Origin: Aromatoleum toluolicum
Lineage (GTDB): Bacteria; Pseudomonadota; Gammaproteobacteria; Burkholderiales; Rhodocyclaceae
Direction of reading: 5' to 3'
Assembly: GCF_012911005.2 (NCBI RefSeq)
Contig: NZ_WTVS01000001.1
Span: 124,001-188,000, forward strand
DNA: 64,000 bases
Shown here: positions 1 to 64,000 of the stretch, in pieces
How the letters are laid out: each line of letters starts with the position of its first letter
Position numbering within the stretch: the first letter of the stretch is position 1
Position numbers and translations under genes: made by a program
The notes under the pieces: model-generated
Databases searched by the model: none
The model's input: only the letters and a program-made list of their open reading frames with translations
Told to the model about the DNA's origin: nothing

Positions 1-526
1 TGCGGTCGCGGCCCAGCGCCGAGTACTCCGCGCTGGGGAACTGGCCGAGGTGCGTGTGCATCAGCTTGCGCCATTCGTCCTCATCGCGCCGCTGCAGCGC
101 GACGCGGCCATAGCTGTGGCAGCGCCCGCACATCTGCGCCATTTCCTCGTCGGGCGGCGCATCCTGCATGTTCGGCCGCCGCTCGGTCAGAAAGCGGAAC
201 GCTGCGGCCTCGGACGGCGCGAGCCCCTGCCGGTCGGCGAGGTACTTCACCACCGCACGGCGCTCGTCGGGCGTCAGCTCGACCTTGTGCCAGATGCCCA
301 TGCGCACGACGGTCATGTCCCAGCCCTCGGGCGTCTTGCGGACCTCGGGGATGCGCGTGAGTTTGCCGTCCTCGAGGTGACAGCTCGCGCACTTCTTGTC
401 GATCACTTCGCGCCCGGGGTCCTGCGCCGCGACGGCGGGCGTCGTGCCCGCCATCCCCAGCACCAGCGCCACCGCGCCGGCGATGCGCAGATGTCTGCGC
501 GTGTGTTTTATGGTCTCAGGCTTCAC
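1..526 (-). CDS. Quinohemoprotein amine dehydrogenase alpha subunit, N-terminal part (partial)
   Basis: Probable alpha subunit of the periplasmic quinohemoprotein amine dehydrogenase, which oxidises primary amines to aldehydes and passes electrons through its hemes. The gene runs off the left edge, so only about 175 residues are visible. The GTG start at 526 follows a GGAG site. A signal peptide ends near residue 34 (AVAAQ). Two c-type heme motifs are present: CASCH at residues 46-50 and CGRCH at 133-137. The second is followed by HSYGRVALQRRD..EW and by a segment reading HLGQFPSAEY, a pattern I associate with this family's N-terminal diheme domain. The upstream aldehyde dehydrogenase in the same direction fits. 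The partner subunits (gamma peptide, beta propeller, radical SAM maturase) would lie outside the window. A generic diheme cytochrome c is the alternative. Confidence 0.75.
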   Translation of the reverse strand, partial: MKPETIKHTRRHLRIAGAVALVLGMAGTTPAVAAQDPGREVIDKKCASCHLEDGKLTRIPEVRKTPEGWDMTVVRMGIWHKVELTPDERRAVVKYLADRQGLAPSEAAAFRFLTERRPNMQDAPPDEEMAQMCGRCHSYGRVALQRRDEDEWRKLMHTHLGQFPSAEYSALGRDR

Positions 527-593
527 TTCTGTCTCCACTCTCCGGTGAGGAAATCCGCCGCCCGGTCAATCGCGACAAGGCGGCGCCCCGCAC

Positions 594-2096
594 TCACAGC
601 GCCATGATCACGGACTTGGATTCGGTGTACAGGTCGAGCACCGCGCGCCCCATCTCGCGTCCGATGCCGGACTGCTTGAAGCCGCCGAAGGGCATCGCGT
701 TGTCGAGGATGTTGTGGCAGTTCACCCACACGGTGCCGGCCTGGATCTTCGGGATCAGGCGATGCACGCGCGACAGGTCGTTCGACCAGATGCTCGCCGC
801 GAGCCCGTAGGGGGTGTCGTTCGCACGCCGCGCGACCTCGTCCAGATCGTCGTACGGCATCGCGACGACGACCGGCCCGAAGATCTCCTCGCGCACGACC
901 TTCATGTCGTCGGTCGTATCGACCAGCACCGTCGGCTTCACGAAGTAGCCTGCGCCCTCGCCCGCCGCGCCGCCGGCCGCGGCCCGTGCGCCTTCGGCGA
1001 AGCCGCTTTCGATGTAGCCGAGCACGCGTTTCTGCTGCGTCGCGGACACCAACGGGCCGATCTGCGTGGTCGGGTCGATGCCGGCGCCGAGCTTCATGCC
1101 GGCGGCGATGCCCGAGAGGCCTTCGACGACCTCGTCGAAACGGCTCTTATGCACGAAGAGGCGCGAACCGGCCGTACACACCTGCCCCTGGTTGAAGAAG
1201 ATCGCCTGCGCCGCACCCGCCGCCGCCTGGCTGACGTCCGCGTCGTCGAGCACGATCACCGGGCTCTTGCCGCCCAATTCCAGCGACACGCGGGTCATGT
1301 TGTCTAGCGCCGCCTTGCCGACCAGCTTGCCGATCTCGGTCGAACCGGTGAAGGCGACTTTCTCGACCCCCTTGTGCGACGCGAGCGCCGCGCCCGCCGT
1401 ATGGCCGAGGCCGGTCACGACGTTGAGCACGCCTGCCGGATAGCCCGCCTCCAGCGCCAGCTCGGCGAAACGCAGTGCGGAGAGCGGCGTCTCCTCGGCC
1501 GGCTTCAGCACCATCGTGCAGCCCGTCGCGAGCGCCGGTGCCACTTTCCACGCCGCCATCAGCAGCGGGAAGTTCCACGGGATGATCGCGCCGACCACCC
1601 CGACCGGCTCGCGCCGCGTAAAGCCGAAGAACTCGCGGTCGCGGATGATGGGCACCGAGACGTCCATCGTCGAACCTTCGATCTTGGTCGCCCAGCCCGC
1701 CATGTAGCGCAGGAAATCGACCACCAGCGCGACATCGACGTGGCGCGCCATCGTCACCGGCTTGCCGTTGTCGAGCGATTCGATCTCGGCCAGCTCCTGC
1801 GCGTTCGCCTCGACCAGATCCGCGAACTTAAGCAGCAGGCGCTCGCGATCGACGGGCCGCATCTTCGGCCAGTCACCCGACTCGAAGGCGCGGCGCGCGG
1901 CAGCGACCGCGCGGTCGATGTCTTCCGCCCCGCCTGCCGGCACGCTGGCGAATTTCTCGCCGCTGGCCGGATCGACCACCGCCAGCGTCTCGCCGCTCGC
2001 CGCCTCGACCCACTCGGCGCCGATCAGCATGCGCCGGGGATTCTCGAGAAAGCGCCGTGTGCCGTCGCTCAGCAGTTGTCCGTGGTAACGCTCCAT
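594..2096 (-). CDS. NAD(P)-dependent aldehyde dehydrogenase, phenylacetaldehyde dehydrogenase-like
   Basis: A 500-residue aldehyde dehydrogenase of normal family length, expected in the cytoplasm and oxidising an aldehyde to its acid. Visible catalytic features are PWNFP with Asn175, the coenzyme loop FTGSTEIG at about 249-256, the general base Glu273 in LELGGKSP and the nucleophile Cys307 in FNQGQVCTAGSR. The ATG follows a GAGGAGA site. It sits 67 bases upstream of the amine dehydrogenase gene in the same direction, so the natural substrate is probably the aldehyde made from the amine. The sequence resembles the phenylacetaldehyde/aromatic aldehyde branch (FeaB/PadA/StyD), but substrate cannot be fixed from sequence alone. 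Confidence 0.9.
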   Translation of the reverse strand: MERYHGQLLSDGTRRFLENPRRMLIGAEWVEAASGETLAVVDPASGEKFASVPAGGAEDIDRAVAAARRAFESGDWPKMRPVDRERLLLKFADLVEANAQELAEIESLDNGKPVTMARHVDVALVVDFLRYMAGWATKIEGSTMDVSVPIIRDREFFGFTRREPVGVVGAIIPWNFPLLMAAWKVAPALATGCTMVLKPAEETPLSALRFAELALEAGYPAGVLNVVTGLGHTAGAALASHKGVEKVAFTGSTEIGKLVGKAALDNMTRVSLELGGKSPVIVLDDADVSQAAAGAAQAIFFNQGQVCTAGSRLFVHKSRFDEVVEGLSGIAAGMKLGAGIDPTTQIGPLVSATQQKRVLGYIESGFAEGARAAAGGAAGEGAGYFVKPTVLVDTTDDMKVVREEIFGPVVVAMPYDDLDEVARRANDTPYGLAASIWSNDLSRVHRLIPKIQAGTVWVNCHNILDNAMPFGGFKQSGIGREMGRAVLDLYTESKSVIMAL

Positions 2097-2174
2097 GTAT
2101 CTGTCTCCTCTGTCTTATTGGTTGGTTTGTTGGTTTGATCTGGAAGGCGGATGAGCCGACGCCCGGCGTGCGGA

Positions 2175-2654
2175 TCAGGCGTCCGGCCCATCGTCGATCA
2201 GCCCGGCACGCGCTACCGCCGTGGCCCGCGCCGCATCGACTGCGTCCCGATCGAGGTCGAGCTGCTGCGCGAGCCGCGACACCAGTCGTTCCTCGAGCCG
2301 CTCGAGGTCGCCGTCCGCATAGGCGACCTCCCACAGCATCGTCAGCACTTCGCGCCGCTCGGCGGCGTTGAAGCCCGAACGCACCGCTTCCGCGAACTCC
2401 CAGTCATCGAGCACCTCGGCGAAGCGCTCGTCGGCCACCGCAACCAGTTGCTGCGCAGCCTCCTCGGGCAGCGCGAAGTGCTCGCGCAGCAGTCGGGTGA
2501 TGGCAGCGTGCTCGCGCTCGCTGGTGCGGTGATCGATGTACATCGCTTCCAGCAGCAGCACCGCGACGGCGATGTGGCGGCGTTCGAACGGTCCGGTCTC
2601 CAGCCCTTCGGCCTGGAGTTCGCCGGACAGCAGGGCCATCAGTTTGGTCAGCAT
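2175..2654 (-). CDS. TerB-like domain protein
   Basis: A 159-residue soluble, mainly helical acidic protein with no signal peptide. It matches the TerB/tellurite-resistance-like fold in pattern: HIAVAVLLLEAMYIDH near residues 27-42 followed by E/D-rich helices and a second repeat around MLWEVAYADGDLERLEE (about 105-121). The paired acidic D/E patches are typical of metal-binding TerB-like proteins. It lies 26 bases after the beta-propeller gene and 78 bases before the aldehyde dehydrogenase gene, so it is most likely co-transcribed. Its role here is unknown; tellurite resistance itself is unlikely because no other ter genes are present. Confidence 0.7.
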   Translation of the reverse strand: MLTKLMALLSGELQAEGLETGPFERRHIAVAVLLLEAMYIDHRTSEREHAAITRLLREHFALPEEAAQQLVAVADERFAEVLDDWEFAEAVRSGFNAAERREVLTMLWEVAYADGDLERLEERLVSRLAQQLDLDRDAVDAARATAVARAGLIDDGPDA

Positions 2655-2680
2655 GCAGGGGTCTCCGGTGTTGTTGCTTC

Positions 2681-3652
2681 TTATCGGGCAGGCGCCAGGC
2701 GCTCAACGCCGAGCTGTCCGGCAACCACCACCGCTCCGGTCGGGGCCGCCATCACTGCTGCAAGGTTCTGCCGATCGGGGCGGATCTCGAGCTGCAGCGG
2801 TCCGCCATCGCTGCTGCGCAGGACCACGCCGCCGGCGCCGACGACGATCAGGCCGCCGTTCGCGAGCGCAAGGCCCGAGGTCAGCGACTGCTCGGTCCCG
2901 GTCTCGCGCACTTGCCAGCTGTTGCCGCCGTCTCGACTCGCGATCACCTTGCCGCTCATCCCCAGCAGCACGACCTCGCCGTCGCCGCGTTCGAGCCCGC
3001 TCCACAGCGACCCCGACACGCCGGTCGCGAGCTTCGTCCAGGTCGCACCGCGGTCGGTCGAACGGAACGCGAGCCCGATTTCGGCGGCGAGAAAGAGCTT
3101 GCCGTCGCGCGTCGAGAAGATGTGGTTGAGGTGCAAGTCGGCGTCATGCCCGCTACCAACCGCCATCGGCGCCCAGCCGCGCCCGCCGTCGTTCGTCACG
3201 AAGGCCGCGCCGTAGGCCCCGACCGCGTAGCCGCGCTGCGCATCAGTGAAATGCACCGACAGCAGCACCGGCTTGTCGTCGAGCGTCGCCTGCAGCTGCC
3301 AGTTCGCGCCGCCGTCGGTCGTCACGAGGATCACGCCACCGTGCCCCACGGCCCAGCCGCGACTGTCATCGACGAAATGCACCGCCGTCAGCAACAGGCT
3401 GACCGGCACCTCTGCCTGCTGCCAGGTCTTGCCCTCGTCGGTCGAGCGCACGATCGTGCCGTAGTCGCCCACCGCAACCAACGCATTGCCCGCGCGCACC
3501 AGTCCCGTCACCGGCACTTTCGCCGCCAGCCGCGCCTTCATTGCCGGGGCGGGCACCTTGGCGGCATCGGCCGGGCCGGCCGCGAACACCGCCGCGCTGG
3601 TTGCCAAACACAGGCAGACCAGGGTCCGCCCGATTCGATTGCTTGTTTTCAT
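2681..3652 (-). CDS. YCF48/BNR-repeat periplasmic beta-propeller
   Basis: A 323-residue exported protein. A signal peptide is followed by an Ala-rich cleavage region near residue 30 (ADAAKV). The rest is a series of repeats of the S/T-x-D-x-G-x-x-W type (STDEGKTW, TTDGGANW, TNDGGRGW, STDRGATW, SRDGGNSW), which mark the YCF48/HCF136-like seven-bladed propeller. In photosynthetic organisms that family helps photosystem II assembly, but this is a heterotroph and the gene starts 10 bases after the MMPL transporter gene. I infer a periplasmic accessory or scaffold for that transporter. Substrate and partners are not known from sequence. Confidence 0.8.
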   Translation of the reverse strand: MKTSNRIGRTLVCLCLATSAAVFAAGPADAAKVPAPAMKARLAAKVPVTGLVRAGNALVAVGDYGTIVRSTDEGKTWQQAEVPVSLLLTAVHFVDDSRGWAVGHGGVILVTTDGGANWQLQATLDDKPVLLSVHFTDAQRGYAVGAYGAAFVTNDGGRGWAPMAVGSGHDADLHLNHIFSTRDGKLFLAAEIGLAFRSTDRGATWTKLATGVSGSLWSGLERGDGEVVLLGMSGKVIASRDGGNSWQVRETGTEQSLTSGLALANGGLIVVGAGGVVLRSSDGGPLQLEIRPDRQNLAAVMAAPTGAVVVAGQLGVERLAPAR

Positions 3653-3662
3653 CGGGTTCCCC

Positions 3663-6026
3663 TCAATGGGCCATCAGCGGCGCGCGCACCGGACCGCGCC
3701 GCGGGATCAGCACGTCGAGCGTCACCGCCAGCGCCGGCAGCAGCGTGATCGCCATGATCATGTTCATCATGAACATGAAGGTCAGCAGCATCCCCATGTC
3801 GGCCTGGAACTTCAGCGCCGAGAACGACCAGGTCGCGACACCGATCGACAGCGTCACGGCCGTGAACACGGTCGCCACGCCGATCTCGCGCAAGGCCTGC
3901 TTGAACGCGGTGACGATGTCCTCGCCGTGCGCGAGATGCATCTGCAGCCGGTTGTAGATGTAGAACGCGTAATCGACGCCGATCCCCACCGCCAGCACCA
4001 TCACCGGCAGCGTCGCGACCGTCAGGCCGATGTCGAGCTCCTTCATGAACCAGTAGCCGAGGAAGGTCGCCAGCGTCAGCGGCACGCAGCACGCCACCAT
4101 CGCGCGCCAGTCGCGATACACCGCGAACACCAGCACCAGGATCGTCGCGTACACGTAGAGCATCATCGGCAGCTCGGAGTGCTCGACGACCTCGTTGGTC
4201 GCCGCCTGCACACCGGCGTTGCCGCTCGCCAGCCGCACGGTGACGCCCGGGAACGGCTGCATCTCGCGGAAGTGCTTCACCGCGGCGACGACCTCCTTGA
4301 TCGTCGACGCCTTGTGGTCGGCGAGATACAGATTCACCGGCAGCAGCGTGCAGTCCGCGTTGAAGAGGCGCATGCCTTCGGGCACCTGGCGCACCGCCTC
4401 GCCGAGCGTCAGCTCCTCCTGCGGCAGCGCCGCCCATTTCGGATTGCCCTCGTTCACCCCGGACGCCGCGAGCTTGGTCATGCCCGGCAGCGACTGCGCC
4501 GACAGCACGCCCGGCACGTTCGCCAGATACCAGCTCAAGCGGTCGAGATGGCTCATCACGTCGTGCCGGTAACAGCCGTCCGCGGGCGTCTCAACGACCA
4601 CCGTCAGCATGTCCAGCCCCAGCGCATAGCGGGCGACGACCGCCTCGACGTCCTGGTTGTAGCGCGAATCGTCGTGCAACTCCGGCGCGCCCGGCAGCAC
4701 ATGGCCGACGTGCCGCCCCTGGCTCTGCCACACCGCCACCACCATCAGCGCGAGGCACACCAGCGTGCCGATCGCCGCATTGCGCGGGTTCGCGATATGC
4801 ACGCCGATGGACGCCATCATGCGATTGCGCAGCCCTTCGACCTTGCTCGCACGCAGCACGAAGGCGTCGTCGAAGCGGAAGTAGCTCGCCACCACCGGCA
4901 GCATGATCAGGTTCGTGACGATCTTGTACGCCACACCCACCGACGCGGTGATCGCCAGCTCGCGGATCATCGGAATCGGCACCAGCACCAGCGTCGCGAA
5001 GCCGACGAAGGCCGTGATCAGCGCCAGCGTCCCCGGCACCAGCAGCCCGGTGAAGCTGCGGCTCGCCGCGGTGTAGCCGTCGGCGCCGTTGATGACCTCC
5101 TTCGCGATGTAATTCACCTGCTGGATGCCATGCGACACGCCGATCGCAAACACCAGGAAGGGCACCAGGATCGCCAGCGGATCCAGCCCGAAGCCCAGCA
5201 GCGTGATCGTGCCGAACTGCCACACCACCGACACCAGCGAACACGCCAGCGGCAGGAAGGTAAGCATCCACGACCGCGTATACCAATACACGGCCGCCGC
5301 GGTCAGCAGGAAGGCGAGCGCAAAGAATTCGATGACGCTGGTCGCCCCTTCCGAGATGTCCCCCATCTGCTTGGCGAAGCCGATGATGCGGATGCGGATG
5401 TCGTCATCACTGAACGCATCGCGCACTTCGCGCTCCAGCCGCTGGCTGAACTCCGAGTAATCCAGCCGCGCGCCGGTCTGCGGGTCGGGATCGGCCAGCT
5501 CGGCGACCACCATCGCCGACGACGAATCGTTCGCGACCAGACTGCCGATGAAGCCACCGACGATCGTGCGCTCGCGGATCGCGGTGATGTTCTCCGGCGT
5601 CAGCGCCTTCACCGTCACATCGCCGCCGATCACGTCCTCGGCCTTCATCCCCTCCTCGGTGATCTGCACCGCACGGGTGTTCGGCGTCCACAAGGACGTC
5701 ACCGTGCGCCGATCGACGCCCTTCATGAAGAACAGCGCCTGCGTCACGTCGTACAGCTTCGTGAGTGCCTTCTCGTTCCAGATGTCGCCGTTCTTCGCCT
5801 CGACGGTCACGATGATGCGGTTCGCGCCGAACAGCACCTCGCGATACTGGTTGAAGGTCTGGATGTATTCGTGGTTCTGCGGCAACTGCTTGTCGAAGCC
5901 CGCGCTCATCTCGAGGCGCGACGCGAACAGCGCCATCACCGCGGTAAAGCCGAGCAGCGCGAGCAGGATCGGCAGGCGGTGCCTGAAGCACGCGCGCTGC
6001 ATCGCCAGCACCAGTTTCTCGATCAT
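3663..6026 (-). CDS. MMPL/RND-family transporter
   Basis: A 787-residue inner-membrane protein of the MMPL (hydrophobe/amphiphile) branch of the RND superfamily. It has two similar halves, each with one membrane segment (about 18-36 and 416-433), a large periplasmic domain (about 40-230 and 435-620), and a five-helix bundle. The second half carries GIGVDYAFYIYNR with Asp685-Tyr686, the usual proton-relay motif. The equivalent place in the first half reads AIGVSHG, so Ser298-His299 replace Asp-Tyr. It is embedded between the YCF48-like gene and the DUF1302/DUF1329 genes, a combination that suggests trans-envelope movement of a hydrophobic compound. The direction of transport cannot be told. 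Confidence 0.88.
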   Translation of the reverse strand: MIEKLVLAMQRACFRHRLPILLALLGFTAVMALFASRLEMSAGFDKQLPQNHEYIQTFNQYREVLFGANRIIVTVEAKNGDIWNEKALTKLYDVTQALFFMKGVDRRTVTSLWTPNTRAVQITEEGMKAEDVIGGDVTVKALTPENITAIRERTIVGGFIGSLVANDSSSAMVVAELADPDPQTGARLDYSEFSQRLEREVRDAFSDDDIRIRIIGFAKQMGDISEGATSVIEFFALAFLLTAAAVYWYTRSWMLTFLPLACSLVSVVWQFGTITLLGFGLDPLAILVPFLVFAIGVSHGIQQVNYIAKEVINGADGYTAASRSFTGLLVPGTLALITAFVGFATLVLVPIPMIRELAITASVGVAYKIVTNLIMLPVVASYFRFDDAFVLRASKVEGLRNRMMASIGVHIANPRNAAIGTLVCLALMVVAVWQSQGRHVGHVLPGAPELHDDSRYNQDVEAVVARYALGLDMLTVVVETPADGCYRHDVMSHLDRLSWYLANVPGVLSAQSLPGMTKLAASGVNEGNPKWAALPQEELTLGEAVRQVPEGMRLFNADCTLLPVNLYLADHKASTIKEVVAAVKHFREMQPFPGVTVRLASGNAGVQAATNEVVEHSELPMMLYVYATILVLVFAVYRDWRAMVACCVPLTLATFLGYWFMKELDIGLTVATLPVMVLAVGIGVDYAFYIYNRLQMHLAHGEDIVTAFKQALREIGVATVFTAVTLSIGVATWSFSALKFQADMGMLLTFMFMMNMIMAITLLPALAVTLDVLIPRRGPVRAPLMAH

Positions 6027-6087
6027 GTTGGGGTATCCGTTATGCCGGCACCGCGGAAGTCACGCCTCCGCAGCGCCGGCGCTTGCA

Positions 6088-7890
6088 TCAGAACGAGTAC
6101 GAAACGCTGGCCGAGAGGAAGTCCCGGTCACGCATCAGGTTGTTGGCGCCGCCGCCGTAGAAGGTCACCCACTGGATCGCCCCCTTCCACGCGTCGCGGT
6201 AGTTCGCGAACAGCGACAGCGTCAGCGCCTTGCGGCCCTCGACGAAGGGCAGCCCGTTCGGCGTCGTGCCATCGACGTCGTGGTACCAGTCGATCTGCGG
6301 CGTCAGCGTCACGCCGGTGCCGGCGACGTTCGGGTAGTTCAGCGCCGCCTCCACCACGTAGCCCCACGACGTCTTGTCCGGCAGCGCATAGTTCGGCAGG
6401 AAGTACGGCGTCACCCCGCTTGTGTCGAGCCCCGGGTAATGCGCCACCGCCGCCTCGGCGAGGATGAAGCCGTCCGTCGCCCCCAGCGCCTTCGCGAATC
6501 CGCCGAGCGGATCGTTATGCGAGAAGGTGTAGAAGCCCGTCAGGTGGAACTGGTACTTCTCCTCCTCGACGAAACCCGGATGGCTGCCGTGCTCGTAGAT
6601 GCTGAACTTGCTCGACGGCCCGCCGAAGATGTTGCCGAAGGGCACCGTCGGGTCGATGCCGACGCTGTCGTTGGGCCGGTATGACAGCTCCGCCCCGACC
6701 GCGATGTTCGCGAGCTTGGTGTTCGCCGAGATCGCGTACAGATCCTTGTCCTCGCCATAAGCGATGAAGTACCCGGTGACCGCCCCCGCGGTGTTGCCCG
6801 TGAAGCCGAGGAAGGGCAGCTTGTCGTGGTAGCGCTGGTACGTGAAGGCAAACTCGGTGTCGATCTCCTCCGCGTTGTAGCGGAAGTTCACGCCGTACTG
6901 ACCGGTCTTCTTCGGCTTGTTGGTCCCCAGATAGGGCACCGCGATGCCCGCCGCGACGGCGTCCGCGTCCGATATCCCCGGATTGTCGCCGCAGTGTCCG
7001 GTCGGCAGCCCCGCGCAGGCGCCCGGTCCGGCGAAGTCCTCGATGATGCTCGTCGGCACGTATGCGACGCGCCGCCCCTTGCCCAGCACGTCTGCGGCCG
7101 AGAAGAAGGTCCCCACCGGATCGAACTTGAAACCATTCCAGCCGAACTGGTAGTAGCCTTCGACGCCGAGCTTCTCGGTCAGCCCCAGCGAAGCCGACAG
7201 CATCGGCGCCGGAATGAAGATCTCCTTCAACTGCGTGCCCGGCACGTGGAACTTCTGCAGGTCGATCGCGTTGATCTGGTTCACGCCACCGAGGATGAAG
7301 ATGTCCTCGCCCCAGGAGATCACCTGGTTGCCGAACTTCACCTTGCCCGGCTGATCGCCCAGGCTGAACGTCTTCGCAACCCACAGGTCGAGCACCGTCA
7401 TCTCGCCGGAAGCCTCATCGGCCACCGACGTGCGCCGCGTGTCGTCCGACTTCGTATCGACGAACCAGTTGAAGCGCGCCAGCGCGCTCCAGCCGCCCGG
7501 GTACTTCAACGACAGGTCGTGCGTGCCCTTCAGCACCGCCGAGACGATGTCGCCCTTCTTGTAGTTCAGGTTGCCGTCATCGAAGTTCGTGAAGTTGAAG
7601 TCGGCGTTTGCATAGCCGGCACCGTTGGTCAGGTTGTACACCTGCGACAAGTCGTTGTTCGTGCCGTTGTTGCAGCCGCCGCTGTCGTTGCCGAGCGTCT
7701 TGCAGCCCGCCGACTGCAAGCGGCTCATCACGCCGTACGAGACGGTACTGTCGAAACTGCCCGAGATCCCCTCCTCGGAACCGAAGCGGAACGCATGGCT
7801 CGCCGGCGACCAGCACGCCGCCGCGACCGCCACAGCCAGAATCGACGGCGCGAGCGCGCCCCGACGATGCGAAATCGTCCTTGTTTTCAT
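6088..7890 (-). CDS. DUF1302 family outer-membrane protein
   Basis: A 600-residue exported protein. An N-terminal signal peptide ends near residue 33 (ASHA). The mature part is rich in alternating aromatic/polar strands and Gly/Asn loops and ends in SVSYSF, the terminal aromatic expected of a Bam-inserted beta-barrel. The overall pattern is that of DUF1302, a family often found beside DUF1329 and MMPL genes in catabolic clusters of Proteobacteria. A Cys-containing loop lies near residues 62-74. The ATG is preceded by a GGGAGAA site. It is 27 bases downstream of the DUF1329 gene. A role as a porin or adhesin for a hydrophobic substrate is inference. Confidence 0.85.
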   Translation of the reverse strand: MKTRTISHRRGALAPSILAVAVAAACWSPASHAFRFGSEEGISGSFDSTVSYGVMSRLQSAGCKTLGNDSGGCNNGTNNDLSQVYNLTNGAGYANADFNFTNFDDGNLNYKKGDIVSAVLKGTHDLSLKYPGGWSALARFNWFVDTKSDDTRRTSVADEASGEMTVLDLWVAKTFSLGDQPGKVKFGNQVISWGEDIFILGGVNQINAIDLQKFHVPGTQLKEIFIPAPMLSASLGLTEKLGVEGYYQFGWNGFKFDPVGTFFSAADVLGKGRRVAYVPTSIIEDFAGPGACAGLPTGHCGDNPGISDADAVAAGIAVPYLGTNKPKKTGQYGVNFRYNAEEIDTEFAFTYQRYHDKLPFLGFTGNTAGAVTGYFIAYGEDKDLYAISANTKLANIAVGAELSYRPNDSVGIDPTVPFGNIFGGPSSKFSIYEHGSHPGFVEEEKYQFHLTGFYTFSHNDPLGGFAKALGATDGFILAEAAVAHYPGLDTSGVTPYFLPNYALPDKTSWGYVVEAALNYPNVAGTGVTLTPQIDWYHDVDGTTPNGLPFVEGRKALTLSLFANYRDAWKGAIQWVTFYGGGANNLMRDRDFLSASVSYSF

Positions 7891-7917
7891 CGAGATTCTC
7901 CCTTGAGTGGGCTGTGG

Positions 7918-9297
7918 TCAGCGCTCGCCGCGGCGGCGCATTTCGTCCTGGGTGAAGTTCGCTGCCGTCACGCGGCCGTCCTTCGCCGCCGTCAGGTCCA
8001 GCACTTCGCCTTCGGCAGTCCAGTTGTCGACCACGTAGCGGCGCGCCACCAGGTCATACATCTGGGTCTCGTAGGCCATGCACGCCCCGACGTCAGGCGC
8101 GGCCCACAGGCTGCCTTCCTGCACACGCCACAGGTTGCCCTTGGCGTCGTACATATCCACCTGCAGCAAGGCCCAGGAGTCCTCGTCGAAGTGGAACACC
8201 CGCTTCGCGAAGGAATGGCGCTTGTCCGCCTTCACCGTCGCCTCGACCACCCACACGCGGTGCGGCTCGTAGCGCATCAGATCGCGATTGACATACTCGG
8301 GCCCGAGCATGTCCTTGAACTTCTGCTTCTTGTTGATCAGCTTGTAGGAGTTGTACGGCACGTACATCTCCTTCTTGCCCACCAGCTTGTAGTCGTAACG
8401 GTCCAGTGCGCCCGTGAACATGTTGATCTGGTCGACGAAGTACAGGTTGTCGAAGCCCGCGATCGGATTGTCATAGGCAAAGGTCGGCGAGCGACGCACG
8501 CGGCGCTGACCGGGGAAGTAGATCCACGCATCCTGCGGCTTGTCGATGTAGGCGTGGATCAGGTAACCCTCGCCCGCGCGCGACGGCGGCGTCAGCACGT
8601 CGTACAGCAGCTTCGACTCCACGCCACCCACGTCCGCCGGCCCGGTCACCTTCGGGTCGTTGAACGGATACATCTCGTACGCCCACTGCTTGTTCTCGAC
8701 GTAGCTGCCATCCTTCTCCGGCATCAGCGCCGAGATCTGCGCGCGGCGGCCGAGGCCCGTGTAGCGCAGCTTGTAGTTCCACATCACCTCGGCACCCGAC
8801 TTCGGCACCGGGAAAGGCACGCCGGCGCCGAACACCTGCTCGAGCTGCCAGCCGTCCGCGCCCAGCTTCGCGGCCGTCGCGTTCTTCTTCGTCTGCGTGG
8901 CGACGAAATCCGGCACCGGACAGCTGCGCCGGCTCGGATAGACGTCCATGCGGTAGCCCTTGTATGCCTTGATCAGCGCAAGCTGGCCGGCCGAGAGCTT
9001 GTCCGCGTACTTGTCGACGTTGGCCGCGTCGATCGAGAACAGCGGCTTGTCGTCCTTGAAGGGATCCAGGTGTCCCGGCTTCCAGCCGGCGGGCACCTGC
9101 GTCATCCCGCCGCTCCACGCCGGAATCGCACCATCCTTGCTCGCTGCGGCCTCCGCGCCGATCGGCGTCAGGGCCTTGCCCAGCGTTGCCGCCTCGGCCT
9201 CGGTCGCCGCCGCCCGCGCGCCCCCGCTGCCCAGCACCGCCGCGAGCGTGATGCAGATGAGCGCGCGGCGAGGCGAGCTCGTCGTCGTCTTGATCAT
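7918..9297 (-). CDS. DUF1329 family periplasmic protein
   Basis: A 459-residue exported protein with a signal peptide ending near residue 30 (GGARA). The family layout is visible: an N-terminal GKALTPIGAE..DGAIPAW segment, an AYKGYRMDVYPSRRSC region near 150-165, and a C-terminal half with many aromatic beta strands. DUF1329 members are often described as having a LolA/LolB-like lipid-binding fold, so this may carry a hydrophobic ligand across the periplasm. It is the first gene of the minus-strand run, with a GAGGAGA site just before its ATG, and faces a divergent AraC-type regulator across 300 bases. Confidence 0.85.
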   Translation of the reverse strand: MIKTTTSSPRRALICITLAAVLGSGGARAAATEAEAATLGKALTPIGAEAAASKDGAIPAWSGGMTQVPAGWKPGHLDPFKDDKPLFSIDAANVDKYADKLSAGQLALIKAYKGYRMDVYPSRRSCPVPDFVATQTKKNATAAKLGADGWQLEQVFGAGVPFPVPKSGAEVMWNYKLRYTGLGRRAQISALMPEKDGSYVENKQWAYEMYPFNDPKVTGPADVGGVESKLLYDVLTPPSRAGEGYLIHAYIDKPQDAWIYFPGQRRVRRSPTFAYDNPIAGFDNLYFVDQINMFTGALDRYDYKLVGKKEMYVPYNSYKLINKKQKFKDMLGPEYVNRDLMRYEPHRVWVVEATVKADKRHSFAKRVFHFDEDSWALLQVDMYDAKGNLWRVQEGSLWAAPDVGACMAYETQMYDLVARRYVVDNWTAEGEVLDLTAAKDGRVTAANFTQDEMRRRGER

Positions 9298-9597
9298 GTT
9301 GTCGTCTCCTCACTTGATGTGATGTGCCGTTCGATTCGGCTTTTTTTCCGGTTGTCCTCGGCCGCGTCCTCGCGCAGCGGTACAACCGATGGAGGCGATT
9401 GTATGAAGCGGTTCCCCGGAGCCGTTATCCGAAATCGGCAATCCGCGACGAGATGCCGGGGACGCCCCCCGACAGGCCGCGCGACACGGTTCATTAGAAA
9501 GATTTCACTGTTCCGCGTGGGACTTTTGTATTAGTTTTGAAAGATAATCAAAGCCATAACTACAAACGGCCCTTTCCGGTCAGGAGACAATCGGGAA
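9298..9597. promoter_or_regulatory. Divergent promoter region between DUF1329 operon and AraC/EutR-like regulator
   Basis: A 300-base gap with no credible gene between two divergent genes, so it should hold promoters in both directions and the operator of the regulator. A GATAAT hexamer at 9543-9548 could be the -10 box of the regulator, but no good -35 lies 17 bases upstream. The stretch around 9481-9560 is notably more A/T-rich than its surroundings. I saw no sigma-54 -24/-12 pair and no clear direct repeat, so operator positions are left open. Confidence 0.4.
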
Positions 9598-10620
9598 ATG
9601 GATGCTCACACCCTCGCCGGGCGCAACGGCATCGCGCGCACTGCGGGCGACGACGCGTATTCCGTCGTACATCTCGACACCCGCGACGCAGACGACCACG
9701 CAGCCTGCCTGCAACACTGGAATCAGCGCTACGACCAGCTTTCGGCCGGCACCTTCACGGGCCGATTCGACGAATTCTGGTTCGACAATGTCCAAGTGTT
9801 CCGCGAACGGACCAATCAGGTCGTGCACGAGATCGGCACATCTTGGGAAGGCTCGCGCACGATCGGCGTGCCCGTCGAAATCGACGGCACCGGCTGGTAC
9901 TGCGGCGAACTCTGCAGCCTCGACTCGATCATCACGCTCAAAGGCGGCGAAGACCTCGACTACCGCACGCCACGCCTGCACGACATAGTCGCCGTGACGA
10001 CGGACAACGAAGCCTTCACTGACTACGCACTGCGCGTCGAACATCGCGACCTGGAAGCCGAAATCGGCAAGCGGCGCATCATTCCAGCCACGGCAGACCA
10101 GGCCGCGACGCTGCGCAGCTTCCTCCTCACCGTGCTTGCCAGCCTCGAGGCCACCCCGGAATTGCTGCGCCATCCGCAGATGCGCAAGGGCCTCGAACAG
10201 GCGATCTACGGCAGCATCGTCGCCGCCATCACGCCGCGCGAAGACACGCCGCGCCCGGCCACCCCCTGCCGCACCCGCCAGCTCATCGTCGACCGCGCCC
10301 GCGAGTACATGCGCGCGCACATCGACGCACCGATCACCGTCGCCGACCTATGCACCGAGCTGCGCGTCTCCCGCCGCACGCTGCAGTACAGCTTCCAGGA
10401 CATCCTCAACCTGAACCCCGTCAGCTTCCTGCGGGCCTTGCGCCTCAACGGCGTGCGACGCGAACTCAAGTCCGCCGACCCGGCGAGCCACCAGATCGCC
10501 GACATCGCCGCGCGCTGGGGCTTCTGGCACCTGTCGCACTTCGCGTCGGACTACCGCGCGATGTTCGGTGAGCTGCCCTCGGACACCCTGCGCCAAGCCA
10601 CGCCCTCCACCCACACATGA
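9598..10620 (+). CDS. AraC-family transcriptional regulator, EutR-like layout
   Basis: A 340-residue regulator. The C-terminal region (about 225-335) holds the AraC DNA-binding domain with two helix-turn-helices: VADLCTELRVSRRTLQ at 248-263 and IADIAARWGFWHLSHFASDY at 300-319. The N-terminal part resembles the ethanolamine regulator EutR in line-up: a W-x-QRYDQL-GTF-G-F motif near 41-58 and DNVQVFRE at 63-70. An AGGAGA site precedes the ATG. It is divergent from the transport/amine-oxidation run and is its likely activator. EutR senses an amine together with cobalamin; which ligand this one senses is unknown. Confidence 0.85.
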   Translation: MDAHTLAGRNGIARTAGDDAYSVVHLDTRDADDHAACLQHWNQRYDQLSAGTFTGRFDEFWFDNVQVFRERTNQVVHEIGTSWEGSRTIGVPVEIDGTGWYCGELCSLDSIITLKGGEDLDYRTPRLHDIVAVTTDNEAFTDYALRVEHRDLEAEIGKRRIIPATADQAATLRSFLLTVLASLEATPELLRHPQMRKGLEQAIYGSIVAAITPREDTPRPATPCRTRQLIVDRAREYMRAHIDAPITVADLCTELRVSRRTLQYSFQDILNLNPVSFLRALRLNGVRRELKSADPASHQIADIAARWGFWHLSHFASDYRAMFGELPSDTLRQATPSTHT

Positions 10621-10634
10621 TCCGGTGAAACCCC

Positions 10635-12668
10635 TCAGGCCACCTTGAAACGGCTCACGTCGGCAAGCAGGCTCCCCGCCAGGCTCTCCAGCCGATCCGC
10701 CGTGCGGTGGCTCTCGACCGCAATCGCGCTGTTCTCCTCGGCCATGCGCGCGATCGTCTCCACGTTGCGCGCAATCTCGGTCGACGCAACGCTCTGCTCG
10801 CGCAAGGCGTCGGAAATCTCGGCCACCGTCTCCACGACCCGGCCCGCTTCGTCGCGAATGCTCGACATCGCCGTCCCCGCCTGCTGGGCGCGCGCAACGC
10901 CCGCATTCACCTGCGTCACGCCGCCCTGCATGCTCTCCACGGCATCGCGCGCATCGCGCTGAATCGCCCCGACCATCTGGGCGATCTCCTGCGTCGACTG
11001 CGTCGTGCGCTCGGCCAGCTTGCGCACCTCGTCCGCCACCACCGCGAAGCCACGCCCCTGCTCGCCCGCGCGCGCCGCCTCGATCGCCGCATTCAGCGCC
11101 AGCAGGTTGGTCTGGTCGGCTATCTCCTTGATCACATTCACGATCGCCGAAATCTGCTCCGAGCTGCGGTCGAGTTCGGTAATCGTATCGGCTGACCCGG
11201 ACACCGCGCGCGCAATCTCCCCGATATCGGCAACCACCGACTCGACGATTTCGCCCCCTTCTCCCGACAGCTTGCCCGAGCGCTGGGCGAGCTCGTTGGC
11301 ATTGCTCGCATTGCCGGCGATATGGTCGATGCCCACCGTCATCTCTTCCACCGCCGCCGCCATGCTCGACGCCGCCTCGCTCTGCCGTTGCGAAGCGGTG
11401 TCGATCTGGCGAGCCGACTCCACCATGCCGCGCGCCGTCTCAGCCACCTGCCCCGAATTGCTCTGGATGTTCGTGATCAGGCGACACATCGTCGACGCCA
11501 TGTCGTTGAAGCTGTCGGCGATCATGTGCAGCTCGTCGCGGGCCTGCAGCCTGATCGCCGTCGTCAGGTCACCGGCCGCCAGCCGGTGGCTGCCTTCGGC
11601 GAGCCGCTTCACGCTGCCCATGATCGACAGATACACCCCGACGGACAGGTAGGCGATCGCCACCGCGACGACCACCAGCACGGCGACGTTGAAATGCAGC
11701 ACCCGCTGCGCCTCGGCGATGCGCTGCCGCAACAGCTCGTCCAGCGTCGGCAGCAGGATTTCGTTCATCTGCCGGTAGCCCACCGTGATCGCCTCGGTCG
11801 TCATCCCGAAGTACGCCGACGACGACGTGCTCTGCAGGTCGCCCGCGAGGATCTGGCGCACCACCCCGCTCACGGTCGCCAGCTTGCCGTTCATTTCCGC
11901 GAGCGACGACTCCAGCCGCTGTCCGAGGTCCGGCCGCTGTGCAACAATCTTGCGGATGTTGGTCTCGAGATCGCTCACCGCCTCGGTCACGTCACCCGCG
12001 AGCACGCTCACGCCGAGCTTGCCCGCATCGTCGATCGTGCCGCGCGCGAGCGCCGCCGACCCCCTGGCGCGCAACTGGCCCGTGCGCTCCAGCAGGTAGG
12101 GCATGCGGATCACCGCCGTCGACATCAGGTAGTAGCTGTCCTGCTGCGGATCGAAAGTCAGGCCGTACTCGTCCGCGACCGCGATCTGGAAATCCAGCAG
12201 ATTGTCGATCAGCCGCGTATGCGTCTGGAAATTCTCGGGCTGGCTCAGCTTGAGCCCCTCCTGCTTCAGCGCACTCCAGCGCGAACGGATGTCGCTCCAC
12301 CCGCTGCTGCGCACGGATTGCGGCAGCGCCGCCTCCAGCGTCTCGAGCGCACGATCAACCTCGACGGCCTTGTCTGCGCGCATCGCCCTCGCACTCTCCA
12401 AGCCCCCGAGCATCGCCGACGACAGCCCGCGGTGCTGCTGCATCAGTTCGACCGCCCTGGAGATCGGCCGCGACAGCTCCGACGCCACGAGTTCGCGCTC
12501 CGTCCGCTCGATCGTCGCATTCAACTGGCGTGCCAAGGTCAGCATCAGGCTGGCAAAGGCCACCAGGATGATCAGGCCCAGCAGGCCGAACTTCACCGGG
12601 TAACTGCAGCGATTCATCAGCCCCACTGCAGGTGCAAAAAGTACTTTCACGATGCGCTCCACAAACAT
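10635..12668 (-). CDS. Methyl-accepting chemotaxis protein
   Basis: A chemoreceptor of about 677 residues. It has a first membrane helix near residues 22-42, a helical periplasmic sensor of about 280 residues, a second helix near 325-350, a HAMP domain (ending ..[13 protein letters not shown]) and a long signalling coiled coil. The hairpin tip reads [22 protein letters not shown], split here as [14 protein letters not shown] and [13 protein letters not shown], which is the strongly conserved CheA/CheW contact. The ATG at 12668 has an AAGG site 10 bases upstream; a GTG at 12677 is in frame but too close to that site. It ends 14 bases from the convergent AraC-type gene. The ligand is unknown. 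Confidence 0.93.
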
Positions 12669-12987
12669 GATCCGCACGCCTTCGGGCCGTCACCGGAGAA
12701 CCAACACATAGTCCGGCGCGGGGCATGCTGGCGATATAAGCGTATGGAGAAATACCGGAAAAGTACGTGATCCGCATCAAGAATCCATGCACGCCACATG
12801 CATTTGTCACAGAACCGGAAATTCCCGTGCCCCTCCCCGCTTGCATCCGCCGCGCGGACTTTCCCAATCCCGCATGCACGGGGGGGCAAAACACCTATTG
12901 ATCGGCTCGCGGCAAGCGCCCAGAATACTCGTCGGTATCATGCCGGCTGCACAGCAGCCTCCGGCACTGCTGTCAGGACAAGCACAC
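12669..12987. promoter_or_regulatory. Divergent intergenic region, chemoreceptor and HD-GYP-like gene
   Basis: About 320 bases between two divergent genes. It is open in the plus-strand frame of the downstream gene, and two earlier in-frame ATGs (12787 and 12940) exist, but neither has a ribosome-binding site and the translated extension is low in family-like features. The region must hold promoters for both genes. I could not single out a convincing -35/-10 pair or a flagellar sigma-28 site. Confidence 0.3.
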
Positions 12988-14259
12988 ATGCTCTTCAATA
13001 CGGTCAACCAGCACTGCCTGGAGCACATCGTCGAACTCGCGGAAACGCGGACGGTGGAAGCTGCAGAAGACATCTACGACGAACGCGGGATCAAGCTCTG
13101 GGCGAAGGGCAAGCCCGTATCCGCCGACCTGCAGGAAAAACTGCTGCGCCGCAAACTCGCGAAGCCGCTCGAAGCGACCCTTGCCGTCGAGGGCGCCGTC
13201 GCATTCGGCGATGTCGCCAGCGCATGCATGGCACACATCGAAGAGAACCCGCTGCTCGCCCGCATCGTCAACCGCGACGCGATCGGGCTCATCAACGGCA
13301 TGCGCAACGTACCGCTCCCGCAGCCGCTGCGCCTTCTGCTCACCACCGCGCATGCCAAGGGCACAGGCAGCTTCAAGCATGCACAGACCACCGTGATCAT
13401 CTGCGCCGGAATCGCCGCGCGTCTGAACGCGACCGATCACGACGCCCAACTCCTGCTGATGGCGGCCCTGGTGCACGACCTCGGCGAGATGTACATCAAC
13501 CCCGACTACCTGAACAACAGTTACCGGCTCAAACCGGGAGAATGGAAGCACGTGGCAAGCCACCCGCGCGTCGGCCAGCTCCTCATCGCCGAACTCACGA
13601 CGCTGCCGGCCGCTGTCGGCCAGTGCGTCGCGCACCATCATGAACGCCTCGACGGCAGCGGCTACCCGAACCAGGTGGACCGCAGCGGGCACAGCCGGCT
13701 CGGTGCGTGGCTCGCGGTCGCCGATTCCGTCGGCGCCATCCTGTCGCGCGGCGACGACGGCGCCGCCCTGCGCGCCTCGCTGGCGCTGCGCATCGTCCCC
13801 GAAGAATTCGACCACGATGCGGTCGCGGTCATCACGCAAGCCTTGCGCAATGGCGACGACGTGTTCGGGACAACGCCGGAGGGGAGCTTCAACGCACGCG
13901 TCCAGGAAAGCTGCCGACGCATCAACGCCGCCATGGCAGAGGCCGAATCGCTGATCGCACAGGCCCCGACGCCCTTCGTGCGACATACGGCCACCAATGC
14001 GCTCGCCCTGCTCCACAACCTGCTCAAGTCGCTGCGCTCCACCGGCGTCATGGAGGCCGATTCGCTCGGCGTCGGCAACCTCGACAGCGAACTCATCGCC
14101 GAAATCAATCTCGTGATCCGCGAAATCGAATGGCGCATGCGCAACCTCGCGCGCAACCTGCACCTGCGCGCCGAAGCGCAGACGGAAGGGTGTCCCCTCG
14201 AGCGAATCGCCCCGCTGATCCGCGCGCTCGACGGCAGCAGCAATCCCGCGACCGACTGA
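12988..14259 (+). CDS. HD-GYP-like phosphohydrolase domain protein
   Basis: A 423-residue cytoplasmic protein. An N-terminal helical region (about 1-110) is followed by an HD-GYP-like domain with HDLGE and HHERLDGSGYP motifs (near residues 165 and 215) and a C-terminal helical tail of about 110 residues. HD-GYP enzymes hydrolyse cyclic di-GMP. Here the first motif is HDLGE rather than HDIGK, and the usual pattern after GYP is weakly kept, so activity is uncertain. The ATG at 12988 was chosen because AGGA lies 9 bases upstream. The next gene encodes an HDOD protein 86 bases later. Confidence 0.78.
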   Translation: MLFNTVNQHCLEHIVELAETRTVEAAEDIYDERGIKLWAKGKPVSADLQEKLLRRKLAKPLEATLAVEGAVAFGDVASACMAHIEENPLLARIVNRDAIGLINGMRNVPLPQPLRLLLTTAHAKGTGSFKHAQTTVIICAGIAARLNATDHDAQLLLMAALVHDLGEMYINPDYLNNSYRLKPGEWKHVASHPRVGQLLIAELTTLPAAVGQCVAHHHERLDGSGYPNQVDRSGHSRLGAWLAVADSVGAILSRGDDGAALRASLALRIVPEEFDHDAVAVITQALRNGDDVFGTTPEGSFNARVQESCRRINAAMAEAESLIAQAPTPFVRHTATNALALLHNLLKSLRSTGVMEADSLGVGNLDSELIAEINLVIREIEWRMRNLARNLHLRAEAQTEGCPLERIAPLIRALDGSSNPATD

Positions 14260-14345
14260 CCGCGGCGCGGCCTGCGCCGCGCCGGACTCGGGACGGACGT
14301 CCAGGCAGGGTAGACTTTCACGAACAACATGCATCCGGGGGCGCA

Positions 14346-15206
14346 ATGAAGGATTTCGAATCTCAGGCACGAGCATTCGGCGAGCAGATCGAGGCCGAAA
14401 TTGCCGAGGGCCATCTCAGCTTCCCGACCTCGCTCGATGTCTCATTGCGCATCAAGCGTCTCGCCGACAGCCCGGCGTCCTCGCTCGAAGAGATCGCCGC
14501 GGCGGTCAAGACCGAACCCGTTCTCAGCGCCAAGACGGTGCGCATGGCCAACGCCGTCGCCCTCAACCCCCAGGCCACCCCCGTCACCAACGTCGCCGAT
14601 GCCGTGCGACGCATCGGCCTTTCGTCGCTGCGCTGCCTTGCCTTCGCCGTGGCGGCCGAACAGCTCGCGCAGGATCACCGCTCGCCCAAGATGCGCACCA
14701 TCGCCTCCGGCCTGTGGATGCACGCGATCGATGTCGCCGCCTGGTCCGGCGCCCTCGCCCGCGAACTGCGCGTCGTGAATCCCGACACCGCCATGTTCGC
14801 AGGCATGCTGGCCGACATCGGGCAGTTCCTGCTGCTGGCCCGCGCAGCCGAGTATCCCGCCCTGGAAGACGATCTGCCACGTTTTGCAGCGTTCGTGAAC
14901 ACCTGGAGCGAACCCGTCAGCGAGGCCGTGCTCGATGTGTTCGAACTGCCCGAATCGATCCTGGACGCGTTCGAGTGCAGCAATCCGTACGGCGGCTCCT
15001 GGCCCCCCGCGAACCTCGCGGACATCCTTTTCGTCGCGGAGCTTGCGGCCGAAACGCCCAATCCCTTCGACAAGCTCCTCGGGCTGGACCACCGCACCAG
15101 CCTGCTCGACGCCGCCACGCACGGCATCAACCAACAGGATCTGGACCATCTGCTCGAATCGGCCCGCGAGAACCGCCAGCTGATCCTGGCTGCGCTCCGC
15201 GGCTGA
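14346..15206 (+). CDS. HDOD domain protein
   Basis: A 286-residue soluble protein with an HDOD domain over about residues 20-215. Characteristic pieces are FPTSLDVSLRIKRLAD, a stretch of LSAKTVRMANA type (about 58-68), VADAVRRIGLSSLRCLAFAV and the degenerate HD site MHAIDVAAWSGALA with FAGMLADIGQF. HDOD proteins lack most catalytic residues and usually act in signalling or as partners of other regulators. A GGGGG run just upstream serves as ribosome-binding site. It lies between the HD-GYP-like gene and the radical SAM gene (8-base gap), so the three probably form one transcription unit. Confidence 0.85.
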   Translation: MKDFESQARAFGEQIEAEIAEGHLSFPTSLDVSLRIKRLADSPASSLEEIAAAVKTEPVLSAKTVRMANAVALNPQATPVTNVADAVRRIGLSSLRCLAFAVAAEQLAQDHRSPKMRTIASGLWMHAIDVAAWSGALARELRVVNPDTAMFAGMLADIGQFLLLARAAEYPALEDDLPRFAAFVNTWSEPVSEAVLDVFELPESILDAFECSNPYGGSWPPANLADILFVAELAAETPNPFDKLLGLDHRTSLLDAATHGINQQDLDHLLESARENRQLILAALRG

Positions 15207-15214
15207 CGCCCCCA

Positions 15215-16864
15215 ATGCGCGTCACCCTCGTCCATCCCGCCGGTTTCAACTTCGTTCCCGGACAGCCCGATTTCTCCGTGCTGGCCAATCGGATGGCGCC
15301 GATCGGCATCCTGTCGCTCGCTGCCTGGCTGGACCAGCACGGCCACCAAACCGCCGTCCACGACTGCCTCGGCCCGTTCGCGCCGCCCGGCATCGAGGCC
15401 AACGTCGCCGCCATCCTCGCCACCGAACCCGAACTCGTCGGTTTCTCGGCGACGACCTCGGCTTTCATGGACGCCGTCGACATGGCGGCAAGCATCCGGC
15501 GCCAGCGGCCGGACATCCGCATCGTGCTCGGCAACGTCCACGCCTCGTCGATCGGCGCGCCGCTGCTCGAGCACTTCCCCGAGATCGACTACCTGTGCAT
15601 CGGCGAGGGCGAAGGCCCCCTGCTCGACCTCGCCGACGGCAAGCCCGCGGCCGCGATCGACAACCTCGTGTGGCGCGACGGCCCGCGCATCGTCGCCAAC
15701 CCGCGCCGGCCGCGCATCCTCGACCTCGACGAGCTGCCCTTCCCCGCCTACGAAAAGCTCGCCGGCTTCCCCGACGGCTACCATCTGCCGCTCTTCTCGT
15801 ACGCCAAACGCCACGGCGCCACGATGATCACCTCGCGCGGCTGCCCCTACACCTGCTCGTTCTGCGACCGCACCGTGTTCGAGCGCCTCTACAAGGTCAA
15901 TTCGGCCGCGTACATCTACGCGCACATGAAGCACCTGCGCGACAAGTTCGGCGTCCATCACATCAATTTCTACGACGACCTGTTCACCGCCAGCCGCAAG
16001 CGCGTCGACGAACTGTGCCGCCTGCTCATCGAAAAGCCGCTGGGCGTGCAGTTCAACTGCGCCATCCGCACCGGCCACACCTCGCAAGAGATGCTGCACC
16101 AGCTCAAGCGCGCCGGCGCGCTGATGGTCTCGCTCGGCATCGAATCGGCCGACCCGGCGATGATGGAGCGCCACAAGGCCGGCGTCACCCTCGACGCCGT
16201 GCGCGACACCGTCCGCAAGATCCACGCCGCGGGGCTGCGCGCCAAGGGCCTCTTCATCTTCGGCCTGCCCGGGGAAACCCCGCAGACGCTGCGCGCGACC
16301 AGCGACTTCATCCTGTCGCTCGATCTCGACGAGATGAACATGACCAAGTTCAGTCCCATGTACGGCGCGCCGATCTGGGACGAATGCGCAGACGGCAGCA
16401 GCGGCGACTTCCGCGAAGACTGGCGCCTGATGAACTGCCTCAACTTCATCTACCGTCCCGAAGGCTTCGCCTCGCGCGAGGAGATGGACGCCCTCTACAA
16501 CTGGCACGTCCGCCGCTTCTACGACAGCAAGGGCTACCGCCGCCGCTTCGCCCACCGCCTGCGGGAACACCGCTGGAGTCTCTGGCACCTCGTCAGGAAC
16601 CTGCCGCGCGCGCTCAAGGCCGCCCGCTACTTCAGCGCCAACCGCGCCCAGCTCGAAGCCGCCCGGCGCGACTTCCCCACGCACCCGCGCCAGCCCGCCG
16701 GATTGAAGGCCCAACTCGGAGTCGACCTGCAGGCTGACAAGGCGCGTTCCGCCGCCCCGCCTTCCGTCGTCCGCCTGGAGCGATCCCCCACGGCACGCGG
16801 CGCGGTCCAAGGATCGCACGGCCATGCTGCGCAGCAAGTTGTCATTGCCCCGCGCGGCGCATAA
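15215..16864 (+). CDS. B12-binding-type radical SAM protein
   Basis: A 549-residue radical SAM enzyme. Residues about 1-135 resemble the cobalamin-binding-like Rossmann domain seen in this class (RVTLVHPAG start, GFSATTSAF, GEGEGPLLDL), though the canonical DxHxxG motif is not evident. The [4Fe-4S]/SAM motif is C210-PYT-C214-SF-C217. Further radical SAM signatures follow: FYDDLFTA near 253, LGIESADPAMMERHKAG near 305-320 and GLFIFGLPGET near 346-357. The last 50 or so residues are Ala/Gln-rich and unlike the family. The product is not predictable; methyltransferase, ring-contraction or hopanoid-type chemistry are all possible. The start at 15215 is 8 bases after the HDOD stop. Confidence 0.83.
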   Translation: MRVTLVHPAGFNFVPGQPDFSVLANRMAPIGILSLAAWLDQHGHQTAVHDCLGPFAPPGIEANVAAILATEPELVGFSATTSAFMDAVDMAASIRRQRPDIRIVLGNVHASSIGAPLLEHFPEIDYLCIGEGEGPLLDLADGKPAAAIDNLVWRDGPRIVANPRRPRILDLDELPFPAYEKLAGFPDGYHLPLFSYAKRHGATMITSRGCPYTCSFCDRTVFERLYKVNSAAYIYAHMKHLRDKFGVHHINFYDDLFTASRKRVDELCRLLIEKPLGVQFNCAIRTGHTSQEMLHQLKRAGALMVSLGIESADPAMMERHKAGVTLDAVRDTVRKIHAAGLRAKGLFIFGLPGETPQTLRATSDFILSLDLDEMNMTKFSPMYGAPIWDECADGSSGDFREDWRLMNCLNFIYRPEGFASREEMDALYNWHVRRFYDSKGYRRRFAHRLREHRWSLWHLVRNLPRALKAARYFSANRAQLEAARRDFPTHPRQPAGLKAQLGVDLQADKARSAAPPSVVRLERSPTARGAVQGSHGHAAQQVVIAPRGA

Positions 16865-16924
16865 GATTGTCGGTCTGAACGACCCTCCAATGGCGTGCAC
16901 ACGCCCATCCCGAGCAGGTACCCG

Positions 16925-17140
16925 ATGTCCGAGGAAGCCTTCGACCACGTCACCAGCCTGCAGATCCGGCTCACGGAGCTCCGCAACGAGCACCGCGACC
17001 TCGACGACGCCATCTCGCGTCTGCAGGACTCCCCGCAGGAAGACGAACTGCTGCTGCGCCGCCTGAAGAAGCGCAAGCTCGCCCTCAAGGACCGCATCGC
17101 CGTCATCCAGCGCATGCTCGACCCCAACGAACTGGCGTGA
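16925..17140 (+). CDS. YdcH/DUF465 family small protein
   Basis: A 71-residue charged, almost wholly helical protein matching the YdcH (DUF465) family: LQIRLTELRNEHRDLDDAI near 13-31 and LLLRRLKKRKLALKDRI near 43-59. These proteins form short antiparallel coiled coils of unknown role. The ATG has an AGCAGGT site upstream. It stands 60 bases after the radical SAM gene and 37 bases before the metY-type gene. Confidence 0.85.
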   Translation: MSEEAFDHVTSLQIRLTELRNEHRDLDDAISRLQDSPQEDELLLRRLKKRKLALKDRIAVIQRMLDPNELA

Positions 17141-17177
17141 GCCGCGCTCACCCCGAGGACAGGAAACTGCACTGCCG

Positions 17178-18482
17178 ATGACCCTACCCAAGACCTTCGG
17201 ACCCGAAACCCTCGCGCTCCACGCAGGCCAGTCTCCCGACCCCGCCTTCGGCGCCCGCGCCGCGCCGATCTACTTCACCACCAGCTACGTCTTCCCCGAC
17301 ACCGACCACGCCGCGGCGCTGTTCAACCTCGAACGCCCCGGCCACGTCTACACGCGCATCTCCAACCCGACCAACGCGATGCTCGAAGAGCGCATTGCCG
17401 CGCTCGAAGGCGGGGTCGGCGCGATCGCCGTCGCGAGCGGACAGGCCGCCCTGCACCTGGCGATCACCACGCTGATGGGCGCTGGCGGCCACATCGTCGC
17501 CTCGCACGCGCTGTATGGCGGCTCGCACAACCTGCTCGCCTACACGCTGCCGCGCTTCGGCATCACCACCACCTTCGTCGACCCGCACGACGCGGACGCC
17601 TGGCGCGCCGCCGTCCGCCCCGAGACGCGCCTCTTCTTCGGCGAATCGCTCGGCAATCCCGGCCTCGACGTGCTCGACATCCCCGCGGTCGCCGACATCG
17701 CGCACGCCCATCGCGTGCCCCTGCTGGTCGACGCGACGCTCGTCACCCCCTGCCTGCAGCGCCCGCTCGCACTCGGCGCCGACCTCGTGCTGCACTCGGC
17801 GACCAAGTTCCTCGGCGGCCACGGTGTTGCGGTGGGCGGCCTGCTCGTCGACGGCGGGCGCTTCGACTGGGAAGCCTCCGGCCTCTTCCCGACGCTCACC
17901 GAACCCTACGACGGCTTCCACGGCATGGATTTCGCCGAGGAATCGCCCATCGCCGCCTTCCTGCTGCGCGCACGGCGGGAGGGCCTGCGCGACTTCGGCG
18001 CCTGCCTGTCGCCGATGAACGCCTTCCAGATCCTGCAAGGCATGGAAACACTGCCGCTGCGCATGCGCGCCCACGTCGCCAACGCGCGCAAGGTCGCGGA
18101 ACACCTCGCGGCCCATCCGCTCGTCGCGCACGTCGCCTGGCCCGGCCTCGACAGCCACCGTGACCACGCGCTCGCCGCCCGCCTGCTGCCCGACGGCGCC
18201 GGCTCGGTGCTGTCCTTCGAATTGAAAGGCGGCCGCGCCGCCGGCCGAGCCTTCATCGAAGGCCTGCGGGTGTTCTCCCATCTGGCCAACGTCGGCGACG
18301 CCAAGTCCCTCGTGATCCACCCGGCCAGCACCACCCATTTCCGCATGTCCGCGCAGGACCTCGCCGCCGCTGGCATCGGAGAGGGCACCGTGCGCCTGTC
18401 GGTCGGACTCGAGAGCGTCGACGACCTCATCGAAGACCTCAACCGCGGCCTCTATGCCGCCAGCCGTGTCGAGCAGGGTTAA
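17178..18482 (+). CDS. metY: O-acetylhomoserine aminocarboxypropyltransferase (sulfhydrylase)
   Basis: A 434-residue PLP enzyme of the Cys/Met metabolism family. It joins O-acetylhomoserine with sulfide to form homocysteine in methionine synthesis. Family features are the N-terminal [17 protein letters not shown] near 58-65, ASGQAA at 86-91 and the PLP lysine Lys210 in [11 protein letters not shown]. The length fits MetY better than the shorter MetB/MetC enzymes, but an O-succinylhomoserine sulfhydrylase (MetZ) cannot be ruled out. The next gene begins 3 bases after its stop, so the hydrolase is probably co-translated. Confidence 0.85.
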
Positions 18483-18485
18483 GCC

Positions 18486-19295
18486 ATGGAACTGAGCGTC
18501 AACGACACGCCCGCCTACCTCTACACCGGCGGCCGCCCCTTCGATCGCCAACAGCCCGTCGTCGTCCTGATCCACGGTGCCGGCCACGACCACAGCGTGT
18601 GGAACTACCAGGCCCGCCAGCTCGCACACCACGGCTTCGCCGTGCTCGCACCCGACCTTCCTGGCCACGGACGCTCGCAGGGCAGCCCGCTGCCCACCAT
18701 CGAGGCCCTCGCGGACTGGGTCGAGGCCCTGCTCGACGCCGCGGGCGTCGTCCACGCCGCCCTCGCCGGCCACAGCATGGGTTCGCTCGTCGCCCTCCAG
18801 ACGGCCGCGCAGGCGCCGGCGCGCATCTCGAAACTCATCCTGATCGGCAGCGTCGCACCGATGCCCGTCGCGCCACCGCTGCTCGAAGCCGCCGCACACG
18901 AGCGCGCCGCCGCGCACGGGATGATCAACCAGTGGTCCTACACCCCGGCTTCGCAGCTCGGCGCGAGCCCCGTCCCCGGCGTCTCCCTCACCGGCCTCAA
19001 CCAACGCCTGATGGAACGCCAGCGCGAAGGCGTGCTCGCAAACGACCTCGCCGCATGCAATGCCTACCAAGGTGGCCTCGACGCCGCAGCGCGCATCGCC
19101 GTCCCGTGCGCGATGCTGTGCGGCGAACGCGACCAGATGACGCCCCGCAAGGCCGTCAAACCCCTGCACGAAGCGCTCGCCAAGGTTCCCGGCGGCGCGC
19201 GTATGATAGTGATCAAAGGCGCCGGTCATGCGATGATGGCCGAAGCGCCCGATGCGGTCGGCGATGCCATGCGAGGCTTCCTCACCAGCGCATAA
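18486..19295 (+). CDS. Alpha/beta hydrolase
   Basis: A 269-residue alpha/beta-fold hydrolase. The oxyanion-hole region is HGAGHDHSVW (30-39), the nucleophile elbow is GHSMG with Ser97, and the other catalytic residues are probably Asp216 (CGERDQ) and His248 (GAGHAM). There is no signal peptide, so it is cytoplasmic. The arrangement with metY, 3 bases apart, suggests either a thioester/ester-cleaving housekeeping role or a homoserine-related function, but the substrate cannot be deduced. Confidence 0.85.
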   Translation: MELSVNDTPAYLYTGGRPFDRQQPVVVLIHGAGHDHSVWNYQARQLAHHGFAVLAPDLPGHGRSQGSPLPTIEALADWVEALLDAAGVVHAALAGHSMGSLVALQTAAQAPARISKLILIGSVAPMPVAPPLLEAAAHERAAAHGMINQWSYTPASQLGASPVPGVSLTGLNQRLMERQREGVLANDLAACNAYQGGLDAAARIAVPCAMLCGERDQMTPRKAVKPLHEALAKVPGGARMIVIKGAGHAMMAEAPDAVGDAMRGFLTSA

Positions 19296-19355
19296 CACAA
19301 CAACATGGAAGCCCCGTTCGCTGCCGCACGACAAGACCCCCAACAGGAGAGAGCC

Positions 19356-20168
19356 ATGTCGCAGCAGAACGATACGGGTACTGCAGCAGAAGAACCTGTC
19401 TTTCCGACTGTCCGCGAAGTCGATGCGGGCGCCCCCTTGCGCTGGATCGGACGCGGAATAGGCGACTTCCGCGCATGTCCGATTCCCAGCCTGTTCTACG
19501 GCTTCTGCTTCGCGGCGATGGGTCTGCTCGTCACGATGGTGTTCGAGCACGCCTACGAATACACCGCCGCGATGACGTCAGGATTCCTGCTGGTTGGCCC
19601 CTTCCTCGCGATGGGCCTGTACGAGATCAGTCGCAGGCACGAGGAAGGACAGACCTGCGCCCTGCTGCCGACGCTCACCGTGTGGCGGCGCAACGCCGGC
19701 AACATCGGCATCTTCGCGGTCGTCCTCGGGGTCGTGTTCCTCGTCTGGGCACGCGCTTCGCTGGTCATCTTTGCCCTCTTCTACACCAACGAGCTCCCCA
19801 ACCTCAGCGGCTTTCTCAACCAGCTCGTGACGCTCGAGAATCTCGAGTTCCTGCTCGTCTATTTCAGCGTCGGACTGCTGTTCGCCTGCATCGTGTTTGC
19901 CGCCAGCGTGATCTCCGTGCCCCTCATGCTCGACCGCAACCAGGACGCCATTTCCTCGATGCTCGCCAGCATCGGCGCCCTTGCCCGCAACCCCGGCGCG
20001 ATGGTCGTGTGGGCCTCGCTCATAGTCATACTGACTATAATCGGATTCCTCAGCTTCCATCTCGGACTGGTGGTACTGATGCCCATCGTCGGCCACGCCA
20101 GCTGGCACGCGTACCGCGACCTCGTCGCCCCCGCCGGCGACGCCCCGCCACCAACCGGCGCCCGTTGA
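19356..20168 (+). CDS. DUF2189 integral membrane protein
   Basis: A 270-residue inner-membrane protein starting after an AGGAGAGA site. After a soluble N-terminus of about 50 residues it has about six hydrophobic segments (near 48-66, 72-95, 120-143, 163-187, 213-238 with a final short one). The WIGRGIGDFRACPIPSLFYG opening and GPFLAMGLYEISRR segment near 80-93 are typical of DUF2189. No function is established for the family. Confidence 0.8.
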   Translation: MSQQNDTGTAAEEPVFPTVREVDAGAPLRWIGRGIGDFRACPIPSLFYGFCFAAMGLLVTMVFEHAYEYTAAMTSGFLLVGPFLAMGLYEISRRHEEGQTCALLPTLTVWRRNAGNIGIFAVVLGVVFLVWARASLVIFALFYTNELPNLSGFLNQLVTLENLEFLLVYFSVGLLFACIVFAASVISVPLMLDRNQDAISSMLASIGALARNPGAMVVWASLIVILTIIGFLSFHLGLVVLMPIVGHASWHAYRDLVAPAGDAPPPTGAR

Positions 20169-20204
20169 ACTAGCCCATCGAACAAGCCCCCTCGGACCAC
20201 CGTC

Positions 20205-21074
20205 ATGCACTCCGCACAGGAACTTGTCACAAACGTCATAACGCTCGCGTCCCTGCCGACCGTGTATCTGCGCATCCGCGATGAACTCGACGCGCCGACG
20301 GGGTCAACGAGCAGCGTCGCCCACGCCATCAGCGCCGATCCCGCTATCGCCTCCAGCCTGTTGCGGCTTGCGAACAGCGCCTTCTATGGCTACGGCGGGA
20401 AGATCGACACCATCTCCCGCGCCGTAACGGTTCTCGGCATCCAGCAGGTGCACGACCTCGTGCTTGCGATATCGGTGAGCGGCGCCTTTTCCCTGTTTGC
20501 GCCCCGCCACCTCGACATGCCGCGCTTCTGGCGCGGAAGTGTCATGCGCGGCCTCGCTGCACGCGAAATCGGGCGGAACCAGGGCATGATCGGAGTCGAA
20601 CGGCTGTTCGTCATCGGCATGCTGTCCGACATCGGACATCTGGTGATGCACCAGACGGTGCCGGAACTCGCGCTCGAAGCACGCACCATCGCGGCAGCCA
20701 CCCACGAACCGCTGCACGAGGCGGAACGTCGCATCGTCGGCTGTGACCATGCCGAGGTCGGCGCCGCGCTGATGGCACACTGGCGCCTGCCGACGAGCTT
20801 CGTGGACATCGTCGGAGCACAGACCGTACCGCGCCTCGGCGGCGACTACGTCTACGAGGCAGCGATGGTGCACGTAGCCGCGCGCATTGCCGACGCCGAC
20901 CAGGAAAACGAATCGAGCACCGCCGCGGCAGATCGCATGGACCCCACGATCTGGACCCTGCTCGAAATGGAACCGGCCAGCGTGCGCCGCATCCGCGAAA
21001 GTGCCGAACTCGACTTGGCGGGCTATACCGCACTCTTCTTCCCGAACCTCGGCAACGAACGCGCACGCGCCTGA
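20205..21074 (+). CDS. HDOD domain protein (second copy)
   Basis: A 289-residue HDOD protein, distinct from the one at 14346. Signature pieces are LPTVYLRIRDEL near 16-27, SSLLRLANSAFYG near 50-62, IDTISRAVTVLGIQQVHDLVLA near 66-87 and IGMLSDIGHLVMHQ near 145-158. It probably acts in signalling. Its last 52 bases overlap, tail to tail, the 3' end of the hydrogenase protease gene on the other strand. Confidence 0.85.
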   Translation: MHSAQELVTNVITLASLPTVYLRIRDELDAPTGSTSSVAHAISADPAIASSLLRLANSAFYGYGGKIDTISRAVTVLGIQQVHDLVLAISVSGAFSLFAPRHLDMPRFWRGSVMRGLAAREIGRNQGMIGVERLFVIGMLSDIGHLVMHQTVPELALEARTIAAATHEPLHEAERRIVGCDHAEVGAALMAHWRLPTSFVDIVGAQTVPRLGGDYVYEAAMVHVAARIADADQENESSTAAADRMDPTIWTLLEMEPASVRRIRESAELDLAGYTALFFPNLGNERARA

Positions 21075-21547
21075 GCCGGCGCACGCCAGTGGTCCGGCTG
21101 CGGAAACTGGAACAGCTCGCGGGCAAATGGAAGGGCCGCCTCGACCGCTTCCTCGGCGAGCGCCGACAAGCCCTCACCCAGCTCGAAACGGACCGCGCGC
21201 AGCCCCAGAATGAAGGCCGGAGGCGGTTCCACCCCCTCGATGCGGCGGAACACGTCCAGCACGGCCTGCGGCGACAACGCATGGGAAAAACTCGACACCG
21301 GCCCTTTCCCGTCGGCTTCGGCGAACTCGAAAGGCGCCTCCAGGCCGCAGGCCGCATCGACGAACAGCGCCACATCGGCGCCGCGCAGCTCCAGCGCATG
21401 CTCGACCTGGAGCTGAAACTCGCACACCACCCGCGCACCCGCCGGCAGGTCGCCCTCAAGCCGCTGCAGCAGCAGCGGCCCGGCCGCATCGTCCCCGCGC
21501 GATTCGTTGCCGGTGACGAAGATCACCAGCCGGCCGGGATCAGTCAC
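21023..21547 (-). CDS. hoxW: Hydrogenase maturation protease
   Basis: A 174-residue nickel-dependent endopeptidase of the HyaD/HoxW family, which trims the C-terminus of the large hydrogenase subunit once nickel is inserted. The conserved GNESRGDDAAG segment lies near the N-terminus and includes the metal-sensing acidic pair. The GTG start at 21547 overlaps the hoxH stop by 8 bases, so translation is likely coupled; an upstream in-frame start gives a long non-family leader and was rejected. Its gene position directly after hoxH is typical of hox operons. Confidence 0.82.
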   Translation of the reverse strand: MTDPGRLVIFVTGNESRGDDAAGPLLLQRLEGDLPAGARVVCEFQLQVEHALELRGADVALFVDAACGLEAPFEFAEADGKGPVSSFSHALSPQAVLDVFRRIEGVEPPPAFILGLRAVRFELGEGLSALAEEAVEAALPFARELFQFPQPDHWRAPAQARARSLPRFGKKSAV

Positions 21548-23000
21548 GCACCACCCGATCCACGACCGCGCCGCCGGCGTCCGCCAGCTCCAGCACCAGC
21601 GGCATCTTGCCCAGCGCGTGGGTCGCACAGGACAGGCACGGATCGTAAGCGCGGATCGCAACCTCGATGTGATTGAGCAAGCCCTCCGTCAGCTTCCGCC
21701 CGTCCAGGTAGCGACGCGCGACTTCCCGCACCGCCGTGTTCATCGCCTGGTTGTTGTGCGTCGTCGACACGATCAGGTTGCACATCGTGACGAGGTCGTC
21801 GTCGCCGACCTGATAATGGTGGATCAGCGTCCCGCGCGGCGCCTCGATGATGCCGACCCCCTCGGTCCCGCGCTCGCCATCCGCCAGCAGCGCCCCCTCA
21901 AGCAGGTCGCCGTCGCCCAGCAGGTCGCGGATCGTCTCCGCTGCATGCAGCAGCTCGATCATCCGCGCCCAGTGATAGGCCAGCGTCGCCCTGACCGGTT
22001 CGCCCCGGCCGTGATCGATGAACTCGCGGCGCTCGGCCTCGGCCAGCGGCGTCGGAATGAAATCGCAGTTCTGCACCCGCGCGAGCGGCCCCACCTGGTA
22101 CCACCCCTCGTCCGGCCCCAGCTGCTGCAGGTAAGGGAACTTCATGTAGCTCCAGGGCTTGACCTGCTCCCGGATGAGGCTGCGGTACGACTGGTCCGGC
22201 ACCTTGTCGACCAGGATCTTCCCGTCCGCATTGCGAAAGCGCAGCGCCCCGTGATACAGGTCCATCGCCCCGTCGGCCCGCACGAGGCTCATCACGTTAG
22301 CGCGGAAACGCCCGAACTCGTCGTACAGGGCAGGATCGGTCCGATGCAGCCGTTTCACCAGTTCGACCGCCGCGCGGCTCCACTCCACCATGCGGTCGAT
22401 CTCCGCGCGCAGCGCGTCCCTGTCCTCCACCGCGAGATGCCGATTCATCCCGCCGGGAACCGAGCCGGTGCCGTGGATGCGCTTGCCGGCCGTAGCACGG
22501 ATCACCTCCTGTCCGAACTTGCGCAGCAGCACCCCTTGCCTCGCCACCTCGGGGTACGCCGCGGCGACCCCGACGATGTTGCGCTTGCCGACTTCGGACT
22601 CGAAGCCGAACAGCAGGTCCGGCGAAGACAGGTGAAAGAAATGCAGCGCGTGCGATTGCAGGATCTGCCCGTAATGCATCAGGCGGCGCAGCTTCTCGGC
22701 CGAACGCGTGATCGGGATGCCCAGCACCCGGTCCATCGCCTTCGACGCCGCAAGGTGATGGCTGACGGGACAGATCCCGCACAGGCGCTGCACCATCACC
22801 GGCACCTCCCAGTACGGGCGCCCCTGGATGAACACCTCGAAGCCGCGGAACTCCACGATGTGCAGACGCGCCTCGCGGACATGGTCGTCTTCATCGAGCA
22901 GCAGTGTCACCTTGCCGTGCCCTTCGACGCGCGACACCGGGTCGATCACGACCCGGCGCAATTGCTCCCTGTCGGCAGCGGTTTCAAGCGACGAATCCAT
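21540..23000 (-). CDS. hoxH: NAD-reducing hydrogenase large subunit
   Basis: The 486-residue [NiFe]-bearing large subunit. The N-terminal nickel ligands are in R72-L-C74-GI-C77-PVSH81 and the C-terminal ones in DPCLSC (about 455-458), followed by ATH461. The 25 residues after His461 are the tail that HoxW would remove. A GVPxxRVEGHG-type element near 20-30 (DPVSRVEGHGK) also fits. The ATG at 23000 has a GAGG site 6 bases upstream and sits 8 bases after the hoxY stop. The set hoxFUYH marks a bidirectional group 3d hydrogenase that couples H2 to NAD. Confidence 0.93.
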   Translation of the reverse strand: MDSSLETAADREQLRRVVIDPVSRVEGHGKVTLLLDEDDHVREARLHIVEFRGFEVFIQGRPYWEVPVMVQRLCGICPVSHHLAASKAMDRVLGIPITRSAEKLRRLMHYGQILQSHALHFFHLSSPDLLFGFESEVGKRNIVGVAAAYPEVARQGVLLRKFGQEVIRATAGKRIHGTGSVPGGMNRHLAVEDRDALRAEIDRMVEWSRAAVELVKRLHRTDPALYDEFGRFRANVMSLVRADGAMDLYHGALRFRNADGKILVDKVPDQSYRSLIREQVKPWSYMKFPYLQQLGPDEGWYQVGPLARVQNCDFIPTPLAEAERREFIDHGRGEPVRATLAYHWARMIELLHAAETIRDLLGDGDLLEGALLADGERGTEGVGIIEAPRGTLIHHYQVGDDDLVTMCNLIVSTTHNNQAMNTAVREVARRYLDGRKLTEGLLNHIEVAIRAYDPCLSCATHALGKMPLVLELADAGGAVVDRVVRD

Positions 23001-23008
23001 GCGAGACC

Positions 23009-23563
23009 TCAATCGAAACGCAACAAAGGATGCGCCAGGCGCGGCGTGCGACCGCCGATCAAGTCGGTCAGGAACTTCCAGATCGCTTCGCCCGACGGCG
23101 GACATCCCGGTATGAAGTAATCGACCCGCACCACCTCGTGGATCGGGTGTACGCGGTCAAGCAGCAGCGGCAGTTCGGGGTCGTCCGGAACGCCCCCCTC
23201 CTCGATGCCGTCGCGCTTCACGTACACCTGCTGCAGGCAGTCGCCGAGATCGAGATGATTGCGCTGCGCCGGCAGACCGCCATTGATCGCGCACGCGCCG
23301 ACCGCGACCAGCGTCTTGCAGTTGCGGCGGAACTCGCGCAGCACATGCACATTCTCGGCATTGCACACGCCCCCCTCGATCAGGCCGATGTCGCAGGGTC
23401 CGCAATGCTTGATGTCGGTCAGCGGCGAGCGGTCGAACTCCACGACCTTCGCCAGCTCGAGCAGGCGCTCGTCCATGTCGAGGAGGGACATGTGGCAGCC
23501 GAAACATCCCGCCAGCGAGGTCGTCGCAACGCGCACGCGGGGCATACCGATGCTGTCGCTCAT
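23009..23563 (-). CDS. hoxY: NAD-reducing hydrogenase small subunit
   Basis: The 184-residue small subunit, which carries the proximal [4Fe-4S] cluster beside the nickel site. Cluster cysteines are Cys20 and Cys23 (AGCFGCH), Cys91 (GACAING) and Cys154 (PGCPPSGE). It is short and lacks the twin-arginine signal of uptake hydrogenases, which fits a cytoplasmic enzyme. The ATG overlaps the hoxU stop (ATGA), with GGAGAAGG upstream as ribosome-binding site. Confidence 0.93.
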   Translation of the reverse strand: MSDSIGMPRVRVATTSLAGCFGCHMSLLDMDERLLELAKVVEFDRSPLTDIKHCGPCDIGLIEGGVCNAENVHVLREFRRNCKTLVAVGACAINGGLPAQRNHLDLGDCLQQVYVKRDGIEEGGVPDDPELPLLLDRVHPIHEVVRVDYFIPGCPPSGEAIWKFLTDLIGGRTPRLAHPLLRFD

Positions 23564-24264
23564 TCGCCCTTCTCCATCGCAACGATGCTGATCGAGGCTT
23601 CGTCGTACTTGCGCTCGCCGATCGGCACCGCGAAACCCACCCGCTTGTGCAGGATCACGCCGACCGGGCAAATGTCCGCCGCCCGGTCGCTCACCGCGAA
23701 GTCCGTATCGGCAAGCCGCCCCGACTCCGCATTCACGACCAGATGCTTGCGGATGCCGCGCCCGGTCAGCGCGAACACGCCCTTGTGATCGACGTCCCGC
23801 GACGCCCGCACGCACAACTCGCAGAAGATGCAGCGATTGAAATCCAGCAGCACGTCCGGATGCGACGCGTCCACCGGGCGGTCCGGGTAGAAGTGCGCAA
23901 AGCGCGCGCTGCTCATGTCCAGCTCGTACGCCAGTGCCTGCAGTTGGCAGTTGCCGCTCTTCTCGCACGAAGGGCAGAAATGGTTGCCCTCGACGAACAG
24001 CATCTGCAGCAGCGCCCGCCGCTCGCCGTTGATCTCCGGCGTATTGCTTTCCACCTCCATCCCGTCCCGCGCCGGCAATGCACAGGACGAAACGTGGCGC
24101 CCGCCAACCTTCACGATGCACAGCTTGCACGAGCCGTGCGGCGGAAAATCCGGGTGCCAGCACAGGTGCGGAATATAGTGACCGGCCGCGCGTGCGGCCT
24201 GGAGTATCGTCTGGCCTTCCTCGAACGGCACCGGCCGCCCGTCGAACAGGAACGTCCCGCCCAT
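23560..24264 (-). CDS. hoxU: NAD-reducing hydrogenase diaphorase subunit, NuoG-like
   Basis: A 234-residue electron-transfer subunit resembling the N-terminal part of NuoG. A plant-type [2Fe-2S] site is marked by C..CKLC...C (IPHLC, SCKLC, SSC) in the first 60 residues. A His-ligated cluster is marked by HFCPSCEKSGNC, and a further [4Fe-4S] site by CIFCELC and DICPVG. It links HoxF flavin chemistry to HoxY. The ATG at 24264 is preceded by AGGAGG within the end of hoxF, 2 bases after the hoxF stop. Confidence 0.92.
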   Translation of the reverse strand: MGGTFLFDGRPVPFEEGQTILQAARAAGHYIPHLCWHPDFPPHGSCKLCIVKVGGRHVSSCALPARDGMEVESNTPEINGERRALLQMLFVEGNHFCPSCEKSGNCQLQALAYELDMSSARFAHFYPDRPVDASHPDVLLDFNRCIFCELCVRASRDVDHKGVFALTGRGIRKHLVVNAESGRLADTDFAVSDRAADICPVGVILHKRVGFAVPIGERKYDEASISIVAMEKGE

Positions 24265-24266
24265 CG

Positions 24267-26060
24267 CTAAACCTCCTCCCGCCAATCCAGGTGCGCGGCC
24301 GGATCGTCGCGGCCGGTCATGCGGCGCGCCGTTTCCAGCGCCGCATCGAGATCGAACGCCGGCTTGAAATCGAGCGACACGAGTCGCCGCTCGTAGGCCG
24401 GACGGAACTTGATCAGCGTGTCGATCACCGGATTCGGCGCGCTCGACCCGAGCCCGCAATGGCTCGCGTTCTTCAGCAGCCGGTCCAGCCACTCGATATC
24501 GGCGAGATCCATCTTCGCCCCCTTCCCGCTCGCGAGCTTGTCCATGTAGCCCTTGAGCAAGGCCGTCCCGACGCGGCACGGCGTACAGAACCCGCAGCTC
24601 TCGTGCGCGAAGAAATGCACGAAATTGCGCGCCATCTCGAACGGGTCGCGGCGGCCATCGAACACCATGAAAGCCCCCGCCGTCGGTACGTCCTCGAACG
24701 CGATGCGCCGATGGAACTCGTGTCCCGCGATCGTCACGCCCGACGCGCCGCCCACCTGCACGACTTGCGGATCGTGCGCCCCGCAGTCCTCGAGCACGTG
24801 CTCGATCGTCACACCGAAGGGATACTCATATACCCCGGGATACGCACAGTCTCCCGAGATCGAAAGCAGTTTCGTGCCCGTCGACTGCGGCGTTCCCGTC
24901 GCCGCGAAAGCCGCACCGCCCTGCAGGGCGATCAGCGTGGTCTTCGCCAGCGTCTCGACGTTGTTCACCACCGTCGGACGGCCGAGATAGCCGTGCGTGA
25001 CCGGGAACGGCGGCCTGATCCGCGGCGTGCCGCGCTTGCCTTCGAGCGATTCGAGCAAGGCCGTTTCCTCGCCGCACACGTAGGCACCGGCACCCAGATG
25101 GATGTCGATATCGAAGTCGAATCCCCCTTCGCCGAGGATCCGCGCCCCGAGAAGCCCCGCCGCACGCCGCAGCGCCAGTACCGCCCGCAGATGCTTCAGC
25201 AGATAGCGATACTCGCCCCGCAGGTACAGCAAGCCTTGCCGCGCGCCCGTCGCCCACGCCGCGAGGGTCATCCCCTCGAAGATCCGCTCCGCCTGGCTCG
25301 CGAGCAGTACGCGATCCTTGAACGTACCCGGCTCGCCTTCGTCCGCGTTGCACACCACCACCTTGTCGGCGCCCGGGGCATCGCGACAGGCCATCCATTT
25401 CACCGCTGTCGTGAAACCCGCCCCGCCGCGCCCGCGCAACCCGGAAATGCGCATCTCCTCGAGCCAGCCCTGCCGCCCGCGCGCCATCGCCGCCTGCAGC
25501 GCAGCACCGGGAACAAAGTCCTCCCCGAGCAACGCCCCGCGCCGGCGGATGTTGTCATCGATACGGAAATACTCCGCGGGCCACTCGGCCACCGGGGTGC
25601 CGGCACGTACCAGCGAGGCGATGCGCTCGATACGCGCCTCGTCGAGTCGCGTCACGGCAAGCCCATTGACCAGGATCGCCGGGCCCTGATCGCCCATGCC
25701 CGTGCACGACGTGGTGTCGACGCTCGCCTCCCCGCCAGCCGAGACCTCTCCCGGCGCCACCTCCAGCCGGCGACAGAGGCTCTCCATCAGCCCGCGGCTG
25801 CCGAGCATCCGGTCGATGATGTTGTCGGAAAAGAGGACGCGGTAGCGGCCGACCGGCTCCGTGTGCAGGAAGCTGTAGAACCCGGCCACACCTTCGACGC
25901 GTGCCCGCGGCAATTCGAGCAGGTCCGCAATGCGCGTCAGCGACGCTGCCGGCAAATGACCGATGCCGTCCTGCGTTTCAATAAGAATCTGCAGCAATTG
26001 CGAGGGCTCTCGCCGGTGGCGCTCGACCGCCTGTGCTGCTATCCGCTCGGCATCTTGCAT
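24267..26060 (-). CDS. hoxF: NAD-reducing hydrogenase diaphorase subunit, NuoE/NuoF fusion
   Basis: A 597-residue flavoprotein that reduces NAD+ with hydrogen electrons. Residues about 1-165 are NuoE-like and the rest NuoF-like: FMN site [10 protein letters not shown] near 207-216, NAD-binding [14 protein letters not shown] and cluster ESCGFCTPC followed by HCGLG. The NuoE part keeps SCTGMGDQGP, but the other three cysteine positions of the usual [2Fe-2S] set are replaced (LFSDNIIDRMLG, and Gly at the fourth). ATG at 26060 chosen because GGAG lies 8 bases upstream; a GTG 18 bases earlier is less likely. First gene of the operon. Confidence 0.93.
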   Translation of the reverse strand: MQDAERIAAQAVERHRREPSQLLQILIETQDGIGHLPAASLTRIADLLELPRARVEGVAGFYSFLHTEPVGRYRVLFSDNIIDRMLGSRGLMESLCRRLEVAPGEVSAGGEASVDTTSCTGMGDQGPAILVNGLAVTRLDEARIERIASLVRAGTPVAEWPAEYFRIDDNIRRRGALLGEDFVPGAALQAAMARGRQGWLEEMRISGLRGRGGAGFTTAVKWMACRDAPGADKVVVCNADEGEPGTFKDRVLLASQAERIFEGMTLAAWATGARQGLLYLRGEYRYLLKHLRAVLALRRAAGLLGARILGEGGFDFDIDIHLGAGAYVCGEETALLESLEGKRGTPRIRPPFPVTHGYLGRPTVVNNVETLAKTTLIALQGGAAFAATGTPQSTGTKLLSISGDCAYPGVYEYPFGVTIEHVLEDCGAHDPQVVQVGGASGVTIAGHEFHRRIAFEDVPTAGAFMVFDGRRDPFEMARNFVHFFAHESCGFCTPCRVGTALLKGYMDKLASGKGAKMDLADIEWLDRLLKNASHCGLGSSAPNPVIDTLIKFRPAYERRLVSLDFKPAFDLDAALETARRMTGRDDPAAHLDWREEV

Positions 26061-26244
26061 GGGCAAACTCCGGAGCACGCTCTATGCAAGAAGTTTAACA
26101 GCAAGTGATGCTGCAGCGCGTCGTTGGGAAGGGCACAAATATTTCCGTCCCCGCCTGCAGGACGGCGATCACCGGAAGCTTCCCGACACCGCGCCGAAAC
26201 CCTTTGCGGGCGCGACTTTCAGCTTAGAGAGCCATCCAAGAGTG

Positions 26245-26260
26245 CTACTAGATATAGTAA
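26245..26260 (+). promoter_or_regulatory. Candidate NrdR box upstream of nrdJ
   Basis: CTACTAGATATAGTAA agrees with the palindromic NrdR box (ACACTATATATAGTGT) at 11 of 16 positions, including the central ATATAGT. NrdR represses ribonucleotide reductase genes when dATP is high. NrdR boxes normally come as a pair about 31-32 bases apart; the partner expected near 26277 matches only 8 of 16, so the call is tentative. Confidence 0.45.
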
Positions 26261-26323
26261 TTGCGTCGCGCTTGACATACCGTAAAAACATTTAACGTAT
26301 TGTTTTTTTTAATTTTTATTTTT

Positions 26324-26352
26324 TTGCAAAATCGAACATGGCGAGCTATTCT
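26324..26352 (+). promoter_or_regulatory. Candidate nrdJ promoter
   Basis: TTGCAA (26324-26329), 17-base spacer, TATTCT (26347-26352). The 20 bases upstream are almost pure A/T and could act as an UP element. Initiation would leave a leader of about 50 bases before the nrdJ ATG. An alternative -35, TTGACA at 26272-26277, has no good -10 at 16-18 bases. Both are weak calls. Confidence 0.35.
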
Positions 26353-26405
26353 TCACGCCGAACCACACACCATCGAACGGACTCACACACGGACTCAAAA
26401 AGACC

Positions 26406-29273
26406 ATGAGCACGACGATCAATTCGCAAGTCAAAGGCAAGGCCGACGCCTCGACGCTCGCCCCGCAGGAAATCTCGGGCGAAGTTCTCATCGAAAAATA
26501 TGCCAAGGACGACGAGCAGAGCGTCTCCGAAGTGCGCGCGCGCGTCGCGCGGGCCCTCGCTGCCGTCGAGGCCGAGGAAAAGCGCGCCCACTGGGAAGCG
26601 AAGTTCCTCGAAGCCCAGGAAAAAGGCTTCGTCCCCGCAGGCCGCATCAACAGCGCCGCCGGCACCAAGCTGCAGGCAACCCTGATCAACTGCTTTGTCC
26701 AGCCGGTCGGCGATTCCGTCTCGGAAGCCGTCGACGGCCGCCCCGGCATCTACACCGCCCTCGCCCAGGCCGCCGAGACGATGCGCCGCGGCGGCGGCGT
26801 CGGTTACGATTTTTCGAGCATCCGTCCGAAGGGCGCCCTCGTGAAGGGCACCCTCTCCAACGCCTCCGGCCCCGTGTCCTACATGCGCGTCTTCGACCGC
26901 TCGTGCGAAACGGTCGAATCCGCCGGCGCGCGCCGCGGTGCCCAGATGGGCGTGCTGCGCTGCGATCACCCCGACATCGAGGAGTTCATCCACGCCAAGG
27001 ACCACGGCGATCTGACGAACTTCAACATATCCGTGGGCGTCACCGATGCCTTCATGGAAGCCGTCGACACCGACACCGATGTCGAGCTGGCGCACAAAGC
27101 CGAACCGATCGACGATCTCAAAGCCGCCGGCGCCTACCAGCGCGATGACGGCCTGTGGGTGTACCGCAAGCTGCGCGCACGCGAGCTGTGGGACCAGATC
27201 ATGCGCTCGACCTACGACCATGCCGAGCCGGGCATCCTGTTCCTCGACCGCATGAACCAGGACAACAACCTGTACTACTGCGAAACCATCGAGGCGACCA
27301 ACCCCTGCGCCGAGCAGCCACTGCCCCCCTATGGCTGCTGCGACCTCGGCTCGATCAATCTCACGCCCTTCGTCAAGAGCCCCTTCACCGACAAGGCCGA
27401 CTTCGACTACGCGGCGTTCGGCAAGGTCGTCGACGTCGCCATCCGCATGCTCGACAACGTGCTCGACGTCACGCACTGGCCGCTCGAGCAGCAGGAGAAC
27501 GAGGCGCAATCGAAGCGCCGCGTCGGCCTCGGCTTCACCGGCCTGGGCGACGCCCTGATCATGCTCGGCCAGCGCTACGACAGCCCCGAGGCCCGCACCG
27601 TCGCTGCGAAGATCTCCGAATACATGCGCGACCGCGCCTACCTCGCCTCGGTCGACCTGGCCAAGGAACGTGGCGCCTTCCCGCTGTTCAACGCCGATCT
27701 CTACCTGTCCGGCGGCAACTTCGCGTCGCGCCTGCCCGCCGAGGTCAAGGACAAGATCCGCAAGCACGGCCTGCGCAACTCGCACCTGCTGTCGATCGCC
27801 CCGACCGGCACGATCTCGCTCGCCTTCGCGGACAATGCGTCGAACGGCATCGAACCGCCGTTCTCCTACACATACACCCGGCGCAAGCGCATGGCCGACG
27901 GCACCTACAAGGAATACGCCGTCGAAGACTACGCATGGCGCCTGTACAAGCACCTCGGCGGCAATGTCGCGAGCCTTCCGTCCTATTTCGTCACTGCGCT
28001 CGAGATCTCTGCGCAGGCCCACAAGGACATGGTCGCCGCGGTCGCACCGTTCGTCGACACCTCGATCTCCAAGACCGTAAACGTCCCCGAGGACTACCCC
28101 TACACCGAGTTCGAAGACCTCTACCTCTCCGCCTGGAAGGCTGGTCTCAAGGGGCTAGCGACCTATCGCCCCAACTCCGTGCTGGGCTCCGTGCTCTCCG
28201 TGGCGCCGTCGTCAGAACAGAAGCAACCGCAGGACGTCGAGCTTTCCGGCCCGAACAAGCGCCTGTCGATCAACACCCTGCCCGCCCCCGTCCTCTCCAG
28301 CCTGCGCTGGCCCGGCCGCCCCGAGCTGCCGGACGGCAACATGGCCTGGACCTACATGCTCGGCACACCGACCGGCGACTTCGCCCTCTTCGTCGGCCAG
28401 GTCGGCAATAACGGCGGCTCCTTCCCGTTCGAAGTGTGGGTCAACGGCGCAGACCAGCCGCGCGGCCTCGGCGCCGTCGCCAAGACCTTGTCGATGGACA
28501 TGCGCGCGAACGACCGCGGCTGGCTCAAGCTCAAGCTCGAGACCCTGGCCCGCACGATCGGCGAAAAATCCTTCGAAATGCCCTTCCCGCCGCACGGCGA
28601 GAAGACCATGTTCCCGGGCGTGGTCTCGGCTTTTGCCCAGGTGGTGCGCTACCGTTGCGAGAAGCTCGGGGCGCTCGAGGTGAATGACACGCCGACGCCG
28701 GTGCTCGACACCCTCTTCAGCCTGCAGGAACCCAAGACCGGCACCGACGGCACGCTGTCCTGGACCGTCGATATCGCCAACCCGGCGACAGCGGAGGACT
28801 TCGTCCTCGGCCTGAAGGAAATCACCCTGCCCGACGGCGTCACCCGCCCGTACTCGGTATGGCTGTCCGGCAACTATCCGCGCGCCCTCGACGGCCTTAC
28901 CCGCATCCTGTCGCTCGACATGCGCGTCATGGATCCGGCATGGATCGGCATGAAGCTGCGCAAGCTGCTCAACTACCCTGAGCCGCTCGGCGACTTCATG
29001 GCGTTCGTCCCGGGCACCCGCCGCCAGCAGAACTACCCGAGCACCGTGGCCTACATGGCACAACTCATCATCCACCGCTATGCGATGCTCGGCGTGCTCG
29101 ACGAGCAAGGCTATCCGGTGCGTGAGATGGGCATTCTCGAGGCCCCGCGCGAGAACAGCGATCCGAAGGTCATGCAGGGCGGACTCTGCTCGGAATGCGG
29201 CAACCACTCCGTGATCCGCAAGGACGGTTGCGACTTCTGCACCGCGTGCGGCGCGGTCGGCACCTGCGGCTGA
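26406..29273 (+). CDS. nrdJ: Adenosylcobalamin-dependent ribonucleotide reductase (class II)
   Basis: A 955-residue class II ribonucleotide reductase that makes deoxynucleotides using a coenzyme B12 radical and needs no oxygen. The active site is visible: Asn299-Pro-Cys301-Ala-Glu303, with the redox pair probably Cys96 and Cys312. The C-terminal tail carries Cys928, 931, 942, 945, 948 and 954, as CSEC..C..C..C elements for external reduction or zinc binding. Residues about 643-757 and 782-898 are two similar copies of a TSCPD-type domain. The ribosome-binding site is weak. No other reductase gene is adjacent. The gene ends at a strong terminator. Confidence 0.93.
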
Positions 29274-29282
29274 CGATAACCC

Positions 29283-29341
29283 GGGCGTCCTTAGGGACGC
29301 CCGAATGAAAAACGCGAACCTTTCGGTTCGCGTTTTTTTTT
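29283..29341. terminator. Bidirectional intrinsic terminator between nrdJ and nudF/nuo
   Basis: Two hairpins. The first is an 8-base stem (GGGCGTCC/GGACGCCC, 29283-29302, loop TTAG). The second is a 10-base stem (AACGCGAACC/GGTTCGCGTT, 29311-29334, loop TTTC) followed by a T-run to 29341. On the minus strand the same second stem is followed by TTTTT, so it should also stop transcripts coming from the convergent nudF/nuo operon. Confidence 0.9.
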
Positions 29342-29435
29342 GCGGGCACTGAATGCCCTGCGCAGTGCTGCCGGCTCGCTCACGGTCGGCGTGGACTCCC
29401 GATTGCGGCGTCAGGCCTGCCCGTATGCTACGCAG

Positions 29436-30020
29436 CTACGCAGGAACCGGCGAAATCCCAAGCCCCAGTTCGGGCAAGGCGCGGAACAAGGCCGTGACCG
29501 TCTTCGCATCGGTAATCACACCCTCCATCACCGCGCGAACCGCCTCATCGGCGGAGAAGGTCAGGATTTCGAGGAACTCGCCAGCATCGAGCGCATCGCC
29601 CACGTGGGTGAGATCGCGGGCGAGAAATATCTCGATGCGCTCGTCCGAGTAACCGATACACGGATGCATCACCCCAAGATACTGCCATGCGCCGGCCTCA
29701 TAGCCCGTTTCCTCGCGCAACTCACGTCGCGCGCACGCAAGCAGCTCCTCACCCGCATCGATCTTGCCGGCGGGCAATTCGAGGAAAGCACGACGCAGGG
29801 GATAACGGAACTGCCGTTCAAACAGAAGGCGACCGTCAGGCAGGACTGCGACGACAACGACGGCCCCGGGATGGGTAATGTATTCCCGGACCGATACGCT
29901 GCCATCGGGCAGCGCAACCCGGTCCCGACGGACCTTCAACAAGACGCCGTCGTAGACCGGGAGCGATTCGAGCGGACTCTCTTCGAGCGGATCCGGCTCA
30001 GAGGGAGGCAAGGAGCGCAT
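29436..30020 (-). CDS. nudF: Nudix hydrolase, ADP-ribose pyrophosphatase type
   Basis: A 194-residue Nudix enzyme that cleaves ADP-ribose or a related nucleoside diphosphate derivative. The full Nudix box G-x5-E-x7-REUxEExGU is present as [23 protein letters not shown], seen here as GKIDAGEE and RELREETGY. The start at 30020 lies inside the nuoN 3' end (23-base overlap), so it is the last gene of the nuo operon and translationally coupled to it. Substrate within the NudF/TrgB-type group is not settled by sequence. Confidence 0.85.
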
Positions 30021-31566
30021 AGGCGCAGAGCGACATCAACCCTTGCGGCAGCAGGCCGAGCACTGCGATCGCGAGACCATTCGCGGACAACAGGAAACGT
30101 ACTTCGCCTTGGGCACGGATCGGCGTACTGTCGGTCGGCTCATCGAAGTACATGATCTTCACGACGCGCAGGTAGTAGAACGCGCCAATCACCGACATCA
30201 GGACAGCCAACACCGCCAGCCACACGTAGCCCGCGGCGACCACCGCCTGCAGCACCGAAAGCTTGGCGAAGAAACCGATGAAGAACGGGATGCCCGCCAT
30301 CGAGAACATCACGATCATCATCAGCGCCGCAAACCACGAGTTGCGCTTGTTCAGCCCCTTGAAGTCGTCGATCGCCTCGGCCTCGAACCCCGCACGCGAC
30401 AGCAGGATCACCATGCCGAACGAAGCCAGACTCATGATCACGTAGGACACCGCATAGAACATCGCCGAGCTGTAGGCGTTGAGCGCGAAGTTGCGATCGC
30501 CGTCGACCACCCCCGCGAGCAAGCCGAGCAGCACGAAACCCATGTGCGAAATGCCCGAGTAGGCGAGCATGCGCTTGATGTTCGTCTGGGCGATCGCTGC
30601 GAGGTTGCCGAGCACGATCGACAGCACGGCGAGGAACATCAGCATCGTCTGCCACTGGTCCGCCAGTTCGAACAGACCGTAGACCAGCAGACGCATCGTG
30701 ATCGCGAAGGCGGCGAGCTTGGGCGCGGCCGAGATCATCAACGTAACCGCCGTCGGCGCCCCCTGATAGACGTCGGGCACCCACATGTGGAACGGGACGA
30801 CGCCCAGCTTGAATGCCAGGCCCGCGACGATGAACACCAGACCGAATACCAGCACCGTCTTGTTGGCGGCCTGATGGTAGATCGACTGCGCAATGCCCGA
30901 CAGCTCGAGGCTGCCGGTCGCGCCGTAAATCATCGACATGCCGTAGAGCAGGAGACCGGAGGCCAGCGCACCGAGCACGAAGTATTTCATCGCCGCCTCG
31001 GTCGCACGCGGCGAGTCGCGATCGAAGGCAACCATCCCGTACAACGACAGGGACATCATCTCGAGGCCCATGTACAGCGACAGCATGTGATTCGCGCTGA
31101 TCATCACCATCATGCCGAGGCTCATCAGGAGCGACAGCAGGTAGTACTCGGGGCGGTCCATCTTGCGGTCGGCAAGGTAGCCGCGGCCGTACAGCAGCGC
31201 GATCGCCACCGCCAACAGCGAAAACACCTTGAGCAGACCGCCCAGCATGTCGCCGATGAACATCCCGCTGAAGGTGGCGACCACCTCGTTCGCCGCGTAG
31301 CCCTCGGCGAGGCTCATCAACACCTCGGCGAGGCGAACACCGAACAGCGGCACCTCGGAGATCACCGCCGCAACCGCCGCGAGGAGGTTCGGGCTCACGA
31401 GCACGCTGACCAGCGCAGCAAACACGAGCGTGAGCTGTGCGAGCCCGTAAGCGAGATCGCTGGCCACGCGCCGAGCAAAGGTGGAAGCCAACATGATCAC
31501 CAGCGCCATTACGGCGACGAGAATCTCTGCCGCGGCGGGGTAGAAGTCGGGAACGACGAAATTCAT
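29998..31566 (-). CDS. nuoN: NADH-quinone oxidoreductase subunit N
   Basis: A 522-residue antiporter-like membrane subunit of complex I with about 14 transmembrane helices. A conserved lysine-bearing helix region ([21 protein letters not shown] near 248-268) and the discontinuous helix segments are visible. It is the terminal nuo gene and overlaps nudF by 23 bases at its stop. Confidence 0.95.
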
Positions 31567-31603
31567 CTTCTGACCAATCCGAAAAAGTGTCTCGCCCGCT
31601 CGC

Positions 31604-33085
31604 TCAGAGCTTGCTCACGGCAACATGCCGCAGGAGTTCATTAACCGACGCATGCATCACTTCCGTAAACGGGAAGGGATACAAGCCCATCGCCAGCACA
31701 CACAGCGCAAGGATCCCGAGGAAGGCGAACTCGCGCGTACCGATGTCCTCGAGTTCGGCGACGTGGCTGTTGCCGACGACACCGAAGACGACGCGCTTGT
31801 ACATCCAGAGCGTATAGGCGGCACCAAGGATCAGGGTCGTCGCGGCAGCGAAGGCAACCCAGAAGTTGAACTGGACTGCACCCAGCACAACCATGAACTC
31901 GCCGATGAAACCGCTGGTCCCGGGGAGGCCGGCGTTCGCCATCGCAAACAACATGAAGAAGGCTGCAAACTTCGGCATCGTCTTCACAACGCCGCCATAG
32001 TCGGCGATGTTGCGGGTATGCATGCGGTCGTACAGCACGCCGATGCAAAGGAACATGGCGCCCGAAACGAATCCGTGTGAAATCATCTGCACCAGCGCGC
32101 CTTCGAGTCCCACGGCATTGAACATGAAGAAACCGAGGGTCACGAAACCCATGTGCGAAATCGACGAATACGCCACCAGCTTCTTCATGTCGGTCTGGAC
32201 CAGGGCGACGAAGCCGATATAGATCACGGCGATCAACGACAGCGCAATCATCATCGGCGCCATCGCCTGCGATGCGTCAGGCACGATCGGAAGGGAGAAC
32301 CGCAGGAAACCGTAGGCGCCCAGCTTCAGAGCAATCGCGGCCAGCACCACGGAACCTCCCGTCGGCGCTTCGACGTGCGCATCCGGCAGCCAGGTATGTA
32401 CCGGCCACATCGGCACCTTGACCGCAAATGCGATGAGGAACGCCCAGAAGATCAACTGCTGCGCATCCATCGCGAGGGGCAGCTTGTGCCAGTCGAGGAT
32501 GCTGAAACTGCCGCCGGCCTGCATGAACAGGTACAGCAGGGCAATCAGCATCAGCAGCGAACCGAGCAGCGTATAAAGGAAGAACTTGATCGCGGCATAG
32601 ACGCGGTTCGCACCACCCCAGATACCGATGACCAAATACAGCGGAATCAGCGAGGCCTCGAAGAAGACGTAGAACAGGATGCCATCGAGCGCGGAGAAAA
32701 TCCCGTTCATCAGCCCCGACATGATCAGGAACGCCGCCATGTACTGGGCGACTTTCTCCTGGATCACCTGCCAGCCCGCCATCACGACGATGATCGTGAT
32801 GAATGCGTTCAGCAGCACGAACAGCACCGAAATGCCGTCCACGCCGAGGTGGTAGTTGATGTTGAAGCGCGGAATCCACGGAAGGAACTCGGCGAACTGC
32901 ATCGAACTGCTGCTAGCGTCGAACTGAGTGAACAGCGGGATCGTGACCGCGAACCCGACAAGTGCAACCAGCATGGAAAGGGACCGCGCCAGCGGCGCGT
33001 TGCGGTCCGAACCGGTTGCTAGCACGAGCAACCCACCCAGGATCGGTATCCAGATCGCGAGGCTGAGGAATGGCATACCCGTCAT
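31604..33085 (-). CDS. nuoM: NADH-quinone oxidoreductase subunit M
   Basis: A 493-residue antiporter-like subunit of the proton-pumping arm. Family features are [15 protein letters not shown] near 101-115 and the segment [21 protein letters not shown] near 220-240 with its conserved Lys. An ATG with GGAAAG just upstream was chosen. The gap to nuoL is 70 bases and to nuoN 37 bases, with no extra gene. Confidence 0.95.
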
Positions 33086-33155
33086 CGTTACTTTCCGTTC
33101 AGTGCGCCGAAAACTGACGCGTGTTTATCGTTATTCACAGACCGACCCGTTTGGT

Positions 33156-35177
33156 TCAAACCAGGTTGAACCAGAAGGTGAGGAGAATGAAGACCCCGAT
33201 GATCATTGCGAAGGCGTACTGGTACAGGTGGCCCGTCTGGAACAGACGGCTGATCTGAGCGACCCAGCCCACCAGCCTCGCCGTTCCGTTGACCGCCACG
33301 CCGTCGATGATGGCCTGATCGCCGGCCTTCCACAGTCCCTTGCCGATCAGTCGCGAACCGCCCGCAAACACGATCTCGTTGAAACGATCGAAGAAATACT
33401 TGTTTTCGAGCAACGCATGCACCGGGCGGAACGTACGCTGGATCGCCGCCGGGATGTCCGGACGAACCATGTAGAAGAACCACGCCAGGACCACGCCCCC
33501 CATCGCGAGCCAGAACGGCGCGGTCTGCACGCCGTGCAGGGCCATCGCCACCGGACCGTGGAAGTTCGCGGCAAGCTCGGAAAGACCAACGTGATTGCTG
33601 CCGACGTGAATCACGCCCTTGAACCACTCGCCGAAGAGCATCGGCTCGATCGCGAAGAAACCAATCACCACGGAAGGAATCGCGAGCAGCACCAACGGCA
33701 GCGTCACCACCCACGGCGACTCGTGCGGCTTCTGGCCGGGGGCGAGACCGTGATGGTGATCTGCCGACACCTCTTCGTCATCATGGTCGCCTTCGTGGTC
33801 GTGATGGCCATGGTTGTTGCCGAACCGCTCCTTGCCGTGGAAGACGAGGAAATACATGCGGAACGAGTAGAACGCGGTCACGAACACGCCCGCAAGCACG
33901 CAGAACAGCGCGTAACCAGCGCCCGGGATCGTCGCGGCGTGCACCGCTTCGATAATCGAATCCTTCGAATAGAAGCCCGCGAAGAACGGAAACCCGATCA
34001 GCGCCAGCGATCCGAGAAGCGAGGTGATCCAGGTGATCGGCATGTACTTCCACAAGCCGCCCATGTTGCGCATGTCCTGATCATGGTGCATGCCGATGAT
34101 CACCGAGCCGGCACCGAGGAACAGCAGCGCCTTGAAGAAGGCATGCGTCATCAGGTGGAACACGGCGGCCGAATATGCCGAGACGCCCAGTGCAACGGTC
34201 ATGTAGCCGAGCTGCGACAGGGTCGAATACGCGACAACGCGCTTGACGTCGTTCTGCACGATGCCGAGAAAGCCCATGAAGAGGGCCGTCGTCGCGCCGA
34301 TGACGAGAACGAAGGACAAGGCCACGTCGGACAGTTCGAACAGCGGCGACATGCGCGCCACCATGAAAATGCCGGCCGTCACCATCGTGGCGGCGTGAAT
34401 CAGCGCCGAGATCGGCGTCGGGCCTTCCATCGAGTCGGGCAGCCAGACATGCAGCGGAACCTGTGCCGACTTGCCCATCGCACCGATGAACAGACAGATG
34501 CAGATCGCGGTGATCAGCGGCCAGCCGGTACCGGCCATATCCTGCGCGGCGAGCTCGCTCCCCTTCGCAAACACCTCGGCATAATCGAGGCTGCCGGCGT
34601 ACGCTGCAATCAGGCCGATCCCCAGCAGGAAGCCGAAGTCGCCGACACGGTTGACGAGGAAGGCCTTGAGGTTCGCGTAGATCGCGGTCGGGCGCTCGTA
34701 CCAGAAGCCGATCAGCAGATAAGACACCAGGCCCACAGCTTCCCAGCCGAAGAACAGCTGGAGGAAGTTGTTCGACATCACCAGCATCAGCATCGAGAAG
34801 GTGAACAGCGAGATGTAGCTGAAGAAGCGCTGGTAACCGGCATCGTCATGCATGTAGCCGATGGTGTAGATATGCACCATCAGCGACACGAACGTGACCA
34901 CGAGCATCATCATGACCGTGAGCGAATCGATCAGGAATCCGACCTCGAAGGTCAGGTTTCCGCTCTTCATCCACGTGTACACCGTACCGTTGAATGTATT
35001 GCCGGCCTGAACATCCTGGAAGATCACGACCGAGGCGGCCAACGCCACCGCAACGCCGAGGATCGTCACGATATGCGCGCCGGCACGACCGATGGCCTTG
35101 CCGAACAGACCCGCCAGAATCGCCCCAGCAAGAGGCGCTAGCGGTACCAGGAGATAGAGCTTTTGCATGTCCGTCAT
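33156..35177 (-). CDS. nuoL: NADH-quinone oxidoreductase subunit L
   Basis: A 673-residue antiporter-like subunit that also carries the long lateral helix of the membrane arm. Typical segments are SLTVMMMLVVTFVSLMVHIY near 64-83 and GKSAQVPLHVWLPDSMEGPTP near 234-254. A loop of about 28 residues near 451-478 is packed with His, Asp and Glu (HGHHDHEGDHDDEE, then DHHHG), which is a candidate metal-binding insert. A GGAAG site precedes the ATG. Confidence 0.95.
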   Translation of the reverse strand: MTDMQKLYLLVPLAPLAGAILAGLFGKAIGRAGAHIVTILGVAVALAASVVIFQDVQAGNTFNGTVYTWMKSGNLTFEVGFLIDSLTVMMMLVVTFVSLMVHIYTIGYMHDDAGYQRFFSYISLFTFSMLMLVMSNNFLQLFFGWEAVGLVSYLLIGFWYERPTAIYANLKAFLVNRVGDFGFLLGIGLIAAYAGSLDYAEVFAKGSELAAQDMAGTGWPLITAICICLFIGAMGKSAQVPLHVWLPDSMEGPTPISALIHAATMVTAGIFMVARMSPLFELSDVALSFVLVIGATTALFMGFLGIVQNDVKRVVAYSTLSQLGYMTVALGVSAYSAAVFHLMTHAFFKALLFLGAGSVIIGMHHDQDMRNMGGLWKYMPITWITSLLGSLALIGFPFFAGFYSKDSIIEAVHAATIPGAGYALFCVLAGVFVTAFYSFRMYFLVFHGKERFGNNHGHHDHEGDHDDEEVSADHHHGLAPGQKPHESPWVVTLPLVLLAIPSVVIGFFAIEPMLFGEWFKGVIHVGSNHVGLSELAANFHGPVAMALHGVQTAPFWLAMGGVVLAWFFYMVRPDIPAAIQRTFRPVHALLENKYFFDRFNEIVFAGGSRLIGKGLWKAGDQAIIDGVAVNGTARLVGWVAQISRLFQTGHLYQYAFAMIIGVFILLTFWFNLV

Positions 35178-35189
35178 CGAGCCGCTTCC

Positions 35190-35495
35190 TTAACCCTTGA
35201 GGCTGTCCAGATCATCAACGTGAATCGTCCGCAGGTTGCGGAACAGCACGACCAGAATCGCGAGACCGATCGCAGACTCCGCCGCTGCCACGGTGAGGAT
35301 GAAGAAAACAAAAATCTGTCCGGCCAGATCGCCCAGATAGTGCGAGAAGGCGACGAAGTTCAGATTGACCGCGAGCAGCATCAGCTCGATCGCCATCAGC
35401 AACACGATCAGGTTCTTCCGGTTCAGGAAGATCCCGACCACGCTGATCGCGAACAGGATCGCGCCCAGAATCAGATAGTGGGAAAGCGAAAGCAT
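35190..35495 (-). CDS. nuoK: NADH-quinone oxidoreductase subunit K
   Basis: A 101-residue three-helix membrane subunit of complex I, normal length. Conserved glutamates lie in [11 protein letters not shown] near 35-45 and in [11 protein letters not shown] near 68-78. These are part of the proton-transfer path. It stands 12 bases before nuoL. Confidence 0.95.
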
Positions 35496-35541
35496 CTATA
35501 ACCCCTTGATTGCACCAGTTCCCGCGAAACTGCCGCAGTTC

Positions 35542-36144
35542 TTATTCTTTCTCGGCGGGCATCGAAACGAGTTCGACGCGATCGCCACGCTTGACGGCCA
35601 CCTGATCCGACGGATGCACCTGACGCAGCCCCTTGCGCTTGCGCAGGGTCAGCGACACGGCAACGACCATCGCCACCAGCAGCAGCAGCGAGGCAAGTTC
35701 GAACGGATAGACGTAATCGGTGTACAGGAGACGCCCCAGTTCGCGCGTATTGCTGTAACCGGCCTGCGTTGCAGGCGGTTCTGGCATCGCCTCGAGACCG
35801 AAGTACCGGCCCCCAAGCACCAACGCCATTTCGATGACCAGCAGGATTCCGATCAGCGCGCCAACCGGCAGGTAGCTCCAGAAGCCCTCGCGCAGCCGAT
35901 CAAGGTTGATGTCAAGCATCATCACGACGAACAGGAAGAGCACCATGACCGCACCGACGTACACCATCACCAGTACGATCGCGAGGAACTCCGCGGCCAG
36001 AAGCAGCCAGATGCCGCCCGCGGTTACGAAGGAAAGCACGAGGAACAGTGCGGCATGCACCGGGTTCCGTGACGTAATCACCCGAAGCGCGGCGAACACC
36101 ATGATCGCCGACAGGATGTAGAAAACGAGGGTCTTGAAATCCAT
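35542..36144 (-). CDS. nuoJ: NADH-quinone oxidoreductase subunit J
   Basis: A 200-residue membrane subunit with about five helices. It opens with a conserved NPVHAALFLVLSF stretch near 27-39 and a YVGAVMVLFLFVVMML helix near 61-76 that includes the conserved pi-bulge Tyr-Gly-Ala region. The C-terminal 30 residues are charged and less conserved. Spacing to nuoI is 30 bases and to nuoK 46 bases. Confidence 0.95.
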   Translation of the reverse strand: MDFKTLVFYILSAIMVFAALRVITSRNPVHAALFLVLSFVTAGGIWLLLAAEFLAIVLVMVYVGAVMVLFLFVVMMLDINLDRLREGFWSYLPVGALIGILLVIEMALVLGGRYFGLEAMPEPPATQAGYSNTRELGRLLYTDYVYPFELASLLLLVAMVVAVSLTLRKRKGLRQVHPSDQVAVKRGDRVELVSMPAEKE

Positions 36145-36174
36145 GTCCTTTGCGGCGCCCGCAGGCGCCCTCCC

Positions 36175-36660
36175 TTAGCGGTACTTCGAGTCTGCTTCGC
36201 GGTCGGCAGCGATCTGGGCTTCATGCCGGTCGCCGACGGCGAGCAGCATCTGCTTCGTGTAATACAGATCGCCCCGCTGCTCGCCGTGGTACTCGAGCAC
36301 GCGGGTCTCGACGATCGCATCCACGGGACAAGCCTCCTCGCAGAAGCCACAGAAGATGCACTTCGTCAGATCGATGTCATACCGGGTCGTGCGTCGCGAA
36401 CCGTCGTCGCGCTGATCGGACTCGATGGTGATCGCCATTGCGGGGCAGATCGCCTCGCACAGCTTGCACGCGATGCAGCGCTCCTCACCGTTGGGATAGC
36501 GTCGCAGGGCATGCAGGCCACGAAAACGCGGGCTTTGCGGAGTCTTCTCCTCCGGAAACTGCACCGTGATCTTGCGCGCGAACAGGTGACGCCCCGTAAG
36601 CGCCAAGCCCTTGATCAGTTCCGTCAGGAACAGGCTACCGATGTAATCCTTGGCACCCAT
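36175..36660 (-). CDS. nuoI: NADH-quinone oxidoreductase subunit I
   Basis: A 161-residue ferredoxin-like subunit holding clusters N6a and N6b. The two [4Fe-4S] motifs are [16 protein letters not shown] near 61-76 and [16 protein letters not shown] near 101-116. The N-terminal [18 protein letters not shown] region is typical. It passes electrons from the NuoG clusters to NuoB. Confidence 0.96.
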
Positions 36661-36670
36661 CTTCAGCCTC

Positions 36671-37720
36671 TCACTTCCAGATAGACAGCGGCGACATCAT
36701 CCACACCGCCACCACAATCACCCATACCAGGGTGATCGGAATAAACACCTTCCAACCCAACCGCATGATGTGGTCGTAGCGGAAGCGCGGGAATGTCGCA
36801 CGTACCCACAGGAACACGAACAGGAAGAACGCAGTCTTCAGTGCCAGCCAGTGGAAACCGTCAGGAATCGCGCCGATCGGCGAAAGCCAGCCGCCCATGA
36901 AGAGCACCGCCGTCATCACCGACACAAGGAACATGTTCGCGTACTCGGCCAGGAAGAACAGCGCGAACGCCATCCCCGAGTATTCGACCATGTGCCCGGC
37001 AACCACTTCCGACTCGCCCTCGACCACGTCGAACGGAGCGCGGTTGGTTTCCGCGATACCCGAGATCAGGAAGACGATGAACATCGGCAGCAACGGAAGC
37101 CAGTTCCAGGACAGGAAAGACAGCCCCATGTCATGGAACCTACCCTGCCCCTGCGAATGCACGATGTCGCTCAGGTTGAGGCTCGCCGAGATCAGCAGCA
37201 CACAGATCAGAGCGAAACCCATCGCCACTTCGTACGACACCATCTGGGCTGCCGCCCGCATGGATCCGAGGAACGGATACTTCGAGTTCGATGCCCAGCC
37301 GGCGATGATGACGCCGTACACCTCCATCGACGTGATTGCCAGCAGCAGCAACAGGCCAGCGTTCACGTTTGCGAGCACCATCCCCTCGCTGAAGGGCACC
37401 ACCGACCAGGCCGCTAGGGACGGGGCGATCGCGAGAATCGGCCCGAGGATGAAAAGCCCCTTGCTCGCGCCCGAAGGAATGATGATCTCCTTGAAGAGGA
37501 GCTTCATACCATCGGCGATCGGCTGCAGCAGCCCCTTCGGGCCGACACGGTTAGGGCCGATGCGGACCTGCATGTAGCCGATGACCTTGCGTTCGGCGAG
37601 CGTCAGGTAGGCCACGCCGATCATGAGCGGCGCGATGATCGCGACGATCTTTGCGAGCGTCCAGACGGCAGGCCACGCGGGACCGAAAAACTGCGACACG
37701 GGTTCCAGCAACGCTTCCAT
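36671..37720 (-). CDS. nuoH: NADH-quinone oxidoreductase subunit H
   Basis: A 349-residue membrane subunit that forms part of the quinone site. The [19 protein letters not shown] segment near 37-55 and the [15 protein letters not shown] loop near 218-232 are diagnostic. The ATG at 37720 shares one base with the nuoG stop (TGATG) and has GGAG upstream; a longer frame starting 30 bases earlier was rejected. Confidence 0.95.
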
Positions 37721-40059
37721 CAGACACGCTCCACGCTGATCTCGCCGCACATTGCGCCGAGGGCGGCGGTTGCCGCGTTGGCCGCCGCAACACGCACGCA
37801 GTTCGCCGCGATCGAATCGTCCGCGACGATCAGGACCTCGGCCGCCCCCTGCCCCTGCTTCAGGCGCACCCGCGCGCCCGATTCAACGCCGATCGCGGCA
37901 AGGGTCGCCGCACTCGCGCGCACCACCGGGGCCTTCGCGTCGCGCGTCTTCTGCAGCGACGTGGCGCGTCGCACCAGCGGATCCGCAGCGTAGATCGGCA
38001 CATCGCTGAGCCTTTCGAATCCCGCGGTCGCCTGTCCGGCGAACTTGAACTCGAGGCCATACAGACGATTACCGAGATCCGGACGGTTGCCATCTGCGAG
38101 CGCCTCCGCAGCGACAGCCTCCGAATCGTTCTGATCGAAGCCTTCGAACTCGAGAAGATTTCCGAGAACCCGCAGAACCTTCCAGCCGGGACGGGTATCA
38201 CCGACGGGACGAGCGACTGCGTTGAAGTTCTGCGCACGCCCTTCGCAGTTCACGAAAGTGCCCGAGGTCTCCGTGAACGGAGCGATCGGCAGCAGCACAT
38301 CCGCTGCGGCAAGCAGGGACGGCGACTTGAAGGCCGACAGTGCGATCACCAACGGCGCAGCCTCCAATACGGCCTGCGTCAGTGCCGGGTTCGCAAAATC
38401 CATGTCCGGTTCGGCATTCAGCAGGAGATAGGCCTTGCGGGGCTGCTCCAGCATCTGCCGCGCATTGAGGCCACCAACCAGGGGCACTGCCTTCGCAAGA
38501 TAACCGCCGACACTGTTGGCTGCCTCGCCGATCACGCCGAAAACACCGTCGGTCAGGCGCGCAATTTCCTCAGCGAGCTGCTGAATCTCGCAAGCATATT
38601 CACTCTGCACCGCAAGGTTGCCGAGCCAGACAGCGACTTTGCGGCCGGACGCCAGACTCAGGGCGATCGCACGCGCCTCATCGGACACCGCAGAGGGCAT
38701 GGCCGCGGAAAGATGCTCGGCGACCTTTGCACCCTTCTCGGCCGCGATGACGGCAACCACCTGCAGGAGCACGGGGACGATCGCGGACGGAGCGGCCAGC
38801 ACGCGGTTCTTCATCGGCAACAGCCAATCCTCGGCACTCGCATTGATCGCGCTCACATGCAGGCCGCGCTTGGCCGCCTGCCGCACGCGCTGCGCGAGCA
38901 GCGGCGTGTCCTTGCGCAGGAAGCTGCCAACCACGAGCAGACGGTTGAGACCAGCCACCTCGTTGATGGGCATGCCCAGCCACGGCGCACCTTCGCGGAA
39001 GCCATCTGCACGGAAGTCGCTCTGACGCAGGCGGAAATCGACGCTGTCCGACCCGATGGCACGAGTGAGCTTCTGCAGAAGATAGAGTTCTTCGACCGTC
39101 GCATGCGGCGAAGCCAGCGCGCCGATGGAATCCGGACCGTTCTGCTTGGCCGTCTTGCGCAGACCGTTCGCAGCGAACTCAAGTGCCGTCTGCCAGTCGG
39201 CTTCCTTCCAGACGCCGTCCTGCTTGAGCATCGGGACGGTGAGACGATCTTCGCCGTTGAGACCTTCGTACGAGAAACGGTCCTTGTCGGACAGCCAGCA
39301 CTCGTTGATGTCCTCGTTTTCGAACGGCAGCACGCGCTTGACCACATCGTGCTTGACCTGGACGATCAGGTTCGAACCGAGCGAATCATGCGGGCTCACC
39401 GAACGGCGGCGCGCAAGCTCCCAGGTACGGGCCGAGAAGCGGAACGGCTTCGAGGTCAGCGCACCGACGGGGCAGAGATCGATGATATTGCCGGACAACT
39501 CCGAGTCCACCGTCTTTTCGACGAACGGCATGATCTCGGCATGTTCGCCGCGGAAGGCCTGGCCCAGTTCCATCTGGCCTGCGATTTCCGTTGTGAACCG
39601 CACGCAACGCGTGCAGTTGATGCAGCGGGTCATGTCGGTCGAAACGAGCGGACCGAGGTTCTTGTTCAGAACGACGCGCTTCTCTTCCTCGTAACGCGAC
39701 TGGCTGCCGCCATAGCCGACAGCCAGATCCTGCAATTGGCACTCGCCACCTTGGTCGCAGATCGGGCAATCCAGCGGGTGGTTGATGAGCAGAAACTCCA
39801 TGACGCCCTTCTGGGCCTTCACCGCCTGCTCCGAGCGTGTCCACACCTTCATCCCGTTCGTCACGGGAGTGGCGCACGCGGGAAGCGGCTTGGGTGCCTT
39901 TTCGACCTGAACGAGGCACATGCGGCAGCTCGCCGCGATCGAGAGCTTCTTGTGGTAACAGAAGTGCGGAACGAAAGCACCGATCTTGGTGGCAGCATCC
40001 ATGATGGTGCTGCCATCCTCGACCGTCACCTGCTTGCCGTCGATTTCAATCTCTAGCAT
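37720..40059 (-). CDS. nuoG: NADH-quinone oxidoreductase subunit G
   Basis: A 779-residue iron-sulfur subunit with a molybdopterin-oxidoreductase-like C-terminus that has lost its cofactor role. N-terminal clusters are [2Fe-2S] at Cys34, Cys45, Cys48 and Cys62, and a His-ligated cluster at His94, Cys98, Cys101 and Cys107. Further motifs CINCTRC and DLCPVG follow. The ATG at 40059 shares a base with the nuoF stop; a GTG one codon earlier is possible. Confidence 0.95.
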
Positions 40060-41372
40060 CACGGTCTCACGTAGATTTGGCTGCCTTCATACTGGACTTC
40101 AGGCGGCACTAGACATTTCTTGTTTTCGATGTGGTACTCGAACTCGGAACCGAAGTGCTTGACGAAGCTCTGCACCGGCATCGACGCGGCGTCACCGAGC
40201 GCGCAGATCGTGCGCCCCATGATGTTGCCGGTCACCGAATTCAGGAGGTCGAGGTCGTCCTTCCGGCCGAGTCCGTTTTCGATACGATGGACGACGCGGT
40301 AGAGCCAGCCCGTACCTTCCCGGCAAGGGGTGCACTGGCCGCAGGACTCCTCGAAGTAGAAGTACGACAGTCGCTCGAGCGCCTTGACCATGCACGTCGT
40401 TTCGTCCATCACGATGACGGCGCCGGAACCGAGCATCGACCCCGCTTTCGAGATCGAGTCATAGTCCATCGTGCAGTCCATCATCACGTTGCCCGGAACG
40501 ACGGGCGCCGACGAACCGCCAGGGATCACCGCCTTGAGCTTGCGCCCGCCGCGCATCCCGCCAGCCATCTCGAGCAGCTCGGCGAACGGTGTCCCCATGG
40601 CAACTTCGTAATTGCCGGGACGATTCACATGACCGGATACCGAGAACAGCTTCGTGCCGCCGTTGTTCGCCTTGCCCAGGTTGAGGAAGGCCTCTCCGCC
40701 CATGTTGATGATGAACGGCACGGACGCGAAGGTTTCCGTGTTGTTGATCGTCGTGGGTTTCCCGTACAGACCGTAGCTGGCGGGGAAAGGCGGCTTGAAG
40801 CGCGGCTGGCCCTTCTTGCCTTCGATCGACTCGAGCAGTGCAGTTTCCTCACCGCAGATATAGGCGCCGTAGCCGTGATGGGCGAACAGCTCGAACGAGA
40901 AATCGGAACCGAGGATGTTCTGCCCGAGCAGGCCGGCCGCCCGTGCTTCGGCAAGCGCAGCTTCGAAACGCTCGTAGACCTCGAAGATCTCGCCGTGAAT
41001 ATAGTTGTAGCCCCGCTCGCAACCCATCGCATACGCCGCGATGGTCATCCCTTCGATGACCGTGTGCGGGTTGTAGCGCAGGATATCGCGATCCTTGAAG
41101 GTACCGGGCTCGCCTTCGTCCGAGTTACACGCAAGGTACTTTGCCCCTGGGAAGGAGCGCGGCATGAAGCTCCACTTCAACCCGGTTGGGAAGCCTGCTC
41201 CGCCTCGACCGCGCAGCGAGGAGGCCTTGAGCTCCGCGATGATCGTCTCGGGCGGGATTTTTTCGCTGATGACCTTGCGCAGCGCGGAGTAGCCACCCCG
41301 TGCAACATAGTCCTGCAGCCCCCAGGCGCGATCGCCGTCGACGCCGGCGAGAATCAGTCCGCTTCCGCTCAT
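40059..41372 (-). CDS. nuoF: NADH-quinone oxidoreductase subunit F
   Basis: A 437-residue NADH-oxidising flavoprotein. FMN site [15 protein letters not shown] near 53-67, NADH-binding [18 protein letters not shown], and N3 cluster [13 protein letters not shown] with a later Cys in the CALGD segment. The ATG at 41372 overlaps the nuoE stop (ATGA). It is a homologue of the C-terminal part of hoxF at 24267, but the two are clearly diverged. Confidence 0.95.
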
Positions 41373-41848
41373 TTGTCTTCCAGCTCCGCGAGGATCTGAT
41401 CGATCTTTTCCTTCGTCATCCAGCTGCACATGTGATGGTTATTCACCAGCAGCACGGGGGCGTCCCCGCAAGCACCCATGCACTCGCCCTCCTTCAGCGT
41501 GAACTTCCCGTCCGGGGTCGTTTCGTTGAAGTCGATGCCGAGCTTTTCCTTGAGGTAATCAGCCGCATGAACACCCCCGGACAGCGCACAGGGGAGGTTC
41601 GTGCACACGGTGATCTTGTGACGCCCAACCGGCTCGAGGTCATACATGTTGTAGAAGCTCGCCACCTCATAGGCCGCAATCGCGGGCATGCCGAGGTAGC
41701 TGGCAACGAACTCGATGACTTCCTTCGGCAGCCAGCCCTTTTCGACCTGCGCGATGCGCAGCGCCGACATCGCGGCGGACTGCTTCTGCTCGGGTGGATA
41801 TTTCGCGATCTCACGATCGATCTGTTGTAGCGATTCCTGACTCAGCAT
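41369..41848 (-). CDS. nuoE: NADH-quinone oxidoreductase subunit E
   Basis: A 159-residue thioredoxin-like subunit with the N1a [2Fe-2S] cluster at Cys82, Cys87, Cys123 and Cys127 (CTNLPC, CMGAC). All four cysteines are present, unlike the matching domain of hoxF. The ATG at 41848 was chosen because it gives the normal family length; the site upstream (GAGTACGAA) is weak. Gap to nuoD is 49 bases. Confidence 0.94.
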
Positions 41849-41897
41849 TTCGTACTCGTCTTCCCGGGTTGCCTGCCGACGTTTCAAGACCAAGCGT

Positions 41898-43151
41898 TCA
41901 GCGGTCGATTTCGCCAAACACGACGTCCATGGTTCCAATGATCGCGACGACGTCAGCAATCATGTGACCACGCGCAATTTCGTCCATCGCAGCAAGGTGC
42001 GCAAAGCCCGGCGCACGCATCTTCAGGCGGTAGGGCTTATTCGCGCCGTCGGATACTGCATACACGCCGAACTCGCCCTTGGGATGCTCGACCGCGGCAT
42101 AAACCTCGCCCGCCGGAACGTGCATGCCTTCGGTGAAGAGCTTGAAGTGATGGATAAGCTCTTCCATGTTCGCCTTCATGCGCTCACGCGGGGGCGGCGC
42201 AACCTTGTGATTGTCTGCAATCACGGGACCGGGGTTCTTGCGCAACCAGTCGATGCACTGCTTGATGATGCGATTGGACTGCCGCATCTCCTCCATCCGG
42301 ACGAGGTAGCGGTCATAGCAGTCGCCCGTCTTTCCGACCGGCACATCGAAATCGACCTGGTCGTAGACCTCGTAAGGCTGCTTCTTGCGCAGATCCCAAG
42401 CCACGCCGGAACCGCGCAACATCACACCGGTGAAGCCCCAGGCCTTCGCCTGCTCGGGCGTCACGACCCCGATGCCGACGGTCCGCTGCTTCCAGATCCG
42501 GTTATCGGTCAGCAGCGTCTCGTAATCGTCGCAGTAGCCGTTGAAGCGATTGGTAAAGTCTTCGAGGAAGTCCAGCATCGAACCCTGGCGGCTCTCGTTC
42601 AACTGGCGAACCGTGTTGGCGTTCTTGAACTTGTTGACCTCGTACTGGGGCATGCGGTCAGGCAGATCACGATAGACGCCACCCGGACGGTAATACGCCG
42701 CATGCATCCGCGCACCGGACACCGCTTCATACACGTCCATGAGGTCTTCACGTTCGCGGAACGTGTACAGCACCATCGTCATGGCGCCGATGTCGAGTGC
42801 GTGCGTACCGATACCCAGGAGGTGGTTCAGAATTCGCGTGACCTCATCGAACATCACGCGAATGTACTGCGCACGGATCGGCACCTCGATTCCTAGGAGG
42901 CGCTCGATCGCCATGCAGTACGCATGTTCATTGCACATCATGGACACGTAGTCGAGACGGTCCATGTAGGGCACCGACTGGATCCAAGTGCGTGTTTCAG
43001 CAAGCTTTTCCGTCCCCCGGTGCAGCAACCCGATATGGGGATCGGCGCGCTCGACGACTTCGCCGTCCAGCTCAAGAACCAGACGCAGCACGCCGTGCGC
43101 AGACGGATGCTGAGGACCAAAGTTGATCGTGTAATTGCGAATCTCAGCCAT
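41898..43151 (-). CDS. nuoD: NADH-quinone oxidoreductase subunit D
   Basis: A 417-residue subunit related to the [NiFe]-hydrogenase large subunit but without nickel ligands; it forms the quinone pocket with NuoB. Diagnostic pieces are [15 protein letters not shown] near 8-22 and [10 protein letters not shown] near 43-52. It is separate from nuoC, unlike the fused gene of enterobacteria. The ATG overlaps the nuoC end by 8 bases. Confidence 0.95.
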
Positions 43152-43749
43152 GGCCGACATCCCCGTAATTCTCTTCGCGCACGATGCGCGGCGTGTTTTC
43201 GCGCGGCTCGACCGTAACGGGCTGATAGACAACCCGACCCTGCTCCGCGTCGTAGCGCATCTCGACGTACCCGGTGACCGGGAAATCCTTGCGGAATGGA
43301 TGACCGACAAAACCGTAGTCCGTCAGGATCCGCCGCAGATCCGGGTGACCCGAGAACATGATTCCGTACAGATCGAAGGTCTCACGCTCGTACCAGTTGG
43401 CGCTCGGCCAGACACCGACGACGGATTCGAGCACCGGAAAATCGTCGTCAGCCGCGAAGACCTTCACGCGCAGACGCCAGTTCTTCGCAACCGAAAGGAG
43501 ATGGACGGCAACCGCAAAGCGCTTTCCACCCCAGGCGCCATTCCCGTACGTCGAATAATCGAGACCGGACACATCGATCAGTTCTTCGAAGCACAGATCC
43601 GCGTGATCACGCAGGCTCTGAGCAACGCCGAGATAATCTTCGGGCGCAACGTCGATGGTCACCTCACCACGATCGACCACAATCGACCGCAACTTGTCAC
43701 CCAGGACCTCTTGCAGGGCCTGGCTCAGACGCTCAAGCTTGGGACTCAT
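43144..43749 (-). CDS. nuoC: NADH-quinone oxidoreductase subunit C
   Basis: A 201-residue peripheral-arm subunit. The family signature is [29 protein letters not shown], seen here as [10 protein letters not shown] and [12 protein letters not shown] near 120-145. It lies 14 bases after nuoB and overlaps nuoD. Confidence 0.95.
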
Positions 43750-43763
43750 AGATGAACCATCCG

Positions 43764-44240
43764 TCAGCGCGCGATGGTATTCGTGCGCTTGATCTTGTTT
43801 TGGAGCTGAATGATGCCGTAGAGCAGCGCTTCAGCCGTAGGCGGACAACCCGGGACGTACACGTCGACCGGCACGATGCGATCACAGCCGCGCACGACCG
43901 AGTACGAGTAATGGTAGTAGCCACCACCGTTGGCGCACGACCCCATCGAGATGACCCAGCGCGGCTCGGCCATCTGCTCATACACCTTGCGCAGCGCCGG
44001 CGCCATCTTGTTGCAGAGAGTCCCCGCCACGATCATCAGGTCCGACTGCCTCGGACTGGGCCGAAACACGACACCAAAGCGATCGAGATCGTAACGAGAA
44101 CAACCCGCATGAATCATCTCGACCGCACAGCAAGCCAGACCGAAGGTCATCGGCCAGAGGGACCCCGTGCGAGTCCAGTTGATTACTGCATCGAGCGAAG
44201 TAGTTACAAACCCTTCGCGAAAGACGCCCTCAATACTCAT
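43764..44240 (-). CDS. nuoB: NADH-quinone oxidoreductase subunit B
   Basis: A 158-residue subunit with the N2 [4Fe-4S] cluster next to the quinone site. The tandem cysteines are in LACCAVEM near 35-42, with further ligands in GSCANGGG near 99-106 and [10 protein letters not shown] near 129-138. It starts 3 bases after the nuoA stop. Confidence 0.96.
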
Positions 44241-44243
44241 GCA

Positions 44244-44618
44244 TCACTCCCAGTCGAGCGCACCGTTTTTCCACTCGACGACATAACCGATGACCAGCAC
44301 GGCGATGAAAACCATAACCGAACCGAAGACGAACCATGCAACCTGACCGGCCGCAATGAATTCCTGGAACACCGTCGCCCACGGAAAAAGAAAGGCGATT
44401 TCGAGATCGAAAAGTATAAAAAGGATCGCGATGAGGTAATAACGCACATCGAACTTCATGCGCGCATCTTCGAATGCCTCGAAGCCACACTCATACGGAG
44501 ACAGCTTTTCGCTGCCGGGACGATAGGGCGCGACGAGCCGCCCAAGGATGACAGGAACAAGGCCGAAACCAAGCCCCACGAGGATGAACATCAGAACAGG
44601 AAAGTAGTTTTCCAGCAT
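44244..44618 (-). CDS. nuoA: NADH-quinone oxidoreductase subunit A
   Basis: A 124-residue three-helix membrane subunit and first gene of the complex I operon. The family element [20 protein letters not shown] near 41-60 is present. The ATG at 44618 gives MLENYFPVL at the N-terminus, as usual; a longer in-frame start would reach into the tRNA terminator. The nuo promoter must lie in the 60 bases between this start and that terminator, or upstream through it. Confidence 0.95.
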
Positions 44619-44677
44619 TGCGTGACACCCCGTCTTAAATTCAGATTGTTTTAGTTTTTTTATTAATCCACTGCATG

Positions 44678-44699
44678 AAAACGCCCGCTTTCGCGGGCG
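44678..44699 (-). terminator. Intrinsic terminator downstream of tRNA-Leu
   Basis: A 7-base perfect stem (CGCCCGC/GCGGGCG, loop TTTC in plus-strand order, 44682-44699) followed on the minus strand by TTTT. It lies between the tRNA and nuoA, so it separates the secG/tRNA transcript from the nuo operon or meters read-through into it. Confidence 0.75.
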
Positions 44700-44710
44700 A
44701 TTCAGTGTTC

Positions 44711-44795
44711 TGGTGCCGACGGTGAGACTCGAACTCACACGGCTTTCGCCACCACCCCCTCAAGATGGCGTGTCTACCAATTTCACCACGTCGGC
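44711..44795 (-). tRNA. tRNA-Leu (anticodon GAG)
   Basis: An 85-base cloverleaf on the minus strand. The acceptor stem GCCGACG pairs with CGTCGGC and CCA is encoded at 44711-44713. The anticodon stem CCATC/GGTGG encloses loop TTGAGGG with anticodon GAG (reads CUC/CUU). The long variable arm TGGCGAAAGCCG marks a class II tRNA, as expected for leucine. It sits between secG and nuoA. Confidence 0.95.
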
Positions 44796-44857
44796 ACGTT
44801 CGTTACAGCTAGAAATTATACGACCTTTCCCGTATCCCGCAAAGACCCGAGGGGAAC

Positions 44858-45217
44858 TTATTTCGGGATCGACTGCGCCTTCGAGTCGCCCGCCGCACCA
44901 GCAGGGGCCGCATCCCCAGCGGACGCCGGCGCGGTCACGGCAGCATCCTGCATGACACTGGAAGGTTTAACTGCCTTGCCGTTACTGAGGTAGCTGAGCC
45001 CAAGGCTCGTCAGGAAAAATACCGCCGCGAGTATTGCCGTGGTGCGACTGAGGAAATTCGCCGAACCGGAGGACCCGAACACGCTGCCCGACGCCCCACC
45101 GCCGAACGCTGCACCCGCATCAGCCCCCTTGCCATGCTGCATCAGAACCAGAGCAATGATGCCAAGCCCCACCAACACATGAATGGTCAGGACAATAGAA
45201 AATAAGTAATTGCTCAT
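44858..45217 (-). CDS. secG: Preprotein translocase subunit SecG
   Basis: A 119-residue membrane protein of the SecYEG translocon. It has two hydrophobic helices (about 5-26 and 54-75) joined by the conserved [21 protein letters not shown]-like segment, of which [10 protein letters not shown] is diagnostic. The C-terminal 35 residues are Ala/Pro-rich and not conserved. It is 30 bases downstream of tpiA. Confidence 0.93.
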
Positions 45218-45247
45218 AATATGACCCTGTTTTGAATCTCAACTGCC

Positions 45248-45997
45248 CTACGCGACCGTTGCCGCTCGACAGATTTCAAGAAAGGACTGCGCATCAAGCG
45301 AAGCCCCACCGATCAAGCCACCATCTGCGTCCGGCAAACCGAACAGCCCGTTCGCCGTCTCGGGCTTCACACTGCCGCCATAAAGGATGCGAATCCGCTC
45401 GGGAGCGGAGAGATGGCGCGCCAGCCAACGCCTGACGAATCCCAGCACCGCCTGAACCTGCTCGACGGTCGCAGCGCGACCGGTGCCGATCGCCCAGACC
45501 GGCTCGTAAGCCAGAACGATACGCTGCAGCAACTCGGGCGACAGATTAGCCGCAAGCGCGTCCAGTTGCCGCAGGAGCACCTGCTCCGTCACCCCGGACT
45601 CACGCTCGGCCAGCGTCTCGCCGATGCAGACGATGGGTACAATCCCGCCATCGAGTGCTGCAGCAGCCTTGCGGGCAACTACCGTATCGGACTCGCCATG
45701 CAACGCCCTTCGCTCGGAATGGCCGACAATTACAAGTCGGACACCCCAATCGGCAAGCATCGTGACGCTGACATCGCCCGTGTAGGCGCCATCGTGGAAT
45801 TCGCTCACATCCTGAGCGCCGAGCACCACAGCGCTGCCACTCAGGATTTCTCCGACCTGTGAAAGATATGCAAACGGCGGACATACCGCGACGTCGACGC
45901 CCGCGGGCATGGCGCCCAGAAACTGGTCCAGCAGAGCACTGTTACGCGCACGGTCGCCGTTCATCTTCCAGTTACCGACGACTAGCTTTCGTTTCAT
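45248..45997 (-). CDS. tpiA: Triosephosphate isomerase
   Basis: A 249-residue TIM-barrel enzyme that interconverts dihydroxyacetone phosphate and glyceraldehyde 3-phosphate. Active-site residues are in NWKMNG (Lys12), VIVGHSERR (His near 94) and AYEPVWAIGTG (Glu near 165); the phosphate loop YGGSVKPE is near the C-terminus. It is the first gene of the tpiA-secG-tRNA group. Confidence 0.96.
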   Translation of the reverse strand: MKRKLVVGNWKMNGDRARNSALLDQFLGAMPAGVDVAVCPPFAYLSQVGEILSGSAVVLGAQDVSEFHDGAYTGDVSVTMLADWGVRLVIVGHSERRALHGESDTVVARKAAAALDGGIVPIVCIGETLAERESGVTEQVLLRQLDALAANLSPELLQRIVLAYEPVWAIGTGRAATVEQVQAVLGFVRRWLARHLSAPERIRILYGGSVKPETANGLFGLPDADGGLIGGASLDAQSFLEICRAATVA

Positions 45998-46191
45998 GCA
46001 CCGCGCCCCAGCGAAATTTTTCGATTGTAACGTGAGGCCTCATCGAGGTAAAGAAAGGCTGGGAGAACCGTGACCGACGGGGGCCACTGGAAGGCCCCCT
46101 CTTCTCGCGACATACACCCTGGCGATTCCATGTCTTCGGGACCGTCGTTCGCCAGAGTCGGTGAGTGCCGGACGAGGTCCCGCCCGCGCAC

Positions 46192-47082
46192 CTAGCCGAA
46201 GCGGCCGGTGATGTAGTCTTCGGTTTCCTTGCGCGTCGGATTGACGAAGATCTGGTTGGTTTCGCCGAACTCCATCAACTCGCCGAGATACATGTATGCC
46301 GTGTAGTCGGACACGCGGGCAGCCTGCTGCATGTTATGCGTGACGATGAGGATCGTGACCTTGTCCCGCAGTTCGTGGATCAGCTCCTCGATACTGGCGG
46401 TCGCGATCGGATCGAGCGCCGACGTCGGCTCGTCGAACAGCAGCACCTCGGGCTGGGTGGCGAGGCAACGCGCAATGCACAGTCGCTGCTGCTGGCCACC
46501 CGACAATGCCGTGGCCGGATCATGCAGTCGGTGCTCGACCTCCGACCACAAGGCCGCGCCACGCAGCGCCTCCCGCACCTGGTCGTCGATCGCCGAGCGA
46601 TTGCGCTCACCCCGGATGCGCAGGCCGTAGGCAACGTTCTCGTAGATCGACTTCGGGAACGGGTTGGGCTTCTGGAAGACCATGCCGATGCGCATGCGCA
46701 CTTCGATGGGATCGACGGCCGGATCCAGCAGGTTGGTATTGTCCGGATGCAGCCGGATCGTCCCTTCGTAGCGATTGCCCGGATAGAGATCGTGCATGCG
46801 GTTGAAAGTCCGCAGGAGCGTTGATTTGCCGCATCCGGATGGTCCGATCAGGGCGGTCACGCGCTTCTCATGCACGGGCATGCTGATCGACTTGAGCGCC
46901 TTGAAATCGCCGTAATAGAAACTGAAATTCTCCACGGAAGCCTTCACGGGCACTCCGCTCCCGATCCGCGCCGTTGTCTCGGGGGAGTTCAGGCTCCGCG
47001 CCGCGCCTGCGGCAGCATCAGGCTGCACTTGAGTGTCCGCGGCAGTTTGTTCGCTCATTCGCATCGTAGCAACGCTTACCAT
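46192..47082 (-). CDS. pstB: Phosphate ABC transporter ATP-binding protein
   Basis: A 296-residue ATPase that energises phosphate uptake. Walker [10 protein letters not shown], signature LSGGQQQRL and Walker [14 protein letters not shown] are all present. A GTG/ATG choice at the N-terminus is uncertain: ATG 47082 has AAGGA upstream and overlaps the pstA stop by 7 bases, while ATGs at 47064 and 47058 lack a clear site. The first 40 residues are a non-conserved extension. No phoU gene follows. Confidence 0.94.
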
Positions 47083-47999
47083 TTGATGTCCTTGCGCACG
47101 TGGTAACGAATCCAGATAGAGACCGCATTCATCGCCAATGTCATGAGGACGAGGATAAAACCGGCTGCCGCAGCGTTTTGCTGGAAAGCCTCTTCCGGAC
47201 GCGAAGTCCAGTTGAACATCTGGATCGGCATCACGGTAAAACCCGACGTCAGCCACTCGAAGTTCACCCAGGGGAACTCAGGACCGACGGGCGACTCCGG
47301 GAGGAACGCGATGAAGGTCAGCGCTCCGATGGTGATGATGGGAGCCGTCTCGCCTATGGCCCGCGACATGCCGATGATGACTCCGGTCATGATACCCGGC
47401 AGTGAATAAGGCACGATGTGGTCGCGGGTCACCTGCCAACGCGTCGCACCCAATCCGTAGGCCGCCTCGCGGATGTGCAAGGGAATCGAACGGATCGATT
47501 CGCGGGTCGCCACGATGACCACGGGGAGGATGAGGAGACCGAGCGTCAGACCCGCAGAGAGGATGCTTTGCCCGAACCCGAAGGTGTACACGAACACCCC
47601 GAGCGCCAGCAGGCCATACACGATCGACGGCACACCGGCGAGGTTGGTCACATTGATCTCGATGATATCGGTGAGCAGGTTCTTCGGCGCGTACTCTTCG
47701 AGGTAGATGCCCGAGGCGACGCCCAGCGGGACGGCCGACACCGCAGTGACGAGCATCACGAGCAACGAGCCCACCCACGCCGACAAGATCCCTGCCTGTG
47801 CGGCACGCCGCGAAGGGAAGTTCGTGAAGAACTCGGGGGTGATGCGCTCCCAACCGGCGAAGGCCATCTGCGCGAACAGCGCAACGAAGGTCAGAACACC
47901 GATAAGCAGGGCAACGAGGCCGGCAACCGCGAACAGCAGTTCGAGGCGCTTGTTGCGCCGGATGATCTTTCTGATCAGGGGAATGTCTTCTGCTTTCAT
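47076..47999 (-). CDS. pstA: Phosphate ABC transporter permease
   Basis: A 307-residue inner-membrane permease with about six helices. The EAA-type loop for PstB contact is in [24 protein letters not shown] near 177-200. It pairs with PstC. Spacing to pstC is 10 bases. Confidence 0.95.
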
Positions 48000-48009
48000 G
48001 CTGTTCTTC

Positions 48010-48969
48010 TCAATACGCTTCGCGGTACCGCCGCCGCACGACGTGCCCGACGAGATTCAGGGCAAGCGTCATGAGCATCAGGCTCAGGCCGGCCGCGAAG
48101 ATCGACTGGTAGCCGATGGAACCATGCGGGAGATCGCCCAGTGCGACCTGCACGATGTAGGCGGAGATCGTCTGCGCCGGCTCGAGCGGATTCACCGTGA
48201 AGTTGGGCTGCATGCCCGCCGCCACCGCCACGATCATGGTTTCTCCCACGGCACGCGAAATTCCGAGGATGTATGCAGACAGGATGCCCGACAAAGCCGC
48301 GGGGAAGACCACCCGAAACGCCGTCTGCAGCCTAGTCGCCCCCATGGCATACGAACCTTCGCGCATGCTCATCGGGACCGCGCGCATGGCGTCCTCGGCG
48401 AGTGAGCTCACGTATGGAATGATGGCGATCCCCATGACGATGCCGGCGCCGAGCATGTTGAATCCCGACAGTTCCGGCATGAGCAGTTGCAGCATCGGAA
48501 TGACTACCATCAGGGCAAAGTACCCGTACACGATGGTGGGAATGCCCCCGAGCAGTTCGAGGAAGGGCTTGACCAATTCACGCACCGTCGGGCGGGCGAA
48601 TTCGGAAAGATAGATCGCGATCGTTGTTCCCAGCGGTATCGCCACGATGAGCGCTACGGCAGAGGTGGTCAGCGTGCCCGCAAGCAATGGCAGGATCCCG
48701 TAGCGCGGCTCGGCGAACAGCGGCGTCCACATCGTGTCAGTGAGAAAGGACCAGATCGACACGGTGCCGAAGAAATTCACAGACTCGCTTACCAGCACCC
48801 AGATGATGCCGACCGTCGTGAGGACCGAGACGAACGCAGCGCCCAGAAGCAGGAGCTCGATCAGGCGCTCCTTGAAGTGGCGCAGCGCCTTCTTCGCAAG
48901 CCGGTCGCTGACGGACAGCGGACCGTGAGGCACGAGTGCGGCGGCACCGCCGGAATTGGTTTCTTGCAT
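48010..48969 (-). CDS. pstC: Phosphate ABC transporter permease
   Basis: A 319-residue permease with a charged N-terminus (about 1-40) and six or so helices. GGIPTIVYGYFAL near 140-152 and the coupling loop GSYAMGATRLQTAFRVVFPAALSG near 205-228 fit PstC. The ATG at 48969 was preferred to an earlier in-frame codon because it gives the usual length and starts after the pstS-pstC hairpin. Confidence 0.95.
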   Translation of the reverse strand: MQETNSGGAAALVPHGPLSVSDRLAKKALRHFKERLIELLLLGAAFVSVLTTVGIIWVLVSESVNFFGTVSIWSFLTDTMWTPLFAEPRYGILPLLAGTLTTSAVALIVAIPLGTTIAIYLSEFARPTVRELVKPFLELLGGIPTIVYGYFALMVVIPMLQLLMPELSGFNMLGAGIVMGIAIIPYVSSLAEDAMRAVPMSMREGSYAMGATRLQTAFRVVFPAALSGILSAYILGISRAVGETMIVAVAAGMQPNFTVNPLEPAQTISAYIVQVALGDLPHGSIGYQSIFAAGLSLMLMTLALNLVGHVVRRRYREAY

Positions 48970-48992
48970 TGGACGCCTACAGACGACAAAAG

Positions 48993-49019
48993 GGTACCCA
49001 GGCGGAACGCCCGGGCACC
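48993..49019 (-). promoter_or_regulatory. Intercistronic hairpin between pstS and pstC
   Basis: On the minus strand GGTGCCCGGGC pairs over all 11 positions (two G-U) with GCCTGGGTACC, loop GTTCC, followed by CTTTTG. The short U-tract makes it a weak terminator or an mRNA-stabilising structure. Such a hairpin after pstS would give more binding protein than permease. Confidence 0.6.
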
Positions 49020-49036
49020 GCAACCTTCAGATACGA

Positions 49037-50029
49037 TCAGAGCTTGGCTTCGCGAGCCAGCAGCGCATCGATCGTCACACCGACCTCTGCTTCGCCACTG
49101 AAGACGGTGCCGAGCTTCTTCTTGTTGACGTGGTCAAGGGCGATCTCGTAGGCCTTGGGCGGAAGCGGTACGTATTTCACCTCAGCCGCGAGCTTGCTCG
49201 CATTCTTCAGATAGTAGGTCACGAAGTCGCGGACTTCAGCCTTTTCCAGCGACTTTTCCGCGACGTAGATGAAGATCGGACGCGACAGCGGATTGTACGA
49301 ACCATCAAGCACCGCTGCCGGACCGGGCTGAACTGGCTTGCCTTCCTTATTCACGATCGGCACAGCCTTGAGCTTGCCCTGGTTCTCCGCGTAATAGGCA
49401 TAACCGAAGTAGCCGATGGCATTGATGTCGCGGGAGACACCCTGCACCAGCACGTTGTCGTCCTCGGAGGCCGTGTAGTCGCCGCGCGAGGCCTTCGCTT
49501 TGCCGACGACCGCTTCCGTGAAGTAATCGAAGGTACCCGAATCGGAGCCCGCACCAAACAGCTTGAGCGGTGCATCAGGGAAGGACGGATCCACCTGCTT
49601 CCAGTTGGTGACGGTGCCCTGAGCCCCCGGCTCCCACATCTTCTTCAGCTGCTCGACCGACAGCTGCTTGATGAAGGCATTCTTGGGATTCGCGACGACG
49701 GTCAAGGCATCGAAAGCGACCGGCAGCTCGATGTACTTGATGCCGGCTTGCGAGCAGGCTTCCATTTCCTTTTTCAGGATGGGCCGCGAGGCGTCGGCAA
49801 TGTCGATTTCGCCGCGGCAGAACTTCTTGAAACCACCGCCGGTTCCGGAGATGCCGACCGTAACCTTCACTGCACCTTTCTTCGCGGACTGGAAGTCCTC
49901 GGCGACTGCCTCGGTGACGGGGAACACCGTGCTCGAACCGTCGATCTTGACCACGGACTGGGCATGCGCGACCTGCGCTCCCAGTACGAGGGCGGCGGCT
50001 GCGAGGGCAGTCTGCTTGAAACCCGACAT
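49037..50029 (-). CDS. pstS: Periplasmic phosphate-binding protein
   Basis: A 330-residue exported binding protein. The signal peptide ends at AHAQS near residue 24. Phosphate-site features are DGSSTVFPV near 29-37, SGTGGGFKKF near 58-67 and DIADASRP near 73-80. The ATG at 50029 has GGAG upstream. It is the first gene of pstSCAB and has a Pho box about 130 bases upstream. Confidence 0.95.
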   Translation of the reverse strand: MSGFKQTALAAAALVLGAQVAHAQSVVKIDGSSTVFPVTEAVAEDFQSAKKGAVKVTVGISGTGGGFKKFCRGEIDIADASRPILKKEMEACSQAGIKYIELPVAFDALTVVANPKNAFIKQLSVEQLKKMWEPGAQGTVTNWKQVDPSFPDAPLKLFGAGSDSGTFDYFTEAVVGKAKASRGDYTASEDDNVLVQGVSRDINAIGYFGYAYYAENQGKLKAVPIVNKEGKPVQPGPAAVLDGSYNPLSRPIFIYVAEKSLEKAEVRDFVTYYLKNASKLAAEVKYVPLPPKAYEIALDHVNKKKLGTVFSGEAEVGVTIDALLAREAKL

Positions 50030-50155
50030 AGTGAATCTCCAGTGAATGAACTCAATCGTTGTCCGAACCGGATGCATCGCACAGAGCCCGGAGGCAGGGC
50101 AAGTCGCATCACCACGCGGACGCATTCCGAAGTGCGCACACTTTAGATGCAGCAC

Positions 50156-50173
50156 ATTTCAGGAATGTGACAG
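50156..50173 (-). promoter_or_regulatory. Pho box upstream of pstSCAB
   Basis: On the minus strand CTGTCAC-ATTC-CTGAAAT: two 7-base direct repeats with a 4-base spacer, matching the PhoB consensus CTGTCAT at 6/7 and 5/7. It lies between the glmM stop and pstS, with a possible -10 (CATCTA) about 10 bases further on. It predicts induction by phosphate starvation. Confidence 0.75.
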
Positions 50174-50187
50174 TTCATATACGGGGA

Positions 50188-51549
50188 TCAACAGTGGCCG
50201 GTCGTTGCTCTCTCGATGCAATCGGCGATTTCACGCGCAAGGCCTTCCACCTCGGCGCCGTCCTGCCCTTCCACCATGACCCGCAGCAGCGGTTCGGTAC
50301 CCGACGGACGAAGCAGCACACGGCCACGGCTCCCCAACCGCGACGCGGCATCCTTGGCAGCCGAGGCAATGCCCGTATGCGCCTGCCAGTCGAATCCGGC
50401 CGGAAGCTTTACGTTGATCAACTTCTGTGGATAGAAGACGAGATCCGCGCACGCTTCGGCAAGGCTCTTTCCCGTCTGCTGCAGGGCGGCGAGCACCTGC
50501 AGGGCGGAGATGATGCCGTCTCCCGTGGTGTGCCGATCGAGACAGATGATGTGGCCCGAGTTCTCTCCACCCAGCTTCCAGCCCTTCTCCTGCAGCATCT
50601 CGAGCACATAGCGGTCTCCCACCTTCGCCCGCGCGAAGGGAACCCCAAGCCTCCCGATCGCATGTTCGAAGCCGAGATTGCTCATGAGGGTGCCCACGAC
50701 GCCATCGAGACGTTCCTGACCTCTTTGCGCCGATGCGATCACGTAAAGAAGCTTGTCGCCATCATAGAGTTCGCCGCGCGCGTCGACCATCATCACACGG
50801 TCGCCGTCGCCATCGAGCGCGATCCCGAGATCTGCCTTGTTGGCCAGTACTGCCGCACGCAGATGCTCCGGCGAAGTCGCTCCGCAACGCTCGTTGATGT
50901 TGAGCCCGTTGGGCTCGACGCCGACCGACACCACTTCGGCCCCGAGTTCGTGGAACACGCTCGGTGCGATGTGGTACGCCGCTCCATTGGCACAGTCGAG
51001 GACGATCCTGAGCTCTCGCAGATCCAGCTCGTTCGGGAAGGTGCTCTTGCAGAATTCCACATAACGGCCTGCCGCGTCATCGATGCGCCGAGCCTTCCCG
51101 AGCCTGGCAGACTCCGCACAGCCCATCGGCTGATCCACGCGCGCTTCGATTTCCATCTCGACGGCATCCGGCAACTTGCTGCCGTTGGCCGAGAAGAACT
51201 TGATGCCGTTATCGAAATACGGGTTGTGCGAAGCGGAGATCACCACACCGGCCTGCAAGCGCAGGGCGCGGGTGAGGTAGGCCACGGCCGGGGTCGGAAT
51301 CGGCCCCGCGAGCAGCACGTCGACTCCGGCGGCAGCGAGACCCGCCTCCAAGGCCGCCTCGAGCATGTAGCCGGAAATCCGCGTGTCCTTGCCGATCAGT
51401 ACCGCAGGCCGCTCGCCACGCGGCAATTGCTCCCGCCCGATGATCGTCACGCCCGCGGCGTAGCCGAGCCGCATGACGAAATCAGGCGTGATCGCGGAGT
51501 CGCCGACCTTGCCGCGGACTCCGTCGGTACCGAAATATTTGCGTGCCAT
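50188..51549 (-). CDS. glmM: Phosphoglucosamine mutase
   Basis: A 453-residue enzyme that converts glucosamine 6-phosphate to glucosamine 1-phosphate for UDP-GlcNAc and cell-wall synthesis. The phosphoserine site is Ser107 in [10 protein letters not shown]; the metal loop DGDGDR and the C-terminal [12 protein letters not shown] phosphate site are present. The ATG at 51549 ([10 protein letters not shown]) is the family start. It follows folP by 63 bases. Confidence 0.96.
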
Positions 51550-51612
51550 GACTGCTTCCGATTGCAAAACTCCAATTATCGCATTCTCAGCGGTCGCGGC
51601 GACAGCTGCCGA

Positions 51613-52446
51613 TCAGGACGCGCCGAACCGTACCGCCTCCCAGACGGCAACGGCATCGCGCGTCTGCGCCACATCATGAACGCGGACGATGCGCGCCCCG
51701 CGTTCGATGGCGATCAGGGCGGCCGCGACGCTTGCGACGGTCCGGTCTGCAACAGCACGTCCGGTAATTGCACCCAACATCGACTTGCGCGACACACCGA
51801 TGAGCAGTGGATAACCCGTCCCGAGGAAGCGGTCGAGCGCGCGCATCAGCGCGAGATTGTGCTCCAGCGTCTTGCCGAAGCCGAAACCGGGATCGAGGAC
51901 GATGCGCTCCCTGGCGACCCCCTGCCCCTCCAGCACACGCACCTGTCGATCAAGAAAATCGATCACCTCGCCTACCACATCATCGTAGTGAGGGGCCGCC
52001 TGCATGCTGCGCGGTTCGCCCTGCATGTGCATCACGCACAAAGCGGCATCGGAATCGCTCACCGCCTCGATCGCCCCCGGCGCGCGGAATCCGTTGATGT
52101 CGTTGATCAGACTCGCACCCGCAGCCAGGGACGCGCGCATCACCGCGGGCTTGACCGTGTCGATGGAGACAGGAACCGGCCAGTCGGCAAGCCGTTCGAC
52201 AAGGGGAACCACGCGGTCGAGCTCCTCCTGCTCTGACACGGAATCGGACCCCGGGCGGGTCGACTCGCCGCCGATATCGAGGATGTGCGCGCCGGCCGCG
52301 ACTGCGCTTTCGCAGCGCCGCAGGGCGGCATCGATGTCATGGCCGAGCCCATCTCCGCTGAACGAGTCAGGCGTGGTGTTGATGATGGCCATGATGCGCG
52401 GGCGCTCGAGATCGATGTCGAACCGGCCACACTTTAGAACCGCCAT
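51613..52446 (-). CDS. folP: Dihydropteroate synthase
   Basis: A 277-residue folate-pathway enzyme joining pterin pyrophosphate with p-aminobenzoate; the sulfonamide target. The two signatures are INTTPDSFSGDG near 22-33 and ILDIGGESTRPGSD near 55-68. An AGGAGAA site lies just before the ATG. The ftsH terminator ends only about 15 bases upstream. Confidence 0.95.
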   Translation of the reverse strand: MAVLKCGRFDIDLERPRIMAIINTTPDSFSGDGLGHDIDAALRRCESAVAAGAHILDIGGESTRPGSDSVSEQEELDRVVPLVERLADWPVPVSIDTVKPAVMRASLAAGASLINDINGFRAPGAIEAVSDSDAALCVMHMQGEPRSMQAAPHYDDVVGEVIDFLDRQVRVLEGQGVARERIVLDPGFGFGKTLEHNLALMRALDRFLGTGYPLLIGVSRKSMLGAITGRAVADRTVASVAAALIAIERGARIVRVHDVAQTRDAVAVWEAVRFGAS

Positions 52447-52460
52447 GTCTTCATTCTCCT

Positions 52461-52497
52461 GAAAAAGAATCGGGCCGACTCACGTCGGCCCGATTCT
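52461..52497 (-). terminator. Intrinsic terminator between ftsH and folP
   Basis: A 14-base stem (AGAATCGGGCCGAC/GTCGGCCCGATTCT, loop of 4) immediately followed on the minus strand by TTTTT. It should end most ftsH transcripts, yet folP begins 15 bases later with its ribosome-binding site in between, leaving no room for a separate promoter downstream of it. Confidence 0.88.
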
Positions 52498-52520
52498 GAT
52501 TGCGTCAAAATCTGATCGGA

Positions 52521-54416
<1,896 letters not shown>

Positions 54417-54534
54417 CTTCTTTCCTTATGAGCCCATGGGGGCAGCGAAACATTGACCCATTCTAGTGGCGAACGTTCCACTGCGTAAACCAATGGTCAC
54501 GATCGAAACAGTCAATCGACGCAGCAGGTTCAAC

Positions 54535-55173
54535 TCAGCCGGGCCTGCGCCTCAGCCCCAGGAGATAGACCTCGGCGCTGCGGTCGCGCGAGGCCTTCGG
54601 CTTGCGCACCTGAAGCGAGGCGAAATGGCGCTGGATCTCGCTACGGAACTCCATGAAGCCGATGCCCTGAAACACCTTGATAAGAAAGTTTCCGCCAGGT
54701 TTCAGATGCCGTGCCGCGAAATCGAGGGCCAGCTCGCCAAGATGGATGGAACGCGCCTGGTCCACCATGTCGATACCCGACATATTGGGGGCCATGTCCG
54801 AAAGTACAAGGTCGACCGGCTCACCCGCGAGCCGGCTTTCGAGGTCCCCCAGCACGGCATCCTCCTGAAAGTCGCCCTGAATGAACTCCATGCCGGGCAA
54901 TGGCTCGACGGGGAGCAGGTCGAGCGCGAACACACGCCCGGCCCTGCCGACGCGTTGCAGCGCGACCTGAGCCCACGAGCCGGGAGCGGCTCCGAGGTCG
55001 ACAACGACCATGCCGGGCCGCAGCAGGTGGTCCTTGTCATCGATCTCCATCAGCTTGTACGCGGCACGCGAACGGTAGCCTTCACTCTTCGCACGCTGCA
55101 CATAGGAGTCGTTCACGTGCTCGTGCATCCATGCCTTGCTGGTCTTGGTCCTAGTCATGGGAGTAGAATCCAT
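54535..55173 (-). CDS. rlmE: 23S rRNA 2'-O-methyltransferase (RlmE/FtsJ)
   Basis: A 212-residue SAM-dependent methyltransferase that modifies U2552 of 23S rRNA. The SAM motif is [15 protein letters not shown] near 58-72 and the catalytic set includes Lys35-region, DMAPN near 125-129 and the KVFQG segment. Start at 55173 or at 55158 (MTRTKTS); neither has a strong ribosome-binding site. It is divergent from yhbY by 24 bases and upstream of ftsH by 118 bases. Confidence 0.94.
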
Positions 55174-55197
55174 GCCCCTGAAAGATTTGAGAAAACG

Positions 55198-55665
55198 ATG
55201 ATCGAACTATCCCCTGCCCGTCGCCGCGAATTGCGGGCCGCGGCCCACCATCTGAACCCGGTTGTCAGCGTCGCGGGCAACGGGCTCACGCCGGCCGTGC
55301 TGGGCGAGATCGACCGTTCCCTGCAGGCACATGAGCTTATCAAGATCAAGGTTCATGGTACCGAGCGCTCCGACCGCGATGCGCTGATGCAGGCAATCTG
55401 TGCGGAACTCGACGCCGCCCCGGTGCAGCACATCGGAACGATCCTGGTCATGTGGCGCGAACGTCGCGAAGAGGAAGCGGCAGCGTCGTCGAAACCTGCC
55501 TCTGCGGTGAATGCGCCGCGCGCCGCCAAGGCCAAGTCGGCCCGAGCATTCGCCGCCGCTGCGCGACGCACCGCGCTCATCAAGGCCGCCGCGGACAAGA
55601 AACGGCTGGCAGAAAAGCGCACCAGAAGCCCCGCTCGCAAGTCCGGGCCGCTCGGCAACAAGTGA
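55198..55665 (+). CDS. yhbY: CRM-domain RNA-binding protein (YhbY-like)
   Basis: A 155-residue protein. Residues 1-95 are the CRS1-YhbY domain ([29 protein letters not shown], seen as LNPVV..GNGLT, and [14 protein letters not shown]), which associates with pre-50S ribosomes. The remaining 60 residues form an Ala/Lys/Arg-rich basic tail, probably extra RNA contact. ATG at 55198 was chosen for the family start. Divergent from rlmE, a common betaproteobacterial arrangement. Confidence 0.9.
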
Positions 55666-55714
55666 TCACGAATCGCTGCACGGGGCAAATGCCGCCCCTC
55701 ACGGAATCGCATAG

Positions 55715-55743
55715 CGGGCCGGGGCATTACTCCCGGCCCGTTT
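55715..55743 (+). terminator. Intrinsic terminator after yhbY
   Basis: Nine-base stem CGGGCCGGG/CCCGGCCCG with an 8-base loop, then TTTGCTTT on the plus strand. It lies between the convergent yhbY and greA stops; the minus-strand tail lacks a T-run, so it mainly serves yhbY. Confidence 0.7.
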
Positions 55744-55747
55744 GCTT

Positions 55748-56224
55748 TCAGATGTAGAGTACTTCGATAATCTCGTACTCGCGCACGCCGCCCGGTGCCT
55801 GCACCTCGGCGATGTCGCCGGCGTACTTGCCGATCAGCGCGCGGGCAATTGGAGAACTGATGGAAATCTTGTTCTCCTTGATGTCGGCCTCGTCGTCACC
55901 GACGATCTGGTAGGTGACGGTCTTCCCGGACTCCATGTCCTCGAGGTTTACGGTCGCACCGAACACACAGCGCCCGTCGGCATCGAGAAGGCGCGGATCG
56001 ATAATCTGCGCGTTCGCAATCTTTCCCTCGACTTCCTTGATCCGGCCCTCGATGAAGCCCTGACGCTCCTTTGCCGCGTCGTATTCCGCGTTTTCGGAGA
56101 GGTCGCCGTGCGACCGCGCCTCGGCGATGGCCGCGATCACGCTCGGACGATCGACGGTCTTGAGGCGATGCAGTTCGATGCGCAGCTTTTCCGCACCGTT
56201 CACGGTAAGGGGAGTCTTGTTCAT
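55748..56224 (-). CDS. greA: Transcription elongation factor GreA
   Basis: A 158-residue cleavage factor that rescues backtracked RNA polymerase. The coiled-coil tip with its acidic residues is [15 protein letters not shown] near 41-55 and the C-terminal domain ends in a normal GreA-like strand. The ATG overlaps the carB stop by 4 bases (ATGA), so it is coupled to carB. Confidence 0.96.
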
Positions 56225-59200
56225 GATTGCTTGTTCAATTCCGCGTGCAGGGACTGCAGGCCGTAGACCTCGAGTCCTTCAAGGTGGCGCATGCCCATGC
56301 AGGCGGCGCGGGCACCCTCGATGGTCGTGAACACCGTGAGCTTGGCAGCAAGCGCGCTCGTACGGATGGACCGCGAGTCGACGATCGCCTGGCGCTTCTC
56401 CTCGACGGTGTTGATGACCATGCTGACTTCGTTGTTCTTGATCATGTCCACGATGTGCGGACGTCCCTCGGTGACCTTGTTGACTACGTTCACGGGAATT
56501 CCCGCTGCTTCGATCGCCGAAGCCGTTCCCCGCGTGGCGACGATACGGAAACCGAGTTCATTCAGTTCGCGCGCCACTTCGACGGCACCACCGCGGTCGG
56601 TGGGCTTCACGCTGATGAATGCCGTGCCCGATTGCGGCAGCCGCACGCCCGCGGCGAGTTGCGACTTCACGAACGCTTCCGCGAAACTGCGGCCGACCCC
56701 CATGACTTCGCCGGTGGACTTCATCTCGGGTCCGAGGATGGTATCCACACCCGGGAACTTGACGAACGGGAATACCGCTTCCTTGACCGAGAAGTACGGC
56801 GGAACGATTTCGCCGGTGACACCCTGGCTGGCAAGGCTCTGCCCTGCCATGCAGCGAGCGGCGACCTTCGCGAGCTGCAGCCCGCAGGCTTTGGAGACGA
56901 AGGGCACGGTGCGTGAAGCACGCGGGTTGACTTCGAGGACGTAGACGGTCGCATCGTCACCTTCGCCCTGGATGGCGAACTGGACGTTCATGAGACCGCA
57001 GACGTTGAGCGCTCGCGCCATCGCCTCGGTCTGCCGGCGCAGTTCGTCCTGCAGTCGGGCCGAAAGCGTGTACGGCGGCAGGGAGCACGCCGAATCACCG
57101 GAGTGAACGCCAGCCTGTTCAATGTGTTCCATGATGCCGCCGATGATGATCTGCTCGCCATCGGACAGCGCATCGACGTCCACCTCGGTGGCGTCATTGA
57201 GGAAGCGATCGAGGAGCACCGGCGACTCGTTGGAGACCTTCACGGCCTCGCGCATGTAGCGCTCGAGATCCTTCTGCTCATGCACGATTTCCATCGCGCG
57301 GCCGCCGAGCACGTAGCTGGGACGCACGACGAGCGGATAGCCGATTTCCGCCGCGAGCCGCACGGCCGCCTCGGGGGTTCGGGCGGTACGGTTGGGCGGC
57401 TGCTTGAGGCCGAGATCGTTGAGCAACTTCTGGAAGCGCTCGCGGTCCTCGGCCGCATCGATCATGTCGGGGCTCGTGCCGATGATGGGCACGCCGTTCT
57501 CTTCCAGGGCCTGCGCACGCTTGAGCGGCGTCTGGCCACCGAACTGGACGATGACGCCCACGGGCTTCTCGATATGCACGATCTCGAGGATGTCCTCGAG
57601 CGTGATCGGCTCGAAATACAGGCGATCGGACGTGTCGTAGTCGGTCGAGACGGTCTCGGGGTTGCAGTTGACCATGATGGTCTCGTAACCGTCTTCGCGC
57701 AGGGCGAGCGCGGCGTGGACGCAACAGTAGTCGAACTCGATACCCTGGCCGATGCGGTTGGGACCGCCGCCGAGGACCATGATCTTCTTCTTGTCCGTCG
57801 GACGCGCTTCGCACTCTTCCTCATAGGAGGAGTACATGTAGGCGGTCGAGGTCGCGAATTCGGCGGCGCAGGTATCTACGCGCTTGAACACGGGGCGCAC
57901 ACCGTTGGCGTGACGGTGCAGGCGCACGGCAGTTTCATCCACGCCGAGCAGCTTCGCAATGCGGCGATCGGAGAAGCCCTTGCGCTTGAGTCCACGCAGT
58001 TCGGGCGCCTGTATCGCCTTCAGCGAACGACCGGTGATGGCCTTCTCCGTCAGGACGATATCCTCGATCTGCGCGAGGAACCAGGAATCGATCTTGGTCA
58101 GGTTGAACACCTGCTCCTGCGTGTAGCCTTCGCGGAAAGCCTGGCCGACGTACCAGATGCGCTGTGCACCGGGATTCGCGAGTTCGTGCTCGAGGTCGGC
58201 ACGATCGGCCTCGACCTCGTCGAGACCGTAGACACCCACTTCCAGCCCGCGCAGGGCCTTCTGGAAGGACTCCTGGAAGGTACGGCCCATCGCCATGACT
58301 TCGCCGACCGATTTCATCTGCGTGGTAAGTCGGTCGTTCGCCTGCGGGAACTTCTCGAAGGCAAAACGCGGAATCTTGGTGACCACGTAGTCGATCGAGG
58401 GCTCGAACGAAGCCGGCGTCGCACCGCCCGTGATGTCGTTCTTGAGCTCGTCGAGCGTGTAGCCGACGGCGAGCTTCGCCGCGACCTTGGCGATGGGAAA
58501 ACCAGTGGCCTTCGATGCGAGCGCGGATGAACGCGACACGCGCGGGTTCATCTCGATGACGATCATGCGACCGTCCTTGGGGTTGATCGCGAACTGAACG
58601 TTCGAACCGCCGGTATCCACGCCGATCTCGCGCAACACCGCGATCGAGGCGTTGCGCAGGATCTGGTATTCCTTGTCGGTAAGCGTCTGCGCCGGCGCGA
58701 CGGTGATCGAGTCGCCGGTATGCACGCCCATCGGGTCGAGGTTTTCGATCGAGCAGACGATAATGCAGTTGTCCGCGCGGTCGCGGACGACTTCCATCTC
58801 GTACTCTTTCCAGCCGAGCAGCGACTCTTCGATCAACAGCTCGTTGGTCGGGCTCGCCTCGAGGCCGCGCTTGCAGATCTCCTGGAACTCTTCCATGTTG
58901 TAGGCAATACCACCGCCGGTGCCGCCGAGCGTGAAGCTCGGACGGATGATCGCCGGAAAGCCAATGCCGCCTTGAACCTGCAGCGCCTCTTCCATGCTGT
59001 GGGCGATGCCCGAGCGCGCCGAACCGAGACCGATCTTGGTCATCGCGTCCTTGAACTTCAAGCGATCTTCGGCCTTGTCGATCGCCTCGCGCGAGGCGCC
59101 GATGAGCTCCACGCCATACTTCTCCAGCACGCCATGCTTGGCGAGATCGAGCGCGCAGTTGAGCGCGGTCTGGCCGCCCATTGTGGGAAGCAGCGCGTCG

Positions 59201-59448
59201 GGGCGCTCCTTTTCGATGATGCGCTCGACCACCTGCCAGGTGATGGGCTCGATGTAGGTGACGTCGGCGGTACCCGGGTCGGTCATGATCGTGGCCGGGT
59301 TCGAGTTCACCAGGACGACCTTGTAACCCTCCTCGCGCAGCGCCTTGCAGGCCTGGGCACCGGAGTAGTCGAATTCGCACGCCTGCCCGATGATGATCGG
59401 GCCAGCGCCGATGATGAGAATGCTTTGAATGTCTGTGCGCTTAGGCAT
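56221..59448 (-). CDS. carB: Carbamoyl-phosphate synthase large subunit
   Basis: A 1075-residue enzyme that makes carbamoyl phosphate for arginine and pyrimidines. Two homologous ATP-grasp halves are seen ([16 protein letters not shown] near 15-30 and [15 protein letters not shown] near 565-579), followed by the allosteric MGS-type C-terminal domain (about 935-1070). Full length. It is 54 bases after carA. Confidence 0.97.
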
Positions 59449-59502
59449 TGCCTAACCTCGGTCTTGCGTTGGGGAGCGGCAGCGCGGGCTGCCGCTTGCG
59501 AA

Positions 59503-60645
59503 TCATCTGCGCGCTTCGAGCAACTTGATGAAGCGGTCGAACAGGTAGGCGACGTCGTGCGGACCGGGGCTCGCCTCGGGGTGCCCCTGGAAGCAGAACG
59601 CCGGCACATCCGTGCGCTCCATGCCCTGCAGACTGCCGTCGAACAGCGAGACGTGGGTCGGCCGCAGGTTCGCTGGCAGCGTTTCGGCGTCGACGGCAAA
59701 GCCGTGGTTCTGGCTGGTGATGAGCACCTGCCCGGTATCGAGGTCCTTCACCGGGTGGTTCGCGCCATGATGGCCGAACTTCATCTTCACCGTCTTCGCG
59801 CCGGACGCGAGCGCCATGAGCTGATGACCGAGGCAAATGCCGAAGGTCGGGATGCCGCGGGCGAGGAATTCGCGGATCGCGGCGATCGCGTAGTCGCAGG
59901 GCTCGGGGTCGCCGGGGCCGTTCGACAGGAAAATGCCGTCCGGATTGAGGGCGAGGACTTCCGCTGCGGGTGTCTGCGCGGGCACGACGGTGAGTCTGCA
60001 GCCGCGGCTCGCCAGCATGCGCAGGATGTTGCGCTTGACGCCGAAGTCATACGCGACGACGTGGAATCGGGTCTTCCGTTCGGCCTGATAACCCTCGCCG
60101 AGCGTCCATTCGCCTTCGGTCCACTCGACGGTGCGCTCTGCACTCACGACCTTTGCCAGGTCCATGCCGGCGAGGCCGGGAAAGGCGCGCGCCTGGGCGA
60201 TCGCAGCTTCCACGTTGAGCGATGCGCCGTCGGCAGCGGTGACGATGCAGCCAGCCTGGGCCCCCTTCTCGCGCAGCACGCGCGTCAGCTTGCGGGTATC
60301 GAGGCCGGCGATGGCGACGACGTTCTCGGCCTTGAGGTAGGCGTCGAGGGTCTGGTCCATGCGGAAGTTGGACGGAAGGATGGGCAGGTCGCGAATGACG
60401 AGACCGGCGGCGTGCACTCGTCCGGACTCGACGTCCTCGCGGTTCACGCCGGTATTGCCGATGTGCGGATAAGTCAGCGTTACGATCTGGCGGCAGTAGC
60501 TCGGGTCGGTAAGGATTTCCTGATAACCGGACATCGAGGTGTTGAACACCACCTCACCAACCGTGCTGCCGGCCGCACCGATTCCCTTGCCGAAAAATAC
60601 CGTCCCATCGGCGAGTGCTAGTAGGGCGGGCGGGGAAGCAGTCAC
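59503..60645 (-). CDS. carA: Carbamoyl-phosphate synthase small subunit
   Basis: A 380-residue glutamine amidotransferase subunit that supplies ammonia to CarB. The nucleophile is Cys271 in GICLGHQ; the glutaminase triad His/Glu lie in HPEASPGP near 355-362. The N-terminal [14 protein letters not shown] stretch is typical. The start is GTG at 60645 with AGGAG upstream. Its leader carries a terminator hairpin. Confidence 0.96.
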
Positions 60646-60706
60646 GACAAACTCCTGAGTTCAGCCGAAAAGACAGGGACAGGCGCAATGGGCCTGCCCG
60701 AACGTG

Positions 60707-60742
60707 AAAAAAACGGGACGAGCCGCTGATCGGCCAATCCCG
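60707..60742 (-). terminator. Terminator hairpin in the carA leader (possible attenuator)
   Basis: On the minus strand an outer stem CGGGA/TCCCG and an inner GGCCG/CGGCT helix enclose a loop ATCAG, followed by TTTTTTT. It lies 60 bases before the carA start and about 10 bases after a good promoter, so it is placed as a transcription attenuator of carAB; alternatively it is only the dapB terminator. A second stem (GGGCAGGC/GCCTGTCC) follows at about 60674-60700. Confidence 0.8.
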
Positions 60743-60759
60743 CTTATCTAAACCGCTGA

Positions 60760-60788
60760 ATTGTATCGTTTGGCGCCGCCCGAGGCAA
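60760..60788 (-). promoter_or_regulatory. Sigma-70 promoter of carAB
   Basis: TTGCCT (60783-60788), spacer of exactly 17, TACAAT (60760-60765) on the minus strand. The predicted start of transcription is near 60753, just before the leader hairpin. The gap to the dapB stop is 26 bases. Confidence 0.6.
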
Positions 60789-60814
60789 CGACGGTGACGG
60801 ACGGCCGCGGCGAC

Positions 60815-61621
<807 letters not shown>

Positions 61622-61659
61622 TCAGTCAGGTCCTGAGTGCGCAGCAAGAGAATGTCTTA

Positions 61660-62076
61660 CTACTGCTTGTCTGCGGGCGAAATCTCGATCACGCGGGAAC
61701 GCTCGGTCTGCGCGGCAGCGGCTGCGGCCGGAGCGTCACCGGACTGCACGTCACCGGAAACCCGGTCGAGCTTGTCGCCATCGAAGAAGACGCTGAGCAC
61801 GCGGTGCTGAGGTTCGCCGCGCCCAGGGCGGAAGGTATAAACGTAATCCCAGCGGTCGGCATGGAAGACGTCGGTCACAAGGGGCGTGCCGAGGGCGAAG
61901 CGCACCTGCTCCCGCGTCATACCCTTCTTGAGGCGCGCGACCATTTCCTGATCGACGTAATTACCCTGGCGCACGTCGACGCGATGAGGATTCAGCCGAT
62001 CGGTCAGAGGGGTAAGGGAACAACCGGCCACGAGGCCCGCGACGGCGACGACCGCCGGAAGAATCAATACGCGCAT
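61660..62076 (-). CDS. bamE: Outer-membrane assembly lipoprotein BamE
   Basis: A 138-residue lipoprotein of the BAM complex. The lipobox is LVAGC with Cys19. The conserved YVDQEMVARLKKGMTREQV and GTPLVTDVFHADRWDY segments lie near 40-80. The C-terminal 35 residues are Ala/Gln-rich and variable. It is divergent from fur by 120 bases, as in many relatives. Confidence 0.93.
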   Translation of the reverse strand: MRVLILPAVVAVAGLVAGCSLTPLTDRLNPHRVDVRQGNYVDQEMVARLKKGMTREQVRFALGTPLVTDVFHADRWDYVYTFRPGRGEPQHRVLSVFFDGDKLDRVSGDVQSGDAPAAAAAAQTERSRVIEISPADKQ

Positions 62077-62196
62077 GGATGGGGATCTTGGTCGTTGGCG
62101 CCGAACGGCGTATCTTTTTCAGACAAAGGCGAAAAAATATATCATACGTAGCCAGCAGCCACGCTGCCGCGCGAACTGCAAGCCAACAGAGCGACC

Positions 62197-62634
62197 ATGT
62201 CAGAGAATTCGCAAAACCTAAAAAATATAGGCCTCAAGGCCACCTATCCGCGCCTGAAGATCCTCGATCTCTTCCAGACATCGGATCTGCGGCACCTCAC
62301 TGCCGAGGACGTGTATCGACTGCTGATGGCAGAAGGCATGGATATCGGGCTTGCCACCGTCTACCGCGTCCTGACGCAGTTCGAGCAGGCGGGCCTGCTG
62401 GAGCGGCATTATTTCGAGTCCGGCAAGGCGGTCTTCGAGCTGAAGGAAAGCGGGCACCACGACCATCTGGTCTGCGTGCAGTGCGGCAAGGTGGAAGAAT
62501 TCTTCGACGCGGAGATCGAGCGGCGGCAGAACCAGATCGCGCAGGAGCGCGGTTTTGCGGTCCGCGAACACGCGCTGTACCTCTACGTCGATTGCCTCAG
62601 GAAAGACTGCCCGAATCGCAAGCAGGGGGGCTGA
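62197..62634 (+). CDS. fur: Ferric uptake regulator Fur
   Basis: A 145-residue iron-responsive repressor. The winged-helix region covers about 1-85 ([28 protein letters not shown]). Metal sites are in [12 protein letters not shown] near 87-98 and the C-terminal CLRKDCP near 132-138. ATG at 62197. Adjacent to recN on the opposite strand. Confidence 0.96.
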
Positions 62635-62668
62635 CCCCCTCCCGACAAGGCTCCCGGAGCCCCGGGGG

Positions 62669-64000
62669 CTAGGAAGCCGCGATTACCCCGAGCATTTCCG
62701 CCGCGTGGCGGCGGGTGGTGTCCGTGATGTTGACACCCCCGAGCATGCGGGCGATCTCCTCGATCCGGCCGGCGGGTTCGAGCGGCGTGACGGCACTGAC
62801 AACCTCGTTGCCGCGATTCGACTTGGCGATGTTCCATTGCCAGTCGGCACATGCGGCGACCTGGGGAAGATGGGTGACGCACAGCACCTGTCGCTCCCGG
62901 CCCAGCCGATGCAGGAGCTTGCCGACGATTTCCGCCACACCGCCGCCGATACCGACATCGACTTCGTCGAAGATCAGTGTCGGCGTCGCGGAATCGCGGC
63001 TTGTCATGACCTGGATCGCCAGGCCGATGCGCGACAGCTCACCACCCGAGGCGACCTTGGCCAAGGGGCGCAGGGGCTGACTCGGGTTGGCCGCGACGCG
63101 AAACTCGACTGTCTCGACACCATGCACCGAGGGCGCACAAGGTTCGAGCGCTACACCAAACTGGCCGCCCGCCATCGCGAGCGTCTGCATTGCCTCGCTG
63201 ACCTCGTGCGACAGGCGCTCGGCGGCCGGGCGACGCGCCACCGAGAGGCGTGATGCAGCCTGCTCGTACGCCGCCCTGGCCTGCGCTTCCTGCTCCGCGA
63301 GATGAACGGGATCCGCACGCGCGACCAGTTCGTCGAGCTTCCGCGTCCAGTCGTCGAGCAGGTCCGGCAAGCCCTCGGGATCGACTCGATACTTGCGCGC
63401 GAGATCGGTCACGGCGCCGATGCGGCGCTCGATTTCGGCAAGGCGCTGCGGATCGAGGTCCAGCCGGTCGCGATAGCGGCGCAGCGCATGCAGTGCCTCG
63501 TCCGCCTGAATCGCCGCTCCGGAGAGCAGCTCGCGCACGTCGCCCAGGCCCGGATCGATCTCGGTCATTGCATCGACGCGCACGCTGATGTGCCGTAGCA
63601 GGGACGCAACTGCTGCCTCCCCCTCGCCCAGCGTTGCAAGGGCCTCGTCCGCCCCTTCCATGAGGCCCGCCGCGTGGGCCAGCCGCGCGTGCTCGTGATT
63701 GATCTCGGACCATTCGTCGGCATCGAACGCCAGGTTGCGCAATTCGTCGATCTGCCACGCAAACAGTTCGCGCTCGCGCTCGGAGGCGGCGGAATCCTGC
63801 TCGGCCGTCCGTCGCAGCTCGACCAGCCGCTGCCACCCGCGAAAGCGCTCGGCGACCTCGCTCGCAAGGGCGCCGGCACCGGCGTGGGCATCGATCAGGG
63901 CACGCTGGGCATCGCCCCTGAGCAGGGCATGGTGCGCATGCTGGCCGTGGATGTCTGCCAGCCGGTCCCCCGCCTCGCGCAACTGTGCCTGCGTCACCGG
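62669..64000 (-). CDS. recN: DNA repair protein RecN, C-terminal part (partial)
   Basis: The last 443 or so residues of RecN, an SMC-like ATPase for double-strand-break repair; the N-terminal Walker A part lies beyond the right edge. Present here are the long coiled-coil region and the C-terminal ATPase half with ASGGELSRIGLAIQVM and FDEVDVGIGGGVAE, then CVTHLPQVAACAD. The first visible residues are in the interior, so no start should be called. It converges on fur with a 34-base gap. Confidence 0.95.
   Translation of the reverse strand, partial: PVTQAQLREAGDRLADIHGQHAHHALLRGDAQRALIDAHAGAGALASEVAERFRGWQRLVELRRTAEQDSAASERERELFAWQIDELRNLAFDADEWSEINHEHARLAHAAGLMEGADEALATLGEGEAAVASLLRHISVRVDAMTEIDPGLGDVRELLSGAAIQADEALHALRRYRDRLDLDPQRLAEIERRIGAVTDLARKYRVDPEGLPDLLDDWTRKLDELVARADPVHLAEQEAQARAAYEQAASRLSVARRPAAERLSHEVSEAMQTLAMAGGQFGVALEPCAPSVHGVETVEFRVAANPSQPLRPLAKVASGGELSRIGLAIQVMTSRDSATPTLIFDEVDVGIGGGVAEIVGKLLHRLGRERQVLCVTHLPQVAACADWQWNIAKSNRGNEVVSAVTPLEPAGRIEEIARMLGGVNITDTTRRHAAEMLGVIAAS

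Follow-up and report, generated by a model that had tools for sequence, protein, structure and literature searches.

An amine dehydrogenase operon joined to an AmeABCD-like transport cassette and a U32 gene pair in Aromatoleum

Genes at the locus

By ORF analysis and domain search, the window (the whole 64,000-nucleotide stretch of DNA analysed) contains seven close-set genes on the minus strand and one divergent AraC gene. The intergenic gaps of the run are, from right to left, 27, 61, 10, 26, 78 and 55 bases. The coordinates and domain matches thus agree with the earlier note, which had described seven minus-strand genes with gaps of 10-78 bases. The features are as follows.

9598..10620, plus strand: AraC-family regulator, probable QhpR
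9398..9441, minus strand: putative operator, TTGCCGATTTCGGATAAC (9441-9424) and TACAAT (9403-9398), upstream of the first gene (AmeB-like)
7918..9297, minus strand: AmeB-like periplasmic protein, DUF1329 (PF07044)
6088..7890, minus strand: AmeA-like outer-membrane protein, DUF1302 (PF06980)
3663..6026, minus strand: AmeD-like RND transporter, MMPL (PF03176)
2681..3652, minus strand: AmeC-like YCF48/BNR protein (PF14870)
2175..2654, minus strand: TerB-like protein (PF05099)
594..2096, minus strand: aldehyde dehydrogenase, StyD-like (best NCBIfam model StyD)
1..538, minus strand: QhpA, alpha subunit of quinohemoprotein amine dehydrogenase (QHNDH), first 179 residues; the gene runs off the left end

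The locus extending left of the window was designated L009, in which the window position is the L009 position minus 16000. The minus-strand run continues there with qhpD-C-B-F-E and ends with two further genes, a U32 pair, for which the names QhpV and QhpU are given here. The earlier note had proposed looking left of position 1 for the gamma and beta subunits and a radical SAM maturase, and gamma (QhpC), beta (QhpB) and QhpD are indeed present there.

14919-16538 of L009, minus strand: QhpA (736.9 bits, cut-off 274)
13469-14899 of L009, minus strand: QhpD (748 bits, cut-off 453)
13152-13472 of L009, minus strand: QhpC, gamma subunit (sequence read, CTQ residues checked)
12051-13148 of L009, minus strand: QhpB, beta subunit (505.6 bits, cut-off 223)
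10054-11856 of L009, start uncertain, minus strand: QhpF-like protein (ABC exporter match; QhpF by position)
9362-10057 of L009, minus strand: QhpE (245.8 bits, cut-off 165)
8463-9365 of L009, minus strand: QhpV, UbiV-like partner (four invariant Cys)
7415-8461 of L009, minus strand: QhpU, UbiU-like U32 protein (PF01136, 141.3 bits, cut-off 22.4)

A promoter scan gave 0 sites. A terminator scan gave 7 sites, compared with 5.3 in shuffled sequences, and none of them lies in the gap between the TerB and aldehyde dehydrogenase genes. The transport and amine oxidation modules are each of a known kind; the new part of the locus is its last two genes, QhpU and QhpV.

Transport cassette, regulator and conservation

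The cassette of DUF1302, DUF1329, YCF48-like and RND proteins is complete by Pfam, as in AmeABCD. According to the available part of the report on Castellaniella defragrans (PMC6394551), AmeABCD likewise combines DUF1302, DUF1329, YCF48/COG4447 and HAE3-type RND proteins in one cassette beside catabolic genes; this likeness is one of cassette make-up. The window cassette differs in being joined to amine oxidation rather than to monoterpenes, and in the addition of TerB. The best NCBIfam model for the RND protein is HAE3 (TIGR00921), at 163.7 bits, which is below the cut-off of 351.9, while the best of those listed for the aldehyde dehydrogenase is StyD (NF045735), at 753.8 bits, which is again below the cut-off (850).

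Deletion of AmeABCD in Castellaniella is reported to lower tolerance and to increase accumulation of Nile Red (PMC6394551, in part). Export and tolerance are more likely than import as the function of the AmeABCD-like complex. It is possible, though somewhat doubtful, that the four proteins instead bring the hydrophobic amine in through the outer membrane and do not export amine or aldehyde: the Castellaniella phenotype speaks against this, and in its favour a set of DUF1302, DUF1329, periplasmic and efflux-type proteins is reported that P. putida requires to grow on Tween 20 (PMC10866462).

The gene order of the window was found again in 15 of the 16 other genomes of the genus that were examined, and is thus kept in 16/17 overall. 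This repetition puts the seven-gene arrangement beyond chance, and chance adjacency of the transport and amine genes was rejected on the same synteny. The genus is one clade and its genomes are therefore not independent. In all 17 genomes the transport four and TerB (itself present at 17/17 loci) adjoin a tryptophylquinone amine dehydrogenase, which is QHNDH in 16 and aromatic amine dehydrogenase in one. The aldehyde dehydrogenase is missing at five of the 17 loci (L064, L066, L067, L068 and L071) and so is not essential to the arrangement. The earlier note had held that relatives keeping the transport four without the catabolic genes would count against its reading. Formally, one genome (G574, locus L070) is of this kind, but what replaces QHNDH there is an aromatic amine dehydrogenase, whose cluster is flanked by the regulator on one side and the transport cassette on the other. 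The case therefore favours the link to amines.

The divergent gene had been called AraC/EutR-like. It is a divergent AraC gene, and EutR (NF007522) is its best NCBIfam model, but the score of 197 bits is under the cut-off of 319, and EutR was rejected as its identity. Its nearest matches are the AraC proteins encoded at other qhp loci (55-64% identity, in L144, L146, L156 and L091), and for this reason the protein is probably QhpR-like. The core of the putative operator, TTTCGGATAAC, is exact at 17/17 genus loci and has only one match in the window when up to one mismatch is allowed. The accompanying TACAAT is found at 14 of the 17, the others having TAGAAT (L063 and L074) or CAGAAT (L070). 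The core also occurs upstream of qhpA, exactly in L144 and L156 and with one mismatch in L103 and L146. The same motif gave no second copy of the core in the genus loci searched. The regulator probably contacts this site, which would place the operon under the putative control of QhpR.

Given the adjacency in 17/17 genomes, the qhp-type AraC regulator and the operator core that is exact in all 17, transport and amine oxidation are read from sequence as one unit. The earlier proposal of a unit for envelope handling and periplasmic oxidation of a primary amine holds to this extent, with an amine dehydrogenase adjoining in 17/17, but the aldehyde dehydrogenase that it included is dispensable to the arrangement. 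It could be argued that the two sets of genes are mere neighbours, and that one of many cassettes in the genome happens to abut qhp: the window's genome has 14 DUF1329 genes, and a complete four-gene cassette is present at 5 of the 13 other DUF1329 loci (L199-L203). We consider this very improbable, because the adjacency persists in 17/17 even though one genome has swapped its amine dehydrogenase and five have lost the aldehyde dehydrogenase, and because a single operator precedes AmeB, with no second core copy in the genus loci searched. In addition, three Ame genes lie near qhp, in divergent orientation, in a MAG locus (L148).

The qhp operon and the QhpU-QhpV pair

Cysteine tryptophylquinone (CTQ) is a protein-derived cofactor in QhpC, and is built with QhpD and QhpE. 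QhpG is an O2-dependent Trp dihydroxylase, which elsewhere oxygenates Trp43. At the present locus QhpA, QhpB, QhpD and QhpE are all above curated model cut-offs, and QhpC keeps its leader, Cys37, Trp43 and the thioether residues. Nine positions in QhpC are identical at 101 of 102 loci (which overlap between genomes), the remaining locus having an unread Asp49. As in the qhp operon described in the available part of PMC7876137, QhpA, B, C, D, E and an ABC exporter are encoded in an unbroken series, an AraC regulator is present, and the CTQ residues are conserved. Compared with that description, the operon here has no qhpG and instead has QhpU-QhpV after QhpE, and it is preceded by the transport four, TerB and usually the aldehyde dehydrogenase. 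Since described members differ in arrangement, the placing of qhpG outside the operon makes this a variant of the qhp operon. The earlier note knew of no described system with the whole set. The modules are known singly, from the make-up of AmeABCD and from the qhp operon; it is their joining that is found here.

No qhpG was found within the operon (L009). A 446-aa frame (L009:8463-9803) was rejected as QhpG, as it has no PDB match and overlaps QhpE; the actual gene encodes the 300-aa QhpV. An unlinked QhpG does exist elsewhere in the genome of the window (G000:C237; match to 7ctq, E 3.8e-125), so that QhpUV need not be the sole route there. Across the genus QhpG was found in seven of 17 genomes and not found in the other ten, all of which carry qhp and QhpUV and keep the CTQ residues in QhpC.

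QhpU is a U32 protein by PF01136. It falls below the UbiU model NF047963 (75.7 bits, cut-off 440), but its profile matches UbiU (Prob 99.1), and its model is closest to the U32 structure 5d88; a search by sequence gave no relative in the PDB. QhpV matched no Pfam or NCBIfam model, its one PDB row by sequence (E 0.33) was taken as noise, and its match to the UbiV profile is not significant (E 0.25). Against the QhpU profile it gives E 2.2e-5 over 89 columns (Prob 76). Its predicted model finds 5d88 first, in a tie with CutC (VIA-align 2, Z 12.7, rmsd 3.7, 197 aligned), and Foldseek returns general barrels, with one row at E < 0.001.

The available part of PMC6747719 reports that UbiU-UbiV hydroxylate without O2. 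The likeness is that of an adjacent gene pair with one U32 protein, the other protein having four Cys arranged as CXnCXnCX3C. The exact spacing differs, being CXnCX18CX3C in QhpV (invariant Cys 72, 224, 243 and 247) and CXnCX12CX3C in UbiV (PMC6747719, in part). In the genus, genes other than this pair encode the canonical UbiU and UbiV.

QhpU-QhpV accompany qhp in all 16 genus genomes that have it, adjoining QhpE in 15 and lying at a contig end in G569. A class sample assembled without regard to qhp had QhpV in 2/369 genomes, which are also its two genomes with QhpD, and a phylum sample had it in 1/398, the window's own. In most of the Aromatoleum genomes examined QhpUV occur with no QhpG detected, while in Thauera and others both are present; UbiUV similarly accompany the flavin hydroxylases of ubiquinone synthesis.

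Because ten qhp genomes in which no QhpG was found still keep the QhpC cofactor residues, QhpUV probably allow O2-independent Trp hydroxylation for CTQ. In its full form, the suggestion is that QhpU-QhpV are an O2-independent peptidyl-tryptophan dihydroxylase, which would supply both oxygens of Trp43, probably from prephenate, so that CTQ could be made without air; we regard this as moderately likely. It is rather unlikely that QhpU-QhpV carry out some other hydroxylation or Fe-S chemistry and that an unrelated monooxygenase hydroxylates Trp43 where QhpG is absent. Such a role would suit the two qhp genomes outside the genus in which neither full QhpG nor QhpV was found (G611 and G612), and also the 12 examined genomes that have both QhpV and QhpG, of which six belong to the genus (including loci L078 and L079) and six do not (G600, G602-G605 and G624). 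It sits less well with the close linkage to qhpE in 15 genomes, with the confinement of QhpV in the class sample to the two qhp genomes, and with the O2-independent hydroxylation performed by characterised U32 oxidases (PMC11574389, in part). Lack of QhpG was also set against presence of QhpV in a Fisher test (12/14 compared with 12/52, p 3e-5), but as the genus forms a single clade no weight is placed on the result; the test left out G606, which has only a QhpG fragment, and counted G611, with a paralogue-level match, as without QhpG.

Proposed mechanism and its meaning

Taken as a whole, we find it fairly likely that the locus is a QhpR-controlled amine operon with AmeABCD-like envelope handling and a QhpUV route to CTQ that is free of O2. 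Under a QhpR-type regulator, the genes would serve to oxidise a hydrophobic aromatic primary amine in the periplasm; an arylethylamine, for instance 2-phenylethylamine, is the most likely substrate. QHNDH would convert the amine there to the aldehyde, and the AmeABCD-like complex would handle the passage of one or other of these hydrophobic compounds through the envelope, more probably outwards than inwards. The StyD-like dehydrogenase would finish the aldehyde; in genomes that lack its gene, an enzyme from another locus would do so. QhpD and QhpE would build CTQ in QhpC as known, and QhpU-QhpV could oxygenate Trp43 without O2, the step that is done elsewhere by QhpG.

The literature search found no report joining QHNDH with U32, and among the matches listed there were none for tryptophylquinone with U32, UbiU or Aromatoleum. 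Schmitt et al. reportedly described, in 2019, two QHNDHs in anaerobic aromatic amine degradation by Aromatoleum aromaticum EbN1 (doi 10.1128/JB.00281-19), and may already have considered the U32 genes or the transport cassette. The EbN1 QHNDH locus is probably orthologous to that in the window.

The swap of tryptophylquinone amine dehydrogenases beside an unchanged transport module ties the DUF1302/DUF1329/RND system to aromatic amines. QHNDHs are reported by Schmitt et al. to initiate the anaerobic breakdown of amines in this genus, yet the known way of making their cofactor uses O2. Since QhpG went undetected in 10/17 genomes, the U32 pair of the operon offers a testable answer: the QhpUV route, if true, would explain how QHNDH can form under anoxic conditions, and would add a protein to the small molecules and RNA on which U32 oxidases act.

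Layout and conservation of the operon

All the genes named in the earlier note, with their coordinates, were confirmed by ORF lists and by Pfam and NCBIfam scans, and the intergenic gaps of 27, 61, 10, 26, 78, and 55 bases agree with its range of 10-78. The note also proposed extending the sequence to the left of the window (G000:C112:124001-188000, G000 being the organism's own genome). In that flanking DNA (L009; subtracting 16000 from its coordinates gives window positions) the minus-strand run does continue, with the rest of QhpA, then QhpD, QhpC, and QhpB, and beyond these, on the same strand, an ABC exporter, QhpE, a 300-aa protein, and a U32 protein. QhpA, QhpD, QhpB, and QhpE score above their curated cut-offs, and the exporter is assigned as QhpF from its place between QhpB and QhpE. 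The last two genes are here named qhpV (the 300-aa protein, which has no Pfam match) and qhpU. To the right of the regulator, at window 10635-14259, the translations were read by eye as a chemoreceptor-like gene (minus strand) and a signalling-protein-like gene (plus strand).

QhpA is present in all 17 Aromatoleum genomes examined. The surroundings of the DUF1329 orthologue were compared across the other 16, and the order regulator-AmeB-AmeA-AmeD-AmeC-TerB-QhpA-D-C-B onward is found, within the reach of each stretch, in 15 of them as well as in the own genome. Among these 16 genomes with the order, 11 have the aldehyde dehydrogenase, placed between TerB and QhpA, and five lack it (L064, L066, L067, L068, L071). 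All 16 were checked for QhpV and QhpU, which directly follow QhpE in 15; in G569 the qhp contig stops after QhpE, and QhpV and QhpU lie at the end of a different contig. Quinohemoprotein amine dehydrogenase (QHNDH) is rare nearby: one of 200 genomes in an order sample, the own genome, exceeds the QhpA cut-off, and QhpD occurs in 2 of 369 genomes in a class sample.

Both the qhp operon and AmeABCD are already described. Two QHNDHs reportedly function in anaerobic amine degradation in A. aromaticum, in work by Schmitt et al. from 2019.

Transport genes and regulator

The four transport genes (DUF1329, DUF1302, MMPL/RND, and YCF48) have the same make-up as AmeABCD of Castellaniella defragrans, where PMC6394551 reports that deletion lowers monoterpene tolerance and raises Nile Red accumulation. 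Export and tolerance is the favoured role. Import of a hydrophobic amine instead is the less likely alternative; for Pseudomonas putida, PMC10866462 reports that growth on Tween 20 needed DUF1302, DUF1329, periplasmic, and efflux-type proteins. DUF1329 genes number 14 in the own genome; of the 13 other loci, five contain all four genes (L199-L203), seven are partial or divergent, and one is interrupted by a contig end. TerB was not found at these 13 within the stretches searched. The TerB gene (window 2175-2654) accompanies the present cassette in 17/17 genus loci.

The AraC-family protein is 55-64% identical to the AraC proteins of qhp loci L144, L146, L156, and L091, and 36-38% identical to those of L077-L079, L115, L116, and L140. 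A putative operator, TTGCCGATTTCGGATAAC with TACAAT 20 bases further on, lies at window 9441-9398. All 17 genus loci carry its core, TTTCGGATAAC, without a mismatch, and a search of the 64 kb window allowing one mismatch gives this single site; TACAAT is retained in 14/17. Just upstream of qhpA, the core is exact in L144 and L156 and has one mismatch in L103 and L146, and it was not seen at qhpA in most other loci of the 79-locus named-genome set. This sequence kinship, together with the conserved core, indicates that the regulator is probably QhpR.

Exchange of the enzyme in one genome

The exception is G574 (L070), which retains the transport four, TerB, and the aldehyde dehydrogenase but has no qhp genes next to them; its qhp locus, a divergent one (QhpA 47% identical), is on another contig (L077). 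Between AmeB and the regulator with its operator core sits an amine dehydrogenase cluster.

Aromatic amine dehydrogenase cluster of G574 (L070, 15112-18453)
Aromatic amine dehydrogenase heavy chain; match to 2h3x, E 5.5e-84
MauD; above its cut-off
Amine dehydrogenase light chain; PF02975, NCBIfam model below cut-off
Cytochrome c
MauE-like frame; by eye only

The cluster, which includes MauD, needs its own TTQ maturation. We read the arrangement as one tryptophylquinone enzyme having taken the place of another, and this exchange points to a shared substrate class, namely aromatic amines.

QhpU, QhpV, and their proposed part in the hydroxylation of QhpC

The flavoprotein QhpG dihydroxylates Trp43 of QhpC with O2, as reported in PMC7876137. 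There is no qhpG in the operon (L009). QhpU has a U32 domain (Pfam), matches a profile of the genus's UbiU (Prob 99.1), and its model (pLDDT 73) has the U32 structure 5d88 as nearest Foldseek hit. QhpV has four invariant cysteines in 12 sequences, spaced CXnCX18CX3C, compared to CXnCX12CX3C given for UbiV in PMC6747719. Compared with UbiV by profile, it gives no significant match (E 0.25), although the two align at the first Cys and at C-x3-C-L-G; its match to QhpU is weak, over 89 columns. The QhpV model (pLDDT 77) is barrel-like, and VIA-align 2 places 5d88 first, tied with CutC. Canonical UbiU and UbiV are encoded elsewhere in the genus genomes.

According to PMC11574389, U32 oxidases hydroxylate independently of O2, possibly drawing the oxygen from prephenate. 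The parallel, in which equivalent ring hydroxylations are done either by a flavoprotein with O2 or by a U32 pair without it, leads us to propose an O2-independent Trp step; by this analogy it is well suggested that QhpUV would act in place of QhpG. A literature search of limited extent found no paper joining QHNDH or tryptophylquinone with U32 proteins.

Named genomes were scanned for further examples, giving 79 qhp loci, the best 79 of at least 405 confirmed candidates. QhpUV lies near qhp outside the main genus locus in L086 (Glaciimonas MAG), L106, L123, L148 (betaproteobacterial MAG), L156 (Thauera sp. 28), L078, and L079, and L127 has a cut piece of QhpV. QhpG is also near six of these loci (L078, L079, L106, L123, L127, L156); the Glaciimonas genome has it about 6 kb past QhpU on the same contig. 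L078 and L079, with both QhpG and QhpUV, are the second, divergent qhp loci of G568 and G573. A search of 50 qhp genomes found QhpV in eight (G528, G600-G605, G624); in G528 it adjoins QhpU, about 32 kb from qhpD. In samples not selected for qhp, with few candidates scored per genome, QhpV occurs in 2/369 of the class, the same two as QhpD, and in 1/398 of the phylum, the own genome.

QhpG was searched for across 22 whole qhp genomes, picked for having no QhpG near qhp or for having QhpUV (the L144 genome was not included). Nineteen gave a match, at paralogue level only in G611 and as a fragment in G606; G528, G601 (L148), and G612 gave none. Among the four non-genus genomes without full or fragmentary QhpG, QhpV is present in G528 and G601 and not in G611 or G612. 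The last two, a gammaproteobacterial MAG (L137) and Thauera phenylacetica (L140), yielded neither full QhpG nor QhpV in these searches. Their QhpC residues are intact.

Within the genus, a profile from ten QhpG proteins (the L077 protein matches 7ctq, E 1.2e-58) finds QhpG in 7 of 17 genomes. In G568 and G573 it adjoins a divergent qhp locus, the second of each genome, and in G574 the genome's sole qhp locus; in G000, G565, G578, and G580 it is unlinked to qhp. It was not found in the other 10 of 17 (for G569 and G576, among the matches listed), all of which keep the CTQ and thioether residues of QhpC and have QhpV and QhpU. The unlinked gene of the own genome (L181:8562-10178, contig G000:C237) is flanked, by eye, by an RND efflux-like set and a 1967-aa RTX-repeat protein, and that of G565 is placed similarly. 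The own-genome copy is QhpG by sequence (7ctq, E 3.8e-125), so both routes may operate in this organism.
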